Below, piece by piece: positions 1 through 64,000 of a DNA stretch of 64,000 nt. Within the stretch, counting starts at the first letter, position 1. Each line of letters starts with the position of its first letter. Under the pieces are notes generated by a model. It had not been told where the DNA came from, made no database searches, and saw nothing but the letters and a program-made list of their open reading frames with translations. The DNA comes from Cytophagales bacterium (GTDB lineage: Bacteria > Bacteroidota > Bacteroidia > Cytophagales > Cyclobacteriaceae), in contig JAFLBQ010000004.1 in NCBI GenBank assembly GCA_017303805.1, positions 62,001 to 126,000 on the forward strand, in the 5' to 3' direction. The position numbers and the translations under genes were made by a program.

Positions 1-1
1 A

Positions 2-1042
2 ACACAAGAAGCCGATGTAATTGAAGAAATTCTTCGCATTTATGGGTTCAACAACATTGAGCTTACCGATACGGTAGGCACCGGCTATCTGGCCGAGTTT
101 CCGGAGAAAGACATCAATAAATTTAAAAGAACCCTGAGCAGCCAATTGGAAGGAAATGGTTTTTTTGAAATTCTTACCAACTCGCTTACCAACGCAGCGT
201 ATCAGCAAAAACATCAGCTCACTTTTGCCGGGCAACCGGTAGAAATTTTAAATAAGCTTAGCGAAGAGCAGGGTATTTTAAGGCAGACCATGCTATTTAC
301 CGGCCTGGAAGTTTGCGCCTACAACGTTAATCGCAAACAAAAGGATTTGAAGTTATTTGAGTTTGGTAAAATCTACTGGAAAAACGATTTGGGTGAAGAC
401 GTTACCAAACGCTACACCGAAGAAGAACGCCTTGCGCTTTACATCAGCGGTAATACCGAAACGGAAAACTGGCAAAACAAGACCCGGGCTGTAACCTATT
501 TCGATTTGGCACAACAAGTTGTGCAGGTATTGGAAAAAGCGAACCTGGAAAATGTAAAGCAAGAGAAACTAAACGACCCGTTGTTTGAATATGGCATGCA
601 ATTGCTGAAAGGCAACAAAGAAATAGGCAGATTGGGGAAGGTAAAAGCAAGTCTTACCAAAGATTTCGACATTAAGCAGGAGATTTTTTATGCCGACTTA
701 CATACTGCCTTGCTTTTCAGGTCGGCAAACCCTAAGTTCGTTGTGCAGGAAGTGCCCAAATTTCCGGAAGTAAGACGCGACCTCTCGCTTGTGTTGGATA
801 AACAGGTAAGTTTTGATGAGATTAGGGCATTGGTGCTAGGCACGGAAAAAAAATTGGTAAAAGAGATTATTACCTTCGATGTGTACGAGGGAGATAAGAT
901 TCCGGCTGGAAAAAAAGCGTATGCATTAGGCTTTACCTTGCAGGACGAATCGAAGACCCTGACAGTTGAAGAGATTGATAAAGTGATGAACCGGTTGATG
1001 GGTGCCTTTGAAGGAAAAATGGGGGCTGTAATAAGAAAGTAG
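2..1042 (+). CDS. pheT: Phenylalanine--tRNA ligase beta subunit, C-terminal part
   Basis: The reading frame is already open at base 2, so the gene begins upstream of the window and 346 C-terminal residues are visible of the roughly 800 usual for the family. The product pairs with PheS to charge tRNA-Phe with phenylalanine in the cytosol. The first visible residues (EADVIEEILRIYG) are typical of the end of the B5 domain. The middle corresponds to the catalytic-core-like fold. The last 100 or so residues, from KFPEVRRDLSLVLD, form the ferredoxin-fold anticodon-binding domain. The frame is intact to TAG. A small coiled-coil gene, zapA and rny follow on the same strand. Confidence 0.95.
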   Translation, partial: TQEADVIEEILRIYGFNNIELTDTVGTGYLAEFPEKDINKFKRTLSSQLEGNGFFEILTNSLTNAAYQQKHQLTFAGQPVEILNKLSEEQGILRQTMLFTGLEVCAYNVNRKQKDLKLFEFGKIYWKNDLGEDVTKRYTEEERLALYISGNTETENWQNKTRAVTYFDLAQQVVQVLEKANLENVKQEKLNDPLFEYGMQLLKGNKEIGRLGKVKASLTKDFDIKQEIFYADLHTALLFRSANPKFVVQEVPKFPEVRRDLSLVLDKQVSFDEIRALVLGTEKKLVKEIITFDVYEGDKIPAGKKAYALGFTLQDESKTLTVEEIDKVMNRLMGAFEGKMGAVIRK

Positions 1043-1107
1043 TGAATGAGCCGAGGATTTGGGGTACGGCCCACAAAATGTTTGAATTTGAAATTTAGAA
1101 TCTAACC

Positions 1108-1404
1108 ATGGATCAGGAAACGTTAAAATCAAGTTTAAATGGGTTGGAACGGAAGGTGTTGGTATTACTGAACGAACATAGATCGTTGAAAGACGAGTTA
1201 AAGGGGTTAAAACTGGAGAATCACGAGCTCAAAACCGACCTGCGCAAGCGCGATGAGCAACTCCATCATTTTAAAAATCAGATTAAAATTACTAAGATTG
1301 TAGATCATATAAACCCGGAAGACGAAGGTGTTTCGGAATTGAAAAGAAAAGTGGACGAGTATATACGTGAAATCGATAAGTGTATTGCTCACTTGAGCAG
1401 ATAA
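1108..1404 (+). CDS. Small coiled-coil protein upstream of zapA
   Basis: A 98-residue cytosolic protein with no signal peptide or membrane segment. It is rich in Lys, Glu and Leu, with heptad-like spacing over residues 1-60 (for example LKDELKGLKLENHELKTDL), so it should form a long coiled coil. A second short helix follows near the C-terminus. It lies 65 bp after pheT and 13 bp before zapA. I do not recognise a named family. Its position and character (a short acidic/basic coiled coil beside zapA) recall ZapB-like division proteins, but that is inference from context, not from sequence identity. Confidence 0.8.
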   Translation: MDQETLKSSLNGLERKVLVLLNEHRSLKDELKGLKLENHELKTDLRKRDEQLHHFKNQIKITKIVDHINPEDEGVSELKRKVDEYIREIDKCIAHLSR

Positions 1405-1417
1405 CCGGAAGAAGTTG

Positions 1418-1702
1418 ATGGAAGAATTATCCGTAAAAATAAAAATTGCCGACCGCGAATACCCCATGAAGGTAAAGCGCAAAGAAGAAGAAAGAGTGCG
1501 TGCAGCCGGCAAACACATCAACGAAAAAATTAAGTACTACCGGGAACAGTTTGGCATTGATGACAAACAGGATCTGCTGGCCATGGTGGCCTTCGATTGT
1601 TTGGTAGATAAAATGGCAGACGAAGAAAATCTGCAGCAGATAGACCAAACCGTGGTTGAAAAGGTAAACCATATCAATCAACTGGTTAGCCAGGCACTCT
1701 AA
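1418..1702 (+). CDS. zapA: Cell division protein ZapA
   Basis: A 94-residue protein matching the ZapA family, which binds FtsZ and bundles protofilaments at the division ring. The N-terminal half (SVKIKIADREYPMKVKRKEE) fits the small beta/alpha head. The stretch ERVRAAGKHINEKI is typical of the family, and the second half is the dimerisation helix with the usual LLAMVAFDCLVDK segment. I chose ATG 1418 over the in-frame TTG at 1415, which adds only one residue. A purine-rich GGAAGAAG lies just before it. The gene follows the coiled-coil gene closely and precedes rny by 78 bp. Confidence 0.92.
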   Translation: MEELSVKIKIADREYPMKVKRKEEERVRAAGKHINEKIKYYREQFGIDDKQDLLAMVAFDCLVDKMADEENLQQIDQTVVEKVNHINQLVSQAL

Positions 1703-1780
1703 GCCTTTCTTATTTTAATTCCCTTCCTTTTTCTAAGGCCGGTTGGCCGTTCGGGTTTAAGACTATAAATACTAACCATT

Positions 1781-3370
1781 ATGAATCTTTTATCCCCAGG
1801 AGCCGGATCAATTATTTTTATCGCTTTAGGCGCATTGATACCTGCCATTATTATCGGGTTATTACTAAGTGCTTTTCTTTATAAGCGAAAGCTGCGCAAA
1901 AATCAGGAAGCCCTTGAAGAAAAAACCAAGCTGATTATCAAAGAAGCAGAGCTACAGGCTGAGAATATCAAGAAAGACAAGATTATTGAAGCCAAAGACA
2001 AACTCTTTAAAATGAAACAAGAGTTTGAAGAAGAGGCCAATCGAAAGAAAAATCAGATCATCAGCAACGAACAAAAGATTAAACAACGCGAAAGCCAGCT
2101 CTCGAAAGAACTGGAGACTTTAAAGCGCAAAGAGGCCGAAGTGGACGCAGAGAAACAAAGCCTGGCGCACCAGCACGATCTGGTAAAAAAACGAAAAGAA
2201 GAGCTGGATAAATTCAATGCTCAGAAAGTAGCGCTGCTGGAAGGAATCTCTAAACTTACTGCCGATCAGGCTCGCGAACAATTGATTGAATCGTTGAAAG
2301 AAGAAGCACAAACCAAGGCCAGCTCATACATTAAAGACATTATGGAGCAGGCAAAGCTTACTGCTACCAAAGAGGCCAAGAAAATTGTAGTAGAAACCAT
2401 TCAGCGTACGGCTACTGAACATGCTGTGGAAAACTGCGTTTCGATTTTTAATATCGAAAGTGATGATATTAAAGGTAAGGTAATCGGGCGTGAAGGTCGC
2501 AATATTCGCGCGCTGGAGGCAGCCACCGGAGTGGAGATAATTGTTGACGACACGCCAGAAGCGATTATCATCTCGGGGTTTGATCCGGTGCGCAGAGAAA
2601 TTGCGCGCTTGTCGTTACACCGCCTTGTTCAGGACGGCCGCATTCACCCGGCCCGCATTGAAGAAATTGTTGCCAAGACCACCAAGAATATTGAAGATGA
2701 AATTGTAGAGATTGGTGAGCGCACAGTTATCGATTTGGGCATTCATGGATTGGCGCCTGAGTTGGTGAAAATGATAGGCCGCATGCGCTACCGCTCCTCG
2801 TATGGCCAGAACTTATTGCAGCACTCACGCGAAGTAGCTAACCTTTGCGCGATTATGGCTGCCGAGTTGGGCTTAAATGTAAAGCAGGCCAAACGCGCAG
2901 GTTTGTTGCACGATATAGGTAAAGTGTGGCCCGAAGAATTAGAGAAACCCCATGCCATAGTAGGTATGGAATTAGCCCAGAAATACAAAGAACACCCGGT
3001 TATTTGCAACGCCATTGGCGCCCACCACGATGAAATTGAAATGACGAGCATTATTTCTCCGATCGTGCAGGCCTGCGATGCCATTTCGGGTGCGCGCCCG
3101 GGCGCAAGGCGAGAAGTAATGGAACAATACATTAAGCGCCTGAAAGAACTTGAGCAGGTAGGCTTAAGCTTTGAAGGAGTGGAAAAATGTTACGCCATTC
3201 AGGCGGGCCGGGAGCTTCGTGTGTTGGTAGATGCTGAAAAAGCCACAGACGAACGGGCTGCCCAACTGAGCTTCGACATTTCGCAAAAAATTGAAAAAGA
3301 CATGCAGTACCCAGGCCAGATAAAGGTTACCGTAATTCGCGAAATGCGGAGTGTTGCCTACGCCAAGTAG
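1781..3370 (+). CDS. rny: Ribonuclease Y
   Basis: A membrane-anchored endoribonuclease that starts mRNA decay. The 529 residues match the family length. A single transmembrane helix lies at about residues 12-32, followed by a long charged coiled coil (about 35-190). A KH RNA-binding domain contains the [11 protein letters not shown] loop at about residue 232. The HD catalytic domain has [16 protein letters not shown] (about residue 377) and HHDEIE, which supply the metal-binding His and Asp residues. The C-terminal [16 protein letters not shown] is also characteristic. A strong hairpin follows the stop codon, so this is probably the last gene of the transcription unit. Confidence 0.97.
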
Positions 3371-3390
3371 TTAAGCTCATTAAAAAATAT

Positions 3391-3442
3391 TTTGCTTCGT
3401 TTTGCTACTAGGTGTTAGCTAAACGAAGCAAATTTTATTTTA
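3391..3442 (+). terminator. Rho-independent terminator after rny
   Basis: A perfect 12-bp stem, TTTGCTTCGTTT (3391-3402) paired with AAACGAAGCAAA (3421-3432), with an 18-base loop. It is followed by a T-rich tract (ATTTTATTTT). It begins 20 bp after the rny stop codon. Confidence 0.8.
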
Positions 3443-3516
3443 GCGGCAACCCACTGTTACATCCGTTCTGCTATTTTTAGTGTCTATTAAAATAGTCCAA
3501 AGAGATTAAGGTTAAA

Positions 3517-4224
3517 ATGCGGATACTCCTCTTTATTTTATTTTCGATAGGTAATGGGGTATTATTCGCTCAGTTAACAATTCCCAAGTTAGAAGATCGA
3601 AGCAATACTTTTTTTGCCAATCTCTATGATTCGGCAATGGAAGGTAACCTCAGGATTTACACCGGAAAAAAATTTCAGGAACCTTTTTCAAAAAAGCTTA
3701 TTGAGGGAGATCTCTATTATGGTGGTGATGAATGGACGGAGGGAACAATAGGGTATCAGGGCGAAATATATTCTAAGGTAACAATGCGCTACCACACCTT
3801 TCTGGATAAACTTATTGTCTTACGCCAAAACGGCAACGAAAGTTTGGAAGTAGCAGAAGCAACTGTTGATTTCTTCATACTTCACGATAGAAAATTCACC
3901 AAACTCAAAGCAGCAACGGGTTATTACGGAATAATTTATACCGGTGAAATTAATATTGTTGCAAAGTATTATTCATCGCGGCATGATAAAGTTGTAAATA
4001 AAAACATGGTAACGGAGCTCGAAGCTAAAAGCAAGTATTACATCCTCAAAAACGAATCTATCACCCAGGTAAAATCTAAATCCTCGGTACTCAAAGTATT
4101 GGTCGACAAAAAAGTTGAGTTGCGGAAGTACCTGCGGGCTCAAAGAATTTCATTCTCGCAAAACAAGGAGTATGCTTTGCAAATTATAGGTGCGGAGTAC
4201 GATCGTTTACAAAAACTAAAATGA
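3517..4224 (+). CDS. Exported protein of unknown function, first gene of a TonB-receptor operon
   Basis: A 235-residue protein with a clear signal peptide (hydrophobic residues 2-18 ending VLFAQ, the usual Bacteroidota cleavage context before Q). No membrane segments follow, so it should be periplasmic or surface-attached. The middle is rich in aromatic residues and Gly (EGDLYYGGDEWTEGTIGYQG), with alternating beta-like spacing. The C-terminus is basic and helical. I do not recognise the family. Its stop codon overlaps the start of the TonB receptor gene (ATGA), so the two are probably translationally coupled and may act together at the outer membrane. Confidence 0.85.
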   Translation: MRILLFILFSIGNGVLFAQLTIPKLEDRSNTFFANLYDSAMEGNLRIYTGKKFQEPFSKKLIEGDLYYGGDEWTEGTIGYQGEIYSKVTMRYHTFLDKLIVLRQNGNESLEVAEATVDFFILHDRKFTKLKAATGYYGIIYTGEINIVAKYYSSRHDKVVNKNMVTELEAKSKYYILKNESITQVKSKSSVLKVLVDKKVELRKYLRAQRISFSQNKEYALQIIGAEYDRLQKLK

Positions 4225-6962
4225 AATTACTTCTACTTATTTTTTTTACTTCGCTTTCCATTTGGTTGCCCGCACAGGATCTTGAACCGAAGATTTCCGG
4301 TTCTTTTATCAATCAAAAATTCAGCACGTTTGTTACTTCGGTAGAGCAGCAAAGCAACTTCAGGTTTTATTTCAATCCCAGCCAAGTAGATAGCCTGGTA
4401 GTTAATTTAACTGCAAATAGAAATTCGCTTGCAGAGATTTTAACTGAAATCTTCAAAAATACAGAACTCAAGTACGTGATTGATCGCCAACTGAACGTGT
4501 ACATAACCTTTCGTACCCCGCTTATAGCAGAACTGCCCGGGTATTTCTTTTCGCGAGACATAAATGCAACAGAAACACCTGAACAGGGTGTTAATAAATT
4601 TACTGAGGCCGAAAAAGTTAGGACAGAGAGCGTTATCGTAATTGGCACACGGGGAGCCAATTCAAAACCCACAGCAACGGTGGCCGGCTACATTAGAAAC
4701 AGCAAGTCGGGAGAATCGTTGGTAGGTGCAACCGTTATGATAGAGAAGCCCCTTATCGGAGCGGTAACCGATGGCAATGGTTATTATTCCATCACACTAC
4801 CCAAAGGCGCACATATTCTTAAAGTAAATAGCCTGGGAATGAAGGGTGTTGGAAAATCAATTGTACTGCACAGTGATGGTCGGTTGAGTATTGATATGGA
4901 AGAAGACGTGCTACCCCTAAAGGAAGTAATTATCGAATCGAACCGGGACGAAACCATTCTGGGACTCCAGATGGGCCGGGAAAAATTTGACTTAAAAACC
5001 ATGAAACAATTACCGGTTGTGTTGGGCGAGGTGGACATCATAAAAACCGTACTAACACTTCCTGGTGTTCAAACCGTGGGCGAAGGCACCGTTGGCTTTA
5101 ATGTTCGGGGCGGGGCTACCGACCAAAACCTTATTCTGTTTAATGAGGCTACTATCTTTAATCCATCTCATCTCTTTGGTTTCTTCTCAGCCTTTAATCC
5201 CGATATAGTTAAAGGTGTTGAGCTTTTTAAAAGTGGAGTACCAGCCGAATACGGAGGTCGTATTTCTTCGGTTCTGGATATTACAACCCGCGAAGGGAAC
5301 AAAAGAAAGTGGGGCGGCTCAGGGGGTATTAGTCCTATTACGGGGCGGTTGGCATTGGAAGGCCCGATCTTAAAAGACAAACTGTCCTTATTGGTAAGTA
5401 GCCGTTCTACTTATTCGGATTGGTTGCTTAGCAGAATCCCATCTTCGGCAATTAATAAGAGTGCTGCTTCATTTTACGATCTAAATGCCAACATTAACTA
5501 CGAAATAAACTCCAAAAATAGTTTAGCGATTACGGCCTACACCAGTAAAGATGATTTTAAACTTCAGAGTGATACAACTTATCAATATCAGAACAAGGTT
5601 TTAGGAATTAAATGGAAACATATTTTCAATAACCGGTTTTTCGGAAGCTTATCGACCAACTATAGTGGGTATGAATATGCAATACAAAGTAACGCTAACC
5701 CCATCAACGCCTTCAACCTGGATTACTCCATTCGGCAATTACAACTAAAGACTGATTTCAATTATTTCATGTCCAGCAAAAACTCTTTGTCGTTTGGCGG
5801 GGGTGTTCTGCGCTACGATCTGGAACCAGGCAACTATCAGCCACTTGGCAACGAGTCTATTGTTACACCAGATAAATTAGGTTCGGAACAAGCGCTCGAA
5901 AACTTTGTGTATGCGGGCAGCCAATGGGAGGTTAATCCTAAACTTTTAATTTATGGAGGCCTTCGGTATTCCTTTTTCACCAACCTTGGGCCGCATAGCG
6001 TTTACCAGTACGCACCAGGCGCTTCACGCGATGTAACGAACATTATTGATACCCTTACCTTCACGAAAGGAAAAAAAATTGCTTCCTATAATGGACCTGA
6101 GTACAGAATTTCTGCACGATACAATTACTCGCGCACCGCTTCTTTTAAACTAAGCTACAACCGGCATCGTCAATATCTTCAAATGCTGTCAAATACCACA
6201 GCCATTGCCCCTACCGATGTCTGGAAACTAAGCGACTCGTATATCAAACCCTTAATTGGCGATCAGGTTTCACTGGGTTTTTATCAAAATTACAACAAGC
6301 GGTCTATCGAAATTTCTGTTGAGGCATACTATAAATGGATGCAAAACTTTCTGGACTATAAAGGTGGTGCCGAATTAATTCAGAATCACCATATAGAAAC
6401 CGATGTTTTAAATGCGGCCGGCAAAGCCTATGGTTTTGAGTTTTTAATCAAACGGACTGCAGGTAAACTTAATGGATGGCTAAGCTACACCTACTCGCGC
6501 TCGTTGCTGCAAACAAAAGGCGCTACTTCTGTCGAAACGATTAACCGGGGCACTGTGTATCCCAGCAATTACGATAAACCGCACGCTGCAAATTTTATAA
6601 GCAATTATCGGTTTAACAGAAGAATCAACATGTCATTAAATATCATTTATTCTACTGGACGACCTATAACACTTCCAATTGCAAAATACGTAATAGATGG
6701 AGCTGAGCGATTAATCTATTCAGACAGAAATCAATTTAGAGTTCCAGACTATTTCAGGACAGATTTCTCCATGAACATCGAAGGAAATCATAAGACAAAG
6801 AAAGTAGCTCATGGGTTCTTGAGTATAAGTGTTTATAACCTTACGGGAAGGCGAAACGCTTACTCCGTCTATTTCAATAGTGAAGAGGGAGTAATAAAAG
6901 GTTATCAATTATCGATTTTTGGAAGCCCCATTCCTACGATTACTTATAATTTTAAATTCTAA
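4221..6962 (+). CDS. TonB-dependent outer-membrane receptor with STN domain
   Basis: A 913-residue receptor predicted to import an unknown ligand across the outer membrane using TonB energy. In order: a signal peptide (1-18, ending LPAQ); an STN (secretin/TonB short N-terminal) domain at about 25-95; a linker; a carboxypeptidase-regulatory-like beta domain at about 155-240 (ATVAGYIRNSKSGESLVGAT); a plug at about 265-370 (VGFNVRGGATDQNLILFNEA); and a C-terminal beta barrel to about 913. An STN domain can signal to an anti-sigma factor, but no FecI/FecR pair lies nearby. It overlaps the previous gene by 4 bp (ATGA) and the next by 1 bp (TAATG). The ligand cannot be read from the sequence. Confidence 0.93.
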   Translation: MKLLLLIFFTSLSIWLPAQDLEPKISGSFINQKFSTFVTSVEQQSNFRFYFNPSQVDSLVVNLTANRNSLAEILTEIFKNTELKYVIDRQLNVYITFRTPLIAELPGYFFSRDINATETPEQGVNKFTEAEKVRTESVIVIGTRGANSKPTATVAGYIRNSKSGESLVGATVMIEKPLIGAVTDGNGYYSITLPKGAHILKVNSLGMKGVGKSIVLHSDGRLSIDMEEDVLPLKEVIIESNRDETILGLQMGREKFDLKTMKQLPVVLGEVDIIKTVLTLPGVQTVGEGTVGFNVRGGATDQNLILFNEATIFNPSHLFGFFSAFNPDIVKGVELFKSGVPAEYGGRISSVLDITTREGNKRKWGGSGGISPITGRLALEGPILKDKLSLLVSSRSTYSDWLLSRIPSSAINKSAASFYDLNANINYEINSKNSLAITAYTSKDDFKLQSDTTYQYQNKVLGIKWKHIFNNRFFGSLSTNYSGYEYAIQSNANPINAFNLDYSIRQLQLKTDFNYFMSSKNSLSFGGGVLRYDLEPGNYQPLGNESIVTPDKLGSEQALENFVYAGSQWEVNPKLLIYGGLRYSFFTNLGPHSVYQYAPGASRDVTNIIDTLTFTKGKKIASYNGPEYRISARYNYSRTASFKLSYNRHRQYLQMLSNTTAIAPTDVWKLSDSYIKPLIGDQVSLGFYQNYNKRSIEISVEAYYKWMQNFLDYKGGAELIQNHHIETDVLNAAGKAYGFEFLIKRTAGKLNGWLSYTYSRSLLQTKGATSVETINRGTVYPSNYDKPHAANFISNYRFNRRINMSLNIIYSTGRPITLPIAKYVIDGAERLIYSDRNQFRVPDYFRTDFSMNIEGNHKTKKVAHGFLSISVYNLTGRRNAYSVYFNSEEGVIKGYQLSIFGSPIPTITYNFKF

Positions 6963-8083
6963 TGAGAAGGGCTCTATTTTTTTTTATTATCCTCGGCTCT
7001 TGTATCGACCCGTACCAGCCTCCTGAGTTAAGCAGTTCGGCTCCCTTCCTTATTGTAGATGGTTTCATTAATACCTCTGGCACGAGTAAGCTTACACTCA
7101 GTTGGTCTCAAAATGTTCTTGATATAAATACACCAAACTTCGAAACTCAGGCCACAGTATGGATTGAAGATGAACAAGGGGTAGTACTTAATTTAATAAG
7201 TGACTCCCAAGGGAATTATATACTCCCATCTCAACCACTACCCTCTACTAACTACCGGTTAATGATTTTAACCAGCACTTCCAGGCAGTTTCAATCTGAT
7301 TTTGTGCCTGTTCTTCAAACACCTCCTATAGATAGCGTAACTTGGCATTTGACTGATGACTTGGGTGTCGCTTTCACGGTCTCCACTCATGACGACCTAA
7401 CTCCAGAAGGTCTTTATAAATGGACTTTTGAAGAAACATGGGAATACAGATCTGCATTTGGAGCTTCTGTTGAATTTGACCCCAATACAAAAGTCGTAAA
7501 ACCTCGTATAGAAAATATCTACCAATGTTGGAGAACTGAAGGCAACAAAGACATTTTGGTTGAATCAACTACCCGTTTTAAAGAAAATAAAGTTTCAAAA
7601 TTTAAGCTTGCCACATTTCTCCAAAACTCAGAAAAAGCCAAGTACAAATACAGCACGCTGGTTAAGCAACAGGCTATATCCAAAGAGGCATTCAACTATT
7701 GGAAACAAGTTAGACAAACAACAGAAAATATAGGCACCCTATTTGGCCCTGTTCCATACAAGGTCGAAGGCAATATCCATTCTTCATCTAACCCAAACGA
7801 ATTTGCTGTCGGCTATTTTTCCATCAGTTCCGTGTCCACACAAAGAGCATCAGTCTCCTTCAATCAACTACCTACTCCAATACAGTATGTAACTCACTAC
7901 AAAGATTGTGAAGCTTTTGAAATTAGTCTCGAATTGGTAAACTTCTTTACAGGGCCTTACCTGCTTATAGACCCCATTCTGGTGGGTAATGGCCCCGCAA
8001 TTTCCGGTTACCGTTATGGTTCTCTTTTTTGTGTGGACTGTAGGCATGTGGGTGGAACAACTACTAAACCCGATTTTTGGTAA
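6962..8083 (+). CDS. DUF4249 family outer-membrane lipoprotein
   Basis: A 373-residue protein with a lipoprotein signal: a short hydrophobic stretch ending ILGSC, with Cys14 as the likely lipidated residue. The following CIDPYQPPELSS...FLIVDGFI is characteristic of the DUF4249 family, which in Bacteroidota is usually encoded beside a TonB-dependent receptor. The rest is beta-rich with no membrane helix. The start overlaps the receptor stop by one base and its own stop overlaps the next start in the same way (TAATG), so the genes are tightly coupled. It is probably an accessory of the receptor, but its molecular function is unknown. Confidence 0.9.
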   Translation: MRRALFFFIILGSCIDPYQPPELSSSAPFLIVDGFINTSGTSKLTLSWSQNVLDINTPNFETQATVWIEDEQGVVLNLISDSQGNYILPSQPLPSTNYRLMILTSTSRQFQSDFVPVLQTPPIDSVTWHLTDDLGVAFTVSTHDDLTPEGLYKWTFEETWEYRSAFGASVEFDPNTKVVKPRIENIYQCWRTEGNKDILVESTTRFKENKVSKFKLATFLQNSEKAKYKYSTLVKQQAISKEAFNYWKQVRQTTENIGTLFGPVPYKVEGNIHSSSNPNEFAVGYFSISSVSTQRASVSFNQLPTPIQYVTHYKDCEAFEISLELVNFFTGPYLLIDPILVGNGPAISGYRYGSLFCVDCRHVGGTTTKPDFW

Positions 8084-10395
8084 TGCGTTGTTTCATAATT
8101 TCAATACTCATAGTCTCTTACTCGTTTGTTTTCGCTCAACCCAAAGAGCTGGGGATTTCTCAATTGCATCAATACACCCAAAAACACCCCCAGGAAAAAC
8201 TCTTCGTCCATACCGACAGAAATTTTCTTGTAGCCGGTGAGACGAGTTGGCTTAAGATTTACCTGGTGGATGGACAAAGTCATGTGCCCGTAAACTCTAG
8301 CAGAGTAGCTTACCTCGAACTACTCAATTCAGAAAATCAACCGGTACTTCAAACTAAAGTAGAACTTACCAATGGGGTGGGCAAAGGTGCGTTTACCATT
8401 CCGGCTTCTTTCAATTCCGGCAATTATTATTTACGTGCTTATACCCGGTGGATGCAAAATCAAAGCCCGGAATTTTACTATCATCAACCCATCACAATCG
8501 TTAATACATTTCGCAGGTTGTTCGATGCGCCTGCGGTTAGCCACACCGACCTCGACATTCAATTTTTCCCGGAAGGTGGCCAATGGATTGATGGTATCCA
8601 GCACAAAATTGCATTCCGTGCCACAGATCCTACTGGTAAGGGAATCGACTTTAGTGGGGCTTTGATTAATTCGGTGGGCGATACACTGCTCCGTTTTAAA
8701 CCATACAAATTAGGAATTGGAAACTTTCAGTTAACTCCGCAGGCTTCACAAACCTACACAGCCTACATTCGTCATAAAGGAAAAACAACCGCCATTCAAC
8801 TACCCAAAGTTCATCCACTCGGGTATGCTATACAGATAGAGCCTGCGGAAGCTTCATTTGATATTACACTCCATGCAAAAGGAGTTATGGATCAATCGCT
8901 ACTTTTAGTGGCGCATACCCGCGGTCAAGTAAAAGTCGCAACCAGCCTTGCGCTCAAAGATGGTGCGGCCAAATTTCAACTATCTAAATCCGAGCTTGAC
9001 TCCGGCATCAGCCATATTACTTTGTTTACCGCGTCCGGTCAACCCGTATGCGAACGGTTGGTATTTGTTGAGCCGCCAAGCAACCCGCTCAACTTAACCC
9101 TAAGCAACCTGACTACAGGTACTCGAAAAAAAATTACGGCAACGGTGGTACTACCAACACCCGCTAAAGGAAACCTGTCTGTAGCTGTAATAAAAGTGGA
9201 TTCGCTGCAACAGTTTGAATTGCCCGACATTGTAAGTTACCTTTTACTAACGAGCGATTTGAAAGGTCAAATAGAAAATCCCGCATCGTATTTCAATGCG
9301 CCAGCGGTTGCAGTGGATAATCTCATGCTTACACACGGCTGGAGCAGGTTTAGATGGGATGATCTTACCCAACCTCGGGTGCTTAAGTACATTCCCGAGT
9401 ACCGTGGCCATTTACTTGAGGTAGCACTAACCGATAAGCGTACACAGGCGCCTGCAGCAGGGGTAATTGGGTATGTGAGTGCACCCGATAAAAAAGTATC
9501 GTTAGCGGGTGGCATTTCCGATAAGAACGGGGTACTGCTGGTAGAAGCCCGCCACCTGCGAAATACCAATAATCTTTTCCTGCAATCGCCCTACCCGCAG
9601 GCAAAACTTGAAATTAAATCTCCTTTTTCTAAAGAATATCTAAACCTTAAATTTCCTCCGATCAATCTTTCTGAAAAAAATAAAAACGAATTGATCGACA
9701 AAAGTATCTCGATGCAGGTAGGCGATGCGTTTGGGCGCCCAATTAAGTATGCATCAACTGGAGATAGTACTGCATTCTATGGTATTGCTCCCGAAACCTA
9801 CTTACTCGATGACTATACGCGTTTTCCGGTAATGGAAGAAGTAATGCGCGAGTATGTAAAGAGCGTTTGGGTACGCAAACGTGGCGACCAATTCTACTTT
9901 CGCATAGTAGATCGGGAACAAGGTCATGTATTGGAAAATGAACCCCTCGTATTGCTGGATGGTGTGCCCGTATTTAATATTAATGAGATTATGGCCTTCG
10001 ATCCTTTAAGAATTAAGCAACTCGATATTTTACCATCGCGGTATTTTGTGGGTTCGCTTGCTTTCGATGGTATTGTAAGCTACCGCACCTACAAGGGTGA
10101 TTTGGGCGGATTTAAATTTAATACCGAAACAAACATAGTATCTTACGAAGGACTACAAGCGTACCGCGAGTTTTATTCTCCGCGTTACGAGACGATAGCA
10201 GAAATTAATAGTCGCGTACCGGATGCACGCCACGTATTGTATTGGAACCCCGAGCTCCAGATGAACGCAAACGAACCACAACAAGTAGAATTTTACACAT
10301 CAGACCAGCCCGGCACCTACCGCCTGGTAGTACAAGGCCTTGCTTCCGATGGAACACCGCTCTTCGGCAATGCATTCTTTACGGTGAAACGCTAA
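8083..10395 (+). CDS. Exported macroglobulin-like protein with a C-terminal TonB-plug-like segment
   Basis: A 770-residue protein from ATG 8083, which overlaps the DUF4249 stop as TAATG; an in-frame TTG at 8077 is less likely. The signal peptide covers residues 1-19 (ending FVFAQ). The N-terminal part (QEKLFVHTDRNFLVAGETSW...YLRAYTRWMQN) resembles the MG2-type beta-sandwich domains of bacterial alpha-2-macroglobulins and related Bacteroidota proteins. The central part contains further beta domains. Near the C-terminus, PLVLLDGVPV...IKQLDILPSRYFVG...GIVSYRTYKG closely resembles a TonB receptor plug, yet no beta barrel follows. It is the last gene of the coupled operon. The role is unknown; surface binding or receptor assistance is inference. 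Confidence 0.85.
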   Translation: MRCFIISILIVSYSFVFAQPKELGISQLHQYTQKHPQEKLFVHTDRNFLVAGETSWLKIYLVDGQSHVPVNSSRVAYLELLNSENQPVLQTKVELTNGVGKGAFTIPASFNSGNYYLRAYTRWMQNQSPEFYYHQPITIVNTFRRLFDAPAVSHTDLDIQFFPEGGQWIDGIQHKIAFRATDPTGKGIDFSGALINSVGDTLLRFKPYKLGIGNFQLTPQASQTYTAYIRHKGKTTAIQLPKVHPLGYAIQIEPAEASFDITLHAKGVMDQSLLLVAHTRGQVKVATSLALKDGAAKFQLSKSELDSGISHITLFTASGQPVCERLVFVEPPSNPLNLTLSNLTTGTRKKITATVVLPTPAKGNLSVAVIKVDSLQQFELPDIVSYLLLTSDLKGQIENPASYFNAPAVAVDNLMLTHGWSRFRWDDLTQPRVLKYIPEYRGHLLEVALTDKRTQAPAAGVIGYVSAPDKKVSLAGGISDKNGVLLVEARHLRNTNNLFLQSPYPQAKLEIKSPFSKEYLNLKFPPINLSEKNKNELIDKSISMQVGDAFGRPIKYASTGDSTAFYGIAPETYLLDDYTRFPVMEEVMREYVKSVWVRKRGDQFYFRIVDREQGHVLENEPLVLLDGVPVFNINEIMAFDPLRIKQLDILPSRYFVGSLAFDGIVSYRTYKGDLGGFKFNTETNIVSYEGLQAYREFYSPRYETIAEINSRVPDARHVLYWNPELQMNANEPQQVEFYTSDQPGTYRLVVQGLASDGTPLFGNAFFTVKR

Positions 10396-10482
10396 TAGGT
10401 AAACGTAGCCGGAAAATTTTATTTATTTCCATCCCGGCCTTCAATCAGTTAATGGTTATTTTTGACGGATTGAATACTTGTT

Positions 10483-11616
10483 GTGACTACGCCCCGAATC
10501 GCTGTAAAGCTCGTCTTCTTCATCAACGGATTTGTTCATGCTAACCTGGCTGCCCGGTTTCCAAAAGTTCAGGAACTATTCCAGGTAAATGATGGCACCT
10601 TTGGTTTTGTGTTGCTGGCAACCTCGCTGGGTGCCTTAGTAGCAATGCCTTTTACCGGCTGGTTAATCATTCGCAATGGCAGTCGCAGAATTACCATTGC
10701 CTCTTCATTTCTCTATTGCGTTTTTGTACCGCTCGTTCCGCTCACCAGTGCGCTGCCTGGTATTGTTGGATTGTTGCTGGTATTTTTTGCTATGGGCATA
10801 ACAGCCGGCATGTTAGATGTATCGATGAATGCGCAAGCCGTTATGATTGAACAACAATACCGCAAACCCATTATGACTTCCTTTCACGCCTTGTTCAGCA
10901 TTGGAATGGCAATTGGTGCCGGGTGCGGTGCGCTGTTTGTAAAACTTGATACCAGTTTATTTATTCACTTAACTATCATCACCGCATTAGGGCTGGTGGG
11001 CGCAGCCTGGTCACGTTTCCACTTTATTCACGATAAGCCCGCGCAAAAAAAATCGGAAGGGCCGGCATTCAGATTACCCAATGCTGCTATGGTGGGTATT
11101 GGTATAATTGCCTTTTGTAGCATGTTGGGCGAAGGTGCCATGGCCGACTGGAGCACCAACTATATGCAAAACATTGCCCTGGCATCCAAAGTGCTCGCAC
11201 CTATCGGCCTTACCACCTTTGCTATTGCGATGACAACCGGACGGATTTTTGGAGACTCCGCACGTCTTACGTGGGGCGATAAAAAGTTAATGATTGCCTG
11301 TGGTGTATTGGCTACACTCGGCATTGCGTTGTTGCTTGGCTTCCCGCATCCGGTAGCGGCTATTGTTGGCTTTTTCTTAACCGGTATAGGGCTATCGGTT
11401 ATTGTTCCAATTGCCTATAGTATTGCAGGCAATGCCAAGGGCTTGCCACCCGGTGTTGGTTTAGCTATGGTTACAACAGTGGGTTACTCAGGTTTTTTGT
11501 TCGGGCCACCCCTTATTGGCTTGTTAGCCGATTGGTACACACTGCGCATAGCCCTGGGGCTGGTTGGAATTTTATTTGTGATTATGACTCTGCTTAGCGC
11601 ACGCTATAAATCGTAA
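10483..11616 (+). CDS. MFS transporter
   Basis: A 377-residue inner-membrane protein with about 12 hydrophobic helices, of the major facilitator superfamily. It resembles the YbjJ/FucP-like group: VNDGTFGFVLLATSLGALVA in helix 2, and the loop after it GWLIIRNGSRRI. An acidic HDKPAQKKSEGP linker separates the two six-helix halves. The start is GTG at 10483; no Shine-Dalgarno sequence is visible. Substrate unknown. It is followed after 9 bp by a small GNAT gene and then by a hydrolase gene, so it probably heads an operon. Confidence 0.85.
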   Translation: MTTPRIAVKLVFFINGFVHANLAARFPKVQELFQVNDGTFGFVLLATSLGALVAMPFTGWLIIRNGSRRITIASSFLYCVFVPLVPLTSALPGIVGLLLVFFAMGITAGMLDVSMNAQAVMIEQQYRKPIMTSFHALFSIGMAIGAGCGALFVKLDTSLFIHLTIITALGLVGAAWSRFHFIHDKPAQKKSEGPAFRLPNAAMVGIGIIAFCSMLGEGAMADWSTNYMQNIALASKVLAPIGLTTFAIAMTTGRIFGDSARLTWGDKKLMIACGVLATLGIALLLGFPHPVAAIVGFFLTGIGLSVIVPIAYSIAGNAKGLPPGVGLAMVTTVGYSGFLFGPPLIGLLADWYTLRIALGLVGILFVIMTLLSARYKS

Positions 11617-11625
11617 CTTGCCTGC

Positions 11626-11910
11626 ATGGACGTAGAACACGTAGAGCAGGGAGCCAAGGGTGCATTTGTTCTTGTTGAAGCGAATGAACACGTTGGCGAA
11701 ATGACTTACTCAAAAGCCGGCAGCAACCTGCTTATTATTGATCATACCGAAGTGGCGGACAAACTACGCGGACAAGGTGCTGGAAAAACATTAGTGCTGG
11801 CCGCAGTGGCCTACGCCCGAAAAAACAATTTAAAAATACTTCCGCTTTGCCCTTTTGCAAAAGCTGTTTTTAATCGTTCGCCCGAATTACACGATGTACT
11901 CAATACCTAA
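11626..11910 (+). CDS. Small GNAT-fold N-acetyltransferase (YjdJ type)
   Basis: A 94-residue cytosolic protein matching the short Gcn5-related acetyltransferase group (COG2388). It has the beta-bulge strand LLIIDHTEV, the acetyl-CoA-binding loop LRGQGAGKTLV (the RGQGxG type) and the C-terminal LPLCPFAKAVFNRSPEL, where Cys and the following residues are conserved in the family. The substrate is not known. The stop overlaps the next start by one base (TAATG), so translation of the hydrolase is probably coupled to it. Confidence 0.85.
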   Translation: MDVEHVEQGAKGAFVLVEANEHVGEMTYSKAGSNLLIIDHTEVADKLRGQGAGKTLVLAAVAYARKNNLKILPLCPFAKAVFNRSPELHDVLNT

Positions 11911-12860
11911 TGCCAGTAGTTTCTTCTGCCTACAAAAGTCCGTTCTATCTGTTTAACGCCCATCTCCAGACGGTTGTGCCCAGTATCTTTCGCAAGGTAC
12001 CGGGTACCTACCAACGCGAAAGATTAGAATTACCCGATGGCGATTTTATGGATCTTGATTGGATAACCCACCAACGGAACAAACTCGTAATCATATCGCA
12101 CGGCCTCGAAGGTAATAGTGAGCGCCACTACGCAAAAGGAATGGCTGCACATTTCGTTGCCAACGGATGGGATGCCCTGGCCTGGAATTGCCGCGGCTGC
12201 AGCGGTGAAATGAACCGGCTGCCGCGCTTTTATCATCACGGAGCCACAGAAGACCTCGCAGCAATAGTCAATTATGCTATTAACAAGCATTATGAACACA
12301 TTGTACTGGTGGGATTCAGTATGGGTGGCAGCATGACTTTGAAGTATTTGGGTGAACAAACCCGATCTGCTATCGTAAAATGTGCCATTGCTTTTTCTGT
12401 TCCGTGCGATCTTGGTAGCAGTGCGGCCGAGCTGGACAAACCGGGCAATACATTTTATCTGAAGCGATTCTTAAAAAAACTGGAATTAAAAATTCGTGCA
12501 AAAGCTATTCAGTTTCCACATTTACTTTCTGCAAGTGGTTTTGAAACCATAACTTCCTTTCGGGAGTTTGACACGCGCTACACGGCACCGTTACACGGCT
12601 TTGCTGATGCGAATGATTTCTACACACGCGCAAGTTGCAACCCGTTTCTTAATGCCATTCAAATACCGGTATTGCTGATTAACGCTCAAAACGATCCGTT
12701 TCTCCCGCAATCCTGTTACCCGATTGACATCGCCAAAGCACATCCCTATCTTTCTCTAGAAATGCCCGCCTTCGGGGGACATGTAGGGTTCTCACTTTAT
12801 GGTAAAACAAATTGGATGGAGATTAGGGCATTGGAATTTGCCAACAGCATTAAAAGTTAG
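11910..12860 (+). CDS. YheT-family alpha/beta hydrolase
   Basis: A 316-residue cytosolic hydrolase of the YheT/COG0429 group of predicted carboxylesterases. The N-terminus SPFYLFNAHLQTVVPSIFR is a hallmark of the family. The oxyanion region is ISHGLEGNSERHY. The nucleophile is in GFSMGGS (Ser about 136), the acid is Asp in NAQNDPFLP (about 260) and the base is His in GGHVGF (about 290), so the triad is complete. The start overlaps the GNAT stop (TAATG). The physiological ester substrate is unknown. Confidence 0.9.
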   Translation: MPVVSSAYKSPFYLFNAHLQTVVPSIFRKVPGTYQRERLELPDGDFMDLDWITHQRNKLVIISHGLEGNSERHYAKGMAAHFVANGWDALAWNCRGCSGEMNRLPRFYHHGATEDLAAIVNYAINKHYEHIVLVGFSMGGSMTLKYLGEQTRSAIVKCAIAFSVPCDLGSSAAELDKPGNTFYLKRFLKKLELKIRAKAIQFPHLLSASGFETITSFREFDTRYTAPLHGFADANDFYTRASCNPFLNAIQIPVLLINAQNDPFLPQSCYPIDIAKAHPYLSLEMPAFGGHVGFSLYGKTNWMEIRALEFANSIKS

Positions 12861-12891
12861 TCTGATCTCAACTTTAAAAAATTAAAAGACC

Positions 12892-13317
12892 ATGAAAGCA
12901 TCAATTATTCTTGTGCTCATACTCTTTACCACCGGTTTGTTTGCCCAAACTTCCGAAGTGATAGATTTGAAACGTCATAAAATTGTAATGCAATTTAACA
13001 ATGGCGATTCGCTTTCGCAGGCCTCCGTGTTAGGACAGGTAGGTAACATTCGTGCGGCTTGGCCCAATGCCCAGATAGAGGTAGTATGCCACGGCCCCGG
13101 TTTGGATCTGCTTATCAACAAAATTTCTAAAGCTTCCGCACTAGTAGCTGAATGGAGCGACAAAGGTGTTGTATTTGCGGCCTGCGGCAATACCATGAAA
13201 CGTAAAAATCTAAAGCCTGAAGACTTGTTAAAAGTTTCAACCGTAGTACCTTCTGCTATGATAGAGCTTACGCTGAAACAAGAAAGTGGTTGGGCTTACG
13301 TAAAGGGTGGGCACTAA
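12892..13317 (+). CDS. Exported DsrE-family protein
   Basis: A 141-residue protein with a signal peptide (1-19, ending GLFAQ) followed by a DsrE/DsrF-like Rossmann-type domain: HKIVMQFNNGD, IEVVCHGPGLDLLI and VVFAACGNTMKRKN. Cys59-region and Cys98-region cysteines are present (CHGPG, ACGNT); cysteines in equivalent positions of some relatives carry sulfur. The export signal puts it in the periplasm, unlike the cytosolic DsrEFH complex. Its function is unknown. It lies 31 bp after the hydrolase and is followed by a bidirectional terminator. Confidence 0.85.
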   Translation: MKASIILVLILFTTGLFAQTSEVIDLKRHKIVMQFNNGDSLSQASVLGQVGNIRAAWPNAQIEVVCHGPGLDLLINKISKASALVAEWSDKGVVFAACGNTMKRKNLKPEDLLKVSTVVPSAMIELTLKQESGWAYVKGGH

Positions 13318-13351
13318 AAAAATCGTCAACCAGAATTTCCGGTTGACGATT
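13314..13351. terminator. Bidirectional terminator between convergent genes
   Basis: A perfect 11-bp stem, AATCGTCAACC (13321-13331) with GGTTGACGATT (13341-13351), and a 9-base loop. An A-run precedes it on the plus strand, giving a T-run after the hairpin on the minus strand. It lies between the DsrE gene and the convergent hydrolase, so it is best suited to the minus-strand gene but can serve both. Confidence 0.8.
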
Positions 13352-13371
13352 AATTACTTAATCACCCTCTA

Positions 13372-14172
13372 CTATGCAGCACGGTGGCTCTCAATCCAGT
13401 TATTTACATAGCTGGCCGTTTCCTTCCAGTTGGGCAGGTTAACTACATAATGATTGTTATCGAACTCTTTAAAATCGGTAACTGAATTTTTATCAGCATA
13501 GCGATTAAAGTTGCGTTTGTTCAATGAAGCCGGAATGATGTTATCATTCTTGCCAGCTACCATCAGCAAAGGTGCATGTGCTTTCTTAAAATCCACACGG
13601 GCAGCAGATGTTAAACCTCCGCGGGCTACACGCTTGGATTCTGGTATCGTACTATCTTCGTAAGCTTTTTTCTGATCGGCCAGGCTCATCCCATTTACAA
13701 AAGCAAATTGCCAGGTTTCAAACGGCATCAAATATGTTTTTTTGATGGATGTAAATAAACCCAATGCACCCCAGGTCGATTTCAGAAAAGAAAACTCAAA
13801 CGGAATAACACCTTGAGGGGGAACTGAGTGCAATACAATCGCACTTGCGGCCAACCCACGATTCAGCAAAATCTGGCTGATCAATCCTCCAAATGAATGT
13901 CCGATCAGGATAGGTTTTTCTGGCAGGTTACTTACAAAGCGCGCATAATGCTCAATCAGTTCAGAGATTGTTAAGTCGGCAAGGGCCCGATTGTTCGGAT
14001 GGTTACTCCGCAGTTCGGCTGGCGCGCCTTCTTTATGAGGCCAGGCCGGTGCATAGGTAGTGTAACCTTTTTCTTCAAAATACTTTTGCCAGTCGGCCCA
14101 GCCGCGATTGGAAACAAAGGCTCCGGTTACAAATACAATAGTTTTGGATTGGATTGTGTTGATCGTTTTCAT
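13372..14172 (-). CDS. Alpha/beta hydrolase
   Basis: A 266-residue cytosolic hydrolase without a signal peptide. The N-terminal strand and oxyanion region are IVFVTGAFVSNRGW. The nucleophile elbow is GHSFGG (Ser about 93), a likely acid is Asp in AGKNDNIIP, and the base is His in FDNNHYVV. The fold is related to lipase/esterase-like and haloperoxidase-like enzymes; the substrate cannot be told. It reads toward the shared terminator. An inverted repeat lies immediately upstream of the start, and the Crp-like gene lies 90 bp further upstream on the same strand. Confidence 0.85.
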   Translation of the reverse strand: MKTINTIQSKTIVFVTGAFVSNRGWADWQKYFEEKGYTTYAPAWPHKEGAPAELRSNHPNNRALADLTISELIEHYARFVSNLPEKPILIGHSFGGLISQILLNRGLAASAIVLHSVPPQGVIPFEFSFLKSTWGALGLFTSIKKTYLMPFETWQFAFVNGMSLADQKKAYEDSTIPESKRVARGGLTSAARVDFKKAHAPLLMVAGKNDNIIPASLNKRNFNRYADKNSVTDFKEFDNNHYVVNLPNWKETASYVNNWIESHRAA

Positions 14173-14176
14173 ACGA

Positions 14177-14212
14177 GTATCAGTTTTGGTTTTTGTTTGT
14201 GATTACTGATAC
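14177..14212. repeat. Inverted repeat upstream of the alpha/beta hydrolase
   Basis: GTATCAGT (14177-14184) and ACTGATAC (14205-14212) form 8-bp perfect arms with a 20-base spacer, directly before the hydrolase start on the minus strand. It could be an operator or a leader hairpin. The neighbouring Crp-like regulator is a possible binder, but nothing in the sequence proves it. Confidence 0.4.
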
Positions 14213-14262
14213 AAAGAACGCGGGCTGAAATGGCAAAGATTTTAACCCAGGTTAAAATCGAC

Positions 14263-14877
14263 TTACCGGGCCAATCTTTTTCGGATTCGACTAAGGGAAG
14301 GCCCCTGAATACCGAGGTAAGATGAGATATGATATAATGGAATACTATTAAAAATATCAGGATGTTGCTGAACAAGCTCCAGATATCGCTGCTCGGGCGT
14401 TTTAAATAAAAAACTCTCCGTTCTGTTCATCGAAATGGAGAAAGCCAACTCAGCCAATACGCGACCTAATTTTTCCCATTGATGCGATTTACCATAGAGT
14501 TCATGCAAATGATCGTAGCTGATGTAGGCAATCTCGGCATCGGTCATAGCCTGCGTATAATAATTACAGGGTGCTTGCTGAATAAAACTCTGAAATGAAA
14601 CCACCACCTGATGCTTCGAAAAAAAGAAAACATTCTTTTCCTGATTTTCCTCATCCACATAATAGGCACGAAACACACCACTAAAAATAAAACCCAGTTG
14701 CTTGCATACATGGCGGTATTGGTTGTAGTAGTCGCCTTTGGTAAAAGTTTTCATACGCCAATATTGCCGCGATAGCTCAAATTCTTCCGGTTTCATTCCC
14801 GTAAGCGTTTGGAGGGCTTGTTGCAAATGATCGATTGGGTCAGCTTGCATCTTGTCCGAATACAATTTTAAATCCAT
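14263..14877 (-). CDS. Crp/Fnr-family transcriptional regulator
   Basis: A 204-residue cytosolic regulator. Residues about 35-130 form a cyclic-nucleotide-binding-like beta barrel (FTKGDYYNQYRHVCKQLGFI, then SGVFRAYYVDEENQEKN). The C-terminal helix-turn-helix includes SIPLYHISSYLGIQGPSLSRIRKRLAR. The cyclic-nucleotide phosphate cassette is not conserved, as in many Bacteroidota Crp-like regulators, so the ligand is unknown. An internal Met (14850) is an alternative start. The gene overlaps the end of the VOC gene by 38 bp, so the two are co-transcribed. Confidence 0.88.
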   Translation of the reverse strand: MDLKLYSDKMQADPIDHLQQALQTLTGMKPEEFELSRQYWRMKTFTKGDYYNQYRHVCKQLGFIFSGVFRAYYVDEENQEKNVFFFSKHQVVVSFQSFIQQAPCNYYTQAMTDAEIAYISYDHLHELYGKSHQWEKLGRVLAELAFSISMNRTESFLFKTPEQRYLELVQQHPDIFNSIPLYHISSYLGIQGPSLSRIRKRLAR

Positions 14878-15232
14878 TACAATCTCTTATAGCAAACTCA
14901 ATCATTCCATAAACTTGCTTACAAAGCGGTTCCACAATCTCTACCTTGCCTGTTAGTTCCTCAAGTAAAGCTTCGGCATCGCTTACGCGGATATAGAGAT
15001 CAAGACCATCTTTACGCTGAACGTAATTTGATAGCTGTGGGCGACTTGCATCATCGGCCAAACCCAGTTGAATCTCGGCCGAACCCCGGGCTACCATCGC
15101 AAACACGGGCGGGTTATGCCAGTATCCCAAAATTTTGAAGCCTAACACATCGCGATAGTATTCGGCCGTTTTTACTACATCGGCAACTACCAACTGTGGC
15201 GATAGTTGTATGAACTCAGCTTTGGGTTTCAT
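14840..15232 (-). CDS. VOC-family (glyoxalase/bleomycin-resistance fold) protein
   Basis: A 130-residue protein from ATG 15232; an upstream in-frame start at 15262 adds an unlikely leader. The two beta-alpha-beta-beta-beta repeats of the vicinal-oxygen-chelate fold are visible: LVVADVVKTAEYYRDVLGF, then the C-terminal IEFAIRDCNGFKIVFGQ. The family includes lyases, dioxygenases and drug-binding proteins, and this member cannot be placed further. Its gene overlaps the Crp-like regulator, which suggests a small regulated unit. A perfect 16-bp palindrome lies 47 bp upstream of the start. Confidence 0.85.
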   Translation of the reverse strand: MKPKAEFIQLSPQLVVADVVKTAEYYRDVLGFKILGYWHNPPVFAMVARGSAEIQLGLADDASRPQLSNYVQRKDGLDLYIRVSDAEALLEELTGKVEIVEPLCKQVYGMIEFAIRDCNGFKIVFGQDAS

Positions 15233-15278
15233 GTCAGCTAAAATAAGAAACCCATTGAACAACGCCCTACCGATTAAC

Positions 15279-15294
15279 CTTATTTATAAATAAG
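15279..15294. promoter_or_regulatory. 16-bp perfect palindrome in a divergent intergenic region
   Basis: CTTATTTATAAATAAG is a perfect palindrome between the divergent VOC and DUF1080 genes, 47 bp before the VOC start and 67 bp before the DUF1080 start. The AT-rich dyad could be an operator. It does not resemble the classical TGTGA-N6-TCACA Crp site. Confidence 0.35.
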
Positions 15295-15360
15295 TCATCC
15301 CAAAAGAGAGCTATTATTGATTCCGAATTCATAATTTCAACTCGGCTAATACTTCATGCT

Positions 15361-16281
15361 ATGAAAACCTACACTCAATTTGCGCTTTTGTTAATGTTTC
15401 TTGTTGCCACCTCCGTTGGGGCACAACATAAACTGGAGGGCCGCTGGAATCTCACTATCGAAAAAGACGGCCAACAACTACCCTCGTGGCTGGAGATTGA
15501 GCATTCCGGTCATAAAACCCTGGTGGGCCGTTTTGTGTATGCCTTTGGCAGCGCCCGCCCTATTGCCGTTGTTAACCAGGTTAACGAAAAATTCAATTTC
15601 TCTATACCACCCCAGTGGGAACCGGGCGACCGCAATATGGACTTTGAAGGTGAGTTGACAGGCGAAGCCCTAAAAGGCACCATGATTTATACCGATGGAA
15701 AAAAATACAATTGGACGGGCACCCGGGCTCCGGTATTAAAAAGAACAACCGAACCGGTTTGGGGCCAACCGATTACTTTATTTAATGGTAAAGATCTGAA
15801 AGGCTGGAAAGCGATGGGCCCCAATCAGTGGATTGTAGAAAATGGAATCTTAAGAAGTCTGAAATCCGGCAGCAACCTGGTGAGTGAACAGACCTTTACG
15901 GATTTCAAGTTGCATGTGGAGTTTCGGTATGAGAAAGGGAGCAATAGCGGGGTGTATTTGCGCGGCCGGTACGAAGTGCAAATTGAAGACGACAAAGGCA
16001 AAGAACCTTGGAAAGGATACCTCGGAGCCATTTACGGATTTCTTACGCCCAGCGTAATGGCGGCCAAAGATGCAAGCGAATGGCAATCGTATGATATAAC
16101 ATTAGTGGGCCGCATGGTTACTGTGGTTGCCAATGGAATCACCATTATCGCTAACCAGGAAATACCCGGCATTACCGGAGGCGCCATCGATAATAAAGAA
16201 AGCGAACCCGGCCCGATTATGTTTCAGGGCGACCATGGCCCGATCGATTTCAGAAATATTGTTATAACTCCTGCCCGCTAA
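15361..16281 (+). CDS. Exported DUF1080 (3-keto-disaccharide hydrolase-like) protein
   Basis: A 306-residue exported protein. The signal peptide covers 1-21 (ending SVGAQ). A small beta domain (about 22-125) precedes a concanavalin-like jelly-roll DUF1080 domain (about 135-305) with the typical LFNGKDLKGWKAMG entry, FTDFKLHVEFRYEKGSNSGVYLRGRYEVQI core and GGAIDNKESEPGPIMFQGDHGPIDFRNI ending segments. The family is linked to hydrolysis or binding of glycosides and 3-keto sugars. A Gfo/Idh/MocA oxidoreductase, an enzyme type often partnered with it in 3-keto-glycoside metabolism, is encoded 4 kb away on the other strand. The M1 peptidase gene follows 7 bp later. Confidence 0.88.
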   Translation: MKTYTQFALLLMFLVATSVGAQHKLEGRWNLTIEKDGQQLPSWLEIEHSGHKTLVGRFVYAFGSARPIAVVNQVNEKFNFSIPPQWEPGDRNMDFEGELTGEALKGTMIYTDGKKYNWTGTRAPVLKRTTEPVWGQPITLFNGKDLKGWKAMGPNQWIVENGILRSLKSGSNLVSEQTFTDFKLHVEFRYEKGSNSGVYLRGRYEVQIEDDKGKEPWKGYLGAIYGFLTPSVMAAKDASEWQSYDITLVGRMVTVVANGITIIANQEIPGITGGAIDNKESEPGPIMFQGDHGPIDFRNIVITPAR

Positions 16282-16288
16282 GTTGAAT

Positions 16289-17914
16289 ATGCGTCTGCTC
16301 TTAGTTTTGATAGTAGTTCTGTTTTACACTCAGGCCACAGCCCAACGACAAATTACCCGGCAAGACACGTTGCGTGGTTCGCTAACCCCCGAGCGCACGT
16401 GGTGGGATGTACTGCATTATGCAATTACGGTAACGCCAGACTACCCTACCAAAACCATACGTGGTAATGTTGTACTAAAAGTGAAAGCGTTAACAACGGG
16501 CCAACGGATGCAACTGGATTTGCAAGAGCCAATGCAACTAGATGACGCATTTGGTCTGAGTCAATCCATAAAATTTACCCGCGAAGGAAATGTGTATTTT
16601 CTAAACTTTGACCAACCCGTGGAGAAAGGCCTTGAGTTTAGCATCGACCTTACGTTTTCGGGCAAGCCCCGCGAAGCAATAAGACCCCCTTGGGATGGCG
16701 GCTGGATTTGGGCCAAAGATGCAAAAGGCCGCCCGTGGATGTCGGTAGCTTGCCAGGGTTTAGGTGCCAGTGTGTGGTTCCCGTGCAAAGATCATCAAAG
16801 CGATGAACCCGACCAGGGTGCACTGCTTACTATAGTTGTGCCCGACACACTGGTAGCAGTTGGCAACGGTAAACTAAGAGGCCTTAACCGATTAGCCGCC
16901 CATGTGAAAGCTTATACCTGGGAAGTGAAAAATCCGATTAACAGCTATAACATCATTCCTTACATAGGAAAATACGTGCACTGGGAAGAATCCTTCTCGG
17001 GAGAGTTGGGTGAACTTACCTGCGATTATTGGGTATTGGATTACGAACTGGAAAAGGCCAAAGCTCAATTTCAACAAGTACCAGCCATGCTGAAATGTTT
17101 TGAGCATTGGTTTGGTCCTTATCCCTTTTACGAAGATGGGTTCAAGCTGGTGCAATCGCCCCACCTGGGCATGGAACACCAAAGCGCGGTAGCCTACGGC
17201 AACGGATTTAACAATGGATATCTCGGCCGCGATCTATCGCAAACCGGCTGGGGATTAAAATGGGATTTTATAATTGTTCACGAAAGTGGCCACGAGTGGT
17301 TCGGTAATAATATCACCACCAAAGACATTGCCGATATGTGGGTGCACGAATCTTTTACAAACTATTCCGAAACTCTTTTTACAACCTGCGAATATGGTAT
17401 GGAAGCCGGCAACGATTATGTGATAGGCACACGTGCCAACATCCGCAACGACATCCCCATTATTGGTAAGTACGGAGTTAATCGCGGTGGCAGTGGCGAC
17501 ATGTACTATAAAGGCGGCAACATGCTGCACACCATTCGCCAGCTAATTGGCAATGACGAAAAGTTCAGATCGATTTTACGGGGGTTAAATAAAACTTTTT
17601 ATCACCAAACGGTAACTACCCAACAAATTGAGAACTATATAATAGAACAGTCGGGTATTAACCTTACTAAAGTTTTCGATCAGTATTTGCGAACCACCCT
17701 TATACCGGTACTCGAATACCGCATGGAAGGAAAAAAAATCTTTTACAGATGGACTAATTGTGTTGCCGGGTTTGACATGCGGGTAAAACTTACTTCGGGC
17801 ACCTGGATAACCCCACACGTACAATGGAAACGCCTGAAAGGGAAAACGAGAACGTTTGAGCCTGATCGCAATTTTTACATTACCGTAAAGAAGATTACCG
17901 CGAATAATTTTTAG
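16289..17914 (+). CDS. Exported M1-family metallopeptidase
   Basis: A 541-residue zinc aminopeptidase-type enzyme from ATG 16289 (an upstream TTG at 16283 adds two residues). The signal peptide is at 1-19. The N-terminal beta domain is followed by the GAMEN-equivalent LGMEHQSAVAYGN and by the zinc site HESGHEWFGNN (first His about 330). The third ligand Glu is in WVHESFTNYSE, 18 residues later, so all zinc ligands and the catalytic Glu are present. It is shorter than classical M1 enzymes because the C-terminal helical domain is reduced, which is common in Bacteroidota M1 proteins. It probably trims peptides in the periplasm. Confidence 0.93.
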   Translation: MRLLLVLIVVLFYTQATAQRQITRQDTLRGSLTPERTWWDVLHYAITVTPDYPTKTIRGNVVLKVKALTTGQRMQLDLQEPMQLDDAFGLSQSIKFTREGNVYFLNFDQPVEKGLEFSIDLTFSGKPREAIRPPWDGGWIWAKDAKGRPWMSVACQGLGASVWFPCKDHQSDEPDQGALLTIVVPDTLVAVGNGKLRGLNRLAAHVKAYTWEVKNPINSYNIIPYIGKYVHWEESFSGELGELTCDYWVLDYELEKAKAQFQQVPAMLKCFEHWFGPYPFYEDGFKLVQSPHLGMEHQSAVAYGNGFNNGYLGRDLSQTGWGLKWDFIIVHESGHEWFGNNITTKDIADMWVHESFTNYSETLFTTCEYGMEAGNDYVIGTRANIRNDIPIIGKYGVNRGGSGDMYYKGGNMLHTIRQLIGNDEKFRSILRGLNKTFYHQTVTTQQIENYIIEQSGINLTKVFDQYLRTTLIPVLEYRMEGKKIFYRWTNCVAGFDMRVKLTSGTWITPHVQWKRLKGKTRTFEPDRNFYITVKKITANNF

Positions 17915-17945
17915 TCGCGCACGGTCTCTTTTTATACTAAGGCTT

Positions 17946-19610
17946 CTATCCTTTTCCGCGCACCACGCGGCCGGGCCTGGCGCCAGTAGGCTCTCCATCC
18001 TTTAAAACCTGGGTGCCGTTTACCAACACGTGTAGCATACCGGTACTATATTGATGCGGCTTTTCAAAGGTTGCATGATCCTGGATTGTGTTCGGATCAA
18101 AAACTACTACATCGGCAAAATAGCCAGCCGCTAACATACCACGTTGCTTAAGATTCAAATTGGTAGCGGGCAACAAGGTAAGTTTATGAATAGCTTCTTC
18201 CAGCGAAATTACTTTTTCATCGCGAACGTACTTGCCCAGCAGGCGCGAAAAGTTTCCATACGCACGCGGATGGGTATTTGATTTCAAAAAGATTCCTTCG
18301 GTTGCTGGCGATTCGGCATCGGAACCAAAACTCATATAAGGCAAAGCAAGCTGGCGCTTAATATTTTCTTCGCTCATCATAAAATAGGCAGTACCCACCC
18401 GGGTGCTATCGGCAATTACTAAATCCATGGCTGTTTCCTCGGGGCTCTTACCATAAATTGCCGCCACCTCGGCCAGGGTTTTTCCGGTAAACCGTTTCAG
18501 CGAGTCGTTGGCAAAGCTTAACAACAATACCCGGTCAGGCGAGCCGGCCATCAACAACAGGTTCTCCCACTTGTCCGAAGGTTTGCGCATTTCATCTAAC
18601 GCTTGCTTGCGTATTTTCGGATCCTGAAGTCGCTTGATCCATTGTTTAATTCCACCTTCCTGTACCCACGGTGGCATGCTTGCATCTAAGCCTGTAGCCC
18701 CGGCCGGGTAGGTGTACATATCGGTAGTAATTTTTACCCCGGCTCTGTTGGCATGCTCAATCATGGCAATTACCGAATCCAACTTCCACCAGTTGCTTTC
18801 ACCAGCCATTTTTAAATGATAAATCTCGGCCGGCAGGTTGCCCTCGCGTGCAATGCGGATAGTTTCATTTACTGCACTAAAAATGTTATTGCCTTCGCTG
18901 CGCATGTGTGTAATGTACATGCCTCCATAAGTTCCGGCTACTTTACAAAGTTCAATCAGTTCTTCAGTAGAAGAATAATTAGCAGGTGCATAAATCAACG
19001 AGGAGCCCACACCCAGCGCCCCCTCCTCCATGGCTTGCTGTACCAGGGCCTTCATGCGCTGCAACTCTTCGGCACTGGGCAGTCGGTTCGCATATCCTAC
19101 TTCGTGAATGCGCAAGGTGGTAGCACCAACAAACGATGCCACATTGGGGGCAACACCTTTTCGCTCCAGCAACTCCAGGTATTCTCCAAGTGTAGTCCAC
19201 GAAATATCATACTTCCAATCGGGGTTGCGTTGCATTTCGGCCAGCATGTCGGCTTTCATGGCCTCATTAAGCGGGCCCATACTCCAGCCTTCGCCAAATA
19301 CTTCCAGGGTAACCCCTTGCCGGATGTCAGCCTGCGAAGCGCCATCTACCAGTAGCGATTCGGTTGCCCAACTCAACATATTAATAAAACCGGGCGCTAC
19401 AGCTTTTCCGGTTGCATCAATTTCGGTTTTGCCGGAGGCGCTTTTCAAATCTCCAATAAAAGCAATCGTATCGGCATTTATCCCCACATCGGTTATTACT
19501 CCGGGTTTACCCGTGCCATCGTACACAGTACCGCCCCGAATAATTACCTCGAACTTTTGATGCTGGCAAGCCAGCAGCAGGAGCATCAACAAGGGCAGGA
19601 AGTACTTCAT
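17946..19610 (-). CDS. N-acyl-D-amino-acid deacylase-like lipoprotein (amidohydrolase)
   Basis: A 554-residue amidohydrolase-superfamily protein with a lipoprotein signal: MKYFLPLLMLLLLAC, Cys15. The fold entry is FEVIIRGGTVYDGTGKPG. The family segments YITHMRSEG (metal His), IYHLKMAGE (metal His) and SFGSDAESPA (catalytic Asp) are present. At the usual HxH site the sequence is GFINMLSWATE, and where classical D-aminoacylases have the metal Cys (GNCG) this protein has LEVFGEGWS. The binuclear centre is therefore altered, so deacylase activity should not be assumed. The gene lies 32 bp after a Gfo/Idh/MocA gene and converges on the M1 gene. Confidence 0.88.
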   Translation of the reverse strand: MKYFLPLLMLLLLACQHQKFEVIIRGGTVYDGTGKPGVITDVGINADTIAFIGDLKSASGKTEIDATGKAVAPGFINMLSWATESLLVDGASQADIRQGVTLEVFGEGWSMGPLNEAMKADMLAEMQRNPDWKYDISWTTLGEYLELLERKGVAPNVASFVGATTLRIHEVGYANRLPSAEELQRMKALVQQAMEEGALGVGSSLIYAPANYSSTEELIELCKVAGTYGGMYITHMRSEGNNIFSAVNETIRIAREGNLPAEIYHLKMAGESNWWKLDSVIAMIEHANRAGVKITTDMYTYPAGATGLDASMPPWVQEGGIKQWIKRLQDPKIRKQALDEMRKPSDKWENLLLMAGSPDRVLLLSFANDSLKRFTGKTLAEVAAIYGKSPEETAMDLVIADSTRVGTAYFMMSEENIKRQLALPYMSFGSDAESPATEGIFLKSNTHPRAYGNFSRLLGKYVRDEKVISLEEAIHKLTLLPATNLNLKQRGMLAAGYFADVVVFDPNTIQDHATFEKPHQYSTGMLHVLVNGTQVLKDGEPTGARPGRVVRGKG

Positions 19611-19642
19611 GGGTGCTAAGAATTTGGGTTAGTTACTAATCA

Positions 19643-20812
19643 CTATACAACCGGGTACTTAAATGTAGATTTGATTTCGATACGCTTGCCCGTTAGCTGC
19701 GATGCGCGTGTTGCTTCCATTATCTCCAGCACATGCAAGGCATGCAACGCTGCAATCAGTGGCTCATTACCGGTTGCCAGTTTTTCTGAAATAACCGAAG
19801 CTCCCTCCTGCCACACATACGTGCCGGTATCTGTTGCCTCGCGTCTGGTCTTCTCATTATCGTGGGTGGCAACATCCACTCCAAATGGAGCCCAATCGTA
19901 ACCGATTAACTGCAGGTTGCCGTGCGTGCCCCAAATTGAAATGGTGGGTTTATCCTGGCCCGAACCTTCGTGCCCATACGGATCGAAATAATTAAAGCCA
20001 CATTGCACGTGCGATAAAATTCCATTACCATGATCCATCAATACCATCGCATTGTCTTCGGCCACCACTTTAATTTTTCCCTTGTTATCCACGGTGCGTT
20101 CAGGTGTAACAATGCTCGTCATGCCCATTACAGCTTTGGCCGGGCCAAGCAGGCCGGTAAGGGTTGCAATGTTGTACACACCCAGATCTGGTAAACTGCC
20201 ACCCCCTTGTTCATAAAAAAAAGCCGACCACGTGGGCCCCAGGTGTCCGTAATGTGCATGCGCTGCGGCTACCTTTCCAATTTTACCTTGCTGTATCATG
20301 CGCGACATGTGTGCAAACTGCGGGCTGTTAACAACAGCCGGTGCGCCCCATATACGCACACCTTGTTGCCTGGATAAATCAAGCAAAGCTTTGCCTTCTG
20401 CGTAGGTATTGGCCATCGGCTTCTCACTCCACACATGTTTCCTTTTTAGCAATGCTTGTTTGTTAAGGCGGCCATGCTCCTGCATATCGGTAAGGTTTAC
20501 CAGTAAATCGAATGGTGCCCCTGCCAGTTGCTGATCGATGTGCGCATAATGATGCGGCACTTGATAATTTTCTGCAGCCACCCGGGCCCGCTCGGGAATA
20601 ATATCGCACACGCTTACCAATTCTACATACGGAGATTTGGAAAGGTGTGGTAAGTACATGCCCGAAACACTGCCGCAGCCAATTAAGCCTATTCTTACTT
20701 TCTTTGTTTGATAGAGTGCTCCGCCCGCACTTACAAAGGGCGCCAGCATGCCGGCTATCATAAACTTGCTGGTACGATCCAGAAATTGATGGCGGGAGAT
20801 TTTTTCTTTCAT
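19643..20812 (-). CDS. Gfo/Idh/MocA-family oxidoreductase
   Basis: A 389-residue NAD(P)-dependent oxidoreductase. The hydrophobic N-terminal leader (ISRHQFLDRTSKFMIAGMLAPFVSAGG) looks like a degenerate Tat-type export signal in which the second Arg is His. The dinucleotide-binding site is RIGLIGCGSVSGMYLPHL. The catalytic-site motif is EKPMANTYAEGKALLDL, with the conserved Lys in EKP. The C-terminal alpha/beta domain follows. The family oxidises sugars and cyclitols or acts on keto-glycosides; the substrate is unknown. The gene sits 84 bp after the methyltransferase gene and 32 bp before the deacylase-like lipoprotein gene. Confidence 0.88.
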   Translation of the reverse strand: MKEKISRHQFLDRTSKFMIAGMLAPFVSAGGALYQTKKVRIGLIGCGSVSGMYLPHLSKSPYVELVSVCDIIPERARVAAENYQVPHHYAHIDQQLAGAPFDLLVNLTDMQEHGRLNKQALLKRKHVWSEKPMANTYAEGKALLDLSRQQGVRIWGAPAVVNSPQFAHMSRMIQQGKIGKVAAAHAHYGHLGPTWSAFFYEQGGGSLPDLGVYNIATLTGLLGPAKAVMGMTSIVTPERTVDNKGKIKVVAEDNAMVLMDHGNGILSHVQCGFNYFDPYGHEGSGQDKPTISIWGTHGNLQLIGYDWAPFGVDVATHDNEKTRREATDTGTYVWQEGASVISEKLATGNEPLIAALHALHVLEIMEATRASQLTGKRIEIKSTFKYPVV

Positions 20813-20896
20813 AGGTAGATGGGTTGGTATATTGGAAGTTTGCAGTGGAAGGTAAGCAAACCCGTTGACAACCTGAAAAGGAATCTGGCGAACGGT

Positions 20897-21625
20897 TTAC
20901 TTTACCCGGCCCATCCTTAAAAACAACGGAAATGTAACTTCTAAATCGGTTTGCCAATGTGGTTGAAGCTGGCGAATAAGTGCGTCCACAGGGTTGTGGG
21001 CATTTACCGTAATAAATTTCTTTACAGCCGACCAGGTATTGAAATAACCCTCTAGTTGGGCAAGAGACCAATTTACAGAAAGCGCAAAGGCGGGTGCTTC
21101 TATCTTTTTAAAAGGAAACGGTATGGTGCGGTAGTGGTCGTCAATCCAGGCACGTTCGGCATCCCAGTATGCACCAATACGATGTTGGTAGAAGGTATCG
21201 ATGTAAGGATCTATAATAGAATTAATGCGCAACAATCCATAACCCCAAACAGCAAGCACCCCATCTGGCTTGGCCACCCGGGTAACGCAATTAAAAAATT
21301 TCGCCATTTCAAACCAATGAAAGGCCTGGGCTACCGTAATCAAATCGATGGAAGAATCCGGTTGATTGATTTCCTCCGCTCCGATGGAATAAAAAATATT
21401 GTTGGCTTGGTGCGCCTGCTGTAGTTGAGCCGCGCTAATGTCGGTAGCAATAACTTTATTAAACCTGGTTGCCAATACGTGTGCCGCTTGCCCATTGCCG
21501 GTTCCGGCATCCCAGGCGCAAGTAAAATTTTTTACGTGTTGAAAAATAAATTGATAAAGTGCGGGTGGATACCCGGGCCTGAATTGCTGGTACTCCTGCG
21601 CGTGTAGCGAAAACCGGTCTTTCAT
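20897..21625 (-). CDS. Class I SAM-dependent methyltransferase
   Basis: A 242-residue cytosolic methyltransferase. Motif I is AWDAGTGNGQAAHVLA. The acidic end of strand 2 is VIATDIS, and the SIDLITVAQAFHWFE segment matches the UbiE/Trans-aconitate methyltransferase-like group that starts with an RFSLHAQEYQQFRPGYPPALYQFI-type region. The substrate is unknown. The stop lies 84 bp before the oxidoreductase start on the same strand; there is no obvious functional link. Confidence 0.88.
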   Translation of the reverse strand: MKDRFSLHAQEYQQFRPGYPPALYQFIFQHVKNFTCAWDAGTGNGQAAHVLATRFNKVIATDISAAQLQQAHQANNIFYSIGAEEINQPDSSIDLITVAQAFHWFEMAKFFNCVTRVAKPDGVLAVWGYGLLRINSIIDPYIDTFYQHRIGAYWDAERAWIDDHYRTIPFPFKKIEAPAFALSVNWSLAQLEGYFNTWSAVKKFITVNAHNPVDALIRQLQPHWQTDLEVTFPLFLRMGRVK

Positions 21626-21716
21626 GTTCCCTAAAATAGAGGGCGCCCCTAAATTTACCTAACCCGCTTTCCTTTGAGGCTATTACAAAATGGATTTTAA
21701 TAAAAAGTATCCCCTT

Positions 21717-24700
21717 CTATCGCCAATCGCCTAATAAAATAGCGCCTGCCCAAAAATAGGGATGCCGGTATTTTGCAGTGCGCGATAAACTAACCTGAGC
21801 TTGACGCAACGCATCTACCGTAGCCATGGTGCGCAGGTTTTTATAAAACTCGGTCATTAAAATTGCAGTGGCTTCGTCATCTACCTTCCATAGAGTAGCT
21901 ACAACCGATTTTACGCCATTTTGCAAAAAGCCGCTGGCCGGGCTTACGGGCGAATTCTCGGATGAGCCTTTGGTTACGGCAGTCTGACACGCAGAAAGCA
22001 CAACAATACTTAGGTTGTTCATCACTTCCATACCCCATAGTTCTTCCAGTGTGAGCTTTCCATCCCCATTCAGTTCTTTGCCTCCAGCCATGGTTAAAAA
22101 TGACTGCGTAAAATCTTCATAGTCTAAGTTACCGTGTGTAGCAAAGTGCATGATGTTAAAATTTTCGCCTGCTGCTTTCACTTTATCTTCGGTGGCTTGT
22201 TCGCGTAAAAATATGGTTGACGTTGGGTAAATCTTTTTTATTTCGGCTACTTCCCGCTCGGTGCTGGGCAGTGTTTTATCCGGATTACCGAAGGCGATTA
22301 TTTTAAAATTCTTATCCGGATTGCCCAATCGCAAAATATTGGTGGAGCTCACATAAAAAAGTGCGTATTGGTTTACCAGTAAACTAAACTCTCCGTTGGC
22401 AAGCGTTTTACCCAACAGCTGGAAAGGAATATAGTTTAATACGCCTGTGGCGATAATGCCGAGCCGCTTTTTGGAAACAATTTCGGCTGCAGCCGGAGCA
22501 ATCAGGTATTGATACATCTCTTCAAAAGGAAGCATTACTTTTTCTTGTTGCTTCAGAGCAAAAACCAGTTCATTTCGCTGTTGATCTTCCCGGGATAAAT
22601 CCAACTGCGGGAATGCCCCCATTTGAGTGCGGGTTACGTTGAGCATGGCATTTACATTCCTGGTTAACTTCTCGCGGCTCACATTTACAATTTTAGCTAT
22701 TACGGTATCGCGTGTGGCAACAAAAATGTACAATTGAGTTTCTCCAGGCAGGTAGGAGATCAGGGCCATGTCTTCCGGAATATTTTTCTTTTCACGCCTG
22801 AATTCTACCGGCTGCACACTATTGTTAAAATACCTGGTAAGTTCGGGCCTTACATTTACCTGTTGATTTACAAACTTCAAATAATCCCCTTCGGCAATGG
22901 TTTTAGTTCCTTCCAGGCGCTTTAGTTTTTCCTGATTTTGTTCAACAGCCGGCAATGCCTTTTCTTTTGCAATCTGTTCTTCAATGCCATCCAACCGCGC
23001 CTTCATGGTGCGTTCTTGTGCTACAATGGTTGTCTTTTCCTGGTTCTCAAACTTTACATCTAACCCTTTAAACTTGGCACGCAGGTTTTCTTCGTTGCTC
23101 TTTTGAAGGTAGCTCATGGCTATTTCCGGTTCGCCTAACTGCAACAATACATCTACCAGAGCTTCGTACACCTTTAATATATTCTTATCAGAAGAAAATA
23201 ACTTCCGTGCCTCCTCGCCCCCCGAAACCTTGTTTCGGATTTTATCTATTACATCTACCGCTTCCTTCAGGTACGCGCTACTTTGCGCAAGTTGTTTGTT
23301 TTCTTTATACAAAATTCCCAACCAATACAAGCTCTCCCACAGGGTATTGTACTTCCCTATTTCGCGCGAGAGTTTTACCGTTTCCTCAAGCCAGGGTTTG
23401 GCTGCGGTGTATTTCTTCTGGCGCACTTCTAACTGCCCCAGCAGGTTACTGTGCTCCAGGTAGTTTAATCTTAGATTTTTTTCTTTCGCAACGCGCAGAC
23501 CTTCCTCTAAAAATTTTGCAGCCTCCTCAAATTTTTGCTCTTCAATTTTTAAACGTGCCAATATGCTCAGCGCTTCGGTGCGGGGCCGGGTGGCTCCTAC
23601 TTTATCGAAGATGGTAAGTGACTCGCGCAACCATTTATCCGACTGTACAAAATCGTTCTGATAAAAATATGCTTCTCCTAACAGGCTATGAATAATTCCA
23701 AAGTTCTCGTTGTAGTCGCCAACCTGTTTCATAATTTCATACGACTTCCGATAGTATTCCAGTCCCTTACCATAATCGCCTTGTGCCGTATAAACGGTTC
23801 CTATATTTGCCAATGGTGCCAATCGGTTATACGCTGAGTTTACCTTACGGTACAAACTATCGCTGGCCAACTGGCACTTTAATGCGTTGTCGTATTCACT
23901 TACCTGCTTGTAAATATTGCCCAGGTCGATGTAAGCCCCGGCCATACCCCACTCGCTGGCAACGCTCTTATACAATGCTAAACTTTGTTGAGCCAGCGCC
24001 AATGCTCTGTCAAACTCACCCGCCTCGGCTGTAATGGTACTGCGCACCTCCAGCAGGTATGCTTTTAAGGAAATATCGTTGAGCGTATCGGCTGCGGCCT
24101 GGGCCCGGTCAAGCAATTGCAAAGCCCGGATATTATCGCCATGCACATACGAGGCATCGTTACTCATTTCAGCTAAAACAAAAGCCGCATCCTTTACACG
24201 ATTACTTTTCAGATATATATCCAGCGCCTTACTAATATACTCATCGGCTGTGGTGTACCTGCCCTGTGCTTTGTGCAGGCCCTTCAGGCGCAGATAACTG
24301 TACGCTACTATGTTGTTATCTTTTATTTCGGTTGAAAGCTTAACAGCTTCGTTAAAGAAAGTTGCCGCCTTCTTGTAATCCGTATATCCTACCTGGGCCA
24401 CCAGGCCCAGATTTGCCAACGTGTAAACCAGATTTACCTTGTCACGGATTTTTTGCTGAAGCCTTTGTGTTTCCTGATAATATTTTTCAGCGTTTTTATA
24501 GTCCGCCTTTTCCAGATAAACTCCTCCAATTCCCGAAAGGGCCAACGCCCAATTAGTAGAATCACGTTGCTTCTTGAGAATTAAAATCGCTGCCTGGTAA
24601 TATTCCAATGCGCGCGCGTAATCCTGTGTTTTGGTATAGCTGGCAGCCAAATCCTGATACACAACCGGCAACAGTGTTGAGTCATTCAATATCTTCAGTG

Positions 24701-27299
24701 CCGCTACGGTCGCTCCCAGCGCTTCGCTGGCCGCCACCGGATTATTTGTTTCGGTAAACAACGAAGCGAGTTTAGACCATGAACTGGCCACCTGACTTTG
24801 ATTACGACACTTTTGAGCCAGCGCAATAGCTGCCTGATGCAATTCAATTGCTGTATTGAAATTGCGTTTGCTCCAATTTACCTGCCCTATATTGCTTAAC
24901 ATAGTAGAAGCGTTTACCGAATCACCCACCTGCATAAACAAATCAAAGGCTATCTTATACCGGCTAATTCCCTCATCGAAGCGTAATAACTCCGTTCCCT
25001 GATTATAGCCATAATCCCAATGAGCCTCTGCTTCCCCATTTTTATTTCCACTTTTGCGAAAAATTTCTACGGCTTGTAAATAGTAGGCCCCTGCCTGCGC
25101 AAAATCCTTTAAGCCGGCCAGCGATTTTCCCGTATTGCGGGCCGCTACTCCACTTTTATCTGCATCCTGTTGCAGTTGATATTCTTTAAAAGCACGTAGA
25201 TTGTACTCGTAACCTTTCCGATAATTCGCAAAGTGTTCGTATGCACTTGCCATTTTTTCGTACAACCCTGCCCGTGCGGCTCTATGCGCCATTGATTGAT
25301 TAAGTGCAACTGCTTGCCGGTACATTTTAAAACATGAGGTTGAATCCTTTAACGCCTTAAACTGACCGCTACTATTTGCGAGTACGGTTGTTAGATTGGT
25401 GGTGTCCTTCAGCTGTTGATAAAGTTGAGCCGCATGTTGATAGTAATCAATAGCCTTGCGGGGTTCACCGGCCTGATCGGACGAATGGAGATAGGCCAGA
25501 TCCCACCACGCATCGGCCTGCGAAGTTTTATTTTTTTGAACTAACGGGAAGAGCTCGCGTGTTTTTGCGATGGCCCTCTTTATATTACGGCTGTCGCGAT
25601 AGCTTTTTGACACGTTGCGAATTGCAGCCACCCATTTGGAGGTGTCGTTGAGTTGCCGATAGATTTTTTCCGCTTCGGAATAACTGGCAATAGCCCGTGT
25701 ATAATCCTTTATCAGGTAATGCAAACTCCCATCGTAATCCAGCGCATGGGCAAGTGTGGCTGGCTTATTCCAGGCACGGCCATACCGAATTGCCTCACCA
25801 ATTTTCTCTTTTGCTTTATCATACGCCTTTAGCTCTTCAAATAGAATAGCCTGATTTCTTTTTAAACTCACCATACTGGCTGTATCGTTGAGTTGAGTAT
25901 GGAGTTGCAAGGCGCGTTCATAGTTTTCGAAACCAGCTTGCTTGTTATTTAACCCATTGTCGTAAGTAAAAGCCAGGCTCCAGTATGCCTCGGCTTGCGA
26001 GCCTACATTACCGGTTATAGTGGCATACTGCAATGCCTCTTTATATAAGTCGATTGCTTTTTCGAACTGGCGTTGATCGCGGGCCAGTTTCGCCATACTG
26101 GTAAGCGTATTGAACAAATACCGAAATGCATCTGCATCGGAACGATCGGAGTTGAACACGTTGAGGCGGGCTTCACGCGCCAAACTGTAAAGGCGTTGTG
26201 CGGCCTCCGGATTTCCAGCCCGTTGATGTAACTCAGCCCCATAGTGCCGCGCAAACCCAATTCCAAAATCACTATTGGCGGCAGCAAACCGCTCTGCTGC
26301 CTTGTCGTACGCAAGCGAAGCAGCCGCTAACTCATTTTCAGCTTCATAAACCAGCGCCTTTTCATAATTATACCGGGCCTCGTTGTACGCATCGTTTAAT
26401 TTGCCACTAATAAAAATACATACATCCAACAAGCTATGCGCCCGTGCATAGTGTTTATTGAGTCGGTCTTCTTTAGCGCTGTTATACCATTCACTTACCA
26501 GGCCTTTAGTTAATCTTCTTCTGTAATGCTGCACGTGCTGTTCCAATTGTTCGAGCGAAGCGTTCATTAACAGTTCCTTTAATTCGGCAGGAGTTGCCCG
26601 GTCGCCTTCGCGTGTGTAGTCAATAAAATTCTTCACAAAGGGTAACGATTGCCCCATGTTTTGGGCGTAGCGCATTGTTTCGTGGTACAAGTAGCGCCAC
26701 ACAGCAAGTGTATCTGCTTTTTGGAGTACCTCGTATAACAACTTGCCTTTATCCGGACCTTCGCGTACCCGATCCTGAGCGTTGCTGATCTTCAATTCTT
26801 CACCCGCAAGGTTTACTGCTTTTTGCATGGCAACAAATTTTTCCGAGCGAAGGCGATAGCCGTCCGATTTAAGAATTTCATCAACCGAATAGTATGGCTT
26901 GCCGGATGGATCGGTAAAAATTATCCCATAAGAAGCGAGGTAGAAATACGAGCTTTTAAAGGTTTTCTTGTAGGGTATTTGCACAAATACCAGATCGCCC
27001 GGGTAAACCGCCTCGTTGGTTTCTACGATAGCCGAGGCTTTGCGCGGAAGTACTTCCATAAGATTGAGCTTGGCAAGGTACCGGGCCTCCTTCTTTCTTT
27101 CTTGTTGCAGCGTGGCATATACTTCTGCTTGCATTCCTTTTTTTAGCCCGGCATCGGCACCATACTCTATAGTAAGTAAATACGAACTGATGCTTTTTTT
27201 CTCGGCCGTTACAATCGGGAATCCAAACCAGAGAGTTTCTTGTTGTGCCTGCACGAACAAGAACTGAAAAAGAAGAAGTCCCAAAAGTGGGAGACGCAT
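21717..27299 (-). CDS. Giant exported TPR-CHAT protein (caspase-like domain)
   Basis: An 1860-residue protein from ATG 27299; an in-frame TTG at 27341 would add 14 residues but lies inside an inverted repeat. The signal peptide ends FVQAQ (about residue 19). A beta-rich N-terminal domain (about 20-260) is followed by some 25 or more tetratricopeptide repeats (about 270-1480; for example YEKALVYEAENELAAASLAY, YYQAAILILKKQRD). A helical linker and a C-terminal CHAT domain (about 1560-1860) follow. The CHAT His is in MHFATHGNL (about 1721) and the Cys in VVLSACQTA (about 1770), so the caspase-like dyad is intact. The last residues PYFWAGAILLGDW are typical of the family. The export signal suggests a periplasmic or surface scaffold or protease; targets are unknown. 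Confidence 0.92.
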   Translation of the reverse strand: MRLPLLGLLLFQFLFVQAQQETLWFGFPIVTAEKKSISSYLLTIEYGADAGLKKGMQAEVYATLQQERKKEARYLAKLNLMEVLPRKASAIVETNEAVYPGDLVFVQIPYKKTFKSSYFYLASYGIIFTDPSGKPYYSVDEILKSDGYRLRSEKFVAMQKAVNLAGEELKISNAQDRVREGPDKGKLLYEVLQKADTLAVWRYLYHETMRYAQNMGQSLPFVKNFIDYTREGDRATPAELKELLMNASLEQLEQHVQHYRRRLTKGLVSEWYNSAKEDRLNKHYARAHSLLDVCIFISGKLNDAYNEARYNYEKALVYEAENELAAASLAYDKAAERFAAANSDFGIGFARHYGAELHQRAGNPEAAQRLYSLAREARLNVFNSDRSDADAFRYLFNTLTSMAKLARDQRQFEKAIDLYKEALQYATITGNVGSQAEAYWSLAFTYDNGLNNKQAGFENYERALQLHTQLNDTASMVSLKRNQAILFEELKAYDKAKEKIGEAIRYGRAWNKPATLAHALDYDGSLHYLIKDYTRAIASYSEAEKIYRQLNDTSKWVAAIRNVSKSYRDSRNIKRAIAKTRELFPLVQKNKTSQADAWWDLAYLHSSDQAGEPRKAIDYYQHAAQLYQQLKDTTNLTTVLANSSGQFKALKDSTSCFKMYRQAVALNQSMAHRAARAGLYEKMASAYEHFANYRKGYEYNLRAFKEYQLQQDADKSGVAARNTGKSLAGLKDFAQAGAYYLQAVEIFRKSGNKNGEAEAHWDYGYNQGTELLRFDEGISRYKIAFDLFMQVGDSVNASTMLSNIGQVNWSKRNFNTAIELHQAAIALAQKCRNQSQVASSWSKLASLFTETNNPVAASEALGATVAALKILNDSTLLPVVYQDLAASYTKTQDYARALEYYQAAILILKKQRDSTNWALALSGIGGVYLEKADYKNAEKYYQETQRLQQKIRDKVNLVYTLANLGLVAQVGYTDYKKAATFFNEAVKLSTEIKDNNIVAYSYLRLKGLHKAQGRYTTADEYISKALDIYLKSNRVKDAAFVLAEMSNDASYVHGDNIRALQLLDRAQAAADTLNDISLKAYLLEVRSTITAEAGEFDRALALAQQSLALYKSVASEWGMAGAYIDLGNIYKQVSEYDNALKCQLASDSLYRKVNSAYNRLAPLANIGTVYTAQGDYGKGLEYYRKSYEIMKQVGDYNENFGIIHSLLGEAYFYQNDFVQSDKWLRESLTIFDKVGATRPRTEALSILARLKIEEQKFEEAAKFLEEGLRVAKEKNLRLNYLEHSNLLGQLEVRQKKYTAAKPWLEETVKLSREIGKYNTLWESLYWLGILYKENKQLAQSSAYLKEAVDVIDKIRNKVSGGEEARKLFSSDKNILKVYEALVDVLLQLGEPEIAMSYLQKSNEENLRAKFKGLDVKFENQEKTTIVAQERTMKARLDGIEEQIAKEKALPAVEQNQEKLKRLEGTKTIAEGDYLKFVNQQVNVRPELTRYFNNSVQPVEFRREKKNIPEDMALISYLPGETQLYIFVATRDTVIAKIVNVSREKLTRNVNAMLNVTRTQMGAFPQLDLSREDQQRNELVFALKQQEKVMLPFEEMYQYLIAPAAAEIVSKKRLGIIATGVLNYIPFQLLGKTLANGEFSLLVNQYALFYVSSTNILRLGNPDKNFKIIAFGNPDKTLPSTEREVAEIKKIYPTSTIFLREQATEDKVKAAGENFNIMHFATHGNLDYEDFTQSFLTMAGGKELNGDGKLTLEELWGMEVMNNLSIVVLSACQTAVTKGSSENSPVSPASGFLQNGVKSVVATLWKVDDEATAILMTEFYKNLRTMATVDALRQAQVSLSRTAKYRHPYFWAGAILLGDWR

Positions 27300-27315
27300 A
27301 ACAAATCGGGGAATT

Positions 27316-27344
27316 AACTTGAAAATGTATAAGATTTTCAAGTT
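27316..27344. promoter_or_regulatory. Perfect 11-bp inverted repeat over the candidate promoter of the TPR-CHAT gene
   Basis: AACTTGAAAAT (27316-27326) and ATTTTCAAGTT (27334-27344) are perfect arms with a 7-base spacer, 17 bp before ATG 27299. On the minus strand the element contains TACATTTT (27322-27329 complement), close to the Bacteroidota -7 consensus TAnnTTTG. It could be an operator that covers the promoter, or a leader hairpin. No T-run follows, so it is not a terminator. Confidence 0.5.
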
Positions 27345-27376
27345 GGATGTATCCCGGTAAGGGCGGCTTTTTCTTA

Positions 27377-27395
27377 AAATCCGTACTGGTACGGA
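27377..27395 (-). terminator. Weak terminator-like hairpin after the bestrophin-like gene
   Basis: On the minus strand TCCGTA and TACGGA pair around CCAG, followed by TTTTAAG. It lies 10 bp after the stop of the bestrophin-like gene and before the TPR-CHAT gene. The stem is only six base pairs, so the call is tentative. Confidence 0.3.
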
Positions 27396-27404
27396 GTATA
27401 TGCC

Positions 27405-28181
27405 CTAATGCAGCAAGTGGGTGGTCTCCTCGGCATCAATATTAATATCATCTTCACCCACTTCATCAAAGGGGTTTTCGAGGTGATCTTGAATATTATC
27501 GAGGCTTACAAGAATGAAACTGTACAGCACCGGCATTACATATTCGAGTGAACTGGAGTAATCGCCTACGGTACTGGCAAAGTAAGGCCCGTAGATAATA
27601 GGAAAAATATAAATGAAAACTTTGCTATACGCGCGCAAGGTTACCGGAGTACGGTAGTTGTGGATGATCTTCATATTATCGAAGGCGATGATCATTTTAC
27701 TTACATATTGATTTACCCGCGAAATTTCTCCACTCTGCACCCCGTACACCCGCAGTTCCACGGCCAACTCCGAGAGCTGAGAAAATAATTTGTACATCCG
27801 CGCCTCATTCTCTTTCCACACCGGACCGTGGCTGGTCATAAACATACTGCGCATCAGCGTAAGCATTTCAAAAATAATTTGCTTGCTGCGTGGTGGCAGG
27901 TCGTTGGATTTTTCGGAAGTCCAATCGCGGCTGGCATAATAAATAGCAACCGCATGCCCTTTAAAGTCGGCCAGCCGTTGCAACGCGGTTTCTCTTCTTT
28001 GGTAAGCCGAACCAATTGAAAACACCACCGGAAACACAATAGCCACACCCACCAGCATATCTGGAAATTTGGCAATAAGCCCTAACTGAAAACAGGTGTA
28101 CGTAGAGATAACTGCCAGCGCAGTAATAATAAAGGTTTTGTAATTGATGATGAGCGAAAAACTCTTAATAAGACGTTTCAT
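27405..28181 (-). CDS. Bestrophin-like membrane protein
   Basis: A 258-residue inner-membrane protein with two N-terminal helices (about 15-55) and two C-terminal helices (about 185-230), separated by a long soluble helical region. The end of the membrane core, LVSLDNIQDHLENPFDEVGEDDINID, resembles the LExPFG...ND signature of bestrophins. Bacterial members are pentameric ion channels. The match is partial (Asp replaces Gly after PF), so channel function is probable rather than certain. It has its own TAAATTTG -7 element upstream. Confidence 0.65.
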   Translation of the reverse strand: MKRLIKSFSLIINYKTFIITALAVISTYTCFQLGLIAKFPDMLVGVAIVFPVVFSIGSAYQRRETALQRLADFKGHAVAIYYASRDWTSEKSNDLPPRSKQIIFEMLTLMRSMFMTSHGPVWKENEARMYKLFSQLSELAVELRVYGVQSGEISRVNQYVSKMIIAFDNMKIIHNYRTPVTLRAYSKVFIYIFPIIYGPYFASTVGDYSSSLEYVMPVLYSFILVSLDNIQDHLENPFDEVGEDDINIDAEETTHLLH

Positions 28182-28200
28182 AGAGCCAGGTAAAGACAGG

Positions 28201-28208
28201 CAAATTTA
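28201..28208 (-). promoter_or_regulatory. Candidate -7 element for the bestrophin-like gene
   Basis: TAAATTTG on the minus strand matches the Bacteroidota primary-sigma -7 consensus TAnnTTTG exactly and is followed by C. It ends 19 bp before the start codon. No clear TTG is seen in the -33 region. Confidence 0.4.
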
Positions 28209-28252
28209 AAAAAACACGGAGTAAATTAAGTATCCCAAAAAAAGTGAATGCA

Positions 28253-29482
28253 TTAGTCGGCAATTACTTCCACTTCCACACGCACATTTCTGCGGGCGTT
28301 ATTGCTGTTCTTGTCGTGCAGCATGCGGCTGCCGCCCCAGGCTTTAATTGCAATCCTATCAGGAGCAATTCCATTGGCCTCCAGCCAATCTTTAATTACC
28401 TGTGCGCGGGCTTTAGAAAGTTCTTTGGCGGTGCCAGAATCCTGTATCACATCGTTGGAAAGCTCAAAGAAATTACGCGTGGGCCCCATGGTTACAATTT
28501 TACCGCGCGCATTGCCATTGGTATGGCCGTGTAGCGTAATCTTATAGCGTTCATTCGAGTTCATAAAATCCAACAAGCGACTAAGCTCGTATTTCGACTC
28601 GGGCAGCATAATGGCAGCATCATTAAAGAAATAGACATTATAAAGCGTTTCGATATCGCCCCGGTGCAGGCGCGCCAGGTCAAAATGAATAATGTATTTG
28701 TCTTCATTCCATTCTATATGCTCGGGCAGATTTTCCGGATCTACCTCCTGCAACACATAATCATGTTGCACCTTTCTAAAGCCAAACGAAGAACCAATTA
28801 AGGTAACCTTGCCGCTTTTGTTGCGCGGGTCTGTCATGGGCTGTGCTTCGTGGGCTTTCACTTTTTTTATCAGGCGGCCCATGTCGCTATCAACAATCTC
28901 TACCTCACCTTCAATGGGCTTGCTGTTGGTGGGGTTGTACAAATAGAACAGCACCGTGGCTTCGCGTAAAGCCGGAATCTTCTTCTTCTCTTCCGCTTTG
29001 GGTTTTTCAGGCTGCTTTTGCTCTGGTTCTACCTTGGGGGATTCTGGCGCTGCCGTAATCACAGGCTTTGCAGTTTCAACTTTGTTTTGTTCTGTAACCA
29101 CAGGTGTGGTGGTATTTTCCCTCGGTGCTTCGGTGCTTGTAGTTGTTGGTTCGCGTCCTTCTTTCATTACCCGCACCCATGCTAATTCAAAACCCTCTTG
29201 CTTGCGGGTATTAAGCATGTGAGCGATCGACTCGTTAAAATCGGTGTAGTAGTCCAGGTACACATAGTAGAATTTGCGCCCGGCATCGTACCCGTATTGC
29301 GCATGTAAACCTTTGCTTGTAAGTTGGCTTACATAATTATCCATGTATTTTTCTTGCCCAATGCGATAGGCAGCCACAACAATATAATGGCCTTTTTGAA
29401 GGTACTCTCCTTTGGGCTCCGGCTCGGTAAAAGAGGTTAACAGGGCCCCCGCCAAAACAAGGGCAAGTGCATAGCCTTTCAT
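28253..29482 (-). CDS. OmpA-family protein with N-terminal SPOR-like domain
   Basis: A 409-residue envelope protein. After a signal peptide (1-16), residues about 26-105 resemble a SPOR-type peptidoglycan-binding repeat (GHYIVVAAYRIGQEKYMDNY, then YYVYLDYYTDFNES). A Pro/Glu/Thr-rich linker (about 108-170) and a beta domain follow. The C-terminal OmpA peptidoglycan-binding domain (about 285-405) has ITLHGHTNGNARGK, LSKARAQVIKDWLEANGI and the NARRNVRVEV ending that holds the diaminopimelate-contacting Asn/Arg. It should tether the outer membrane to peptidoglycan. Many Bacteroidota relatives occur in gliding or type IX secretion contexts, but no such genes are adjacent. Confidence 0.88.
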   Translation of the reverse strand: MKGYALALVLAGALLTSFTEPEPKGEYLQKGHYIVVAAYRIGQEKYMDNYVSQLTSKGLHAQYGYDAGRKFYYVYLDYYTDFNESIAHMLNTRKQEGFELAWVRVMKEGREPTTTSTEAPRENTTTPVVTEQNKVETAKPVITAAPESPKVEPEQKQPEKPKAEEKKKIPALREATVLFYLYNPTNSKPIEGEVEIVDSDMGRLIKKVKAHEAQPMTDPRNKSGKVTLIGSSFGFRKVQHDYVLQEVDPENLPEHIEWNEDKYIIHFDLARLHRGDIETLYNVYFFNDAAIMLPESKYELSRLLDFMNSNERYKITLHGHTNGNARGKIVTMGPTRNFFELSNDVIQDSGTAKELSKARAQVIKDWLEANGIAPDRIAIKAWGGSRMLHDKNSNNARRNVRVEVEVIAD

Positions 29483-29524
29483 AGACAGGTTTTTTGGTTA
29501 ATTAAAGATTGAAGAAAATTCTGA

Positions 29525-30490
29525 CTATTGCAATCCAAAACCAGCAAGCCATTGTTTTAAAAAACCATAACCATACCCTGTTAGTTGCACAAATGCGGCC
29601 GGTATGCTAAGCACCGTTACAGCAGCAGACCTTGTAGTGTAGTATGCATCGGTACCAATGGCTATAAAATATAAACCATACGCCAGCGCCAGTAACTTAC
29701 CAACAACAGGAAAAATAAACCATACAATGGGGAGTAAAAGCAGACCCATTAAAAAAACTGCCGGAAACCAATGGGTGAGTTTTACTTCGCCCCGGTGCGT
29801 TTGGCCTACCAGCACCCGGCCCTTACCAAAGTTTGCTACCTGCGTGCGGAATTGTTGTAAGCTCGTTCTTCGTTTGTGATAAACAAAGGCTTCGGGAATA
29901 AGGCCCACCCGTAAACCCAACTTGCGCATGCGCACACTTAACTCAATATCTTCTGCAAAACGTGCAAACACAAAACCACCGGTAAGCTTATATGCCTTGC
30001 GGCTGATGCCCATATTAAAACTACGCGGCTGAAAGCCCGCTTTGCTTTTACCTCTTATCCCTCCGGTTGTAAGTACCGAAGCCATGGTAAAGGCCATGGC
30101 TTGTTGCAAAGCAGAAAATTCGGAATGCCCGCGGTCGGGCCCACCCCAGGCATCGAGGCTTTCAGTTTGAAAAAATTTTTCTACCGCCTCGAAGTACGTT
30201 GGCGGAATAAGACAATCGCTGTCAAACACAACCATAAATTCTCCGTGGGCATGTTCAAAGCCAAAGTTGCGACTAGGCCCTGGGCCGCTGTTAGGCTTAA
30301 AAAAATAAGTTAGGTTCAACTTACCGGCATACATTTCAAAAACATGCTTACTGGTTTTATCAGAACCATCCTCCACCAGCAATACTTCAAAATTTTTGTA
30401 GGATTGCCGGGTAAGGCTCTCCAATAACTCCTGCACTTCGTGCGGCCGGTTATAAACCGGAATAATTACCGAGTATTTTGGAGGTTGCAT
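29525..30490 (-). CDS. Family 2 glycosyltransferase with C-terminal membrane helices
   Basis: A 321-residue GT-A fold glycosyltransferase from ATG 30490. A TTG at 30508 is in frame, but a TAnnTTTG element (30496-30503) lies between the two, which favours ATG 30490. The nucleotide-sugar site begins YSVIIPVYNRPHEVQELLE. The metal site is FDSDCLIPP (DxD-like). The catalytic region includes WGGPDRGH and FAEDIELSVRMRKLGLRVG, with the ED acid. Three hydrophobic segments follow at about 230-310. It probably adds sugar to a lipid or surface glycan at the inner membrane. It is divergent from the M20 gene with a 73-bp spacer. Confidence 0.9.
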   Translation of the reverse strand: MQPPKYSVIIPVYNRPHEVQELLESLTRQSYKNFEVLLVEDGSDKTSKHVFEMYAGKLNLTYFFKPNSGPGPSRNFGFEHAHGEFMVVFDSDCLIPPTYFEAVEKFFQTESLDAWGGPDRGHSEFSALQQAMAFTMASVLTTGGIRGKSKAGFQPRSFNMGISRKAYKLTGGFVFARFAEDIELSVRMRKLGLRVGLIPEAFVYHKRRTSLQQFRTQVANFGKGRVLVGQTHRGEVKLTHWFPAVFLMGLLLLPIVWFIFPVVGKLLALAYGLYFIAIGTDAYYTTRSAAVTVLSIPAAFVQLTGYGYGFLKQWLAGFGLQ

Positions 30491-30495
30491 AGCCG

Positions 30496-30503
30496 CAAAA
30501 GTA
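30496..30503 (-). promoter_or_regulatory. Candidate -7 element for the glycosyltransferase gene
   Basis: TACTTTTG on the minus strand matches TAnnTTTG exactly and sits only 5 bp before ATG 30490. The transcript would have almost no leader. The element argues against the TTG start further upstream. Confidence 0.45.
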
Positions 30504-30552
30504 AGCATCTAACTCTATAAAAAGTGTTCGCTTCACTTTTTGCTGCTTTTAC

Positions 30553-30560
30553 TACATTTA
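30553..30560 (+). promoter_or_regulatory. Candidate -7 element for the M20 peptidase gene
   Basis: TACATTTA differs from TAnnTTTG at the last base. It lies 3 bp before ATG 30564, which would give a leaderless transcript. No TTG at the right distance was seen, so support is modest. Confidence 0.3.
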
Positions 30561-30563
30561 AGA

Positions 30564-32072
30564 ATGAAAATTCCATTGCTCTTCCTTGGTGCGCTTATCA
30601 CCCTTAGCGGTGTGGCACAAGTAAATCCAGACCTTCAAAAAGCTGCTGCTACGTTTGCAACGCAATCGTTTAAAGAGTTGTACGACTTGCTAAGCCTACC
30701 CAACGATGCACACAGTGCGGCAGACATTGAAAGAAATGTGCAGTGGTGTGAGCAGGCGTTTGGCAAGCGGGGCTTTACAACACAGCGCCTTGCAACGCCC
30801 ACCGTGCCCCTCTTGTTGGCCGAACGAAAAAGTAAACAAGCAAAAAAAACGGTGCTGATCTATTTGCAGATTGATGGGCAGCCTGTTAACCCCGCCCAAT
30901 GGCAACAGGAAAGCCCTTGGAAACCCACCTTAAAAGAAAAAGATGCTGCCGGCAACTGGAATGCAATTGCGTATGAAAAATTATACGAAGGGTTTAACCC
31001 CGAGTGGCGGATTTTTGCGCGTTCAACCTCCGATGCCAAAGGCCCGGCAATGGCCTTTCTGGCAGCGTTGGATGCACAACAGCATTTGAAGTTTCAACCG
31101 AATTACAACATTAAAGTAATTATGGATTTTGAAGAAGAGTTGGGCTCGCCCAACCTGCCCGCAGCCGTGCAGCAGTATAAGACCGAACTGGCTGCCGACA
31201 TGCTGATAATTTACGATGGGCCCCGCCATGTGAGCAATCAACCAACTTTAAGTTTTGGGGCCCGCGGAATTTGTGAAATAACCCTCACCACCTTTGGCCC
31301 GCGGCTGCCCGTGCATAGTGGCAACTACGGAAATTATACACCCAACCCGGCCATGCGGCTGGCCCGATTGCTCGCTTCGATGAAAGACGATGCCGGCCGT
31401 GTAACCATTCCTGGCTTTTACGATGGAATTACTTTAACCGAAGAAGAGAAAGCGATTTTAAAATTGGTGCCCGACAACGAAACTGAAATCAAAAAATTTT
31501 TAGGAATTGCCAAGGCCGATAATATAGGTGCTAATTTTCAAGAGTCGTTGCAGTACCCTACGTTAAATATCCGTGGACTGGACGCGCTCTTTGTTGGTAA
31601 GGAATCGCGCACGTTAATTCCTGCTACGGCTACTGCCGAAATTGATCTTCGTTTAGTGCCCGGCAGCGATCCTGAAAGGCTGATAGGGTTGGTAAAAAAA
31701 CAAGTGCTGGATCAAGGTTATTACCTGGTTGAGGGCGAACCCACCGAAGAAGAGCGCATGCAGCACGACCGCATCGCTTCGTTCCGTTCTCATTTCTCCT
31801 ACGCTGCTTTTCAAACTCCCTTCACGAGCGAGCCCGGCATCTGGTTAAACAAAGCCATGATCAAAGCATTTGGAAAAGAACCCATCAAAATTCGATTAAC
31901 CGGTGGCTCTATTCCAATTTCGCCTTTTGTTACCACCCTTAATATTCCCGCTGTAAGTGTGCCCACGGTTAATGCCGATAATAATCAACATGCTGAAAAT
32001 GAAAATATCCGGGTGGGCAATTATGTAGATGCCGTAAAAACCTTTCTCGCAATTTTGATGGAGAAATTGTAA
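30564..32072 (+). CDS. Exported M20-family peptidase
   Basis: A 502-residue protein from ATG 30564; the preceding in-frame codons lie before the candidate -7 element. The signal peptide covers 1-18 (ending SGVAQ). The M20 zinc-peptidase fold is clear: IYLQIDGQPVNPAQW (first metal site), FARSTSDAKGPAMAF (bridging Asp), MDFEEELGSP (catalytic Glu pair), then a dimerisation domain and NADNNQHAENENIR, which supplies the last His. At the first site the usual His of the HxD motif is Gln (LQID), a variant worth noting. It probably cleaves dipeptides or other amides in the periplasm. Confidence 0.88.
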   Translation: MKIPLLFLGALITLSGVAQVNPDLQKAAATFATQSFKELYDLLSLPNDAHSAADIERNVQWCEQAFGKRGFTTQRLATPTVPLLLAERKSKQAKKTVLIYLQIDGQPVNPAQWQQESPWKPTLKEKDAAGNWNAIAYEKLYEGFNPEWRIFARSTSDAKGPAMAFLAALDAQQHLKFQPNYNIKVIMDFEEELGSPNLPAAVQQYKTELAADMLIIYDGPRHVSNQPTLSFGARGICEITLTTFGPRLPVHSGNYGNYTPNPAMRLARLLASMKDDAGRVTIPGFYDGITLTEEEKAILKLVPDNETEIKKFLGIAKADNIGANFQESLQYPTLNIRGLDALFVGKESRTLIPATATAEIDLRLVPGSDPERLIGLVKKQVLDQGYYLVEGEPTEEERMQHDRIASFRSHFSYAAFQTPFTSEPGIWLNKAMIKAFGKEPIKIRLTGGSIPISPFVTTLNIPAVSVPTVNADNNQHAENENIRVGNYVDAVKTFLAILMEKL

Positions 32073-32220
32073 AACTGATTGGCGCAATTCAAGCAGTTTC
32101 GAATAAAACAGGCCGGTACTTTTATATGCGTTTCATTTTCAATCGGTTAATTATACAATTGCGCTTGCTCCTAAATTTTTATTGAACCGATCGCGCAGCC
32201 ATGAAATTTTAAAATTGAAA

Positions 32221-32250
32221 TTGTTCGGTTTTTAAATTAAACTATCTTGC
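32221..32250 (+). promoter_or_regulatory. Candidate dnaX promoter
   Basis: TTG at 32221-32223 and TATCTTGC at 32243-32250 are 19 bp apart and resemble the Bacteroidota -33 and -7 elements with one mismatch. The predicted start of transcription falls at or just before ATG 32256, implying a very short leader. Confidence 0.35.
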
Positions 32251-32255
32251 GGCCG

Positions 32256-33368
32256 ATGGAAAATTTTGTGGTTTCAGCTCGTAAGTATCGCCCGCTTGGC
32301 TTCGAAGAAGTGGTGGGCCAGGAGCACATTACAACCACCCTAAAAAATGCCATCGACACCAACAAACTGGCGCAGGCTTTATTGTTTTGTGGCCCGCGGG
32401 GCGTTGGCAAAACAACGTGTGCGCGCATTGTAGCCCGTTTGATTAACGGGTTCGAAGAAAAAGCCGAGATTAACTCGCTCAATATTTTTGAATTGGATGC
32501 GGCCTCGAACAACTCGGTAGAAGACATTCGCAGTTTAATTGACCAGGTGCGCTACCCACCACAATTTGGCAAATTTAAGGTGTATATTATTGACGAGGTG
32601 CACATGCTTTCAACCTCGGCATTCAATGCTTTTTTGAAAACGCTGGAAGAGCCCCCGCCTTATGCGGTGTTTATTCTGGCAACTACCGAAAAGCACAAAG
32701 TGTTGCCTACCATCTTATCGCGGTGTCAGATCTTTGACTTTAATCGCATTCAGGTTTCGGATATTACCCGGCAATTAAAAAAAGTTGCCGACCGTGAAAA
32801 TGTGAAAGCCGAAGAAGAAGCCTTGCACCTGATTGCCCAAAAAGCAGATGGTGCCTTGCGCGATGCGCTCTCTATTTTCGACTTGATGGTTACGTTTGCT
32901 GCTGGCCAAGCAGTTACTTTTAAGAGTGTACTGGCAAACCTGCACATTCTGGACCATGAGTATTACTTTAAAATTGTGGACGGCCTGCTTGGCGAAAATC
33001 ACTCGCAACCTCTTGTGTTATTTGACGAAATTCTGAAAAAGGGTTTTGACGGCCATAATTTTATTGCCGGCCTAAGTGACCACCTGCGCAACTTGCTGGT
33101 AGCACAAGATGCCCGCACCGTTTCCCTAATGCAAGTGCCGGAAAGCACTCAAAAAAAATACCTGGAGCAGGCGGCTCAGGCAACTCCGTCTCTTTTGCTT
33201 TCGTGGCTTAACCTGGCCAGCCAGTGCGACATCCAGTACAAGAGCAGCAAAAACCAACGCTTGTTGGTTGAGTTGGCCCTTATGAAAATGGCCCATGTAA
33301 ATGCCGTATTGAAAACCAATGGTGCTGCTCCCATACAGGAGGGCTTAAAAAAAAAAATGAATCCGTAG
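32256..33368 (+). CDS. dnaX: DNA polymerase III subunit gamma (zero-frame product of dnaX)
   Basis: The clamp-loader ATPase of the replisome. ATG 32256 gives the family start MENFVVSARKYRPLGFEEVVGQ. The P-loop is GPRGVGKTTCAR, Walker B is YIIDEVHMLS, and the SRC sensor motif is LSRCQIFDF. The four-Cys zinc module of proteobacterial DnaX is absent (the segment after LIN runs straight into the NIFELDAASNN core); from memory this is usual in Bacteroidota. The collar domain continues to about residue 360. The zero frame then crosses an A11 run and stops at TAG 33366 after KKKMNP, giving a 370-residue gamma-like protein. The tau tail is intact in the -1 frame. Confidence 0.93.
   Translation: MENFVVSARKYRPLGFEEVVGQEHITTTLKNAIDTNKLAQALLFCGPRGVGKTTCARIVARLINGFEEKAEINSLNIFELDAASNNSVEDIRSLIDQVRYPPQFGKFKVYIIDEVHMLSTSAFNAFLKTLEEPPPYAVFILATTEKHKVLPTILSRCQIFDFNRIQVSDITRQLKKVADRENVKAEEEALHLIAQKADGALRDALSIFDLMVTFAAGQAVTFKSVLANLHILDHEYYFKIVDGLLGENHSQPLVLFDEILKKGFDGHNFIAGLSDHLRNLLVAQDARTVSLMQVPESTQKKYLEQAAQATPSLLLSWLNLASQCDIQYKSSKNQRLLVELALMKMAHVNAVLKTNGAAPIQEGLKKKMNP
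33337..33357 (+). other. Predicted programmed frameshift or slippage site in dnaX
   Basis: Eleven A bases (33347-33357) follow AGGAGG (33337-33342) inside the coding sequence. The zero frame ends nine bases further on, while the -1 frame (equal to one extra A in the mRNA) continues into the tau-specific tail. In Escherichia coli dnaX a Shine-Dalgarno-like element upstream of A-AAA-AAG stimulates -1 frameshifting. In Thermus dnaX an A-run causes transcriptional slippage. Either mechanism fits here. A missed A in sequencing is the alternative. Confidence 0.65.
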
Positions 33369-33931
33369 TTGCTCCGGCTATCGAATCCAATGCCGCGCCC
33401 GCATCTTCCCAAGCAATTGAAACCGTAAACCTGGTAGCCACGGTAGTCAATGAACCTATTATAAAAACAACTACCGAACGAAGACCTCGCACAACTCTTA
33501 ACCTGAATGCGCTATTAAAAGGCAAGCCAGCCGAAGAGGTAAAAACAGAAACACCTTCCGTAAAAAAAGAAGACCAGCCATATACCGAAGCAGCGTTGGT
33601 TACTGCCTGGAACCGCTTTGCTGAAACGCGCAAAACGCAGGTGGCAGAGTACCATTTACTCAAACAGCCCTTTACTCTCGACAATAACATTATTACGCTT
33701 ACGCTAACTAACCCTGTAGAAGAGCCGTTGTTGAATTCTATTAAGGCTGACCTGCTTACGTACTTGCGCAACACGCTTGGCAACAGCCTTATCCAATTGA
33801 ATTATATTTTCGCACAACAAGAAAGCAGGCGTATGGCCTACACTAACAAAGAAAAGTTTGAAGCCTTGGCTGAAAAGAATCCGTTGCTTAAAACATTTCA
33901 GGAAAAATTTGGGCTCGATCCGGATTTTTAA
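33359..33931 (+). CDS. dnaX: DNA polymerase III subunit tau, C-terminal tail in the -1 frame of dnaX
   Basis: An open frame of 190 residues, with no start codon at its beginning, continues dnaX after the A11 run. It starts ESVVAPAIESNAAP (a flexible, Ala/Pro/Thr-rich linker of about 75 residues). A folded domain follows that holds LVTAWNRFAETRKTQ and ends TNKEKFEALAEKNPLLKTF, as is typical of Bacteroidota DnaX C-termini. Joined to the ATPase by a -1 shift, it makes a tau of about 558 residues. Codon use and conservation-like pattern do not suggest decay, so this is not a simple pseudogene. An internal ATG lies only near the end. Confidence 0.8.
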   Translation, partial: ESVVAPAIESNAAPASSQAIETVNLVATVVNEPIIKTTTERRPRTTLNLNALLKGKPAEEVKTETPSVKKEDQPYTEAALVTAWNRFAETRKTQVAEYHLLKQPFTLDNNIITLTLTNPVEEPLLNSIKADLLTYLRNTLGNSLIQLNYIFAQQESRRMAYTNKEKFEALAEKNPLLKTFQEKFGLDPDF

Positions 33932-33986
33932 GTTCACAGAACAAGGTACACTCCGCCCGCTCTGCCATTCTCTCTTCCTTTTGGGA

Positions 33987-35099
33987 TCAGACTTTTACAT
34001 AAATCTTTTTCTTATCCATCCAATACCCAACCCCCCAACAGGTAAGCATTACCCATACTGCAAACAATACCGAACCATTGTAGTCACCTGCCCAGGATTG
34101 AAACACGTGTTGGTAAATCCAATCGTACAGCGTGCTATTGCCAGCGCTAAAGGTCCACAGCAAAATCACAAATACTTCTGAAAGCAGGTAAATAAAGAGT
34201 GTATTCTTACCCAGTACTTCAAAAAAGTAGGTCCATTTATTCAACTGTGCTATTTCAATAATAAACACCAGCACGGCAAGTACCATTAAATCAATGCCAA
34301 CGGTATGCAGCACATACGTACTGGTCCATAATTTTTTGTTGATCGGAAACATTAGCCCCCACCAACTGGCCATTACCAATAACACGGCCCCAATCATTAA
34401 TAACTTGGCAATTGTTTCGTAATTCTTTCCGCTCTTTTGAAGAAATAAGCCGGCCGCATAGCCGGCAATAACATTTACCGTAGCCGGCAAGGTACTTAGC
34501 AACCCTTCCGGATCGAATGCCACACCTTCGCCATGGTACAAATGCTTTTCACCCAATAGCCACAAATCCAGTTTGGTACCGGCATTGCCTTCTAAGGTAA
34601 GGTCTCCAAACTCGTATAAAAGTATGCGGTAAAGCACCAGTGCAATTACGCTGAACAACAAAGCTCCCTTCAATTTAAAATAATGAACAACCAGCGAAGC
34701 AATGGCATAACACAACGCAATGCGTTGCAACACCCCAAATACCCGCGTGCTTTCAAAAGGTTTAAAAACCCATTCGCCTGCTTCATTCTGTGCTACAAAT
34801 GGAAACCAATACATGAGGTAACCCAGAAGAAAGATGATGAGGGTACGTTTTAAAACTTTCTTCAGGAAAGAACCTTCACCGGCAGCCTCGTATTTAGCCT
34901 GGCTAAAACTCATGGCATTACCTACCACAAACAAAAAGGTTGGAAACACCAGATCGGTGAGTGTAAAGCCATGCCACTCGGCATGCAACAAAGGCGAATA
35001 CGTATTGGAACTTCCCAGTGAGTTTACAACAATCATCAAGGCAACATCCATGCCCCGGAAAACATCAAGTGAGAGGTAGCGGTTTTGGTTTAAAGTCAT
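33987..35099 (-). CDS. Heparan-alpha-glucosaminide N-acetyltransferase-like membrane protein (DUF5009/NagX type)
   Basis: A 370-residue inner-membrane protein with about ten hydrophobic helices. The N-terminus RYLSLDVFRGMDVALMIVVN and HAEWHGFTLTDLVFPTFLFVVG are the signature of the HGSNAT/YeiB-like acyltransferase family; the His in HAEWHG corresponds to the proposed catalytic region. Family members move acetyl groups across the membrane onto glucosamine-type sugars. The substrate here is unknown. The start codon directly abuts a 12-13 bp hairpin, and the heme operon lies immediately upstream on the same strand, so read-through or hairpin-controlled expression is possible. Confidence 0.85.
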   Translation of the reverse strand: MTLNQNRYLSLDVFRGMDVALMIVVNSLGSSNTYSPLLHAEWHGFTLTDLVFPTFLFVVGNAMSFSQAKYEAAGEGSFLKKVLKRTLIIFLLGYLMYWFPFVAQNEAGEWVFKPFESTRVFGVLQRIALCYAIASLVVHYFKLKGALLFSVIALVLYRILLYEFGDLTLEGNAGTKLDLWLLGEKHLYHGEGVAFDPEGLLSTLPATVNVIAGYAAGLFLQKSGKNYETIAKLLMIGAVLLVMASWWGLMFPINKKLWTSTYVLHTVGIDLMVLAVLVFIIEIAQLNKWTYFFEVLGKNTLFIYLLSEVFVILLWTFSAGNSTLYDWIYQHVFQSWAGDYNGSVLFAVWVMLTCWGVGYWMDKKKIYVKV

Positions 35100-35135
35100 G
35101 CGGGATTCTTTTTGTTGAAAGTAAAGAATCCCGCA
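35099..35135 (-). promoter_or_regulatory. Hairpin abutting the start codon of the acyltransferase gene
   Basis: GCGGGATTCTTT (35100-35111) pairs perfectly with AAAGAATCCCGC (35123-35134), and one more pair uses the A of the ATG. The hairpin covers the whole ribosome-binding region. It also lies 22 bp after the hmuS stop, but no T-run follows on the minus strand, so a terminator is not the obvious reading. Confidence 0.5.
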
Positions 35136-35156
35136 GTTAAATAAAAGTATAGTAGC

Positions 35157-36233
35157 CTACGCGAGCGGCAAGCTGGCCACCAGTTCCCGCCACTTCTCCA
35201 ATTCAGGAATACCCGGCTTACGCAAACCAAAAAACTGCACAATCATTTCTTTGTTCTTGTCAAAGGCTTCAATGGCGGTAACCACGCCATCGGCAGTTGG
35301 TTTTTTTACCACCCACACACTATCAACCAGGTCTTCGCGCAAGTGCATGTTAAAATCCGGATCGAGAATATTGAGCCAATTATCCATTACCCGAATGTTT
35401 TGAATTTTCCCTTGATGGATTTGAATAGTACCCCGGTTACCGGCAAATACCATAATGGGCAAATGATTCGTAGCCGCACTTTCTAACATGCCTTTTAAAG
35501 CGGTCTTCTCAATGCGGTGCGAAAATTTTCCATCGGCCAACAGCACGGCATCTAACCGGTTTACCCGGTGCTTGCGTAGCATCCCAAAAAAGTCGTGCGT
35601 ATCGTTCATGTGCTCCCACTCGGTAAGCAGTGCTGCTTTATCCACATCAGCCATTGGTTGGGTGGGCGCTTCGTGCACCGCACTAATCGCAACTTCGGTA
35701 GGTTGCGTGGCCGCAGTAAAGTCGGCTACCAGTTTTTCAAACGCTTCCTGGTTACTGCCGGCCTTGTTGCCGGGGCCGGCCTCAAGCAGAAATATTTTGG
35801 TTACGGCATTTCCGGCTTCATCAAAAATCTGAATGCTTTGCTGCAATCCGCGTGGAGTTTGTAAACGAACAGCAAACCCAAACTTCCAGGCGGCAAAAAA
35901 TACCCGGGTTTCAATTGGGCCAATAACGGTGGCCATTCTATGGCTGGGTGGCCCGAGTAATTCAATTTTTTGAAACGGCCCTTTGTGTTCCAGTACGCAC
36001 GCTTCGTTGCGCGTAAGCGACATTACCCGGCCTAATTCCGGCAGGCGCGCTATCAATTTTGTCCAGTCGCCATCTAACCGAGTAGTGTACTCGCCAACAG
36101 TGGTGGCCAAAAGTTCCGCTTCGCTTACTCCTAATTCCTGTGCACAATCGCGAATGCGAAGTGTAGGTTTTTCTTCTTTTAATTTGTTCCAGGCATCGCG
36201 CAAAGGCGACTTAGACTCGGCAATAAGGTTCAT
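35157..36233 (-). CDS. hmuS: Hemin-degrading/heme-trafficking factor (HemS/ChuS/HmuS type)
   Basis: A 358-residue cytosolic heme protein of the two-repeat HemS family. The N-terminal repeat starts LRDAWNKLKEEKPTLRIRDCAQELGVSEAELLA. The second repeat, starting near LLTEWEHMNDTHDFFGMLRKH, has the equivalent fold. Members bind heme and release iron or hand heme on. The start overlaps the hmuV stop as ATGA, and it is the last gene of the hmuTUVS operon. Note that the Porphyromonas protein also called HmuS is an unrelated CobN-like protein. The heme-ligand His is not assigned with certainty. Confidence 0.9.
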   Translation of the reverse strand: MNLIAESKSPLRDAWNKLKEEKPTLRIRDCAQELGVSEAELLATTVGEYTTRLDGDWTKLIARLPELGRVMSLTRNEACVLEHKGPFQKIELLGPPSHRMATVIGPIETRVFFAAWKFGFAVRLQTPRGLQQSIQIFDEAGNAVTKIFLLEAGPGNKAGSNQEAFEKLVADFTAATQPTEVAISAVHEAPTQPMADVDKAALLTEWEHMNDTHDFFGMLRKHRVNRLDAVLLADGKFSHRIEKTALKGMLESAATNHLPIMVFAGNRGTIQIHQGKIQNIRVMDNWLNILDPDFNMHLREDLVDSVWVVKKPTADGVVTAIEAFDKNKEMIVQFFGLRKPGIPELEKWRELVASLPLA

Positions 36234-37036
36234 ACAGCTTCGGTTTTTAATGTAGATAAAGTAGTTCGTTCAGGTACGAGGTAAGGGCAATCGGTACACG
36301 GATCGTGGTACACGTTTACCCTACAGCAGAAAGTTTCTTCTATAATAGGTTTGGTAAATACTTTTTTGGATTCGCCCTGAGCCACCACCGTGCCGTTGCG
36401 CATAAAATACAAGTGGTCGGCAAACTGCACCGCCTGATTTAAATCGTGCACAATGGCTAACACTCCAATGTTGCGGTCGCATGCCTGCTTCACCAAACTA
36501 AAAATCAATTGCTGCTGGGCAATATCCAGGCTCGAGGTTGGCTCATCGAGCAATACATACCTTGGATAGGATTTCAAATCCCACACCTGAGCGAGCACCC
36601 GCGTAAGTTGCACCCGTTGCTGTTCCCCACCCGATAACGTAAGGTAGTTGCGATTAGCCCAATCGGTAATACCGGTTAGCGCCATTACTTCGGCCAGCAA
36701 CTCATTATTATACCTGGAGGTGCTCTTAAAATGTTGGCACCCCATTTCAACAATTTGTTTTACGGTAAAGGGAAACTGCACGTGTGTGTGTTGAGGCAAC
36801 ACAGCGCGCACAGCCGAAAGCTGAGCCACCGTATAAGAAGCAGCAGCTACTTTATTAATGCGTACTTCGCCCTGGTAGGTTGTAAGTTCGTGCGATAAGA
36901 TTTTAAGGAGCGTACTTTTACCCGCTCCGTTCGGGCCGGCTATTGCTGTAAATGTGCCGGGCTGTACTGTAAGGTTTACACCATTCAGCAGTTTGCTTCC
37001 ACCTATCGATACCTCAATCTTCCTTGCTTCAATCAT
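36230..37036 (-). CDS. hmuV: Heme ABC transporter ATP-binding protein
   Basis: A 268-residue ATPase that powers heme import through HmuU. Walker A is GPNGAGKSTL (about residue 36), the Q-loop region is VLPQHTHVQFPF, the signature is LSGGEQQRVQL (about 140), Walker B is YVLLDEPTSSLD, and the switch His is in IVHDLNQA. All catalytic elements are intact. It overlaps hmuU by 4 bp and hmuS by 4 bp, both as ATGA, indicating translational coupling. A CCxxxVYHDPCTDCPY stretch near the C-terminus adds several Cys residues, an unusual feature that might bind metal. Confidence 0.93.
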   Translation of the reverse strand: MIEARKIEVSIGGSKLLNGVNLTVQPGTFTAIAGPNGAGKSTLLKILSHELTTYQGEVRINKVAAASYTVAQLSAVRAVLPQHTHVQFPFTVKQIVEMGCQHFKSTSRYNNELLAEVMALTGITDWANRNYLTLSGGEQQRVQLTRVLAQVWDLKSYPRYVLLDEPTSSLDIAQQQLIFSLVKQACDRNIGVLAIVHDLNQAVQFADHLYFMRNGTVVAQGESKKVFTKPIIEETFCCRVNVYHDPCTDCPYLVPERTTLSTLKTEAV

Positions 37037-38103
37037 CTCGAATTCAATTCTTTTCTTTGGTTTGCTTTTAGTAATAAAAAAATAAAGAAAGGGGCACCCA
37101 CCAAGGCGGTAACTACTCCAATAGGTAATTCGGAAGGAGCCACCAGGGTGCGGGCCAGCATATCGGCAGCCAGAAGCAAAACCGGCCCACCCAATACTGA
37201 TGCCGGTAATACCAACCGGTTATCGGCACGAAAAACTACGCGCACTAAATGCGGTACCACCAACCCTACAAACCCGATAATACCAGCCAGTGATACACTT
37301 ACCCCCACACCCAGTGCGCCAAGAAATACAATTGATTTTTTTACCCGCTCCACATCAACACCCATGTGAAATGCCTCGGCTTCGCCTAAGGCAAGGGCAT
37401 TAAGAGGAAACTGAAACTTTAACATGCCCACACAGGATAGTAAAAGCAGCGGGGCGGCTATCAAAATTTTTTGCCAGGTGGCGCCTCCCAAATCGCCCAA
37501 TGTCCAAAAGGTGAACATGCGCAATTGATTTTCATCGGCATAAAAAATTACAAGCCCCATTAAAGCCCCTGCCAAGGCATTTATGGCAACGCCACCTAAA
37601 ATCAATACAGCAATGTTGGTTTTACCTACTTGCTGTCCAATCTTAATAACAACCGTAGTAGCCAGCAGTCCTCCTAAAAATGCAGCCAGGGGCATCAACA
37701 AACTTAAGCCCGTACCTGCATTCACAATCAAAGTGCTACCAAACACCACCAACAAAACCACCGCGAATGCGGCACCACTGGAGACCCCAATCAATCCTGG
37801 CTCAACCAGCGGGTTACGAAACAACCCTTGAAGCGCGGCTCCGCTTACAGCTAAAGAAGCCCCAATTAAAACCGTCATTACAATCCGCGGCAAGCGAATA
37901 TTCCAAAGTACTGTTTCAAAAACCACATCGGGCTCGTAGGCAACAAGTCCGGTTTTATGCAACGCAATCAGTACAATTTCCTTTAAAGGAATTGTAACCT
38001 GCCCCACGCTTAGCGCTACAAGCATTACCACCACAAGAATGCTTGCCAGCACCGCCACGATGGTGCCTGTCTTTTGCTGCCTGAGGGTAATTGAAGCGTT
38101 CAT
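37033..38103 (-). CDS. hmuU: Heme/iron ABC transporter permease (FecCD family)
   Basis: A 356-residue inner-membrane permease of the FecCD/BtuC type with about ten helices. Characteristic segments are WNIRLPRIVMTVLIGASLAVSG, LFRNPLVEPGLIGVSSGAAF, FWTLGDLGGATW and GIIGFVGLVVPHLVR. It forms the channel dimer with HmuV. It starts one base after the hmuT stop region (the genes abut) and overlaps hmuV by 4 bp. Confidence 0.93.
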   Translation of the reverse strand: MNASITLRQQKTGTIVAVLASILVVVMLVALSVGQVTIPLKEIVLIALHKTGLVAYEPDVVFETVLWNIRLPRIVMTVLIGASLAVSGAALQGLFRNPLVEPGLIGVSSGAAFAVVLLVVFGSTLIVNAGTGLSLLMPLAAFLGGLLATTVVIKIGQQVGKTNIAVLILGGVAINALAGALMGLVIFYADENQLRMFTFWTLGDLGGATWQKILIAAPLLLLSCVGMLKFQFPLNALALGEAEAFHMGVDVERVKKSIVFLGALGVGVSVSLAGIIGFVGLVVPHLVRVVFRADNRLVLPASVLGGPVLLLAADMLARTLVAPSELPIGVVTALVGAPFFIFLLLKANQRKELNSR

Positions 38104-38931
38104 TTATGGCTTGTGTGCATAAAGTTGTGTCGCCAATTCTTTCGCTGCTTCGCCAAGGCGGGGCCCAAAATTGGAAAGCAGAATGCCTTCCATGGCAATA
38201 ACCTGCTTCTTCTTTCCTGCCGGAAGTTGCTGTACTCCGGGTATGGTTAAGACACCATCCACACCACCCAACGCTTGCATTCCGCTCTCAAACAAAAGGA
38301 GAAAATCGGCCCGCGAGGTAATGAGTGTTTCGGTGCTAAGGGGCTTATAACCTTCTACACCAGTAACAGCCGGAAGTGCGCCCACGTATTTTAAAATTTC
38401 AGCAAACGTATTGGTGCCGGCAATACTCAGCGCGGCCTTGTCTCTGTTAAAAACACAAAGCACGCGTGGCGGTGTGGTTGCCCGGGCACTGATTTTTTTT
38501 GCTTCGCTCAACTCGTTCTCAATTTTTGCAATCAAGCCCACTCCTTCCGTTGTTCTATTGAGCGCCCCGGCTACTTTCTGAATCAGACTTTTTGTGCCCT
38601 CCAACGAGTAGCTACGTTCAATTGCCAATACCGGTATGCCTGCCGACTTAATCTGCTCAATCACTTCTGGTTTTACATAGTCAGCCTCCACAATAAATAA
38701 GGTGGGCTTTAAGCTGATGATGCCTTCGGCATTGATACTGGTACGATACCCGATGGACGGAAGCTTTTGGATTTCAGCCGGGTAAAGGCTGGTACGATCT
38801 GAGGCTACAATTTTAGCGCATTCGCCAAGTGCACATACGGTTTCGGTAATGGCGCTGCCGGCTGTAATTATTCGCTGCCCCGAAGCCTGAAGCACAATAA
38901 AGATGAGGCTGATATGAAGAAAAACGCGCAT
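38104..38931 (-). CDS. hmuT: Heme-binding periplasmic protein of the ABC transporter
   Basis: A 275-residue solute-binding protein with a signal peptide (1-19, ending LQASGQ). Two Rossmann-like lobes are joined by a long helix. Family landmarks are ITAGSAITETVCALG, IVASDRTSLYPAEIQKLPSIGYRTSINAEGIISLKPTLFIV and the ending LSNFGPRLGEAAKELA. It takes heme from the outer-membrane stage to HmuUV. It is the first gene of the hmuTUVS operon, and two copies of the TTTAGA-N5-TCTAAA dyad lie just upstream. Confidence 0.93.
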   Translation of the reverse strand: MRVFLHISLIFIVLQASGQRIITAGSAITETVCALGECAKIVASDRTSLYPAEIQKLPSIGYRTSINAEGIISLKPTLFIVEADYVKPEVIEQIKSAGIPVLAIERSYSLEGTKSLIQKVAGALNRTTEGVGLIAKIENELSEAKKISARATTPPRVLCVFNRDKAALSIAGTNTFAEILKYVGALPAVTGVEGYKPLSTETLITSRADFLLLFESGMQALGGVDGVLTIPGVQQLPAGKKKQVIAMEGILLSNFGPRLGEAAKELATQLYAHKP

Positions 38932-38933
38932 TG

Positions 38934-38950
38934 TTTAGATCATTTCTAAA
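38934..38950. promoter_or_regulatory. Candidate iron/heme operator, proximal copy (hmuT)
   Basis: TTTAGA-TCATT-TCTAAA, perfect 6-bp arms with a 5-base spacer, starts 2 bp before the hmuT start codon. The same dyad appears 23 bp further upstream and before hmuR, so it is a shared element of the heme genes. Confidence 0.65.
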
Positions 38951-38972
38951 TAGATCGCAAATGAAACTACTA

Positions 38973-38989
38973 TTTAGAATTAATCCAAA
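38973..38989. promoter_or_regulatory. Candidate iron/heme operator, distal copy (hmuT)
   Basis: TTTAGA-ATTAA-TCCAAA has the same 17-bp layout, with one mismatch in one arm. It lies about 42 bp before the hmuT start, where the -33 region of a promoter could be. Between the two hmuT copies, TTCTAAATAG and CTATTTAGAA also form a larger inverted repeat. Confidence 0.5.
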
Positions 38990-39200
38990 CTAAAAAGGTA
39001 AAAGCGGCAAATTGTGCTGGAATTTGACTTTGTGAAAAAACTATTGGTTAAGGTGGTTGCTAACTGATTGTTCAAAATCGTTCGGAGCAGCGTGCAATTT
39101 TGAAGAATTGAACCATACCTACCTAAGATTTTTTGGCATTTGAGGCATTCCTGCTTCTGGCCCGATTTTGTTGCAGGGCAGCAAACGAAACTGTATTGGT

Positions 39201-39401
39201 ATGAGACTTTTCATTTCGCTCGCACTCTGGTTCCTTTTACTAATTGTTTGCTGGCCATTGGCGCTGGTAATGCTTTTTATCTTTCCGATAGTGTGGTTAA
39301 TTCTTTTACCTTTTCGGATTGTAGGCCTAACCCTGGATGTAGTCTTTAGCCTGATAAAAGGAATTTTACTCTTTCCCTTTAAGTTGGTAAAAGCCATTTA
39401 A
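39201..39401 (+). CDS. Small hydrophobic membrane protein
   Basis: A 66-residue protein beginning MRLFISLALWFLLLIVCWPL. It is almost wholly hydrophobic, with two or three predicted helices (about 3-25, 27-45, 46-62) and a basic C-terminal end. An in-frame upstream start at 39168 is less likely. No family is recognised. It lies in the spacer between hmuT and hmuY, and its stop overlaps the stop of the convergent DUF3817 gene by 4 bp. A role in the heme system is possible only by position. Confidence 0.6.
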   Translation: MRLFISLALWFLLLIVCWPLALVMLFIFPIVWLILLPFRIVGLTLDVVFSLIKGILLFPFKLVKAI

Positions 39402-39703
39402 CCGTTGCCGGTCAACTCAAGTTGTCTTTTGCGCAGCGACTTATCTAACCAAAATGTACCAGCAGGAAGTAGCGAAACGGCAAGCGCTACCAGCATGTAA
39501 AACCAATTCCATTTCATTACGCGTGTTACTGAAAACACCAGCAGAATGTAGAAGATAAAAAGCACCCCATGCGCCCACCCTACCACTTTAACAGCCAGGG
39601 GCATTTCGAAATAATATTTTAAGGGCATGGCAATAAGTAGCAATACAAGAAACGAAACACCTTCGGCTAAGGCTACTTTTCGGAAGAGTTGAAGTTCTTT
39701 CAT
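39398..39703 (-). CDS. DUF3817-family membrane protein
   Basis: A 101-residue inner-membrane protein with three helices. The N-terminus LFRKVALAEGVSFLVLLLIAMPLKY and AVKVVGWAHGVLFIFY are characteristic of the DUF3817 family, which also appears as a domain in some MFS-like proteins. Function unknown. It sits between the hmuY terminator and the heme ABC operon, and its end overlaps the small membrane gene on the other strand. Confidence 0.85.
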   Translation of the reverse strand: MKELQLFRKVALAEGVSFLVLLLIAMPLKYYFEMPLAVKVVGWAHGVLFIFYILLVFSVTRVMKWNWFYMLVALAVSLLPAGTFWLDKSLRKRQLELTGNG

Positions 39704-39799
39704 CTGTTTAAAAATTATCCGTTACCATCAAATGACGTAGCCAAACCAGTCATGTTAGTTGGTAGTGGTTACTGCGGCCATTTATAATTTTAAAAATTA

Positions 39800-39825
39800 C
39801 TGCCGCAGAAAAAATTCTGCGGCAG
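39800..39825 (-). terminator. Terminator of the hmuR-hmuY operon
   Basis: CTGCCGCAGAA (39800-39810) and TTCTGCGGCAG (39815-39825) form an 11-bp perfect stem with a 4-base loop. On the minus strand the hairpin is followed by TAATTTTTAAAA. It starts 20 bp after the hmuY stop. Confidence 0.8.
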
Positions 39826-39845
39826 CATAGCAAAGTCACTTAAAA

Positions 39846-41279
39846 TCAAACTCCTTTCTTCACCAGAGCAAATTCAAACTGAGGCTTGCCGCGCTCGCCT
39901 CCGGTAGTTAAGGCTGTAAATTTCAATTTATAATAATTACCGTCCGCATCTTTGATCACATAAAAGCGATCGGTACGAATAGCTGCAGCCGAAGTAGGGC
40001 CTCCACCCGAGCGCCAATTGGGGCCAATGTTAATTTGAGATTGCACACCAAACGATAAGCCGGTAAGGTCTGCTTCAGAAAAAGCCTCGTATGTTTTGGT
40101 GCTGGTAAGTACCTGCACGGTTTCCACTCCGGCCCGGTTTTGAAGAATAATGTCTTGATAGTAATAGGGGATCGGGCCGGTTCCAAAATTTGTTGAATTA
40201 TGAAAACCCGTCCAGGCAAGATCCCACCGCGTACGCGCTGGCTCTACGGCTACTACACCCGATGCAAAACTTACATATTGAAATTCGTACGTACTATTTT
40301 TTTGCACTTGTACTTCTGTAAAGGTGGTGGCATTAATATCGGCATGCTGCAAGGTATAACCCGATGCCGTTCTTAGCACCCGAATTTTCTTCCAACCCAG
40401 CGCAGGCGCAGGAGAACCCGGGCCTGCGCCCCTGTTAATTATATATACTTTGTTTTCGCTTACCGTTGCCGAAACAGGGGCAATAGCTGTTTTGGTCAAA
40501 TCACCGGCCGGATCATCAATCCAATTAATCGAACCGGCAACCCACTCCGGAGCGGGACTGGAATTGATTGCAGCAAAGACCGCATCAGACGAAAGTCTGT
40601 TACGCAAGAGGGCGGTATCGGCATTGGTTACCGTAGCCAGATCGGTTTTATCGGTTACGGCTGCCATCATCGTGTTGGATGAGTTAAGAATAACCCGGAA
40701 CTCCTCGCCTGAATAAAATCCTAAATCCCACGCTGTACGGTTAACTGCGATTTGACGGTTTGCACTTAAATCGATAAACACCTTATGGGGGTACGTAGCC
40801 CCGCCTCCATTTATTTCCATCGATCCTGCTGCAGCCACTATTTCGGCAAACGCTAACGTAAGTTGTGTGCGCCCCGCCAGCACCAAAGCGGCAGGCAGTT
40901 GTGCTATGCTAAATACCAGGGTTTCATCGCCATCCAAAAGTACAGCTTCGGCCTTCGAAACTGTAAAGGAAGCCTGCGTACTGCCTTTTGCAACCGGAAT
41001 GGTTATAAGGTTAGCCGAAGCCGCAGGAGCAGTGGTGTAATCACTACCGTACTGCAAGCCATTCTCAGTTATACCTATGGTAAGGTTACCCGCTGCTGCT
41101 ACTTCGCGCGAAAAAGTGATGGTAATTTCCAATTGGGTTTCTGTATCTGCAAAACCCAATTCGCTTGCCTGAAATGCCACCAGGTTATCGGGCAGTTGGG
41201 CATCTTCTTTACATGCTGCCAGCAGCACTAACGCTGCGGCTAAGGCCACACTACCTGTACTTTTAAAAAACGTATTCAT
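39846..41279 (-). CDS. hmuY: HmuY-family heme-binding lipoprotein with an N-terminal Calx-beta-like domain
   Basis: A 477-residue outer-membrane lipoprotein. The lipobox is LVLLAAC (Cys about 23). Residues about 30-150 look like a Calx-beta-type beta sandwich (TQLEITITFSREVAAAGNLT, then LLDGDETLVFSIAQ). From about residue 160 the HmuY fold is evident (NRTAWDLGFYSGEEFRVILN, RTRWDLAWTGFHN, FYVIKDADGNYYKLKF). HmuY proteins capture heme at the surface and pass it to HmuR. This one is about twice the length of the Porphyromonas gingivalis protein because of the extra domain. It lies 13 bp after hmuR and is followed by a terminator. Confidence 0.9.
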   Translation of the reverse strand: MNTFFKSTGSVALAAALVLLAACKEDAQLPDNLVAFQASELGFADTETQLEITITFSREVAAAGNLTIGITENGLQYGSDYTTAPAASANLITIPVAKGSTQASFTVSKAEAVLLDGDETLVFSIAQLPAALVLAGRTQLTLAFAEIVAAAGSMEINGGGATYPHKVFIDLSANRQIAVNRTAWDLGFYSGEEFRVILNSSNTMMAAVTDKTDLATVTNADTALLRNRLSSDAVFAAINSSPAPEWVAGSINWIDDPAGDLTKTAIAPVSATVSENKVYIINRGAGPGSPAPALGWKKIRVLRTASGYTLQHADINATTFTEVQVQKNSTYEFQYVSFASGVVAVEPARTRWDLAWTGFHNSTNFGTGPIPYYYQDIILQNRAGVETVQVLTSTKTYEAFSEADLTGLSFGVQSQINIGPNWRSGGGPTSAAAIRTDRFYVIKDADGNYYKLKFTALTTGGERGKPQFEFALVKKGV

Positions 41280-41292
41280 TTTTTTGTAAACA

Positions 41293-43320
41293 TTATTTAG
41301 TTAAAGAATAAGAAACACTCATAAAATAAGATCGCCCGTAGCCAATGGGGCGTGCGCCACTGCTGGTGTGGGCACCGGTTGCCACTGCGGTGGAGTTAAT
41401 GGTTGTTACATTAAACAGGTTACGCGCACCGGCCGTAACTGAAAAATGCTTACCCAGTTCTTTTAGAACGGTGAAGTCGGCCATGTGAAATGCACTTTGT
41501 TCTGCCAACCGCGGAGTTTGTTGGCCATCGATGGTTGCTATTTCGAAGTAGGGAGTTACGCCCGTAAACTTGTGGTACAACGAAACCTTCACGCCCGCTT
41601 TCGGAAAATAGTACGAACCTGAGTTGGTTATTTCGGGCGACCACTGAAACTCGGGTTGATCGCTGTAAGATTCACTGTAGGAATTAAAGCGCCCGGTGTG
41701 GGCATATCCCAAGGTCCACTCCCAATTCCTACCTTTTAAGGTATTGTTCCAGGTAATGCCTTGGGTCTTGTATTTATCTATGTTAATGTAGGTAGTTACC
41801 AGGGTATTGCCCGGCTTTACACCGTACCCAATCATATTGTTTACCGAATTATAAAAGGCACCAAGTACGGAGGTGTATTTAATCCTGCCGGCATCGCGTA
41901 CGCGCCATGTCCACGATGCATTTACACTGTGCGAGAGTTCGGCCTGCAGGTTGGTATTACCTTCTATAGAATGATTAGCATCAAAAAAATCGAAGTACAA
42001 CTCGCGCAACGAAGGCGCCCTAAAACCCCGGCCATAAGACAACCGCAAGTCTTGTTGACTGGTAATTGAAATTTTTGTGTTGACGGATGGAATTGCCGGT
42101 GGGGCCGTGTACACTGAATTATACACCGTACGTAAACCGGGCCTTAACTGCAGCCAGGAATTTACTTTCCACTCGCCCGAAATAAATACGGCATAATCGC
42201 CCATAGATTGGGTGCCGGTTTTAATGCGGCCACCACGACCGGCTTCGTAGTTTAAGTCTACGCCCGGTTGCAACGTAAACTTATTGGTTAGCCGGTATTG
42301 AAGAGTGCTGCGTAAGGTTAAGCCATCAAAGCGGGTTACATCTTGTGCGCCCTGGGCAAGCGAAAGCCTGCGGTCGCCCGTGGCTTCGTTTACTACTGTT
42401 GTCTGTGTTTGTCTTTCGTACATAGTAAAAGACAATGCATTAGTGAGCTGAAGGTTCTTAGAAAATTCGTAGCCACCCTGCATTTGTTGCATCAACCGGT
42501 TGGTGTAATAATTCTGATCAATTGCTTCACCTCCACTGAAAACCCCCGGGTTAAAAATATCTTCAAACAGGTAATCGGCCCGGTAGTAGAAATTGTACTT
42601 GGCATTTTCGTAGCCAACCAGGCCGCTGGCCAGGTATTGGGTTTTCGGGTGCCACTGCTTATCGCGACCCGTTGCATTGCCCTGCCAGCCACCAAAGTAG
42701 TTGCGGCTTAGATCTACCCGCGTGCGCCAATTTTTTTTTGAATAGCCCACACCTACGCTTTCGTTGTGGATACCGGAGTTCCAACCAAACTCCTTCCCCA
42801 CCGTTTCTTCGTGTACTTTGGCTTGCAACTCCAGTGTGCCATCTACATTCTTTTTTGTAATGATGTTGATTACACCAGCCAACGCATCGGCACCATATAC
42901 TACCGACATGGGGCCTTCAATTATTTCAATCCGCTCTATCGCCTGCACATTTATTTGGTTAATGTTGATTTCGTTGGAAGTGCCCTGGCGGCCAACCATA
43001 GGCACACCATCAATCAACACTTTTACATTTTGCCCGGCCAACCCTTGCAGCGATAGATTGGAGCCACCCAGGGCAAGGTCTTGTGAAAAGCGAATATTTA
43101 ATTCGGTATTGAGTACGTTCTGAAGGTTTACAGCACCCCGGGCTACGATGCGTTCCAGCGGGATTGTTTTAACCTGGTACACCGACTTGCGTGCCGATTG
43201 TGGTTCGTACTGGCCGGTAATTATAACCTCTTCGAGTAGCGAAGTTTTTAGTGAATCGCCCGGTTGGCCTTTGCATACGCAGGCACAACCAAGCAGCATA
43301 AACAGGGGTATTTTTTTCAC
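41293..43320 (-). CDS. hmuR: TonB-dependent heme receptor
   Basis: A 675-residue outer-membrane receptor. It starts at GTG 43320 with a signal peptide (1-18). There is no STN or carboxypeptidase-like domain; the plug begins almost directly (EEVIITGQYEPQSARKSVYQ, VLIDGVPMVGRQGTSNEINI, GPMSVVYGADALAGVINIIT). The barrel has the FRAPSLRELYFDFFDANHSIEGN segment (FRAP and NPNL-like region) typical of heme, hemoglobin and vitamin receptors. Co-transcription with hmuY supports heme as the ligand. A TTTAGA-N5-TCTAAA dyad lies just upstream. Confidence 0.92.
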   Translation of the reverse strand: MKKIPLFMLLGCACVCKGQPGDSLKTSLLEEVIITGQYEPQSARKSVYQVKTIPLERIVARGAVNLQNVLNTELNIRFSQDLALGGSNLSLQGLAGQNVKVLIDGVPMVGRQGTSNEININQINVQAIERIEIIEGPMSVVYGADALAGVINIITKKNVDGTLELQAKVHEETVGKEFGWNSGIHNESVGVGYSKKNWRTRVDLSRNYFGGWQGNATGRDKQWHPKTQYLASGLVGYENAKYNFYYRADYLFEDIFNPGVFSGGEAIDQNYYTNRLMQQMQGGYEFSKNLQLTNALSFTMYERQTQTTVVNEATGDRRLSLAQGAQDVTRFDGLTLRSTLQYRLTNKFTLQPGVDLNYEAGRGGRIKTGTQSMGDYAVFISGEWKVNSWLQLRPGLRTVYNSVYTAPPAIPSVNTKISITSQQDLRLSYGRGFRAPSLRELYFDFFDANHSIEGNTNLQAELSHSVNASWTWRVRDAGRIKYTSVLGAFYNSVNNMIGYGVKPGNTLVTTYINIDKYKTQGITWNNTLKGRNWEWTLGYAHTGRFNSYSESYSDQPEFQWSPEITNSGSYYFPKAGVKVSLYHKFTGVTPYFEIATIDGQQTPRLAEQSAFHMADFTVLKELGKHFSVTAGARNLFNVTTINSTAVATGAHTSSGARPIGYGRSYFMSVSYSLTK

Positions 43321-43330
43321 AGGCGCAAAG

Positions 43331-43347
43331 GTTAGAATGGTTCTAAA
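43331..43347. promoter_or_regulatory. Candidate iron/heme operator (hmuR)
   Basis: GTTAGA-ATGGT-TCTAAA keeps the 17-bp layout of the two hmuT copies, with one arm mismatch. It lies 10 bp before the hmuR start codon and just downstream of a TATACTTTG segment resembling a -7 element, a position suited to repression. Confidence 0.65.
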
Positions 43348-43374
43348 TAAAAAATACCCATCAAAGTATAATTT

Positions 43375-43388
43375 ATGACATTTATCAC
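43375..43388. promoter_or_regulatory. Upstream arm of an inverted repeat between hmuR and the AraC gene
   Basis: ATGACATTTATCAC matches the reverse complement of GTGACTTATGTCAT (43458-43471) at 11 of 14 positions. It is a candidate binding site for the AraC-type regulator encoded next door. Confidence 0.4.
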
Positions 43389-43416
43389 ATCGGATTCGGA
43401 TGCCACAAATTTTGGG

Positions 43417-43424
43417 TACTTTTG
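43417..43424 (+). promoter_or_regulatory. Candidate -7 element for the AraC-type regulator gene
   Basis: TACTTTTG matches TAnnTTTG exactly, 57 bp before the start codon. The -33 region lacks a clear TTG, as might be expected for an activator-dependent promoter. The second arm of the inverted repeat falls within the predicted leader. Confidence 0.4.
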
Positions 43425-43457
43425 AGGCAATTCGTATGAAAAGGATTAATTGAAAAG

Positions 43458-43471
43458 GTGACTTATGTCAT
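43458..43471. promoter_or_regulatory. Downstream arm of the inverted repeat, before the AraC gene
   Basis: GTGACTTATGTCAT contains the dyad TGAC-N4-GTCA and ends 9 bp before the AraC start codon. Together with 43375-43388 it could mediate autoregulation. Confidence 0.4.
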
Positions 43472-43480
43472 TTTATAATT

Positions 43481-44377
43481 ATGGTAGATTTACTTAGCCC
43501 CACACCAACAACTGAAAATACCCTTAAAAGTAAACTCAGAATACTTTTAGAAAAGGACGACATGGTTCTGCAAACCATTGAAAACCCCGAGGCGGAATGG
43601 ACTGCGCAGCCGATGCAGGTTAATCGAAACGTGATTCATTTTTATTTCTGTGTAGAAGGCCCGGCCGAGTTTGCCTTTGGCCCGCACTACAGCCGCCAGA
43701 TTGAAAGGCAACGCAATTACTTTTTTTATAATCCCGATGCGGATTTGCCTTTTTTACTAAAGCTGGCCCCGGGCGGAAGGATTGTAATCTTATCCATTAT
43801 GCTGGAAAGCCTGCACAAACTTTTTACACACGATGCGCTGCCTTTTCTAAAGCCAGAAAATGTAAAGACGAAGTTTTACGATGAACGAGAGATTCCGGCC
43901 CAGCTTTACGTGGTGCTTAACCAACTGTTTACAATTAACCTAAGCCCCAATGCAGAGAAATTGTACTACCAGGGCAAAACGTTGGAGTTGCTGGGCTTAT
44001 ACTTTTCAGAAAAAAAAGCCAACACCGAAAGCTGCCCGTTTCTAAACGACCAGGAAACGGTACGGAAAATAAAAAACGCAAAAGAGTATTTATTAAAACA
44101 CATGGATGCTCCGCCCAGTTTAAAAGAGCTGGCTAAAATTGCAGGACTAAACGAGTATCAACTTAAAGTGGGCTTTAAAGAAATTTATGGCAATACGGTG
44201 TTTGGTTATTTATTAGATCATCGGTTAGATCATTCGCGCATGCTGTTGGATTCGGCCCGCTACCAGGTTAACGAAGTAGCTTACCAGATTGGCTATACCA
44301 ATCCCAGTCATTTTATTGCGGCTTTCAAAAAGAAGTTTGGTATTACCCCCAAAAAGTATTTGATGAACCGGCATTAG
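43481..44377 (+). CDS. AraC-family transcriptional regulator
   Basis: A 298-residue regulator. The N-terminal half is a PchR-like sensing domain (VNRNVIHFYFCVEGPAEFAFG). The C-terminal double helix-turn-helix (about 195-298) has PPSLKELAKIAGLNEYQLKVGFK and VNEVAYQIGYTNPSHFIAAFKKKFGITPKKY. PchR-type members often control siderophore or heme uptake. It is divergent from hmuR with a 160-bp shared intergenic region, which makes hmuR-hmuY a likely target. Its stop shares bases with the stop of the convergent HerA-like gene (TTAG). Confidence 0.9.
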   Translation: MVDLLSPTPTTENTLKSKLRILLEKDDMVLQTIENPEAEWTAQPMQVNRNVIHFYFCVEGPAEFAFGPHYSRQIERQRNYFFYNPDADLPFLLKLAPGGRIVILSIMLESLHKLFTHDALPFLKPENVKTKFYDEREIPAQLYVVLNQLFTINLSPNAEKLYYQGKTLELLGLYFSEKKANTESCPFLNDQETVRKIKNAKEYLLKHMDAPPSLKELAKIAGLNEYQLKVGFKEIYGNTVFGYLLDHRLDHSRMLLDSARYQVNEVAYQIGYTNPSHFIAAFKKKFGITPKKYLMNRH

Positions 44378-45909
44378 CGCCTGCGGGTGCGGGTTCCAAA
44401 CAACATCCCGAATACGCCACGCACCAACTCACGCCCTATTTGCCTCGAAACAGAAGAAGACATTACCTGCTCTAAGGTGCTTTTTTCTTTACGTCCGCGC
44501 GGTGTGGTTGTGGTCGTGCGCATTGGAGTTTGCTTGCTTTCTTCTGCATCCTTGCAAGCCGCTTGCATCTTTTCGTCCAGCATTTCAAAGGCACTGCGCG
44601 GGTCTATAGCTGTTTTGTATTTTTTATACAGTTCAGAATTTTCGAGGTGCGCGTTGTACTCACTTTCGGCCAACGGGCCCATAAACGATGCCGGAGGCGC
44701 AAGGTGAGTTACCACCGTTTCGGTGGGGATTCCTTTTTCGTTCAACACGGTGATAAATGCCTGGCCTGTTCCTAGTTGGGTAAACTGTTGTTCCATGTCG
44801 TAAAACTCAGACCTCGGAAACGTGCGGATTGTTTCTTTCAATGCTTTTACATCGTTGGGAGTAAACGCGCGGATAACATGATGCACCCGGTTTCCCAATT
44901 GTGCCAACACACCAGGCGGCACGTCTTGTGTAAGTTGCGTGCAAAAAAATATGCCTACTCCTTTCGAACGAATCAGGCGGATGATCTGGTCTATCTGATC
45001 CATGAACACCTTGGGTGCATCTTTGAACAAAAGATGCGCTTCGTCTAAAAAGAAAACCAGTTTGGGTTTATCCAGATCCCCGGCCTCGGGCAGGTTTTGA
45101 TATAATTCGGCCAGCAAGGCCAACATAAAAGTAGAAAAAACCGCAGGCTGATTTTGAATGTCCGATACGTTCAGCAAGCTTATTACTCCGCGGCCATCCA
45201 CCTTCTCAAACAAATCGTCAATGTCGAACGATTTTTCCCCGAACAACTGATTTACGCCTTGCTGCTCCAGCGCTACTATCTTTCTAAGAATGGTGCTGGC
45301 TGTGGCCGGAGAAATTTTTCCATAGTCATTTTTTATTTCGGCCGCTCCGGCTCCTTCCGACAAGTAGGTAAGTACTTTTTTTAGATCATTCAGATCTACC
45401 ATTGGTAGTTCCTTGTCATCGGCATACTTGAACAAAATCATCAGCACTCCGCTTTGCACTTCATTCAATTCCAGAATTTTACCAAGCAATACAGGACCAA
45501 ACTCTGTTACCGTAGCCCGCATCTGGGCGCCTACCTTCCCACTCAGCGAATACAATTCAACCGGATAGCCCGATGGCGTATAATTTAATTCAAGGGCCGT
45601 AGCCCGCTCCCTGATCTTATCATTTACTACCCCCTCTTTACTTATTCCCGAAATATCGCCCTTCATGTCGGGCATAAACACCGGCACACCGGCTGCCGAA
45701 AGTTGCTCGGCCAGAAGTTGAAGGGTGCGGGTTTTACCCGAACCGGTTGCACCGGTAACAAGGCCGTGGCGGGTTAACATGCGCAACGGTAAGTTTACCG
45801 CGGCCGAAGCCAGGATACTACCCTGATAAACTCCGGCACCCAGGTAAATGCTTGCGCCTGTTGGGCTGTAGGATTTATTGATTGACTCAATGAATTTTTC
45901 GGCTGACAT
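44374..45909 (-). CDS. HerA-like/DUF853 ATPase (YjgR type)
   Basis: A 511-residue predicted DNA-translocase-like ATPase. It begins with a short beta segment (GASIYLGAGVYQGSI), then Walker A GATGSGKTRTL (about 53) and PDMKGDISGIS. Walker B is LVFFLDEAHLLF, and the sensor region is IRLIRSKGVGIFFCTQLTQDVP. The C-terminal tail is basic and low in complexity (TTTTPRGRKEKS, GTRTRRR), perhaps for binding nucleic acid. The family (COG0433 relatives, YjgR) is not well understood. No NurA partner is adjacent, so this is not a HerA-NurA defence or repair pair. Confidence 0.88.
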   Translation of the reverse strand: MSAEKFIESINKSYSPTGASIYLGAGVYQGSILASAAVNLPLRMLTRHGLVTGATGSGKTRTLQLLAEQLSAAGVPVFMPDMKGDISGISKEGVVNDKIRERATALELNYTPSGYPVELYSLSGKVGAQMRATVTEFGPVLLGKILELNEVQSGVLMILFKYADDKELPMVDLNDLKKVLTYLSEGAGAAEIKNDYGKISPATASTILRKIVALEQQGVNQLFGEKSFDIDDLFEKVDGRGVISLLNVSDIQNQPAVFSTFMLALLAELYQNLPEAGDLDKPKLVFFLDEAHLLFKDAPKVFMDQIDQIIRLIRSKGVGIFFCTQLTQDVPPGVLAQLGNRVHHVIRAFTPNDVKALKETIRTFPRSEFYDMEQQFTQLGTGQAFITVLNEKGIPTETVVTHLAPPASFMGPLAESEYNAHLENSELYKKYKTAIDPRSAFEMLDEKMQAACKDAEESKQTPMRTTTTTPRGRKEKSTLEQVMSSSVSRQIGRELVRGVFGMLFGTRTRRR

Positions 45910-45983
45910 AGTTTAGTGGTTAGGACCTGAATAACATCGCATTTTCGATCCAATCGAAATTAAGGTAAACCGGAATAAAATTT

Positions 45984-46505
45984 TTATGACCCGGAAATTT
46001 TTTTCTTTAACAGCCAATCCACTTGCGGATCATCGCCCATCCAAAAGGTATGTTCGGAAAAACGTTCGAAGCCCCACCGGGCGTAAAATTGTTGCGCCTT
46101 GTAATTCTTCTCCCACACACCCAACCAGATCCACTCAAATTGATTGCTGGTGGCGTAGTGTAGCGAAGCTTCCATCAACAACCTGCCCACCGATTTACCC
46201 TGGGCCAAAGTAAGTACATATAGTCGCTGTAGTTCAATGGCATTTGCACCGAGATAAGCAACAACTTCGTTGCTTTTGCGAAGGCGCACAAATCCAACCA
46301 CGGTTTCAGCCTCTAATGCCAGGTAAAGTTTGGAACCGGGTTCGTAAAATTCGCTTTCAAGCTGAGGCAGGTTGTAAGCGGTATCAAGAAATGCCTGCAG
46401 GTTTTCGGGTGTATTAAAATCTGCAAAGGTATCGGCATAAGAAGCAATGGCCACTTGCCGCATGGCCGCTACCTGTTCAAAACGTGCCTCTTCAATGCGG
46501 ATCAT
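45984..46505 (-). CDS. GNAT-family N-acetyltransferase
   Basis: A 173-residue cytosolic acetyltransferase. The fold starts IRIEEARFEQVAAMRQVAIASYADTF. The acetyl-CoA loop is LQRLYVLTLAQGKSVGRLLME (a Q/RxxGxG-type variant, QGKSVG), followed by WIWLGVWEKNYKAQQFYARWGF, the typical motif B end. The substrate is unknown; relatives include polyamine-acetyltransferase-like enzymes. It lies 74 bp before the HerA-like gene on the same strand. Confidence 0.88.
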   Translation of the reverse strand: MIRIEEARFEQVAAMRQVAIASYADTFADFNTPENLQAFLDTAYNLPQLESEFYEPGSKLYLALEAETVVGFVRLRKSNEVVAYLGANAIELQRLYVLTLAQGKSVGRLLMEASLHYATSNQFEWIWLGVWEKNYKAQQFYARWGFERFSEHTFWMGDDPQVDWLLKKKISGS

Positions 46506-46581
46506 GGCTAAATTAAAAATGCCAAAGCTGACATTAGTGTTTTGTTAAATTCTACCGCCAGCTTTGACTGATTATCTAAAA

Positions 46582-47508
46582 CTACTTTTCGAAATTCTGG
46601 AACGTATAAAGCACCCCTAATGAGAAGGCCTGGCTCAATTGCACTCCGCTATCCTGATCGTAATCGTACAACAAAATACCGCCCAACGATACGTTTACAA
46701 ATCGATTTACCTTGGCTGTAAGGTTCAGATCTAACCGGTGGTCGATTGTTTTGGCAGAAAGCGTTTCATAATTGGCAAACAGGATATAGCGCCATTTCAG
46801 ATTTACATTTTCGGCAATGTCTTTGTTAAAATCGGCTGTCATTTGAAATGCCAACCATTCGAACCGGGTGTTCTCACCAACCAGCACACCATAAGGATTT
46901 ACTGTACTCACGGCATCAAAGCGGCCATTATTATCGGCTACAATAGTAACACGGGGTGAAAAAGGAGCCAGGTTGAGTTTAAAAAAATCGGCAGGCTTAT
47001 ATTCAAAACCCCAAGCTGAGGTTACAAAGGCAGGCGCAAAAATATCTGAGATTAACGTAGCTTGCTCTACACCATTAACATCTTTAGCATAGCTATACCC
47101 TTTGGCAAATTGCGAAAGGAAGGTGAGGGACGATGTAAAACTCCACTTACCGGTAAGTTCGCGGCCGTATTTTGATTGAAGAAAAATCCGATCTAAGGTT
47201 TTGCGATACCCCTGGCCCTGGTTGTTAACCATACCGTATAAAAAGTCTAACTCGTTGTCCCAACTGTTTTTGTCTTTCTTAAAGTTGGCTTTGTAATTTA
47301 AAAAACCATTAAACCCGATAGAGTTTACGCCACCCGCTCTCCAATTAGAAGTAAAAGAGGCTTGATTAATATTTAACCCGGCTTTGAATGCCTTTTTCCA
47401 GTGGGTAAGAGAATCTACCTTTACTACCTGGCCAAAGGTGGCGATGGATAAGCCTAAAAAAAGTTGAACCAGCACCAGCTGAATAATTGCTACTTTGAAC
47501 TTGCGCAT
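46582..47508 (-). CDS. DUF3078-family exported protein
   Basis: A 308-residue protein with a signal peptide (1-26, ending ATFGQ). The conserved opening WKKAFKAGLNINQASFTSNW is the DUF3078 hallmark, followed by amphipathic beta strands with aromatic ends to the last residues (LGVLYTFQNF), so it is probably a small outer-membrane beta barrel. Function unknown. A TATTTTTG -7 element lies upstream. Confidence 0.9.
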   Translation of the reverse strand: MRKFKVAIIQLVLVQLFLGLSIATFGQVVKVDSLTHWKKAFKAGLNINQASFTSNWRAGGVNSIGFNGFLNYKANFKKDKNSWDNELDFLYGMVNNQGQGYRKTLDRIFLQSKYGRELTGKWSFTSSLTFLSQFAKGYSYAKDVNGVEQATLISDIFAPAFVTSAWGFEYKPADFFKLNLAPFSPRVTIVADNNGRFDAVSTVNPYGVLVGENTRFEWLAFQMTADFNKDIAENVNLKWRYILFANYETLSAKTIDHRLDLNLTAKVNRFVNVSLGGILLYDYDQDSGVQLSQAFSLGVLYTFQNFEK

Positions 47509-47527
47509 AAGAATTAGATTTATGCCG

Positions 47528-47535
47528 CAAAAATA
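47528..47535 (-). promoter_or_regulatory. Candidate -7 element for the DUF3078 gene
   Basis: TATTTTTG followed by C on the minus strand matches TAnnTTTG exactly and ends 19 bp before the start codon. No clear TTG at -33. Confidence 0.4.
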
Positions 47536-47570
47536 GCAAAACCGTGGTTTTTATCGGTAAATAAAGGGCT

Positions 47571-47990
47571 TCAGATGTTGTTTAACCGGATTTCATCCAG
47601 GGCCGATTCGGTAAGCGGCTTGGTAATAAACTTGATTACGTGGTTGTTGTTCACGATTTTGTCAATATCGCGCTTATTATCGGAGCTGGAGAGGATAATT
47701 ACCTTGGATTTGCTTCGCACCAACTCATTGAATTTCTCAAACTCGTACAGAAATACAAAGCCATCTACAATGGGCATGTTGATATCCAAAAAAATCAGGT
47801 TTGGAATATTTTCGGGTTCATTCTGGTGTTCTTTTAAATAATCCAGTGCCCCCTTACCTGAACTCTTTACCTCCACCCTCCGGGCAAACCGGGTTATTTC
47901 GATTATCCGCTTACTGATAAAATTATCAGTATCGTTATCATCTACCAATAACACCAGATCTATTGATTTAGTAGCCGCTTCCATTACCAT
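47571..47990 (-). CDS. Single-domain response regulator (receiver only)
   Basis: A 139-residue receiver protein without an output domain. The acidic pocket is LLVDDNDTDNFI, the phosphorylation site is LIFLDINMPIVDG (Asp about 71), the Thr/Ser switch is VIILSSSDN and the Lys is in FITKPLTE. The PLDN/DDNDTDNFISKRIIE opening is typical of the Bacteroidota CheY-like group that acts with hybrid kinases. No histidine kinase is adjacent. Either ATG 47990 or ATG 47984 may be the start. Confidence 0.9.
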   Translation of the reverse strand: MVMEAATKSIDLVLLVDDNDTDNFISKRIIEITRFARRVEVKSSGKGALDYLKEHQNEPENIPNLIFLDINMPIVDGFVFLYEFEKFNELVRSKSKVIILSSSDNKRDIDKIVNNNHVIKFITKPLTESALDEIRLNNI

Positions 47991-48037
47991 GAGCCAAACT
48001 GCATTTTTTTATAAAAACCTTGCAGCCGCAATTGTTG

Positions 48038-48045
48038 CAAATTTA
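48038..48045 (-). promoter_or_regulatory. Candidate -7 element for the receiver gene
   Basis: TAAATTTG followed by C on the minus strand matches TAnnTTTG exactly, 47 bp before ATG 47990. Confidence 0.35.
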
Positions 48046-48123
48046 TTCTTTTTTACCACTTACTAAACTTTTGGGCTGTTTGGGTCGGCATCACGTAAGT
48101 ATTTACCCAAAAAAGTAAAAAAA

Positions 48124-49923
48124 TCATCGGCTAATATAGATTTTCAGTTTCTCGCCCCGGGCTAATTTGAAGTCTGCTTTCTGATTCCAGTCCATCAACT
48201 CTTTAATAGTTACACTATAATGCCGCGCCACGCTGTACAATGTGTCGGATTCTTTAACCTCGTGTACAATCAGATCGGTACTTTTATTCGAACTTTCAAT
48301 CGCAGTGCTTTTTACGGGCTGTAATTTTAGTTCCTGACCAGGCTTAATGCCGGTAGTTAAATCCAGATTATTCCATGCGGCAAGGTCGGCTACTGTTACT
48401 GCGTACTGCCGCGCAATAGCATAAAGCGTTTCGCCTTGTTTAACCACATGGCTTGTTGCTGTGGGTTTTTCTGCTACAGGTTCGCTTACCGCAAGATCCT
48501 TTGAGGGTACGGCAAGTACCGGAACCGAGTCGATAACCGTTTTTGATGCAGGTTCGCTAACTAAAACCGGGGTTGCTTTTGTAGTGGTGGTTGGTTGAAG
48601 TGGTTTTACCTCCCAATTAAAAAACGAATCAGCATCTACCTGAGCAATTGCTTCAGGTTCTACAACTACCGGTTGAAGTTCTGGTGCTTTAACTTTTTCG
48701 CGGACAGTATTTTGCGGTTTTACATTGTCTAACCAAACCACATCTCCGGCTTTTAGTGCAGTAATTTGCTTATTGTATTTGCGCAGGCGCTTTAGTTGTA
48801 CTCCGGTTTGCTGGCTTATCAACCACAAATCGTCTCCGGTTTTGGCCGTGTAGCTTTCACCGGCTGCTCTTACTTTCTTTCTATGTAAAAAGTAGTAGGT
48901 TCCGGCCAGTACGGTATGGTCTATGGCTATGTCGTTATGTTTCAAAAAATCAGCAAGGTTAGCGCCTGCGCGGTTCGCAAGGCTGGTGGCTGTTTCGCCC
49001 GGTAGCGCGCGTATGGCCATAATTCCGTTTACTCGTTTTTTTTCGGTGCGGGCAGCAGGCGCCACTTCTACCGTTTCGGTTTTTGCCGGAGTGGCGGCCA
49101 CATTCAGCACATTAAAATCGGTGGGAAGTTTACCTGTGGGAATAATTACGGCATAGGTTTTATCGGCCGGAATATTATCGGCTCGCACCCACTTATTGTA
49201 TTCGCGCAGCAGCGCCACCTCCATCGCTAACTCATCGGCTACCTCGGCCAAACTTTTGGCGCTGGTGATGGGGTAGTGCGATACCTTAACCTGTGGCTCG
49301 CCTTTAACGACACTTTCGAAGGCTACCTTGTGGGCCAGGTATTTCTTAATGTACCAGTAGGTATCTCCGGTAATTTCCATGTGGCGTACACCATTGTACT
49401 TATCGCCCACCGAACGCTGCACGCCTCCACCACCCATCTGATACGACTGCAATGCAAGCAACCAGTTGTTGAACATGTAATTATTCTTTTTAAGGTAGCG
49501 GGCGGCTCCACGCGTAGCTGCGTGTATGTTCATGCGCTCGTCTATTACCTTATCAACGCGCAGGCCCATTTCCAAAGCGGTAAAATCTTTAAACTGCCAA
49601 AATCCTACGGCATTCGAAACGGAAACGGCATCGGCAATCAGGGCGCTTTCCTGCAGCACCAGGTATTTAAAATCAACTGGCAGCCGCTCTTCTTCAAAAA
49701 TTTTTTCAATAATCGGGAAATAGGTTTTTGCCCGCTCTACTTTAATGTTAAAGTAGCGCGGGTGCTGCGTAAGTGCGTCCACGTCTTTTTGAATTTCGCG
49801 TCTGGCATCATCACGAATGGTGAGTGTCATGTCTGCGAAATGCATTTTATGAGGCACTTCAGGAGTTTGGGCGTATGAGGCAGCAACTCCAAAAAAAATG
49901 AGTGCGACTGCAAAAAATCTCAT
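48124..49923 (-). CDS. Lytic transglycosylase with LysM repeats (MltD-like)
   Basis: A 599-residue peptidoglycan-cleaving enzyme from ATG 49923, which starts a clear signal peptide (MRFFAVALIFFGVAASYAQ). The frame is open 210 bp further upstream, but that extension has no signal and runs through the promoter. The GH23 catalytic domain (about 45-260) has LQESALIADAVSVSNAVGFW, with catalytic Glu at about 90. Four LysM-type repeats follow, at about 300-345, 355-405, 487-535 and 550-597 (for example VKQGETLYAIARQYAV), with a Pro/Thr/Val-rich linker in the middle. It remodels the cell wall in the periplasm. Confidence 0.92.
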   Translation of the reverse strand: MRFFAVALIFFGVAASYAQTPEVPHKMHFADMTLTIRDDARREIQKDVDALTQHPRYFNIKVERAKTYFPIIEKIFEEERLPVDFKYLVLQESALIADAVSVSNAVGFWQFKDFTALEMGLRVDKVIDERMNIHAATRGAARYLKKNNYMFNNWLLALQSYQMGGGGVQRSVGDKYNGVRHMEITGDTYWYIKKYLAHKVAFESVVKGEPQVKVSHYPITSAKSLAEVADELAMEVALLREYNKWVRADNIPADKTYAVIIPTGKLPTDFNVLNVAATPAKTETVEVAPAARTEKKRVNGIMAIRALPGETATSLANRAGANLADFLKHNDIAIDHTVLAGTYYFLHRKKVRAAGESYTAKTGDDLWLISQQTGVQLKRLRKYNKQITALKAGDVVWLDNVKPQNTVREKVKAPELQPVVVEPEAIAQVDADSFFNWEVKPLQPTTTTKATPVLVSEPASKTVIDSVPVLAVPSKDLAVSEPVAEKPTATSHVVKQGETLYAIARQYAVTVADLAAWNNLDLTTGIKPGQELKLQPVKSTAIESSNKSTDLIVHEVKESDTLYSVARHYSVTIKELMDWNQKADFKLARGEKLKIYISR

Positions 49924-49929
49924 TGGGCT

Positions 49930-49937
49930 CAAAATTA
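49930..49937 (-). promoter_or_regulatory. Candidate -7 element for the lytic transglycosylase gene
   Basis: TAATTTTG on the minus strand matches TAnnTTTG exactly, only 6 bp before ATG 49923. It implies a very short leader and supports this start over the upstream extension. Confidence 0.45.
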
Positions 49938-50081
49938 AGTGAAAAGTTGAGGAATTGAAATAGGTAACGAGAATAAGCCCGGATTTCTTGTGCTGGATTT
50001 CTGGCAATGGATTAGAAGACTGGTAATCTCGATTGCTGGTTACAATAAAATTTGCCGCATCTAATTTCTCAATCAAGAAAA

Positions 50082-50717
50082 TTACTTCTTCCGTGCCATC
50101 ATAATACCATCCCGCAAAGGAAGCAGTACGCATTGCACCCGGGTATCAGCCACTATTGCATCATTAAATTGCTGCAACGCCCTGGTGTCTTTGTCAGTTT
50201 TAGTCTGAGTAATCTTGCCACTCCACAATACATTATCGGCCAGAATTAGCCCACCGGGGCGCACTTTGTCAATTACCAGGTTGTAGTAATTCAGGTAGTT
50301 CTCTTTATCAGCATCAATAAACACCAGATCGAACGTTTCATTAAGCAAGGGTATAATACGTAACGCATTCCCAATGCGATACTCTATTTTATTCTCTAAG
50401 CCGGCCTGCAAAAAATAACCTCGTACCCGGGCTTCCAGTTCTTCATTCACATCGATGGTTAATAGTTTACCTCCGGCCGCCAGGCCTTCAGCTAAACAAA
50501 TGGCCGAGTAACCCGTGTAGGTTCCTATCTCCAGAATTCTTTTTGGCTGAATCAGGTTGCTGACGAGAGATAGAAACCTGCCTTGCACATTGCCCGAAAG
50601 CATGCGCGGTTTTAGTACGTTAGCGTGTGTATCGCGGTTGATCTTTTTTAAAAGATCGGGTTCTGCGGAAGTATGCGCCTGCACATACGCAGCAATATCG
50701 TCAGGCAGAAACTCCAT
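50082..50717 (-). CDS. Class I SAM-dependent O-methyltransferase
   Basis: A 211-residue enzyme of the catechol/caffeoyl-CoA O-methyltransferase family. Motif I is ILEIGTYTGYSAICLAEGL, the metal-binding segment is FDLVFIDADKENYLNYYN, and GGLILADNVLWSGK follows, with the conserved Asp-Asn. The substrate is unknown. Its start lies inside the end of the M16 peptidase gene (17-bp overlap), so it is expressed with it. Confidence 0.92.
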   Translation of the reverse strand: MEFLPDDIAAYVQAHTSAEPDLLKKINRDTHANVLKPRMLSGNVQGRFLSLVSNLIQPKRILEIGTYTGYSAICLAEGLAAGGKLLTIDVNEELEARVRGYFLQAGLENKIEYRIGNALRIIPLLNETFDLVFIDADKENYLNYYNLVIDKVRPGGLILADNVLWSGKITQTKTDKDTRALQQFNDAIVADTRVQCVLLPLRDGIMMARKK

Positions 50718-51948
50718 GTGCCGGCTCCATGATAAGGTAGCTTAATTTTTCTATATCAAACATCTCGCTGGCCAATTGCTGCAAGTGCAAGGCCGAAGTG
50801 TTTTTTACGCGATCAAAGATTTCTTCCAGCGAAGTTACGTAGCCCTGGTCAAGCAGGTTCCGGGCCATCATCATCATAAAGCTAATGTTGTTTTCTTCGG
50901 CCATGGCAATTTGCCCCAGCAACTGTTCTTTACACGAAGCTAGCTGCTTTACTCCTAACGGAGCATCTACCAGTTTGCGCAACTCCTGCTTAACGAGGTT
51001 AATACTTTTGGTGAGTTGGCTGGGTTCGGTGCCAAACGAAATCGCAAACAGGCCGGTATCGGTAAAAGGAACATACTGCGCTCCTATTGAATATACAAAG
51101 CCGTGCTTCTCGCGCAACGCCAGATTGAGGCGCGAGTTCATGCCCGACCCACCCAAAATACTTGAAAGCATATAGAACGGACTGCGCCTTGCATCGGTGA
51201 AAGCATAGGCGGGCCGCCCCATTGCACAGCGAGCCTGCTTTACGTTTCGTGGAAGTATTACTTCGCGGGGCTTGTAATTTTTAAAGGGTGTACGTTTTTT
51301 GGTGGTCGAAAATTTAGGTAATGCGCCAAGGTATTTTTCTGCCAGCTTAATTACCCGATCCATCGGGATGTTGCCCACACACGAAAACACCACACGCCTG
51401 GTATCGAGGTGCTCGCGGATAAATTGCTGAAAGTTTTTACGCCTGAAAGCGCGCACTGTTTTTTCGGTTCCTAAAATATTCATACCCAACGAGTGCCCTG
51501 CAAACACCACGCTGTCGAACTCATCTTGCAAGGAATCATCCGGATCGTCCAGGTACATGGCCATCTCTTCCAGAATCACCTGCCGTTCGCGCTCAATCTG
51601 CGTGGCCGGAAATACCGAATCGAAGGTTATATCGGTTAGCAACTCCAGGGCCCGTTCAAAATATTCATCGCGTAAGGAAGCGTAAAAAAGTATTTTCTCT
51701 TTATCGGTGTAAGCGTTCAATTCGCCACCCAGCGACTCGAGGCGATTAATTATATGAAATGCCTTGCGCTTGCGTGTACCTTTAAAAGCCATGTGCTCCC
51801 AAAAATGGGCAATGCCCTGGTTGGCGGGTTGCTCATCGCGGCTGCCGATATCCAGCATGATGCCGCAATGAACAATCTTAGTAGTAGTAACGCGGTTGTG
51901 GATTACCCGAATTCCGTTCTTCAGTGTATAAATCTCGTTTTCTCTCAT
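50701..51948 (-). CDS. M16-family zinc peptidase
   Basis: A 415-residue peptidase of the pitrilysin/processing-peptidase type, from ATG 51948. The inverted zinc motif HFWEHMAFKGT (HxxEH, about residue 48) and the distal Glu of the family about 75 residues later are present. The second half (LREKHGFVYSIGAQYVPFTDTGLFAI) is the usual RxxxGxxY substrate-side domain. No signal peptide is seen, so it is probably cytosolic. A promoter with both elements lies immediately upstream, and that promoter supports ATG 51948 over an ATG 12 bp earlier. Confidence 0.92.
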   Translation of the reverse strand: MRENEIYTLKNGIRVIHNRVTTTKIVHCGIMLDIGSRDEQPANQGIAHFWEHMAFKGTRKRKAFHIINRLESLGGELNAYTDKEKILFYASLRDEYFERALELLTDITFDSVFPATQIERERQVILEEMAMYLDDPDDSLQDEFDSVVFAGHSLGMNILGTEKTVRAFRRKNFQQFIREHLDTRRVVFSCVGNIPMDRVIKLAEKYLGALPKFSTTKKRTPFKNYKPREVILPRNVKQARCAMGRPAYAFTDARRSPFYMLSSILGGSGMNSRLNLALREKHGFVYSIGAQYVPFTDTGLFAISFGTEPSQLTKSINLVKQELRKLVDAPLGVKQLASCKEQLLGQIAMAEENNISFMMMMARNLLDQGYVTSLEEIFDRVKNTSALHLQQLASEMFDIEKLSYLIMEPAHGVSA

Positions 51949-51957
51949 AGCAGACTG

Positions 51958-51988
51958 CAAAAATACTCTTTACATCACGCTGTACCAA
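51958..51988 (-). promoter_or_regulatory. Promoter of the M16 peptidase/O-methyltransferase operon
   Basis: On the minus strand TTG (51986-51988), 20 bp spacer, then TATTTTTG followed by C (51958-51965). Both elements match the Bacteroidota TTG/TAnnTTTG promoter. The -7 element ends 9 bp before ATG 51948, so the leader is only a few bases. Confidence 0.6.
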
Positions 51989-52107
51989 CCGCGAACAAAA
52001 TTGCCCGGTTGCGGGCATAGCAGTTGACAACTTGCAGCTAATCTTTGTAAAATAGCTGTTGTGTTACGGCACACTATTTGAAAAAGCAATTACAAACCTG
52101 ACTCGTT

Positions 52108-52362
52108 ATGGAAACTCAAAAAGTTAAAACCTGCTTTACCATTACCTTTACGGATGAACAATTTGACCACGCCAAATCGTACGTGGAAGATATGAGGCGC
52201 CATCCTCAACGGGTTTTCTGGCGCGGCAAAGAAGACAAAACCGATGATGAGTTGATTGTAGAGCAGATAGCCCATCGCATTTTATCGGGCTTTTATAATA
52301 CCGATACCTATACGGCCAGCAAGCACATTGTACGTATGGAGAGCATGAGCTCTACGCGGTAG
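52108..52362 (+). CDS. Small conserved-looking protein of unknown function
   Basis: An 84-residue cytosolic protein, acidic/basic mixed, with a beta strand start (KTCFTITFTDEQF) and then helices (DHAKSYVEDMRRHPQRVFW, DDELIVEQIAHRIL). It is the only plus-strand gene in a long minus-strand block. I do not recognise the family. The upstream region has TTGAC (52023) and TAATCTTTG (52039 region), close to promoter elements but with an imperfect spacer. Codon use is normal for the window, so it is probably real. Confidence 0.7.
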   Translation: METQKVKTCFTITFTDEQFDHAKSYVEDMRRHPQRVFWRGKEDKTDDELIVEQIAHRILSGFYNTDTYTASKHIVRMESMSSTR

Positions 52363-52378
52363 TACGCTGCTGGCGGGG

Positions 52379-53233
52379 TTAAATTTTGTCCAGGATTTTT
52401 TTAATCAGACTTTCAACAACCTTGTTGGGGTCTTTGGCAAACTTATTTTTGATGCGGTTGGCAATAATCGCATTTGCGCTTACCACTTCATGACCTAACA
52501 ACCGACCAAAAGCATAATAGGCCGAAGTTTCCATTTCAAAATTGGTAAGCCAGAAATCGCCTTTATGGTAGTAGTTCAAATCTTCCAGCAATCGCGGAAA
52601 GCGAATTGGCAAACGCAACTCACGCCCTTGTGGCCCATAAAAGCCCGGGCATGTTACGGTATTGCCGGTTTGCATTTCGTTTTCAATTTGTGCACGCAAG
52701 GTTTCTGACCCCCGCACCACGTACGGCATGAAGGGCAATCCGGTTTTTTTTTGAAGATCATGCGCAAGCCCGGCTTCAAAATCGTTCATGGGCAAATCGT
52801 AGAAGTTCATCAGGTTGTCTAACCCCACCGCGTAATCGGAAAGTAGATGCGTACCAACCGGAATATCTTCCTGTAACGCACCCGAAGTACCAATACGCAC
52901 CACTTTTAATTTTTTCTTCCGGGTTTTAGGTTCACGGGTTTTCAGGTCGATGTTAACGAGTGCATCTAACTCCGTAAAAAATATTTCTACGTTATCCGAG
53001 CCAATTCCGGTACTGATTACGGTTATTCGTTTACCCTTGTATTTGCCAACATGGGTGATGAACTCCCGTTTGTTCATTTCAAATTCTACCTCATCAAAAA
53101 ACTGACTCACCATATATACCCGGCTTGGATCGCCCACGGCAATTACGGTATCCGAAATATTTTTGGGTAGCAGGTTAAGATGGTACACGCTGCCATCGGG
53201 GTTCAGGATCAAATCGGTTTCTGAAATTTTCAT
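52379..53233 (-). CDS. Nucleoside phosphorylase (uridine phosphorylase-like)
   Basis: A 284-residue cytosolic enzyme of the PNP/UDP family, which splits nucleosides with phosphate for salvage. Landmarks are DTVIAVGDPSRVYMVSQFFD (phosphate loop with GDPxR), ITVISTGIGSDNVEIFFTEL, VVRIGTSGALQEDIPVGTHLLSDYA and FEMETSAYYAFGRLLGHE, where the conserved Glu-Met-Glu contacts ribose. It is the last gene of the five-gene block that begins with pyrF, which would link pyrimidine synthesis and salvage. Confidence 0.9.
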   Translation of the reverse strand: MKISETDLILNPDGSVYHLNLLPKNISDTVIAVGDPSRVYMVSQFFDEVEFEMNKREFITHVGKYKGKRITVISTGIGSDNVEIFFTELDALVNIDLKTREPKTRKKKLKVVRIGTSGALQEDIPVGTHLLSDYAVGLDNLMNFYDLPMNDFEAGLAHDLQKKTGLPFMPYVVRGSETLRAQIENEMQTGNTVTCPGFYGPQGRELRLPIRFPRLLEDLNYYHKGDFWLTNFEMETSAYYAFGRLLGHEVVSANAIIANRIKNKFAKDPNKVVESLIKKILDKI

Positions 53234-53301
53234 AGGCTAATCCAAAAATCCTGATTTAAAATTTTAACAGCCGGCTCATGTAAGAATTTCAACTTTTAAA
53301 A

Positions 53302-53937
53302 TCAATTAACAGGTTTGGCCGGGTTGCCGAAAACGGTTTCACCGGCTTTTACGGGTGCCACCACCACCGAGCCGGCCCCAATGCGAGCCCCCTTACCTAT
53401 TGTAATACCGGCTACAATTGTAACTCCCGAACCAATAAACACCTCATCCCCGATCGTAACACCTGGATTAATATTACTGCCGGCACCAACTTGTACAAAA
53501 TTTCCAAGTGTGCACTCTACTCCAATAAATGCCTGAGCATGTACCAAACAATGGCTGCCGATGGCGGCACCGGGTGCTATGTAAACCTGTGCATCTATAA
53601 AGTTACCATGCCCGATGGCGGCCTGTTGCGATATGGTGGCTTTAGAATGTATGGCGTTTACCGGTTGTACGTGCCGCACTTCTTGCAGCATTTTAACAAT
53701 TGCTTTGCGTAGCTTATTATCGTCTATAGCAACAAAAGCCTCGCATTTTTTTCCAATCAGTTTCAGAAAGCCATCGTTGTCGGTATCGCCTAAAACGGTT
53801 ATTTCATCAATCTGCTGCTGATGCAGTTTTTTATTGTCGTCCAAAAAACCATACACCACCACTTTGTTTGTTTCAAAGATTTCGCGGGCTGCGCGCCCCA
53901 GCGCGTTGGCGCCAAAAATAATTACCGGGTTTTCCAT
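53302..53937 (-). CDS. NeuD/PglD-type sugar O/N-acetyltransferase
   Basis: A 211-residue acetyltransferase. A small Rossmann-like N-terminal domain (NPVIIFGANALGRAAREIFE...YGFLDDNKK) is followed by a left-handed beta helix of hexapeptide repeats (about 95-210, for example IGHGNFIDAQVYIAPGAAIG). A His in HSKATISQQAAIGHG is the likely catalytic base. Such enzymes acetylate sialic-acid-type or bacillosamine-type sugars of surface glycans. It follows the polytopic membrane gene by 30 bp. Confidence 0.88.
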   Translation of the reverse strand: MENPVIIFGANALGRAAREIFETNKVVVYGFLDDNKKLHQQQIDEITVLGDTDNDGFLKLIGKKCEAFVAIDDNKLRKAIVKMLQEVRHVQPVNAIHSKATISQQAAIGHGNFIDAQVYIAPGAAIGSHCLVHAQAFIGVECTLGNFVQVGAGSNINPGVTIGDEVFIGSGVTIVAGITIGKGARIGAGSVVVAPVKAGETVFGNPAKPVN

Positions 53938-53967
53938 GCCGCAAAGGTAGGCATTGTAGCGTTGCGG

Positions 53968-55218
53968 TTACTTTCTAAACATAAATCTGCTTTGCAAAAA
54001 TTTCAGCAACGGATTTCGGTACGCGATTATAAAAACAAAGAAGGGAAGAAAGCCCACCCGGTAGCGCGATAACGTTCCAAAGTTTGGGGTACTAAGCGCA
54101 AGAAAAACACAAAGTGCCACCACATACATAGCCGTAACCATCCACCACAAGCGGTGCTGTTTAGCAGGGGCTTTAAAAATACCGGCAATAAAAAGTACGG
54201 CCAGCAGCAGATTTTCGATGGACGCAGCCACCGCAGTAGCTCCGGATAATTCGCCCACCACCGGCCTGAACAGGCCCGACACCAGCGCCCACGGAGCATT
54301 GAATAAAATGCTGCTCCAGCCCGGCTGCAGGTTGTAAAAGTGAATCAGGTTTTCTGGTTTTGAAATCCGCACAAACGCATCGTGGTTATCTACAATAACC
54401 GGCAGGATTCTATTTAGATGGAAGTTGGGATGCAGCAAGCTTGCAACCACGGCAACGCTTCCAAAAATGAATAGCCACCACGCCTCTTTGTAAGCATGCA
54501 ACCGCGGCCACTTGCTTTGCAAAAGCAATAACAAGCCTGTAGAAAAAAGTACCGCCAGGTAAAGGGCGGTCCAATAGTATTTCAGATTCCAGGCAACCCA
54601 CACGGCCACCAACGAAAGACCCCACTGATACCAAGAAACCTTTGTTCGGTTTGCAACGCGGATTGCCACCGAAGTAATCCAAAAAATCCCGGCAAGGGCC
54701 AAAGTCTCTTTTACTAAACCCGAACTCCAAAAAACTGCGGTGGGCAACCAGAGCAATGCCAACGCAGCCGCTAATTGTGAGTCTTTTAAATAGCGGGTAA
54801 CTACAATAAACAAATGCCACGCAGCCAAAAATGAAAACAAGCCAAAGTAAAGTGTACAAATCCAATAGTTATTACCGGTAAGTAACGCCAGCACGCTTAC
54901 TATCTTAATTAAAAAAAGCGATCGCTCTTGCGGAAAGATAACCGGCTGCCAGAAGGGGGCATCGGAAATTTTAAAAAGAAATTGAAAGTAGCCGCTCAGG
55001 TTATCGGTTGCTGCCTGGCTCAAGGATTTTGCATTTTCAAAAAAATACCATGTATCACTTTCCTGGTAGTAAACTAAGTACACCACACCCAATGCCACGC
55101 CCATAACCACCCGAAAACCCCAGCTTGCCCAAAAAAGCAGTTGGTGGTTGCCATTGGTAACTCTATTGTATGCGTACAGCAAGCCAAAGAGTATTGGAAC
55201 ATGCAAAGCCCACATCAT
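53968..55218 (-). CDS. Polytopic membrane protein, possibly a glycosyltransferase-like or polymerase-like protein
   Basis: A 416-residue inner-membrane protein with about ten to twelve helices. ATG 55218 overlaps the DUF2851 stop as ATGA, and an in-frame ATG 3 bp later is an alternative. A longer frame start at 55266 would overlap by 52 bp and is less likely. The segment WLPTAVFWSSGLVKETLALAGIF resembles the loop seen in family-39-type glycosyltransferase-like and EpsG-like proteins. I cannot assign a family with certainty. The neighbouring NeuD-type acetyltransferase suggests a role in surface glycan synthesis. Confidence 0.8.
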   Translation of the reverse strand: MMWALHVPILFGLLYAYNRVTNGNHQLLFWASWGFRVVMGVALGVVYLVYYQESDTWYFFENAKSLSQAATDNLSGYFQFLFKISDAPFWQPVIFPQERSLFLIKIVSVLALLTGNNYWICTLYFGLFSFLAAWHLFIVVTRYLKDSQLAAALALLWLPTAVFWSSGLVKETLALAGIFWITSVAIRVANRTKVSWYQWGLSLVAVWVAWNLKYYWTALYLAVLFSTGLLLLLQSKWPRLHAYKEAWWLFIFGSVAVVASLLHPNFHLNRILPVIVDNHDAFVRISKPENLIHFYNLQPGWSSILFNAPWALVSGLFRPVVGELSGATAVAASIENLLLAVLFIAGIFKAPAKQHRLWWMVTAMYVVALCVFLALSTPNFGTLSRYRVGFLPFFVFIIAYRNPLLKFLQSRFMFRK

Positions 55219-56495
55219 ACCGGACTGGGTTTTAAAATAGCCGAACCTATAGCGCAGTTTAAGCACGCTTTGCGCGTACAGAAATTCTTATACAATTCCA
55301 GCAGGCCCTGGCTTTCGAATGCACTTTTTCCGTTTATCCCATTTTGTTGCCACAGCCTGGTAATGCTATTTTTTTCTGGTGGTAGTTCTTGCAGAAACCG
55401 GGCGGCCCTATCCACCCAATGCCAGTTGTCGGTAAACTTACCATAGGCTACCAAAACCGGTACCAGCACATTTATAATAAGGCTTTGCTTGCTTTGCTCA
55501 CCAAAACCCGAAACCCGCAGCGCTTTCTTTCCCAGCCGAAAATGGGTTTTCCAATAAGCCGAAGTTTCGAACGTAAATAAGCGATTAAGTTCAATGGCAT
55601 TTTCGGCTTCGAGTAGGGAAGTGAACACATGATGTGTGGTTACAAGGGCTGCCAACTGCGCCAGGCGCAACGTAGGAAAGTTGGCTGGCCGTAATCGTAA
55701 AAATTTCCATTGCGCTGCATGCAGTTGCTTTTCTTCTAATGAATACTTCTTACATAAAAAATCATATTCATTGTAAAGTTGGGTAACATACGTGTCTTTG
55801 GATTTGGCTATTAAAAATCCGGCCTGACCAAAAAGCAAAGCCTCTGTTTGAAGCAGGCTATGGCGATGCTTACGAACAAGTCGGTACGGTAACGCGCGCG
55901 CTAACTGGGCAAAGGGATCGTTATTGGTTTTAAATCCAAAATTAGTTACCAGCAGTTGCCAGGTAGTTTCTTCCCAGTCGCCCTGGTTTGCATTGAAGAG
56001 TTCCGTTACTGCCTTGGCTTTTTGCTCCAGCCGGATCATAGCCGCCCGTTCTATCATAGAAAGTTTAGTAAGCGCAGCCACCGTATCTACTTGTTGCTTA
56101 CACGGTATGGCCGCGCTTGTTGCTGTAAGCTTGCGGTAGGTGGTGATCAAACCCGGATCTACCAAATTTTTCAGTTCCAACGTTGGCAAAGGTGTACCAT
56201 CTTTACGAAACACAGGTTTGGTGTTATCCCACACCACATGTAAGATTACGTTTTCGTAAGCGGCATCTTCGTGATGGCGATGCGCGTACCATCCGGAAGC
56301 TTGCAGGTGAATTTCCACACTACCCACCCATTCGATAGCATCAATCTTAATTTTAGCTTGTAAAAAATCCGGGCCTGCATCGGTGTTTAAAAACCCGGTA
56401 GCCAAAACAGTAAGTGTCTCACCTGTAGTAGTAGCAAGGTTTTTTTTATCGAAGTACTGAAACTGCCAGAGGTAATGTAGGAAAGATTCAGTCAA
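55215..56495 (-). CDS. DUF2851-family protein
   Basis: A 426-residue cytosolic protein of the Bacteroidota-enriched DUF2851 family. It starts ESFLHYLWQFQYFDKKNL, with TDAGPDFLQAKIKIDAIEWVGSVEIHL as the family core (a beta-rich domain with SDWxxHxH-like Trp/His positions). The C-terminal half is helical and ends in a Cys-rich stretch (FCTRKACLNCAIGSAIL), where two or three Cys residues could bind metal. The function is unknown. It lies 15 bp after pyrF and overlaps the next gene as ATGA. Confidence 0.88.
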   Translation of the reverse strand: MTESFLHYLWQFQYFDKKNLATTTGETLTVLATGFLNTDAGPDFLQAKIKIDAIEWVGSVEIHLQASGWYAHRHHEDAAYENVILHVVWDNTKPVFRKDGTPLPTLELKNLVDPGLITTYRKLTATSAAIPCKQQVDTVAALTKLSMIERAAMIRLEQKAKAVTELFNANQGDWEETTWQLLVTNFGFKTNNDPFAQLARALPYRLVRKHRHSLLQTEALLFGQAGFLIAKSKDTYVTQLYNEYDFLCKKYSLEEKQLHAAQWKFLRLRPANFPTLRLAQLAALVTTHHVFTSLLEAENAIELNRLFTFETSAYWKTHFRLGKKALRVSGFGEQSKQSLIINVLVPVLVAYGKFTDNWHWVDRAARFLQELPPEKNSITRLWQQNGINGKSAFESQGLLELYKNFCTRKACLNCAIGSAILKPSPV

Positions 56496-56510
56496 AGGCT
56501 TACTAATTTA

Positions 56511-57329
56511 TTACCTGATAAATTTATTCAGATACTCGCTCATTTCGGTTTGAACCCGTTTGGCTTCGGACCGGGCGACTTGGGCAAAATCAGCACCGGC
56601 CGATGCATAGAGCACCGATCGCGATGCATTTACCAACAATCCGCACTGCATGTTAATTCCGGCTTTCGATACTGCCTCCAGATCGCCCCCTTGCGCACCA
56701 ATACCCGGCACCAGCAAAAAATGATCGGGTGCGAGCGACCGGATGGTGCTGATCTTATCGGCTTTGGTTGCGCCCACCACATACATCATTTGGTCGGCCG
56801 AGGCCCAACGTTGTGAAGCAAAAATTACTTCTTCGTACACAAACCGACCACCACGCGTTTCCAATTGCTGCACATCGGCACTACCCGGGTTGGAGGTATG
56901 CACTAACAACACTACCCATTTATGCGGAAACGCCAGGAATGGTTTTACTGAATCTTCACCCATGTAAGGCGCAACGGTAAGCGCATCAAAATTCATTTTT
57001 TCAAAGAATGCCCGTGCATATAACGATGAGGTGTTGCCAATATCGCCACGTTTGGCATCGGCAATGGTAAAGCACTCTTTGGGAATATAGTTTAATGTCT
57101 TTTGCAGGGTTTCCCATCCGGCTGGCCCGAGTGCTTCATAAAATGCGGTGTTGGGTTTATACGCCACACAAAAATCTTTAGTGGCATCAATTATTTGCTT
57201 GTTGAATTCAAAAACCGGATCGGGATGCGATAGCAGGTGAGCTGGTAGTTTGGTAAGATCGGTATCTAACCCTACACACAAATACGAATTCTTTTTCTTG
57301 ATTTGTTCAAATAGTTCAGCGCGGTTCAC
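56511..57329 (-). CDS. pyrF: Orotidine 5'-phosphate decarboxylase
   Basis: A 272-residue enzyme that decarboxylates OMP to UMP, the last step of de novo pyrimidine synthesis. It belongs to the longer type 2 group. The start is GTG 57329 (MNRAELFEQIKKKNSYLCVG); a GTG 30 bp earlier is in frame but adds atypical residues. The substrate site begins LCVGLDTDLTKLP, and the catalytic Lys lies in IADAKRGDIGN (about 88). The phosphate loop is LLVPGIGAQGGD. It heads a five-gene block toward the nucleoside phosphorylase and lies just after the lolA terminator. Confidence 0.95.
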   Translation of the reverse strand: MNRAELFEQIKKKNSYLCVGLDTDLTKLPAHLLSHPDPVFEFNKQIIDATKDFCVAYKPNTAFYEALGPAGWETLQKTLNYIPKECFTIADAKRGDIGNTSSLYARAFFEKMNFDALTVAPYMGEDSVKPFLAFPHKWVVLLVHTSNPGSADVQQLETRGGRFVYEEVIFASQRWASADQMMYVVGATKADKISTIRSLAPDHFLLVPGIGAQGGDLEAVSKAGINMQCGLLVNASRSVLYASAGADFAQVARSEAKRVQTEMSEYLNKFIR

Positions 57330-57379
57330 AAGGCAAGTAATTTGGCTTGAAAGGTACACAATTGCGAAAAACAGAAAAA

Positions 57380-57407
57380 CAAAAAAGGCCGCCTGCGGGG
57401 CGACCTT
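57380..57407 (-). terminator. Terminator after ftsK-lolA
   Basis: On the minus strand AAGG-T-CGCC pairs with GGCG-G-CCTT across a 5-base loop (one internal mismatch), followed by TTTTTTGTTTTT. It begins 26 bp after the lolA stop and separates it from pyrF. Confidence 0.8.
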
Positions 57408-57433
57408 CCTGATTTACATTTTAATTAAATAAT

Positions 57434-58075
57434 CTATCTCAAATCAATTACCTCCACGCCCGGATATTTCTTTACATCAAATGTAAAGAATGCGTCTTCT
57501 ACTTTTACGTTGGGTGTAAACTTGGTAATGGTGTACTTGTACCGGTTGCCCGAGCGATCAAACATAGTCCAGCTCTGAATACTCTTGTCTTTCTTAGAGA
57601 TCATCATCTTAATTTTAAAGTACTGGGCATCGCGCTTTTCAGGTACCAGGTCAACTTCTTCGCATAAAATTCCGCCTTCTGTTTTATCGGCCAGGTAGAG
57701 GTACTTGAAACCTTTCTTATACATGTCAAAAATTTTGGTGGGGTTTACATCATCCGAAGATGGATCAAAATTATCGATGTTTACCTCTTTGGCAGCGGGC
57801 AGGTAAGTCCACACAGTGGTACCATTATTAATTACTTCCTGGTCGTCCAGCACGAGTCTGAATTTGTCGCCTTTAACGGTAATCTTTCCCTTAAATTCTT
57901 CTTTAACACCCTCGCTTTCGTTGGTAAGCCCCGAAGTAAGATTGGCTTCGAACGAGGCAATGGATTTGTATTTTTTACTCATCGCCTCCAGAATTTCCAG
58001 CGCTTTCGGATCGTACTGGGCATGGGCCGCCAAACCGGCAGAAATTAAAATAAGTACCAAAAAGACCTTTTTCAT
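57434..58075 (-). CDS. lolA: LolA-type periplasmic lipoprotein carrier
   Basis: A 213-residue protein from ATG 58075 with a signal peptide (1-18, ending GLAAHAQ). The half-barrel LolA fold shows YDPKALEILEAMSKKYKSI, ANLTSGLTNESEGVKEEFKG and TVWTYLPAAKEVNIDNFDPS. LolA carries lipoproteins across the periplasm to the outer membrane. The gene follows ftsK by 9 bp, an arrangement I recall from other Bacteroidota. No LolB is adjacent. A terminator follows. Confidence 0.9.
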   Translation of the reverse strand: MKKVFLVLILISAGLAAHAQYDPKALEILEAMSKKYKSIASFEANLTSGLTNESEGVKEEFKGKITVKGDKFRLVLDDQEVINNGTTVWTYLPAAKEVNIDNFDPSSDDVNPTKIFDMYKKGFKYLYLADKTEGGILCEEVDLVPEKRDAQYFKIKMMISKKDKSIQSWTMFDRSGNRYKYTITKFTPNVKVEDAFFTFDVKKYPGVEVIDLR

Positions 58076-58084
58076 TATCAAAAA

Positions 58085-60547
58085 TTAAGATTGCGAATGT
58101 TTTTCTTTCAAATCGTTCAATAATTGTTCCAAACTCATCGGGTCTTTAATTAAAACCTCGCGGGCTTTTGAACCTTCAAACGGGCCCACAATTTTAGCTG
58201 CTTCCAATTGATCTATCAAGCGACCGGCCCGGTTATAGCCCAGCTTTAGCTTGCGCTGAATCAGAGAAGTGCTGCCTTGCTGATGATTTACAATTACCCG
58301 GGCAGCCTCTTCAAACAGGGCATCGCGTTCTGAAAGATCTACCGCAGAAGCACCTCCATCGTCTTCGCCTTCAAACTCGGGCAGCATGTAAGCCGAATCG
58401 TACCCGCGTTGTGAGCCAATGAAATCGCAAATGCGTTCTATTTCGGGAGTATCTACAAAAGGGCTTTGCAGACGAACTATTTCCGAGCCTGTTGAAAGCA
58501 GCATATCGCCTTGGCCAATCAATTGATCGGCACCCCCCGTATCTAAAATAGTGCGCGAGTCAATCTTTGAGGTAACGCGGAAGGACAAGCGAGCCGGAAA
58601 GTTTGCTTTGATAACTCCGGTAATTACATTCACAGATGGCCGCTGGGTAGCTACCACCAGGTGGATGCCGATGGCTCGGGCCAATTGTGCCAGGCGGGCA
58701 ATGGGGGTTTCCACTTCTTTGCCGGCCGTCATCATCAAATCGGCCAACTCATCTATTACCAACACAATGTAGGGTAAAAACCGATGGCCCTCTTTGGGGT
58801 TTAGCTTACGCGCTACAAACTTTGCATTGTACTCTTTAATATTTTTTGCGCCCGCATCTTTTAGAATTTCATAGCGGTTCTCCATCTCAATACAAAGCGA
58901 GTTGAGGGTATAAACTACTTTTTTGGTATCGGTAATAATTGCCTCTTCGCTGTTGGGCAACTTAGCCAAATAGTGCCGCTCTATTTTGCTGAAGAGCGAC
59001 ATCTCTACTTTTTTAGGGTCGACCAACACAAACTTTAGCTGGCTGGGATGCCGCTTGTACAACAGGGAGGTAAGAATAACATTTAACCCAACCGATTTAC
59101 CCTGGCCGGTTGCACCGGCCACCAGAATGTGTGGCATCTTGGTAAGGTCGATAACCATCAACTCATTCGAAATAGTTTTGCCAATGGCAATGGGTAATTC
59201 CCGATCTGATTTTTGAAACCGTTCTGACCCCAGCACCGAGCGAATGCTCACCATCTCGCGGTTTTTATTGGGCACTTCAATACCTATTGTGCCCTTGCCG
59301 GGAATGGGTGCAATAATCCGAATTCCCAAAGCAGCCAGGCTTAAGGCAATATCATCTTCCAGGTTTTTAATGCGCGAAATTTTAATACCCGCATCGGGTA
59401 CTATTTCGTAAAGGGTAACGGTAGGCCCAATGGTGGCTTTAATGCTTTGAATACCAATTTTAAAATTGGTGAGCGTGGTTACAATGCGATCTTTGTTCTG
59501 GTTTAATTCTTCCTGAGTTACCTGCACTTTGCTGGGCTCGTATTCATTTAACAACTCCAGCGGTGGCAGTTTGTAATTGCTTAAATCCAATGTGGGATCG
59601 TAGGCGCCCTGGGCTTCTACCAATTGCTCGGCTAACGCTTCGGTATCGTCTTTCGTTTCTTCAACTGTAAAAAGCGGTTCGTCTGCTTCTTGCTTTGCAG
59701 GAGTTTTTGTTTCAACCTCCAACTTAACCTGGTTCACCGGCAAGGTTTCAAGCAACATTTCGGGTTCTTTGGTTAATAAAACCGGTTCCGGTATTTCATC
59801 TACTTCGGTTTGAACCGGCCAGTTGTCGCGCTCATCAGAATAAGTTGGTTGTAGTACCGGCTCTTCTGGCACCAATGCCTGGTTGCCCATAGGCTTTGGG
59901 TCTTTAACCTGAAAGGCATGAATGGCGGTAATGTTAAAAAAGTAGATGATGAATACGAACAGGGACAGCGCAAGAATCAAAAATGTGCCCCAACCAAATA
60001 ATCCTGTGGAGACTTTTGCCAATTCATACCCCAACCCACCGCTGATAAACCCTATTTCGGTAACACCCGAAATACTGTGCGTTACATACCCCAGCAGCAG
60101 GCTTAACCACAACCCGGCAAATGCAGCCAGTATAAATGCAGAAAAAACCGAAACCAGTTCGCGTTTAAAAACAAGTTTAAACCCGAGCAAAAATAACAGC
60201 GGTGGAATGAAAAAGGCAGAGATACCCAGCCACTGATAGATAAGAAAGTGTGCCGTTACGGCTCCGTAAAGACCTAACCAGTTGTCCACCTCGCGGCCCG
60301 ATTCGAGCAACGAAGTATCGAACAACGCCATAACCACGCTTTGATCGGCCTTGCCCGTAAACAAATACGAAACAAAGGCCACAAAAAGGTAAATGGAAGT
60401 AATGAGCAGAAAAAAGCCCGAGGCAAGAATGAAACGCGGATCTTTAAAAAAACCGAATGAGAAGCGGGATTTGGATTTTGCAGACTTGGACTTCTTTTCT
60501 TTTTCGGGTTTCTTAAAATTGTTGGATTTGTAGGTGTTTTCGGCCAT
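58085..60547 (-). CDS. ftsK: DNA translocase FtsK
   Basis: An 820-residue divisome protein that pumps chromosome ends through the septum. The basic N-terminus precedes four or five transmembrane helices (about 35-220). An acidic/Pro linker (about 225-340) and the RecA-like motor follow. Walker A is GATGQGKSVGLN (about 483), Walker B is YIVLVIDELADLMM, and VVATQRPSVNVITG is typical. The C-terminal winged-helix gamma domain (about 745-810, STSLIQRKLKLGYNRAGRLI) reads KOPS/dif-proximal DNA. The linker is short compared with Escherichia coli FtsK. Confidence 0.95.
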   Translation of the reverse strand: MAENTYKSNNFKKPEKEKKSKSAKSKSRFSFGFFKDPRFILASGFFLLITSIYLFVAFVSYLFTGKADQSVVMALFDTSLLESGREVDNWLGLYGAVTAHFLIYQWLGISAFFIPPLLFLLGFKLVFKRELVSVFSAFILAAFAGLWLSLLLGYVTHSISGVTEIGFISGGLGYELAKVSTGLFGWGTFLILALSLFVFIIYFFNITAIHAFQVKDPKPMGNQALVPEEPVLQPTYSDERDNWPVQTEVDEIPEPVLLTKEPEMLLETLPVNQVKLEVETKTPAKQEADEPLFTVEETKDDTEALAEQLVEAQGAYDPTLDLSNYKLPPLELLNEYEPSKVQVTQEELNQNKDRIVTTLTNFKIGIQSIKATIGPTVTLYEIVPDAGIKISRIKNLEDDIALSLAALGIRIIAPIPGKGTIGIEVPNKNREMVSIRSVLGSERFQKSDRELPIAIGKTISNELMVIDLTKMPHILVAGATGQGKSVGLNVILTSLLYKRHPSQLKFVLVDPKKVEMSLFSKIERHYLAKLPNSEEAIITDTKKVVYTLNSLCIEMENRYEILKDAGAKNIKEYNAKFVARKLNPKEGHRFLPYIVLVIDELADLMMTAGKEVETPIARLAQLARAIGIHLVVATQRPSVNVITGVIKANFPARLSFRVTSKIDSRTILDTGGADQLIGQGDMLLSTGSEIVRLQSPFVDTPEIERICDFIGSQRGYDSAYMLPEFEGEDDGGASAVDLSERDALFEEAARVIVNHQQGSTSLIQRKLKLGYNRAGRLIDQLEAAKIVGPFEGSKAREVLIKDPMSLEQLLNDLKEKHSQS

Positions 60548-60563
60548 TAGTTTAAAAAGTACT

Positions 60564-60571
60564 CAAAGCTA
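60564..60571 (-). promoter_or_regulatory. Candidate -7 element for ftsK
   Basis: TAGCTTTG on the minus strand matches TAnnTTTG exactly, 16 bp before the ftsK start codon. The -33 region shows TTTAC at a suitable distance. Confidence 0.45.
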
Positions 60572-60702
60572 AGAAAAATGAATAAAATGAGTAAACCCGG
60601 GCGCTATATGTACGCTCTGCACGATGAGAGATGACTAAAACCGGAAGCGCATGGCCAGGACATAAAAACTCACTACCTTACCTATTGCTGCAAGTTAAAT
60701 TC

Positions 60703-62700
60703 ATGCGTTACCTGCTTTACTTCCTGTTGTTGCCTGCTATCAATGCCACCGCCCAAACCCGGGTAATGGATAGTTTGCGGAACGTGATAAAGAAAAACAA
60801 GCGCGACACGGTTGAACTTCAGGCCCGCATTAATCTTATTTACGAATTACTGCGCAGAGACCCACCCCAGGCGCATCGGCTTTCTTTACAAACAGCAAAA
60901 ATGGCAGACTCCCTTCAGCATCCTCGTTTGCTGGCAGGAACCTACATCTATGTGGTAGAGTATTACCGCGATGCAGGGCAACTGGATAGCGGGTTATATT
61001 ACCTTAACAAAATTGAAGACCTGGCTAAACAAAACCCCGGTAATAAACGCATCAACTTTAATTTTCTGCGCGCTGCGGGGTTGTTTTATAAAGACATGGC
61101 CGAGTATAACAAAGCCTTGCCTTTTGTAAAGGCCAGCATAACCCTGTGGGATAAGGAAGACGAGACGCGGGCCGGTCAGTTTTTGAATTTAGGCAACCTG
61201 TATTTCTTAATGGGCGACTTTAAAAAGGCTGCCGAAAGTCACCTGCAAAGCTTGCGCTTATTTGAGAAATTAAAGAATAAGCGTGGGCAAGCTTATTGTA
61301 TGCAAAGCCTGGGCAATAACTACTTTCATCTGGGTCAACTTACTATCGCCAAGAAGTACTTGGAACAATCGATAGCGATGAAAGAGCAACTGGGTGATAA
61401 GCGAGGCGTGCTCATTTCTATTGTAAGCCTTGGCGATGTGTACAAAGACATGAATGCGTTTGAAAAAGCAGAGCAGACCTACGCGGCCGGACTTTCGGCA
61501 GCGCGAGAGCTAAAGCTGGCACGCGAAGAAGCCCGGGTTTTGAATCAATTCGGGCTACTGTACAGGCGCATGCAAGAGAACAAAAAAGCCCGCGCAAGTT
61601 TTGAACAAAGCATTACGATTTACAAACAAATTGGTGATAGTGTAACGGCTATTAAACCACAATCGGAATTATTTAATCTCGATCTGGCTGAGCAGGCGCA
61701 AAAGAAAACCGAAAGCGAAATGCTCTCGGGTTTAAACACGTTAATCCGAACAGGCGACCGCCAGCAAGAAGCCATTGAATACCATAGACTAAGTGAATAC
61801 TACGTTTCTCTTAAAGAATTTGAAAAAGCCTTGTATTATTTAAAGAAACACGATTCGCTACATGAAACCGTAAAGGGGAACGAGGTGGTTTTACAAATGA
61901 AAGAACTGGAAGAAAAATACAATACCGAAAAGAATGAACAGGAAATTGCACTGTTAAAGAAAGACCAGGAATTACAGACAGCCGAACTGGAGCGTGAGCG
62001 TGCCAATAAAATTCTTGTACTCATTGCTTTAATTTCGGTGGTGGTAATTGCTGTATTGCTGATTAACTGGTACCGCATTGGCAACCGGGCCCAACGCTTG
62101 CTGGAAATGGAGCGCATACGCAACTCCATTGCCCGCGATCTGCATGACGATATTGGCTCGACCCTGAGCAGCATTAACATCATCAGTCAGCTTGCGCTAA
62201 AGAATGCCAACGGAAGCACTTCGCATTTTCAACGCATAGCCCAACATAGCCATCGGCTGATGGAGAGTATGAGCGACATTGTGTGGTCGATTAACCCCGT
62301 TAACGATTCGCTGGAGCGTGTGGTGTCTAAAATGAAAGAGTTCGCAGCTGAAATTTTAGACCCGGCCAACATCAACTACACGTTTGAAGGTGAGGAGGCC
62401 CTGGAAAAGCTGAAGCTGGATGCCTCACAACGCAAAAATCTTTTTCTCATCTTTAAAGAAGCCGTAAACAATACCGCGAAATACAGCGGAGCCACGGCTG
62501 TTTCTATCCGATTTACGCACATGCTCAAAAAATTAACCGTGAGCATAGCCGATAACGGAAAAGGGTTTGATGTAGCCCTTGCCCCAAGTGGAAACGGCCT
62601 TAACAACATGAAAGCCCGGGCCAGTGGTTTAAGCGGGCAATTAGAAATAATAACCTCGGCAACCGGCACTACAGTGCAGGTGTCGTTGCCCATCACATGA
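60703..62700 (+). CDS. Sensor histidine kinase with exported TPR domain
   Basis: A 665-residue membrane kinase from ATG 60703, which begins a signal-like leader (MRYLLYFLLLPAINATAQ). Residues about 20-390 hold seven or more TPR units, expected in the periplasm (for example GQFLNLGNLYFLMGDFKKAA). A coiled coil and one transmembrane helix (about 445-466, ILVLIALISVVVIAVLL) follow. The HisKA_3-type H-box is RDLHDDIGSTLSSI, with the phospho-accepting His, and the ATPase domain has FKEAVNNTAKYSGA and DNGKGFDV. It pairs with the NarL-type regulator 42 bp downstream; the stimulus is unknown. Confidence 0.92.
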   Translation: MRYLLYFLLLPAINATAQTRVMDSLRNVIKKNKRDTVELQARINLIYELLRRDPPQAHRLSLQTAKMADSLQHPRLLAGTYIYVVEYYRDAGQLDSGLYYLNKIEDLAKQNPGNKRINFNFLRAAGLFYKDMAEYNKALPFVKASITLWDKEDETRAGQFLNLGNLYFLMGDFKKAAESHLQSLRLFEKLKNKRGQAYCMQSLGNNYFHLGQLTIAKKYLEQSIAMKEQLGDKRGVLISIVSLGDVYKDMNAFEKAEQTYAAGLSAARELKLAREEARVLNQFGLLYRRMQENKKARASFEQSITIYKQIGDSVTAIKPQSELFNLDLAEQAQKKTESEMLSGLNTLIRTGDRQQEAIEYHRLSEYYVSLKEFEKALYYLKKHDSLHETVKGNEVVLQMKELEEKYNTEKNEQEIALLKKDQELQTAELERERANKILVLIALISVVVIAVLLINWYRIGNRAQRLLEMERIRNSIARDLHDDIGSTLSSINIISQLALKNANGSTSHFQRIAQHSHRLMESMSDIVWSINPVNDSLERVVSKMKEFAAEILDPANINYTFEGEEALEKLKLDASQRKNLFLIFKEAVNNTAKYSGATAVSIRFTHMLKKLTVSIADNGKGFDVALAPSGNGLNNMKARASGLSGQLEIITSATGTTVQVSLPIT

Positions 62701-62742
62701 TTAGGGTAGTACAGCTATGCTGTCTTTCGGGCATCTTTGCGG

Positions 62743-63396
62743 ATGGAAATGGCTGGTAACAATAATGCAAACCAGATGAGCCAATCGGTACTTATTTATG
62801 AAGATAACGACTTGCTTCGCGAAAGTATAGCCACCATGATTGCCCAAAGTCATTTGCAGTTGGCGGGCGCCTATCCGAATGTGCTTACGGTAGATGCCGA
62901 TGTAAAAAAACTGGCTCCCGATTACATCTTAATGGACATTGATATGCCGGGCATGACGGGCATTGAAGCCGTTAGAAAAATCAGAAAACTGCAGTACACC
63001 ACTCCTATCATCATGCTTACCGTATTTGATGATAATAAAAATGTGCTGGATGCATTGCAGGCCGGGGCCTCCGGTTATATTCTAAAAAAACATCTCTCCA
63101 ACAAACTTTTTGAAGCCCTGGAAGAAGTGCAGCAAGGTGGCGCACCCATGAGTCCGAGCATTGCGCGGCTGGTCATTCAATCCATGCGGCACCCGCTTAC
63201 CGATTACCAGCTTACACCGCGCGAAAAAGAAATCCTGCGCTCGTTAAGCAAAGGCAACAGCTACAAATTAATTGCTGCCGATTTTGAAATCAGCATCGAT
63301 ACCGTGCGGGCGCACATAAAGAAGATTTATGAAAAACTGCAGGTACACTCGCAAACGGAAGCCGTAAGCAAGGCTTTAAATGAAAAGCTGGTATAA
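62743..63396 (+). CDS. NarL/LuxR-family response regulator
   Basis: A 217-residue DNA-binding regulator from ATG 62743 (ATG 62776 is an alternative). The receiver has LIYEDNDLLRES, the phosphorylation site in YILMDIDMPGMTG and Lys in SGYILKKHLS. The output domain is a LuxR-type helix-turn-helix (about 150-215, LTPREKEILRSLSKGNSYKL and DTVRAHIKKIYEKLQVHSQT). It is the partner of the kinase immediately upstream. Targets are unknown. Confidence 0.93.
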   Translation: MEMAGNNNANQMSQSVLIYEDNDLLRESIATMIAQSHLQLAGAYPNVLTVDADVKKLAPDYILMDIDMPGMTGIEAVRKIRKLQYTTPIIMLTVFDDNKNVLDALQAGASGYILKKHLSNKLFEALEEVQQGGAPMSPSIARLVIQSMRHPLTDYQLTPREKEILRSLSKGNSYKLIAADFEISIDTVRAHIKKIYEKLQVHSQTEAVSKALNEKLV

Positions 63397-63464
63397 CTTT
63401 CCTGCGCACCATCGGTAATAAAAAAAGAATTGCAGTAATTTTAGTTTTACTATAACCACTTCGT

Positions 63465-64000
63465 ATGATACCCACCCTTATAGCCATTGCCATCGCCCTG
63501 CTGCTGGCAATAATCGTTATTGTAATCTATAACAAAATAGCCAAAGCCAAGGTGCTAACCGAAGAAGGCTGGAGTGGCATTGGTACATTTTTACAACAGC
63601 GCGCCAATGTTATTCTTAACCTGGTTGAGGTGGTAAAAGGGTTTGCCGGCCACGAAAACAAAACCTTAACCGATGTGATCAAAGCCCGCAATGAATCGAT
63701 AAGCGCCTTGACACCCGAAGCACAGATTGCCGCTGCCCAACATTTAAGCACGGCCTTGTTAAATTTTAAAAGTTTAACAGAACATTACCCGGAGTTAAAA
63801 GCGAACGAAAATTTTCTGCGCCTGCAAAGCCAGGTGGACGAAATGGAGGAAAAGATTAACCAAAGCCGCAGGTATTACAACGGTACGGCCCGCGCCTATA
63901 ATCAACTACGGGTGGTATTTCCAAATATTTTGGTGGCCAATGCATTTGGGTTTAAACCCGTCCCTTTCTTTCAGGAAGATGAGAGCGCACGGATTGCACC
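63465..64000 (+). CDS. lemA: LemA-family protein, 5' part
   Basis: The first 178 residues of a LemA protein; the gene runs off the window. It starts at ATG 63465 with one N-terminal membrane helix (about 3-23). A three-to-four-helix bundle follows, with KVLTEEGWSGIGTFLQQRANV, LTEHYPELKANENFLRLQSQ, EEKINQSRRYYNGTARAYN and the FGFKPVPFF ending, all family landmarks. The protein is anchored in the inner membrane with its bundle probably outside. Function unclear; LemA genes often sit beside a YgcG-type TPM gene, which may follow. Confidence 0.92.
   Translation, partial: MIPTLIAIAIALLLAIIVIVIYNKIAKAKVLTEEGWSGIGTFLQQRANVILNLVEVVKGFAGHENKTLTDVIKARNESISALTPEAQIAAAQHLSTALLNFKSLTEHYPELKANENFLRLQSQVDEMEEKINQSRRYYNGTARAYNQLRVVFPNILVANAFGFKPVPFFQEDESARIA

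Follow-up and report, generated by a model that had tools for sequence, protein, structure and literature searches.

Tau, one of the products of dnaX, is the organiser of the replisome. The ways in which a single dnaX gene is described to yield both tau and the shorter gamma differ among bacteria. In Thermus thermophilus, RNA polymerase is reported to slip on a run of nine A (PMC1088944), and stops lie near in both of the frames that do not encode tau (PMC5009743). The Escherichia coli site is A_AAA_AAG, accompanied by a Shine-Dalgarno (SD) element and a stem-loop, and gamma is the shifted product (PMC3711429, PMC5009743). A type in which gamma and tau occupy two ORFs was found in the GeneTack survey of Antonov et al. 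(2013), which in the passages cited here lists 17 such genes from 12 genera, 12 of them with poly-A, nine of those with 10 A, and proposes transcriptional realignment (PMC3711429); a 2016 review repeats the type (PMC5009743). For the ribosome itself, cell-free work with E. coli describes robust sliding on three lysines coded by A11, and little at A9 or A10 (PMC4363877).

The split type has been known since 2013, and the gene described here is a further case of it. The window, a stretch of 64,000 nucleotides, comes from a Cytophagales bacterium with a genome of 4.29 Mb in 13 contigs. Its dnaX has the following features, of which the hexamer, the run and the two stops are read directly from the sequence:

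32256 to 33368, + strand: dnaX zero-frame ORF, gamma-like, 370 aa, start ATG at 32256; Pfam and PRK14971 matches
33337 to 33342, + strand: AGGAGG, SD-like, coding for part of Gln-Glu-Gly; probably no conserved stimulator
33347 to 33357, + strand: slippery run of 11 A between gamma and tau; of 334 distinct dnaX loci, 270 have 9-11 A here
33358 to 33360, + strand: TGA, closing the +1 frame directly behind the run; third-frame closure is enriched among relatives
33359 to 33931, + strand: C-terminal part of tau, 190 aa in the -1 frame, comprising linker and tau domain; PRK14971 positions 457-612 and codon-position pattern
33366 to 33368, + strand: TAG, closing the zero frame, end of gamma

The hexamer is followed by GCTT, the 11 A and then TGAATCCGTAG, so that the zero-frame codons over the run read TTA AAA AAA AAA ATG AAT CCG TAG; the -1 frame ends with TAA at 33929-33931. 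The ORF called by program for gamma starts upstream, at TTG 32247. A preliminary description of the window had stated that the zero frame stops just past the A11 to give a gamma of 370 residues, and that the -1 frame runs uninterrupted from 33359 to 33931 and carries the tau C-terminus. The stop at 33366 confirms the former, and the PRK14971 match and the coding constraint described below confirm the latter. The further statement that tau can be reached only through a shift or slippage at the run is supported for the gene as templated.

The two pieces of dnaX and their relatives

On the NCBIfam gamma/tau model PRK14971 (614 positions) the two pieces are collinear, the gamma piece matching positions 1-365 and the -1 piece positions 457-612 (E 3.3e-20). 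Each piece alone stays below the whole-protein cut-off of this model, while the gamma piece clears that of TIGR02397 (dnaX_nterm) and contains the Pfam domains DNA_pol3_delta2, DNAX_ATPase_lid and DNA_pol3_gamma3; a Pfam search of the tau piece gave no match. Compared with the close relative L005, the -1 frame differs at 41, 33 and 104 sites at codon positions 1, 2 and 3 respectively (dN 0.21, dS saturated). Because the differences concentrate at codon position 3, the tau piece is, on this substitution pattern, genuine coding sequence constrained in the -1 frame. In the named set, the best 80 of 594 matches, which may omit close records, the nearest dnaX is that of a Cesiribacteraceae bacterium (65% identity); an uncultured Cytophagales bacterium comes next and then a Dyadobacter.

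A further observation concerns another part of the protein. Between Walker A and the DAAS motif of DnaX lies a cysteine-rich stretch (window 32418-32500), which we take to be a zinc module. It is down to one or no Cys in 171 of the 320 loci scored and retains at least four in 149; reduction is seen in all 50 loci of the window's genus and in 77 of 85 from the rest of the family. From the distribution of these sequences, the stretch is a case of repeated loss.

The split itself is shared with relatives. A search of 58 genomes of the genus, including the window's own, gave matches in 54 and 50 classified loci, four genomes being left out for want of a match and four because their matches were only partial. 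Tau is at -1 in 46 of these 50 loci (44 with A10, 2 with A11), in frame in 2 and at +1 in 1, and in 1 no tau was found. Of 85 loci in the rest of the family, tau lies at -1 in 64 (a run of 8 A is missing from one), in frame in 17 and at +1 in 2; 1 locus is odd (L213) and 1 has no tau. Alignment of close relatives across the run, a check suggested in the preliminary description, shows the split to be common to the 46 genus loci. That description had also pointed out that a single missed A in the assembly would restore one frame. The relatives speak otherwise: those with A10 share the frame relation, and the window differs from them by a T-to-A change beside the run and no indel, so that it keeps their frame relation with A11. 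With tau at -1 after A10 or A11 in 46 of the 50 loci classified from the genus, an assembly slip is very unlikely, and we rejected it as the cause of the split.

The same counts (46 of 50 in the genus, 64 of 85 in the rest of the family) bear on the broader idea that the window gene yields gamma only, tau having been lost through decay or sequencing error. One indel in the run would give a single frame, and near-identical pairs that differ by one A do exist, of which single ones could be errors. Against this stand the shared split, the constraint on tau in the -1 frame and a search of the window's own genome that found no second dnaX-like gene at E 1e-60, and we give the idea hardly any credence.

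Runs of this kind are not peculiar to dnaX. The window's genome has 18 A10 hits, which collapse to 14 runs of at least 10 A on both strands; besides the dnaX run, three lie in sense orientation inside ORFs of at least 100 aa and a fourth overlaps an ORF end, so the run alone is not remarkable, but its conservation is. At the three sense A10 runs (L292, L293 and L294, each around base 2001) no frame break was seen by eye. One of these long ORFs appears by eye to encode a histidine kinase and overlaps the start of a response regulator.

The A run and its flanks across Bacteroidota

We classified 335 dnaX loci, 334 with distinct gammas after removal of one duplicate, from the same genus, the same family, the same class, other classes of the phylum, 80 named Bacteroidota (the best 80 of 594 matches) and one Bacteroidales family. 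A run of at least 8 A separates the gamma core from tau in 272 of the 334 distinct loci, a fraction that is not a census value, the family and phylum loci having been picked by hand among the matches listed, mostly one per genus. By group, the run is present in 50 of 50 loci of the genus, 84 of 85 in the rest of the family, 26 of 28 in the order and class, 68 of 80 named, 23 of 42 in other classes and 21 of 49 in the Bacteroidales family. The preliminary description had taken the gamma/tau arrangement to be lineage-specific, a view that does not survive the wider sample: the run and the -1 type occur in many Bacteroidota lineages.

Run length is narrowly distributed among the 272 carriers, with 9 A in 33, 10 in 222 and 11 in 15; 13 A occurs once, as does 8 A, in a run that has an N beside it. 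Tau is in frame in 96 carriers (8 A in 1, 9 in 19, 10 in 68, 11 in 8), at -1 in 163 (9 A in 10, 10 in 146, 11 in 7) and at +1 in 7; in 5 no tau was found, and the remaining one, L213, is typed as a stop followed by the same frame, yet carries A10. The run occurs in all three codon phases, its length narrowly held in each, so what is conserved is not one set peptide or one set heptamer. Elsewhere in these genes, 34% of the Lys codons are AAG, and Lys-Lys-Lys stretches are all-AAA in just 3 of 61. The existence of 96 carriers in which gamma and tau form one ORF also bears on the suggestion that an internal start allows the tau C-terminus to be translated on its own. The -1 ORF of the window does overlap gamma and has a TTG at 33596, but a continuous ORF in so many run-carrying relatives fits the suggestion poorly, and we think it highly improbable.

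The run is not needed everywhere, since 62 of the 334 loci are without it. Among these are 36 in-frame loci (16 in other classes, 10 in the Bacteroidales family, 8 named and 2 in the order and class), as well as the minus-one loci L203 and L350, which have no run of 8 A. One Bacteroidales dnaX without an A run (L093, near 3650) has tau at +1, with a zero-frame TAA after GGGAGTGC; this arrangement could be an assembly error or another type of shift.

For loci with a run, we counted the codons from the run to the first stop in each of the two non-tau frames and compared them with synonymous redraws of the same gene, leaving out 9 of the 272 carriers (no tau, a tau frame too short, or L213). A stop falls within 10 codons in both non-tau frames of 88 of the 96 in-frame loci (null mean 36.3, maximum 49 in 300 draws) and of 160 of the 162 minus-one loci (null mean 64.5, maximum 83). 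In the minus-one type the zero-frame stop is present by definition, so the third frame is the informative one, and it is closed in 160 of 162 loci (null 128.3, maximum 139). At control positions 90 and 150 bases downstream, both frames are closed in 24-25%. After thinning to below 75% gamma identity, both frames are closed in 39 of 41 in-frame loci (null 16.7) and 22 of 24 minus-one loci (null 8.5), and the third frame of the latter in 22 of 24 (null 16.2; 1 of 1000 draws as high). Thinning to below 65% leaves 13 of 13 in-frame loci closed (null 5.4), while the third frame of the minus-one type, closed in 10 of 10, is not significant with ten loci (188 of 1000 draws reach it). As a negative control, in-frame loci without a run, measured at the median run position, are closed in 8 of 36 cases (null 5.7; 128 of 1000 draws as high), no clear excess; the thinned control leans the same way as the run carriers (7 of 22, null 4.3; 66 of 1000).

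These data can be set against a programmed -1 ribosomal frameshift at the run (A AAA AAA), aided by AGGAGG and acting on a homogeneous mRNA. The A11 contains several A_AAA_AAA heptamers, the hexamer lies 4 bases upstream, and a Chlorobium candidate of the same type with E. coli-like signals is mentioned as unpublished in the part of the 2016 review cited (PMC5009743). However, such a shift would need just 7 A, whereas the conserved length is 9-11; the run does not differ between the in-frame and -1 types; and the third frame is closed too, although a -1 shift needs only one stop.

Exact AGGAGG within 17 bases of the run occurs in only 8 of the 272 carriers (the window, L004-L009 and one Bacteroidales locus, L344), and two of these, L007 and L009, have tau in frame, so that no -1 shift is needed for tau despite the hexamer. 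SD-like hexamers do precede the run in 22 of 46 genus loci; three control windows taken from these genes have them in 0-2 of 46. Redrawing the codons of these residues synonymously gives as much, however (null 18.1, P = 0.068; P = 0.06-0.63 in the four other groups), and five-base SD cores behave alike (P = 0.08-0.75 across all five groups). Because of this, the SD-like excess is, by the recoding test, explained by the encoded residues. The AGGAGG, which the preliminary description had likened to the stimulator of E. coli, is accordingly probably not a conserved stimulator. The same description had seen no strong stem-loop downstream, which holds for the window, where folding gives z of 0.08 to 0.54 against shuffles, and an Rfam search of 33100-33700 found no family at gathering score. 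In the set as a whole, downstream folding is slightly stronger than in control stretches: the mean z is -0.68 for the minus-one type (100 of 163 loci drawn; controls -0.06 and -0.46) and -0.66 for the in-frame type (controls -0.24 and -0.39). A strong downstream stem-loop was rejected on these z-scores. With the SD element rare, SD-likeness within its synonymous null and no strong stem-loop, we consider a programmed -1 frameshift an unlikely account of the window.

Changes of tau phase and an in-frame TAG

The phase of tau has changed repeatedly. On a FastTree tree of the gamma proteins, run carriers change between in-frame and out-of-frame tau at least 30 times, compared with 72-78 changes for shuffled labels (five of 20 draws); the two in-frame genus loci, L007 and L009, count as one change. 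There are 53 disjoint pairs of at least 70% identity that differ in phase, although these are not independent. Among them are L158/L159 (A11/A10) and L280/L283 (A9/A10), each with 99% gamma identity and a differing tau frame, and both are good natural pairs for experiment. Compared with L006 (96% identity), L007 has lost one A and one T at the edge of the run. Single phase-differing cases could be assembly errors, but we do not think that the whole pattern is.

A different arrangement is found in one Bacteroidales family, in which 79 of 81 genomes matched and 50 loci were read, and in L108, L117 and L132. Together these give 16 distinct loci at which the gamma/tau border has an in-frame TAG and no A run, and tau continues onward in the same frame, for example:

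L108, 3599 to 3601: in-frame TAG at the dnaX gamma/tau border, within conserved TAGATWGCNAGR; no A run

The other 15 are L117, L132, L304-L308, L310, L312, L314, L316, L318, L321, L324 and L325. In the motif TAGATnGCnAG every position except the two n is invariant in all 16, and the linker beyond it is hard to align. Elsewhere in this family the border either lacks a run or has one of A9-A11, with tau at -1 or in frame. TAG is not a general sense codon in these genomes: rpoB gave a match in 7 of 8 of them, and none of these seven frames, 1272-1280 codons long, is interrupted by a stop, while TAG itself terminates 2 of the 17 tau ORFs of this type (one genome being counted twice). The in-frame TAG at the dnaX border is a candidate site of programmed readthrough. 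Downstream of it RNAalifold gave no consensus structure, and a hairpin of 4 pairs drawn by hand there is paired in 70% of cells, with no covariation. When the TAG motif was searched for as a pattern across the class, 2 of 395 genomes gave hits; in tblastn, gamma and tau of the window matched neither of the two stretches.

Probable slippage at the A run, and comparison with known systems

We think it probable that the A run is a slippage cassette, on which RNA polymerase slips to provide for both gamma and tau. In the window, the polymerase would slip on the A11 and produce mRNAs with a varying number of A. An mRNA as templated, or with one A fewer, would meet a stop within a few codons and give gamma, while one with one A more, or two fewer, would join the frames and give tau, of about 558 aa. 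If slippage spreads the mRNAs over all three frames in this way, the template frame of tau should hardly matter, so that its phase could drift in evolution while the run of 9-11 A and the quick stops in the other two frames persist. From the run and its flanks we infer that it is the polymerase rather than the ribosome that slips, and that both proteins are made in some ratio. Transcriptional slippage as in Thermus, already named as an option in the preliminary description, comes out as the best reading of the window.

The main rival with the same signature is sliding of the ribosome in both directions on the poly-A of a homogeneous mRNA, again giving gamma and tau. The cell-free work describes E. 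coli ribosomes that slide robustly at A11 and exit in several frames (PMC4363877), and sliding would likewise select for stops in both other frames. These are also the points that speak against the polymerase: the double closure fits either machine, and the A11 of the window has just the length on which E. coli ribosomes slide. In that work, however, little product is obtained at A9 or A10 (PMC4363877), the lengths of 255 of the 272 runs here. Because runs of A9-A10 are weak for sliding by the E. coli ribosome, their prevalence speaks for the polymerase. Ribosome sliding is therefore improbable as the general explanation, though the A11 of the window may leave room for a ribosomal share.

For Bacteroidota as a whole, we lean towards a picture in which dnaX carries a phase-indifferent slippage cassette, consisting of 9-11 A and stops in both non-tau frames. 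Tau would move in and out of frame while both products are kept, and one Bacteroidales clade would have swapped the run for an in-frame TAG, as if for programmed readthrough. If tau exists only through slippage in many species, then an error is a fixed part of the expression of this gene. The phase changes amount to a natural experiment, in which near-identical genes in different frames allow the slippage ratio to be measured, and they hint at how recoding can emerge and be maintained with no need of fine-tuning. In some lineages a run seems to preserve the short form, and in another perhaps a TAG does so, which bears on the dispute over whether gamma is necessary. On the practical side, gene callers that treat such dnaX genes as broken will misannotate them.

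In E. coli, gamma and tau come from a single dnaX with an A-rich site, the arrangement proposed for the window, which has an SD-like hexamer upstream of its run. However, the run of the window is pure A followed by T, without an A_AAA_AAG heptamer; there is no strong stem, the SD element is rarely kept among relatives, and the shifted product is tau.

The two-ORF genes of the GeneTack survey, as far as the cited passages describe them, are of the same type as the window, with gamma and tau in two ORFs, a -1 frameshift at the DNA level and a poly-A junction. The window has the zero-frame stop after gamma, tau at -1, a junction of poly-A and conservation of all this in relatives; its run is A11, whereas the nine of the survey are 10 A. 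Those passages deal with split genes only and make no mention of in-frame run genes, phase changes or closure of the third frame (PMC3711429). In the parts of the open-licence literature consulted we found no account of dnaX phase drift or of in-frame Bacteroidota run genes, which is weak evidence of absence. The phase indifference appears to be new, as does the Bacteroidales clade whose gamma/tau border carries an in-frame TAG.

In Thermus the gamma/tau border is likewise poly-A, with at least 9 A, as in the A11 of the window; both non-tau frames stop soon past the run (TGA 33358 and TAG 33366 in the window), and two products are expected. Slippage is reported for Thermus and would be the corresponding step in the window. 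The remaining difference lies in the template, where the zero frame encodes tau in Thermus and gamma in the window, and in this respect it is the 96 run-carrying relatives with tau in frame that match Thermus.
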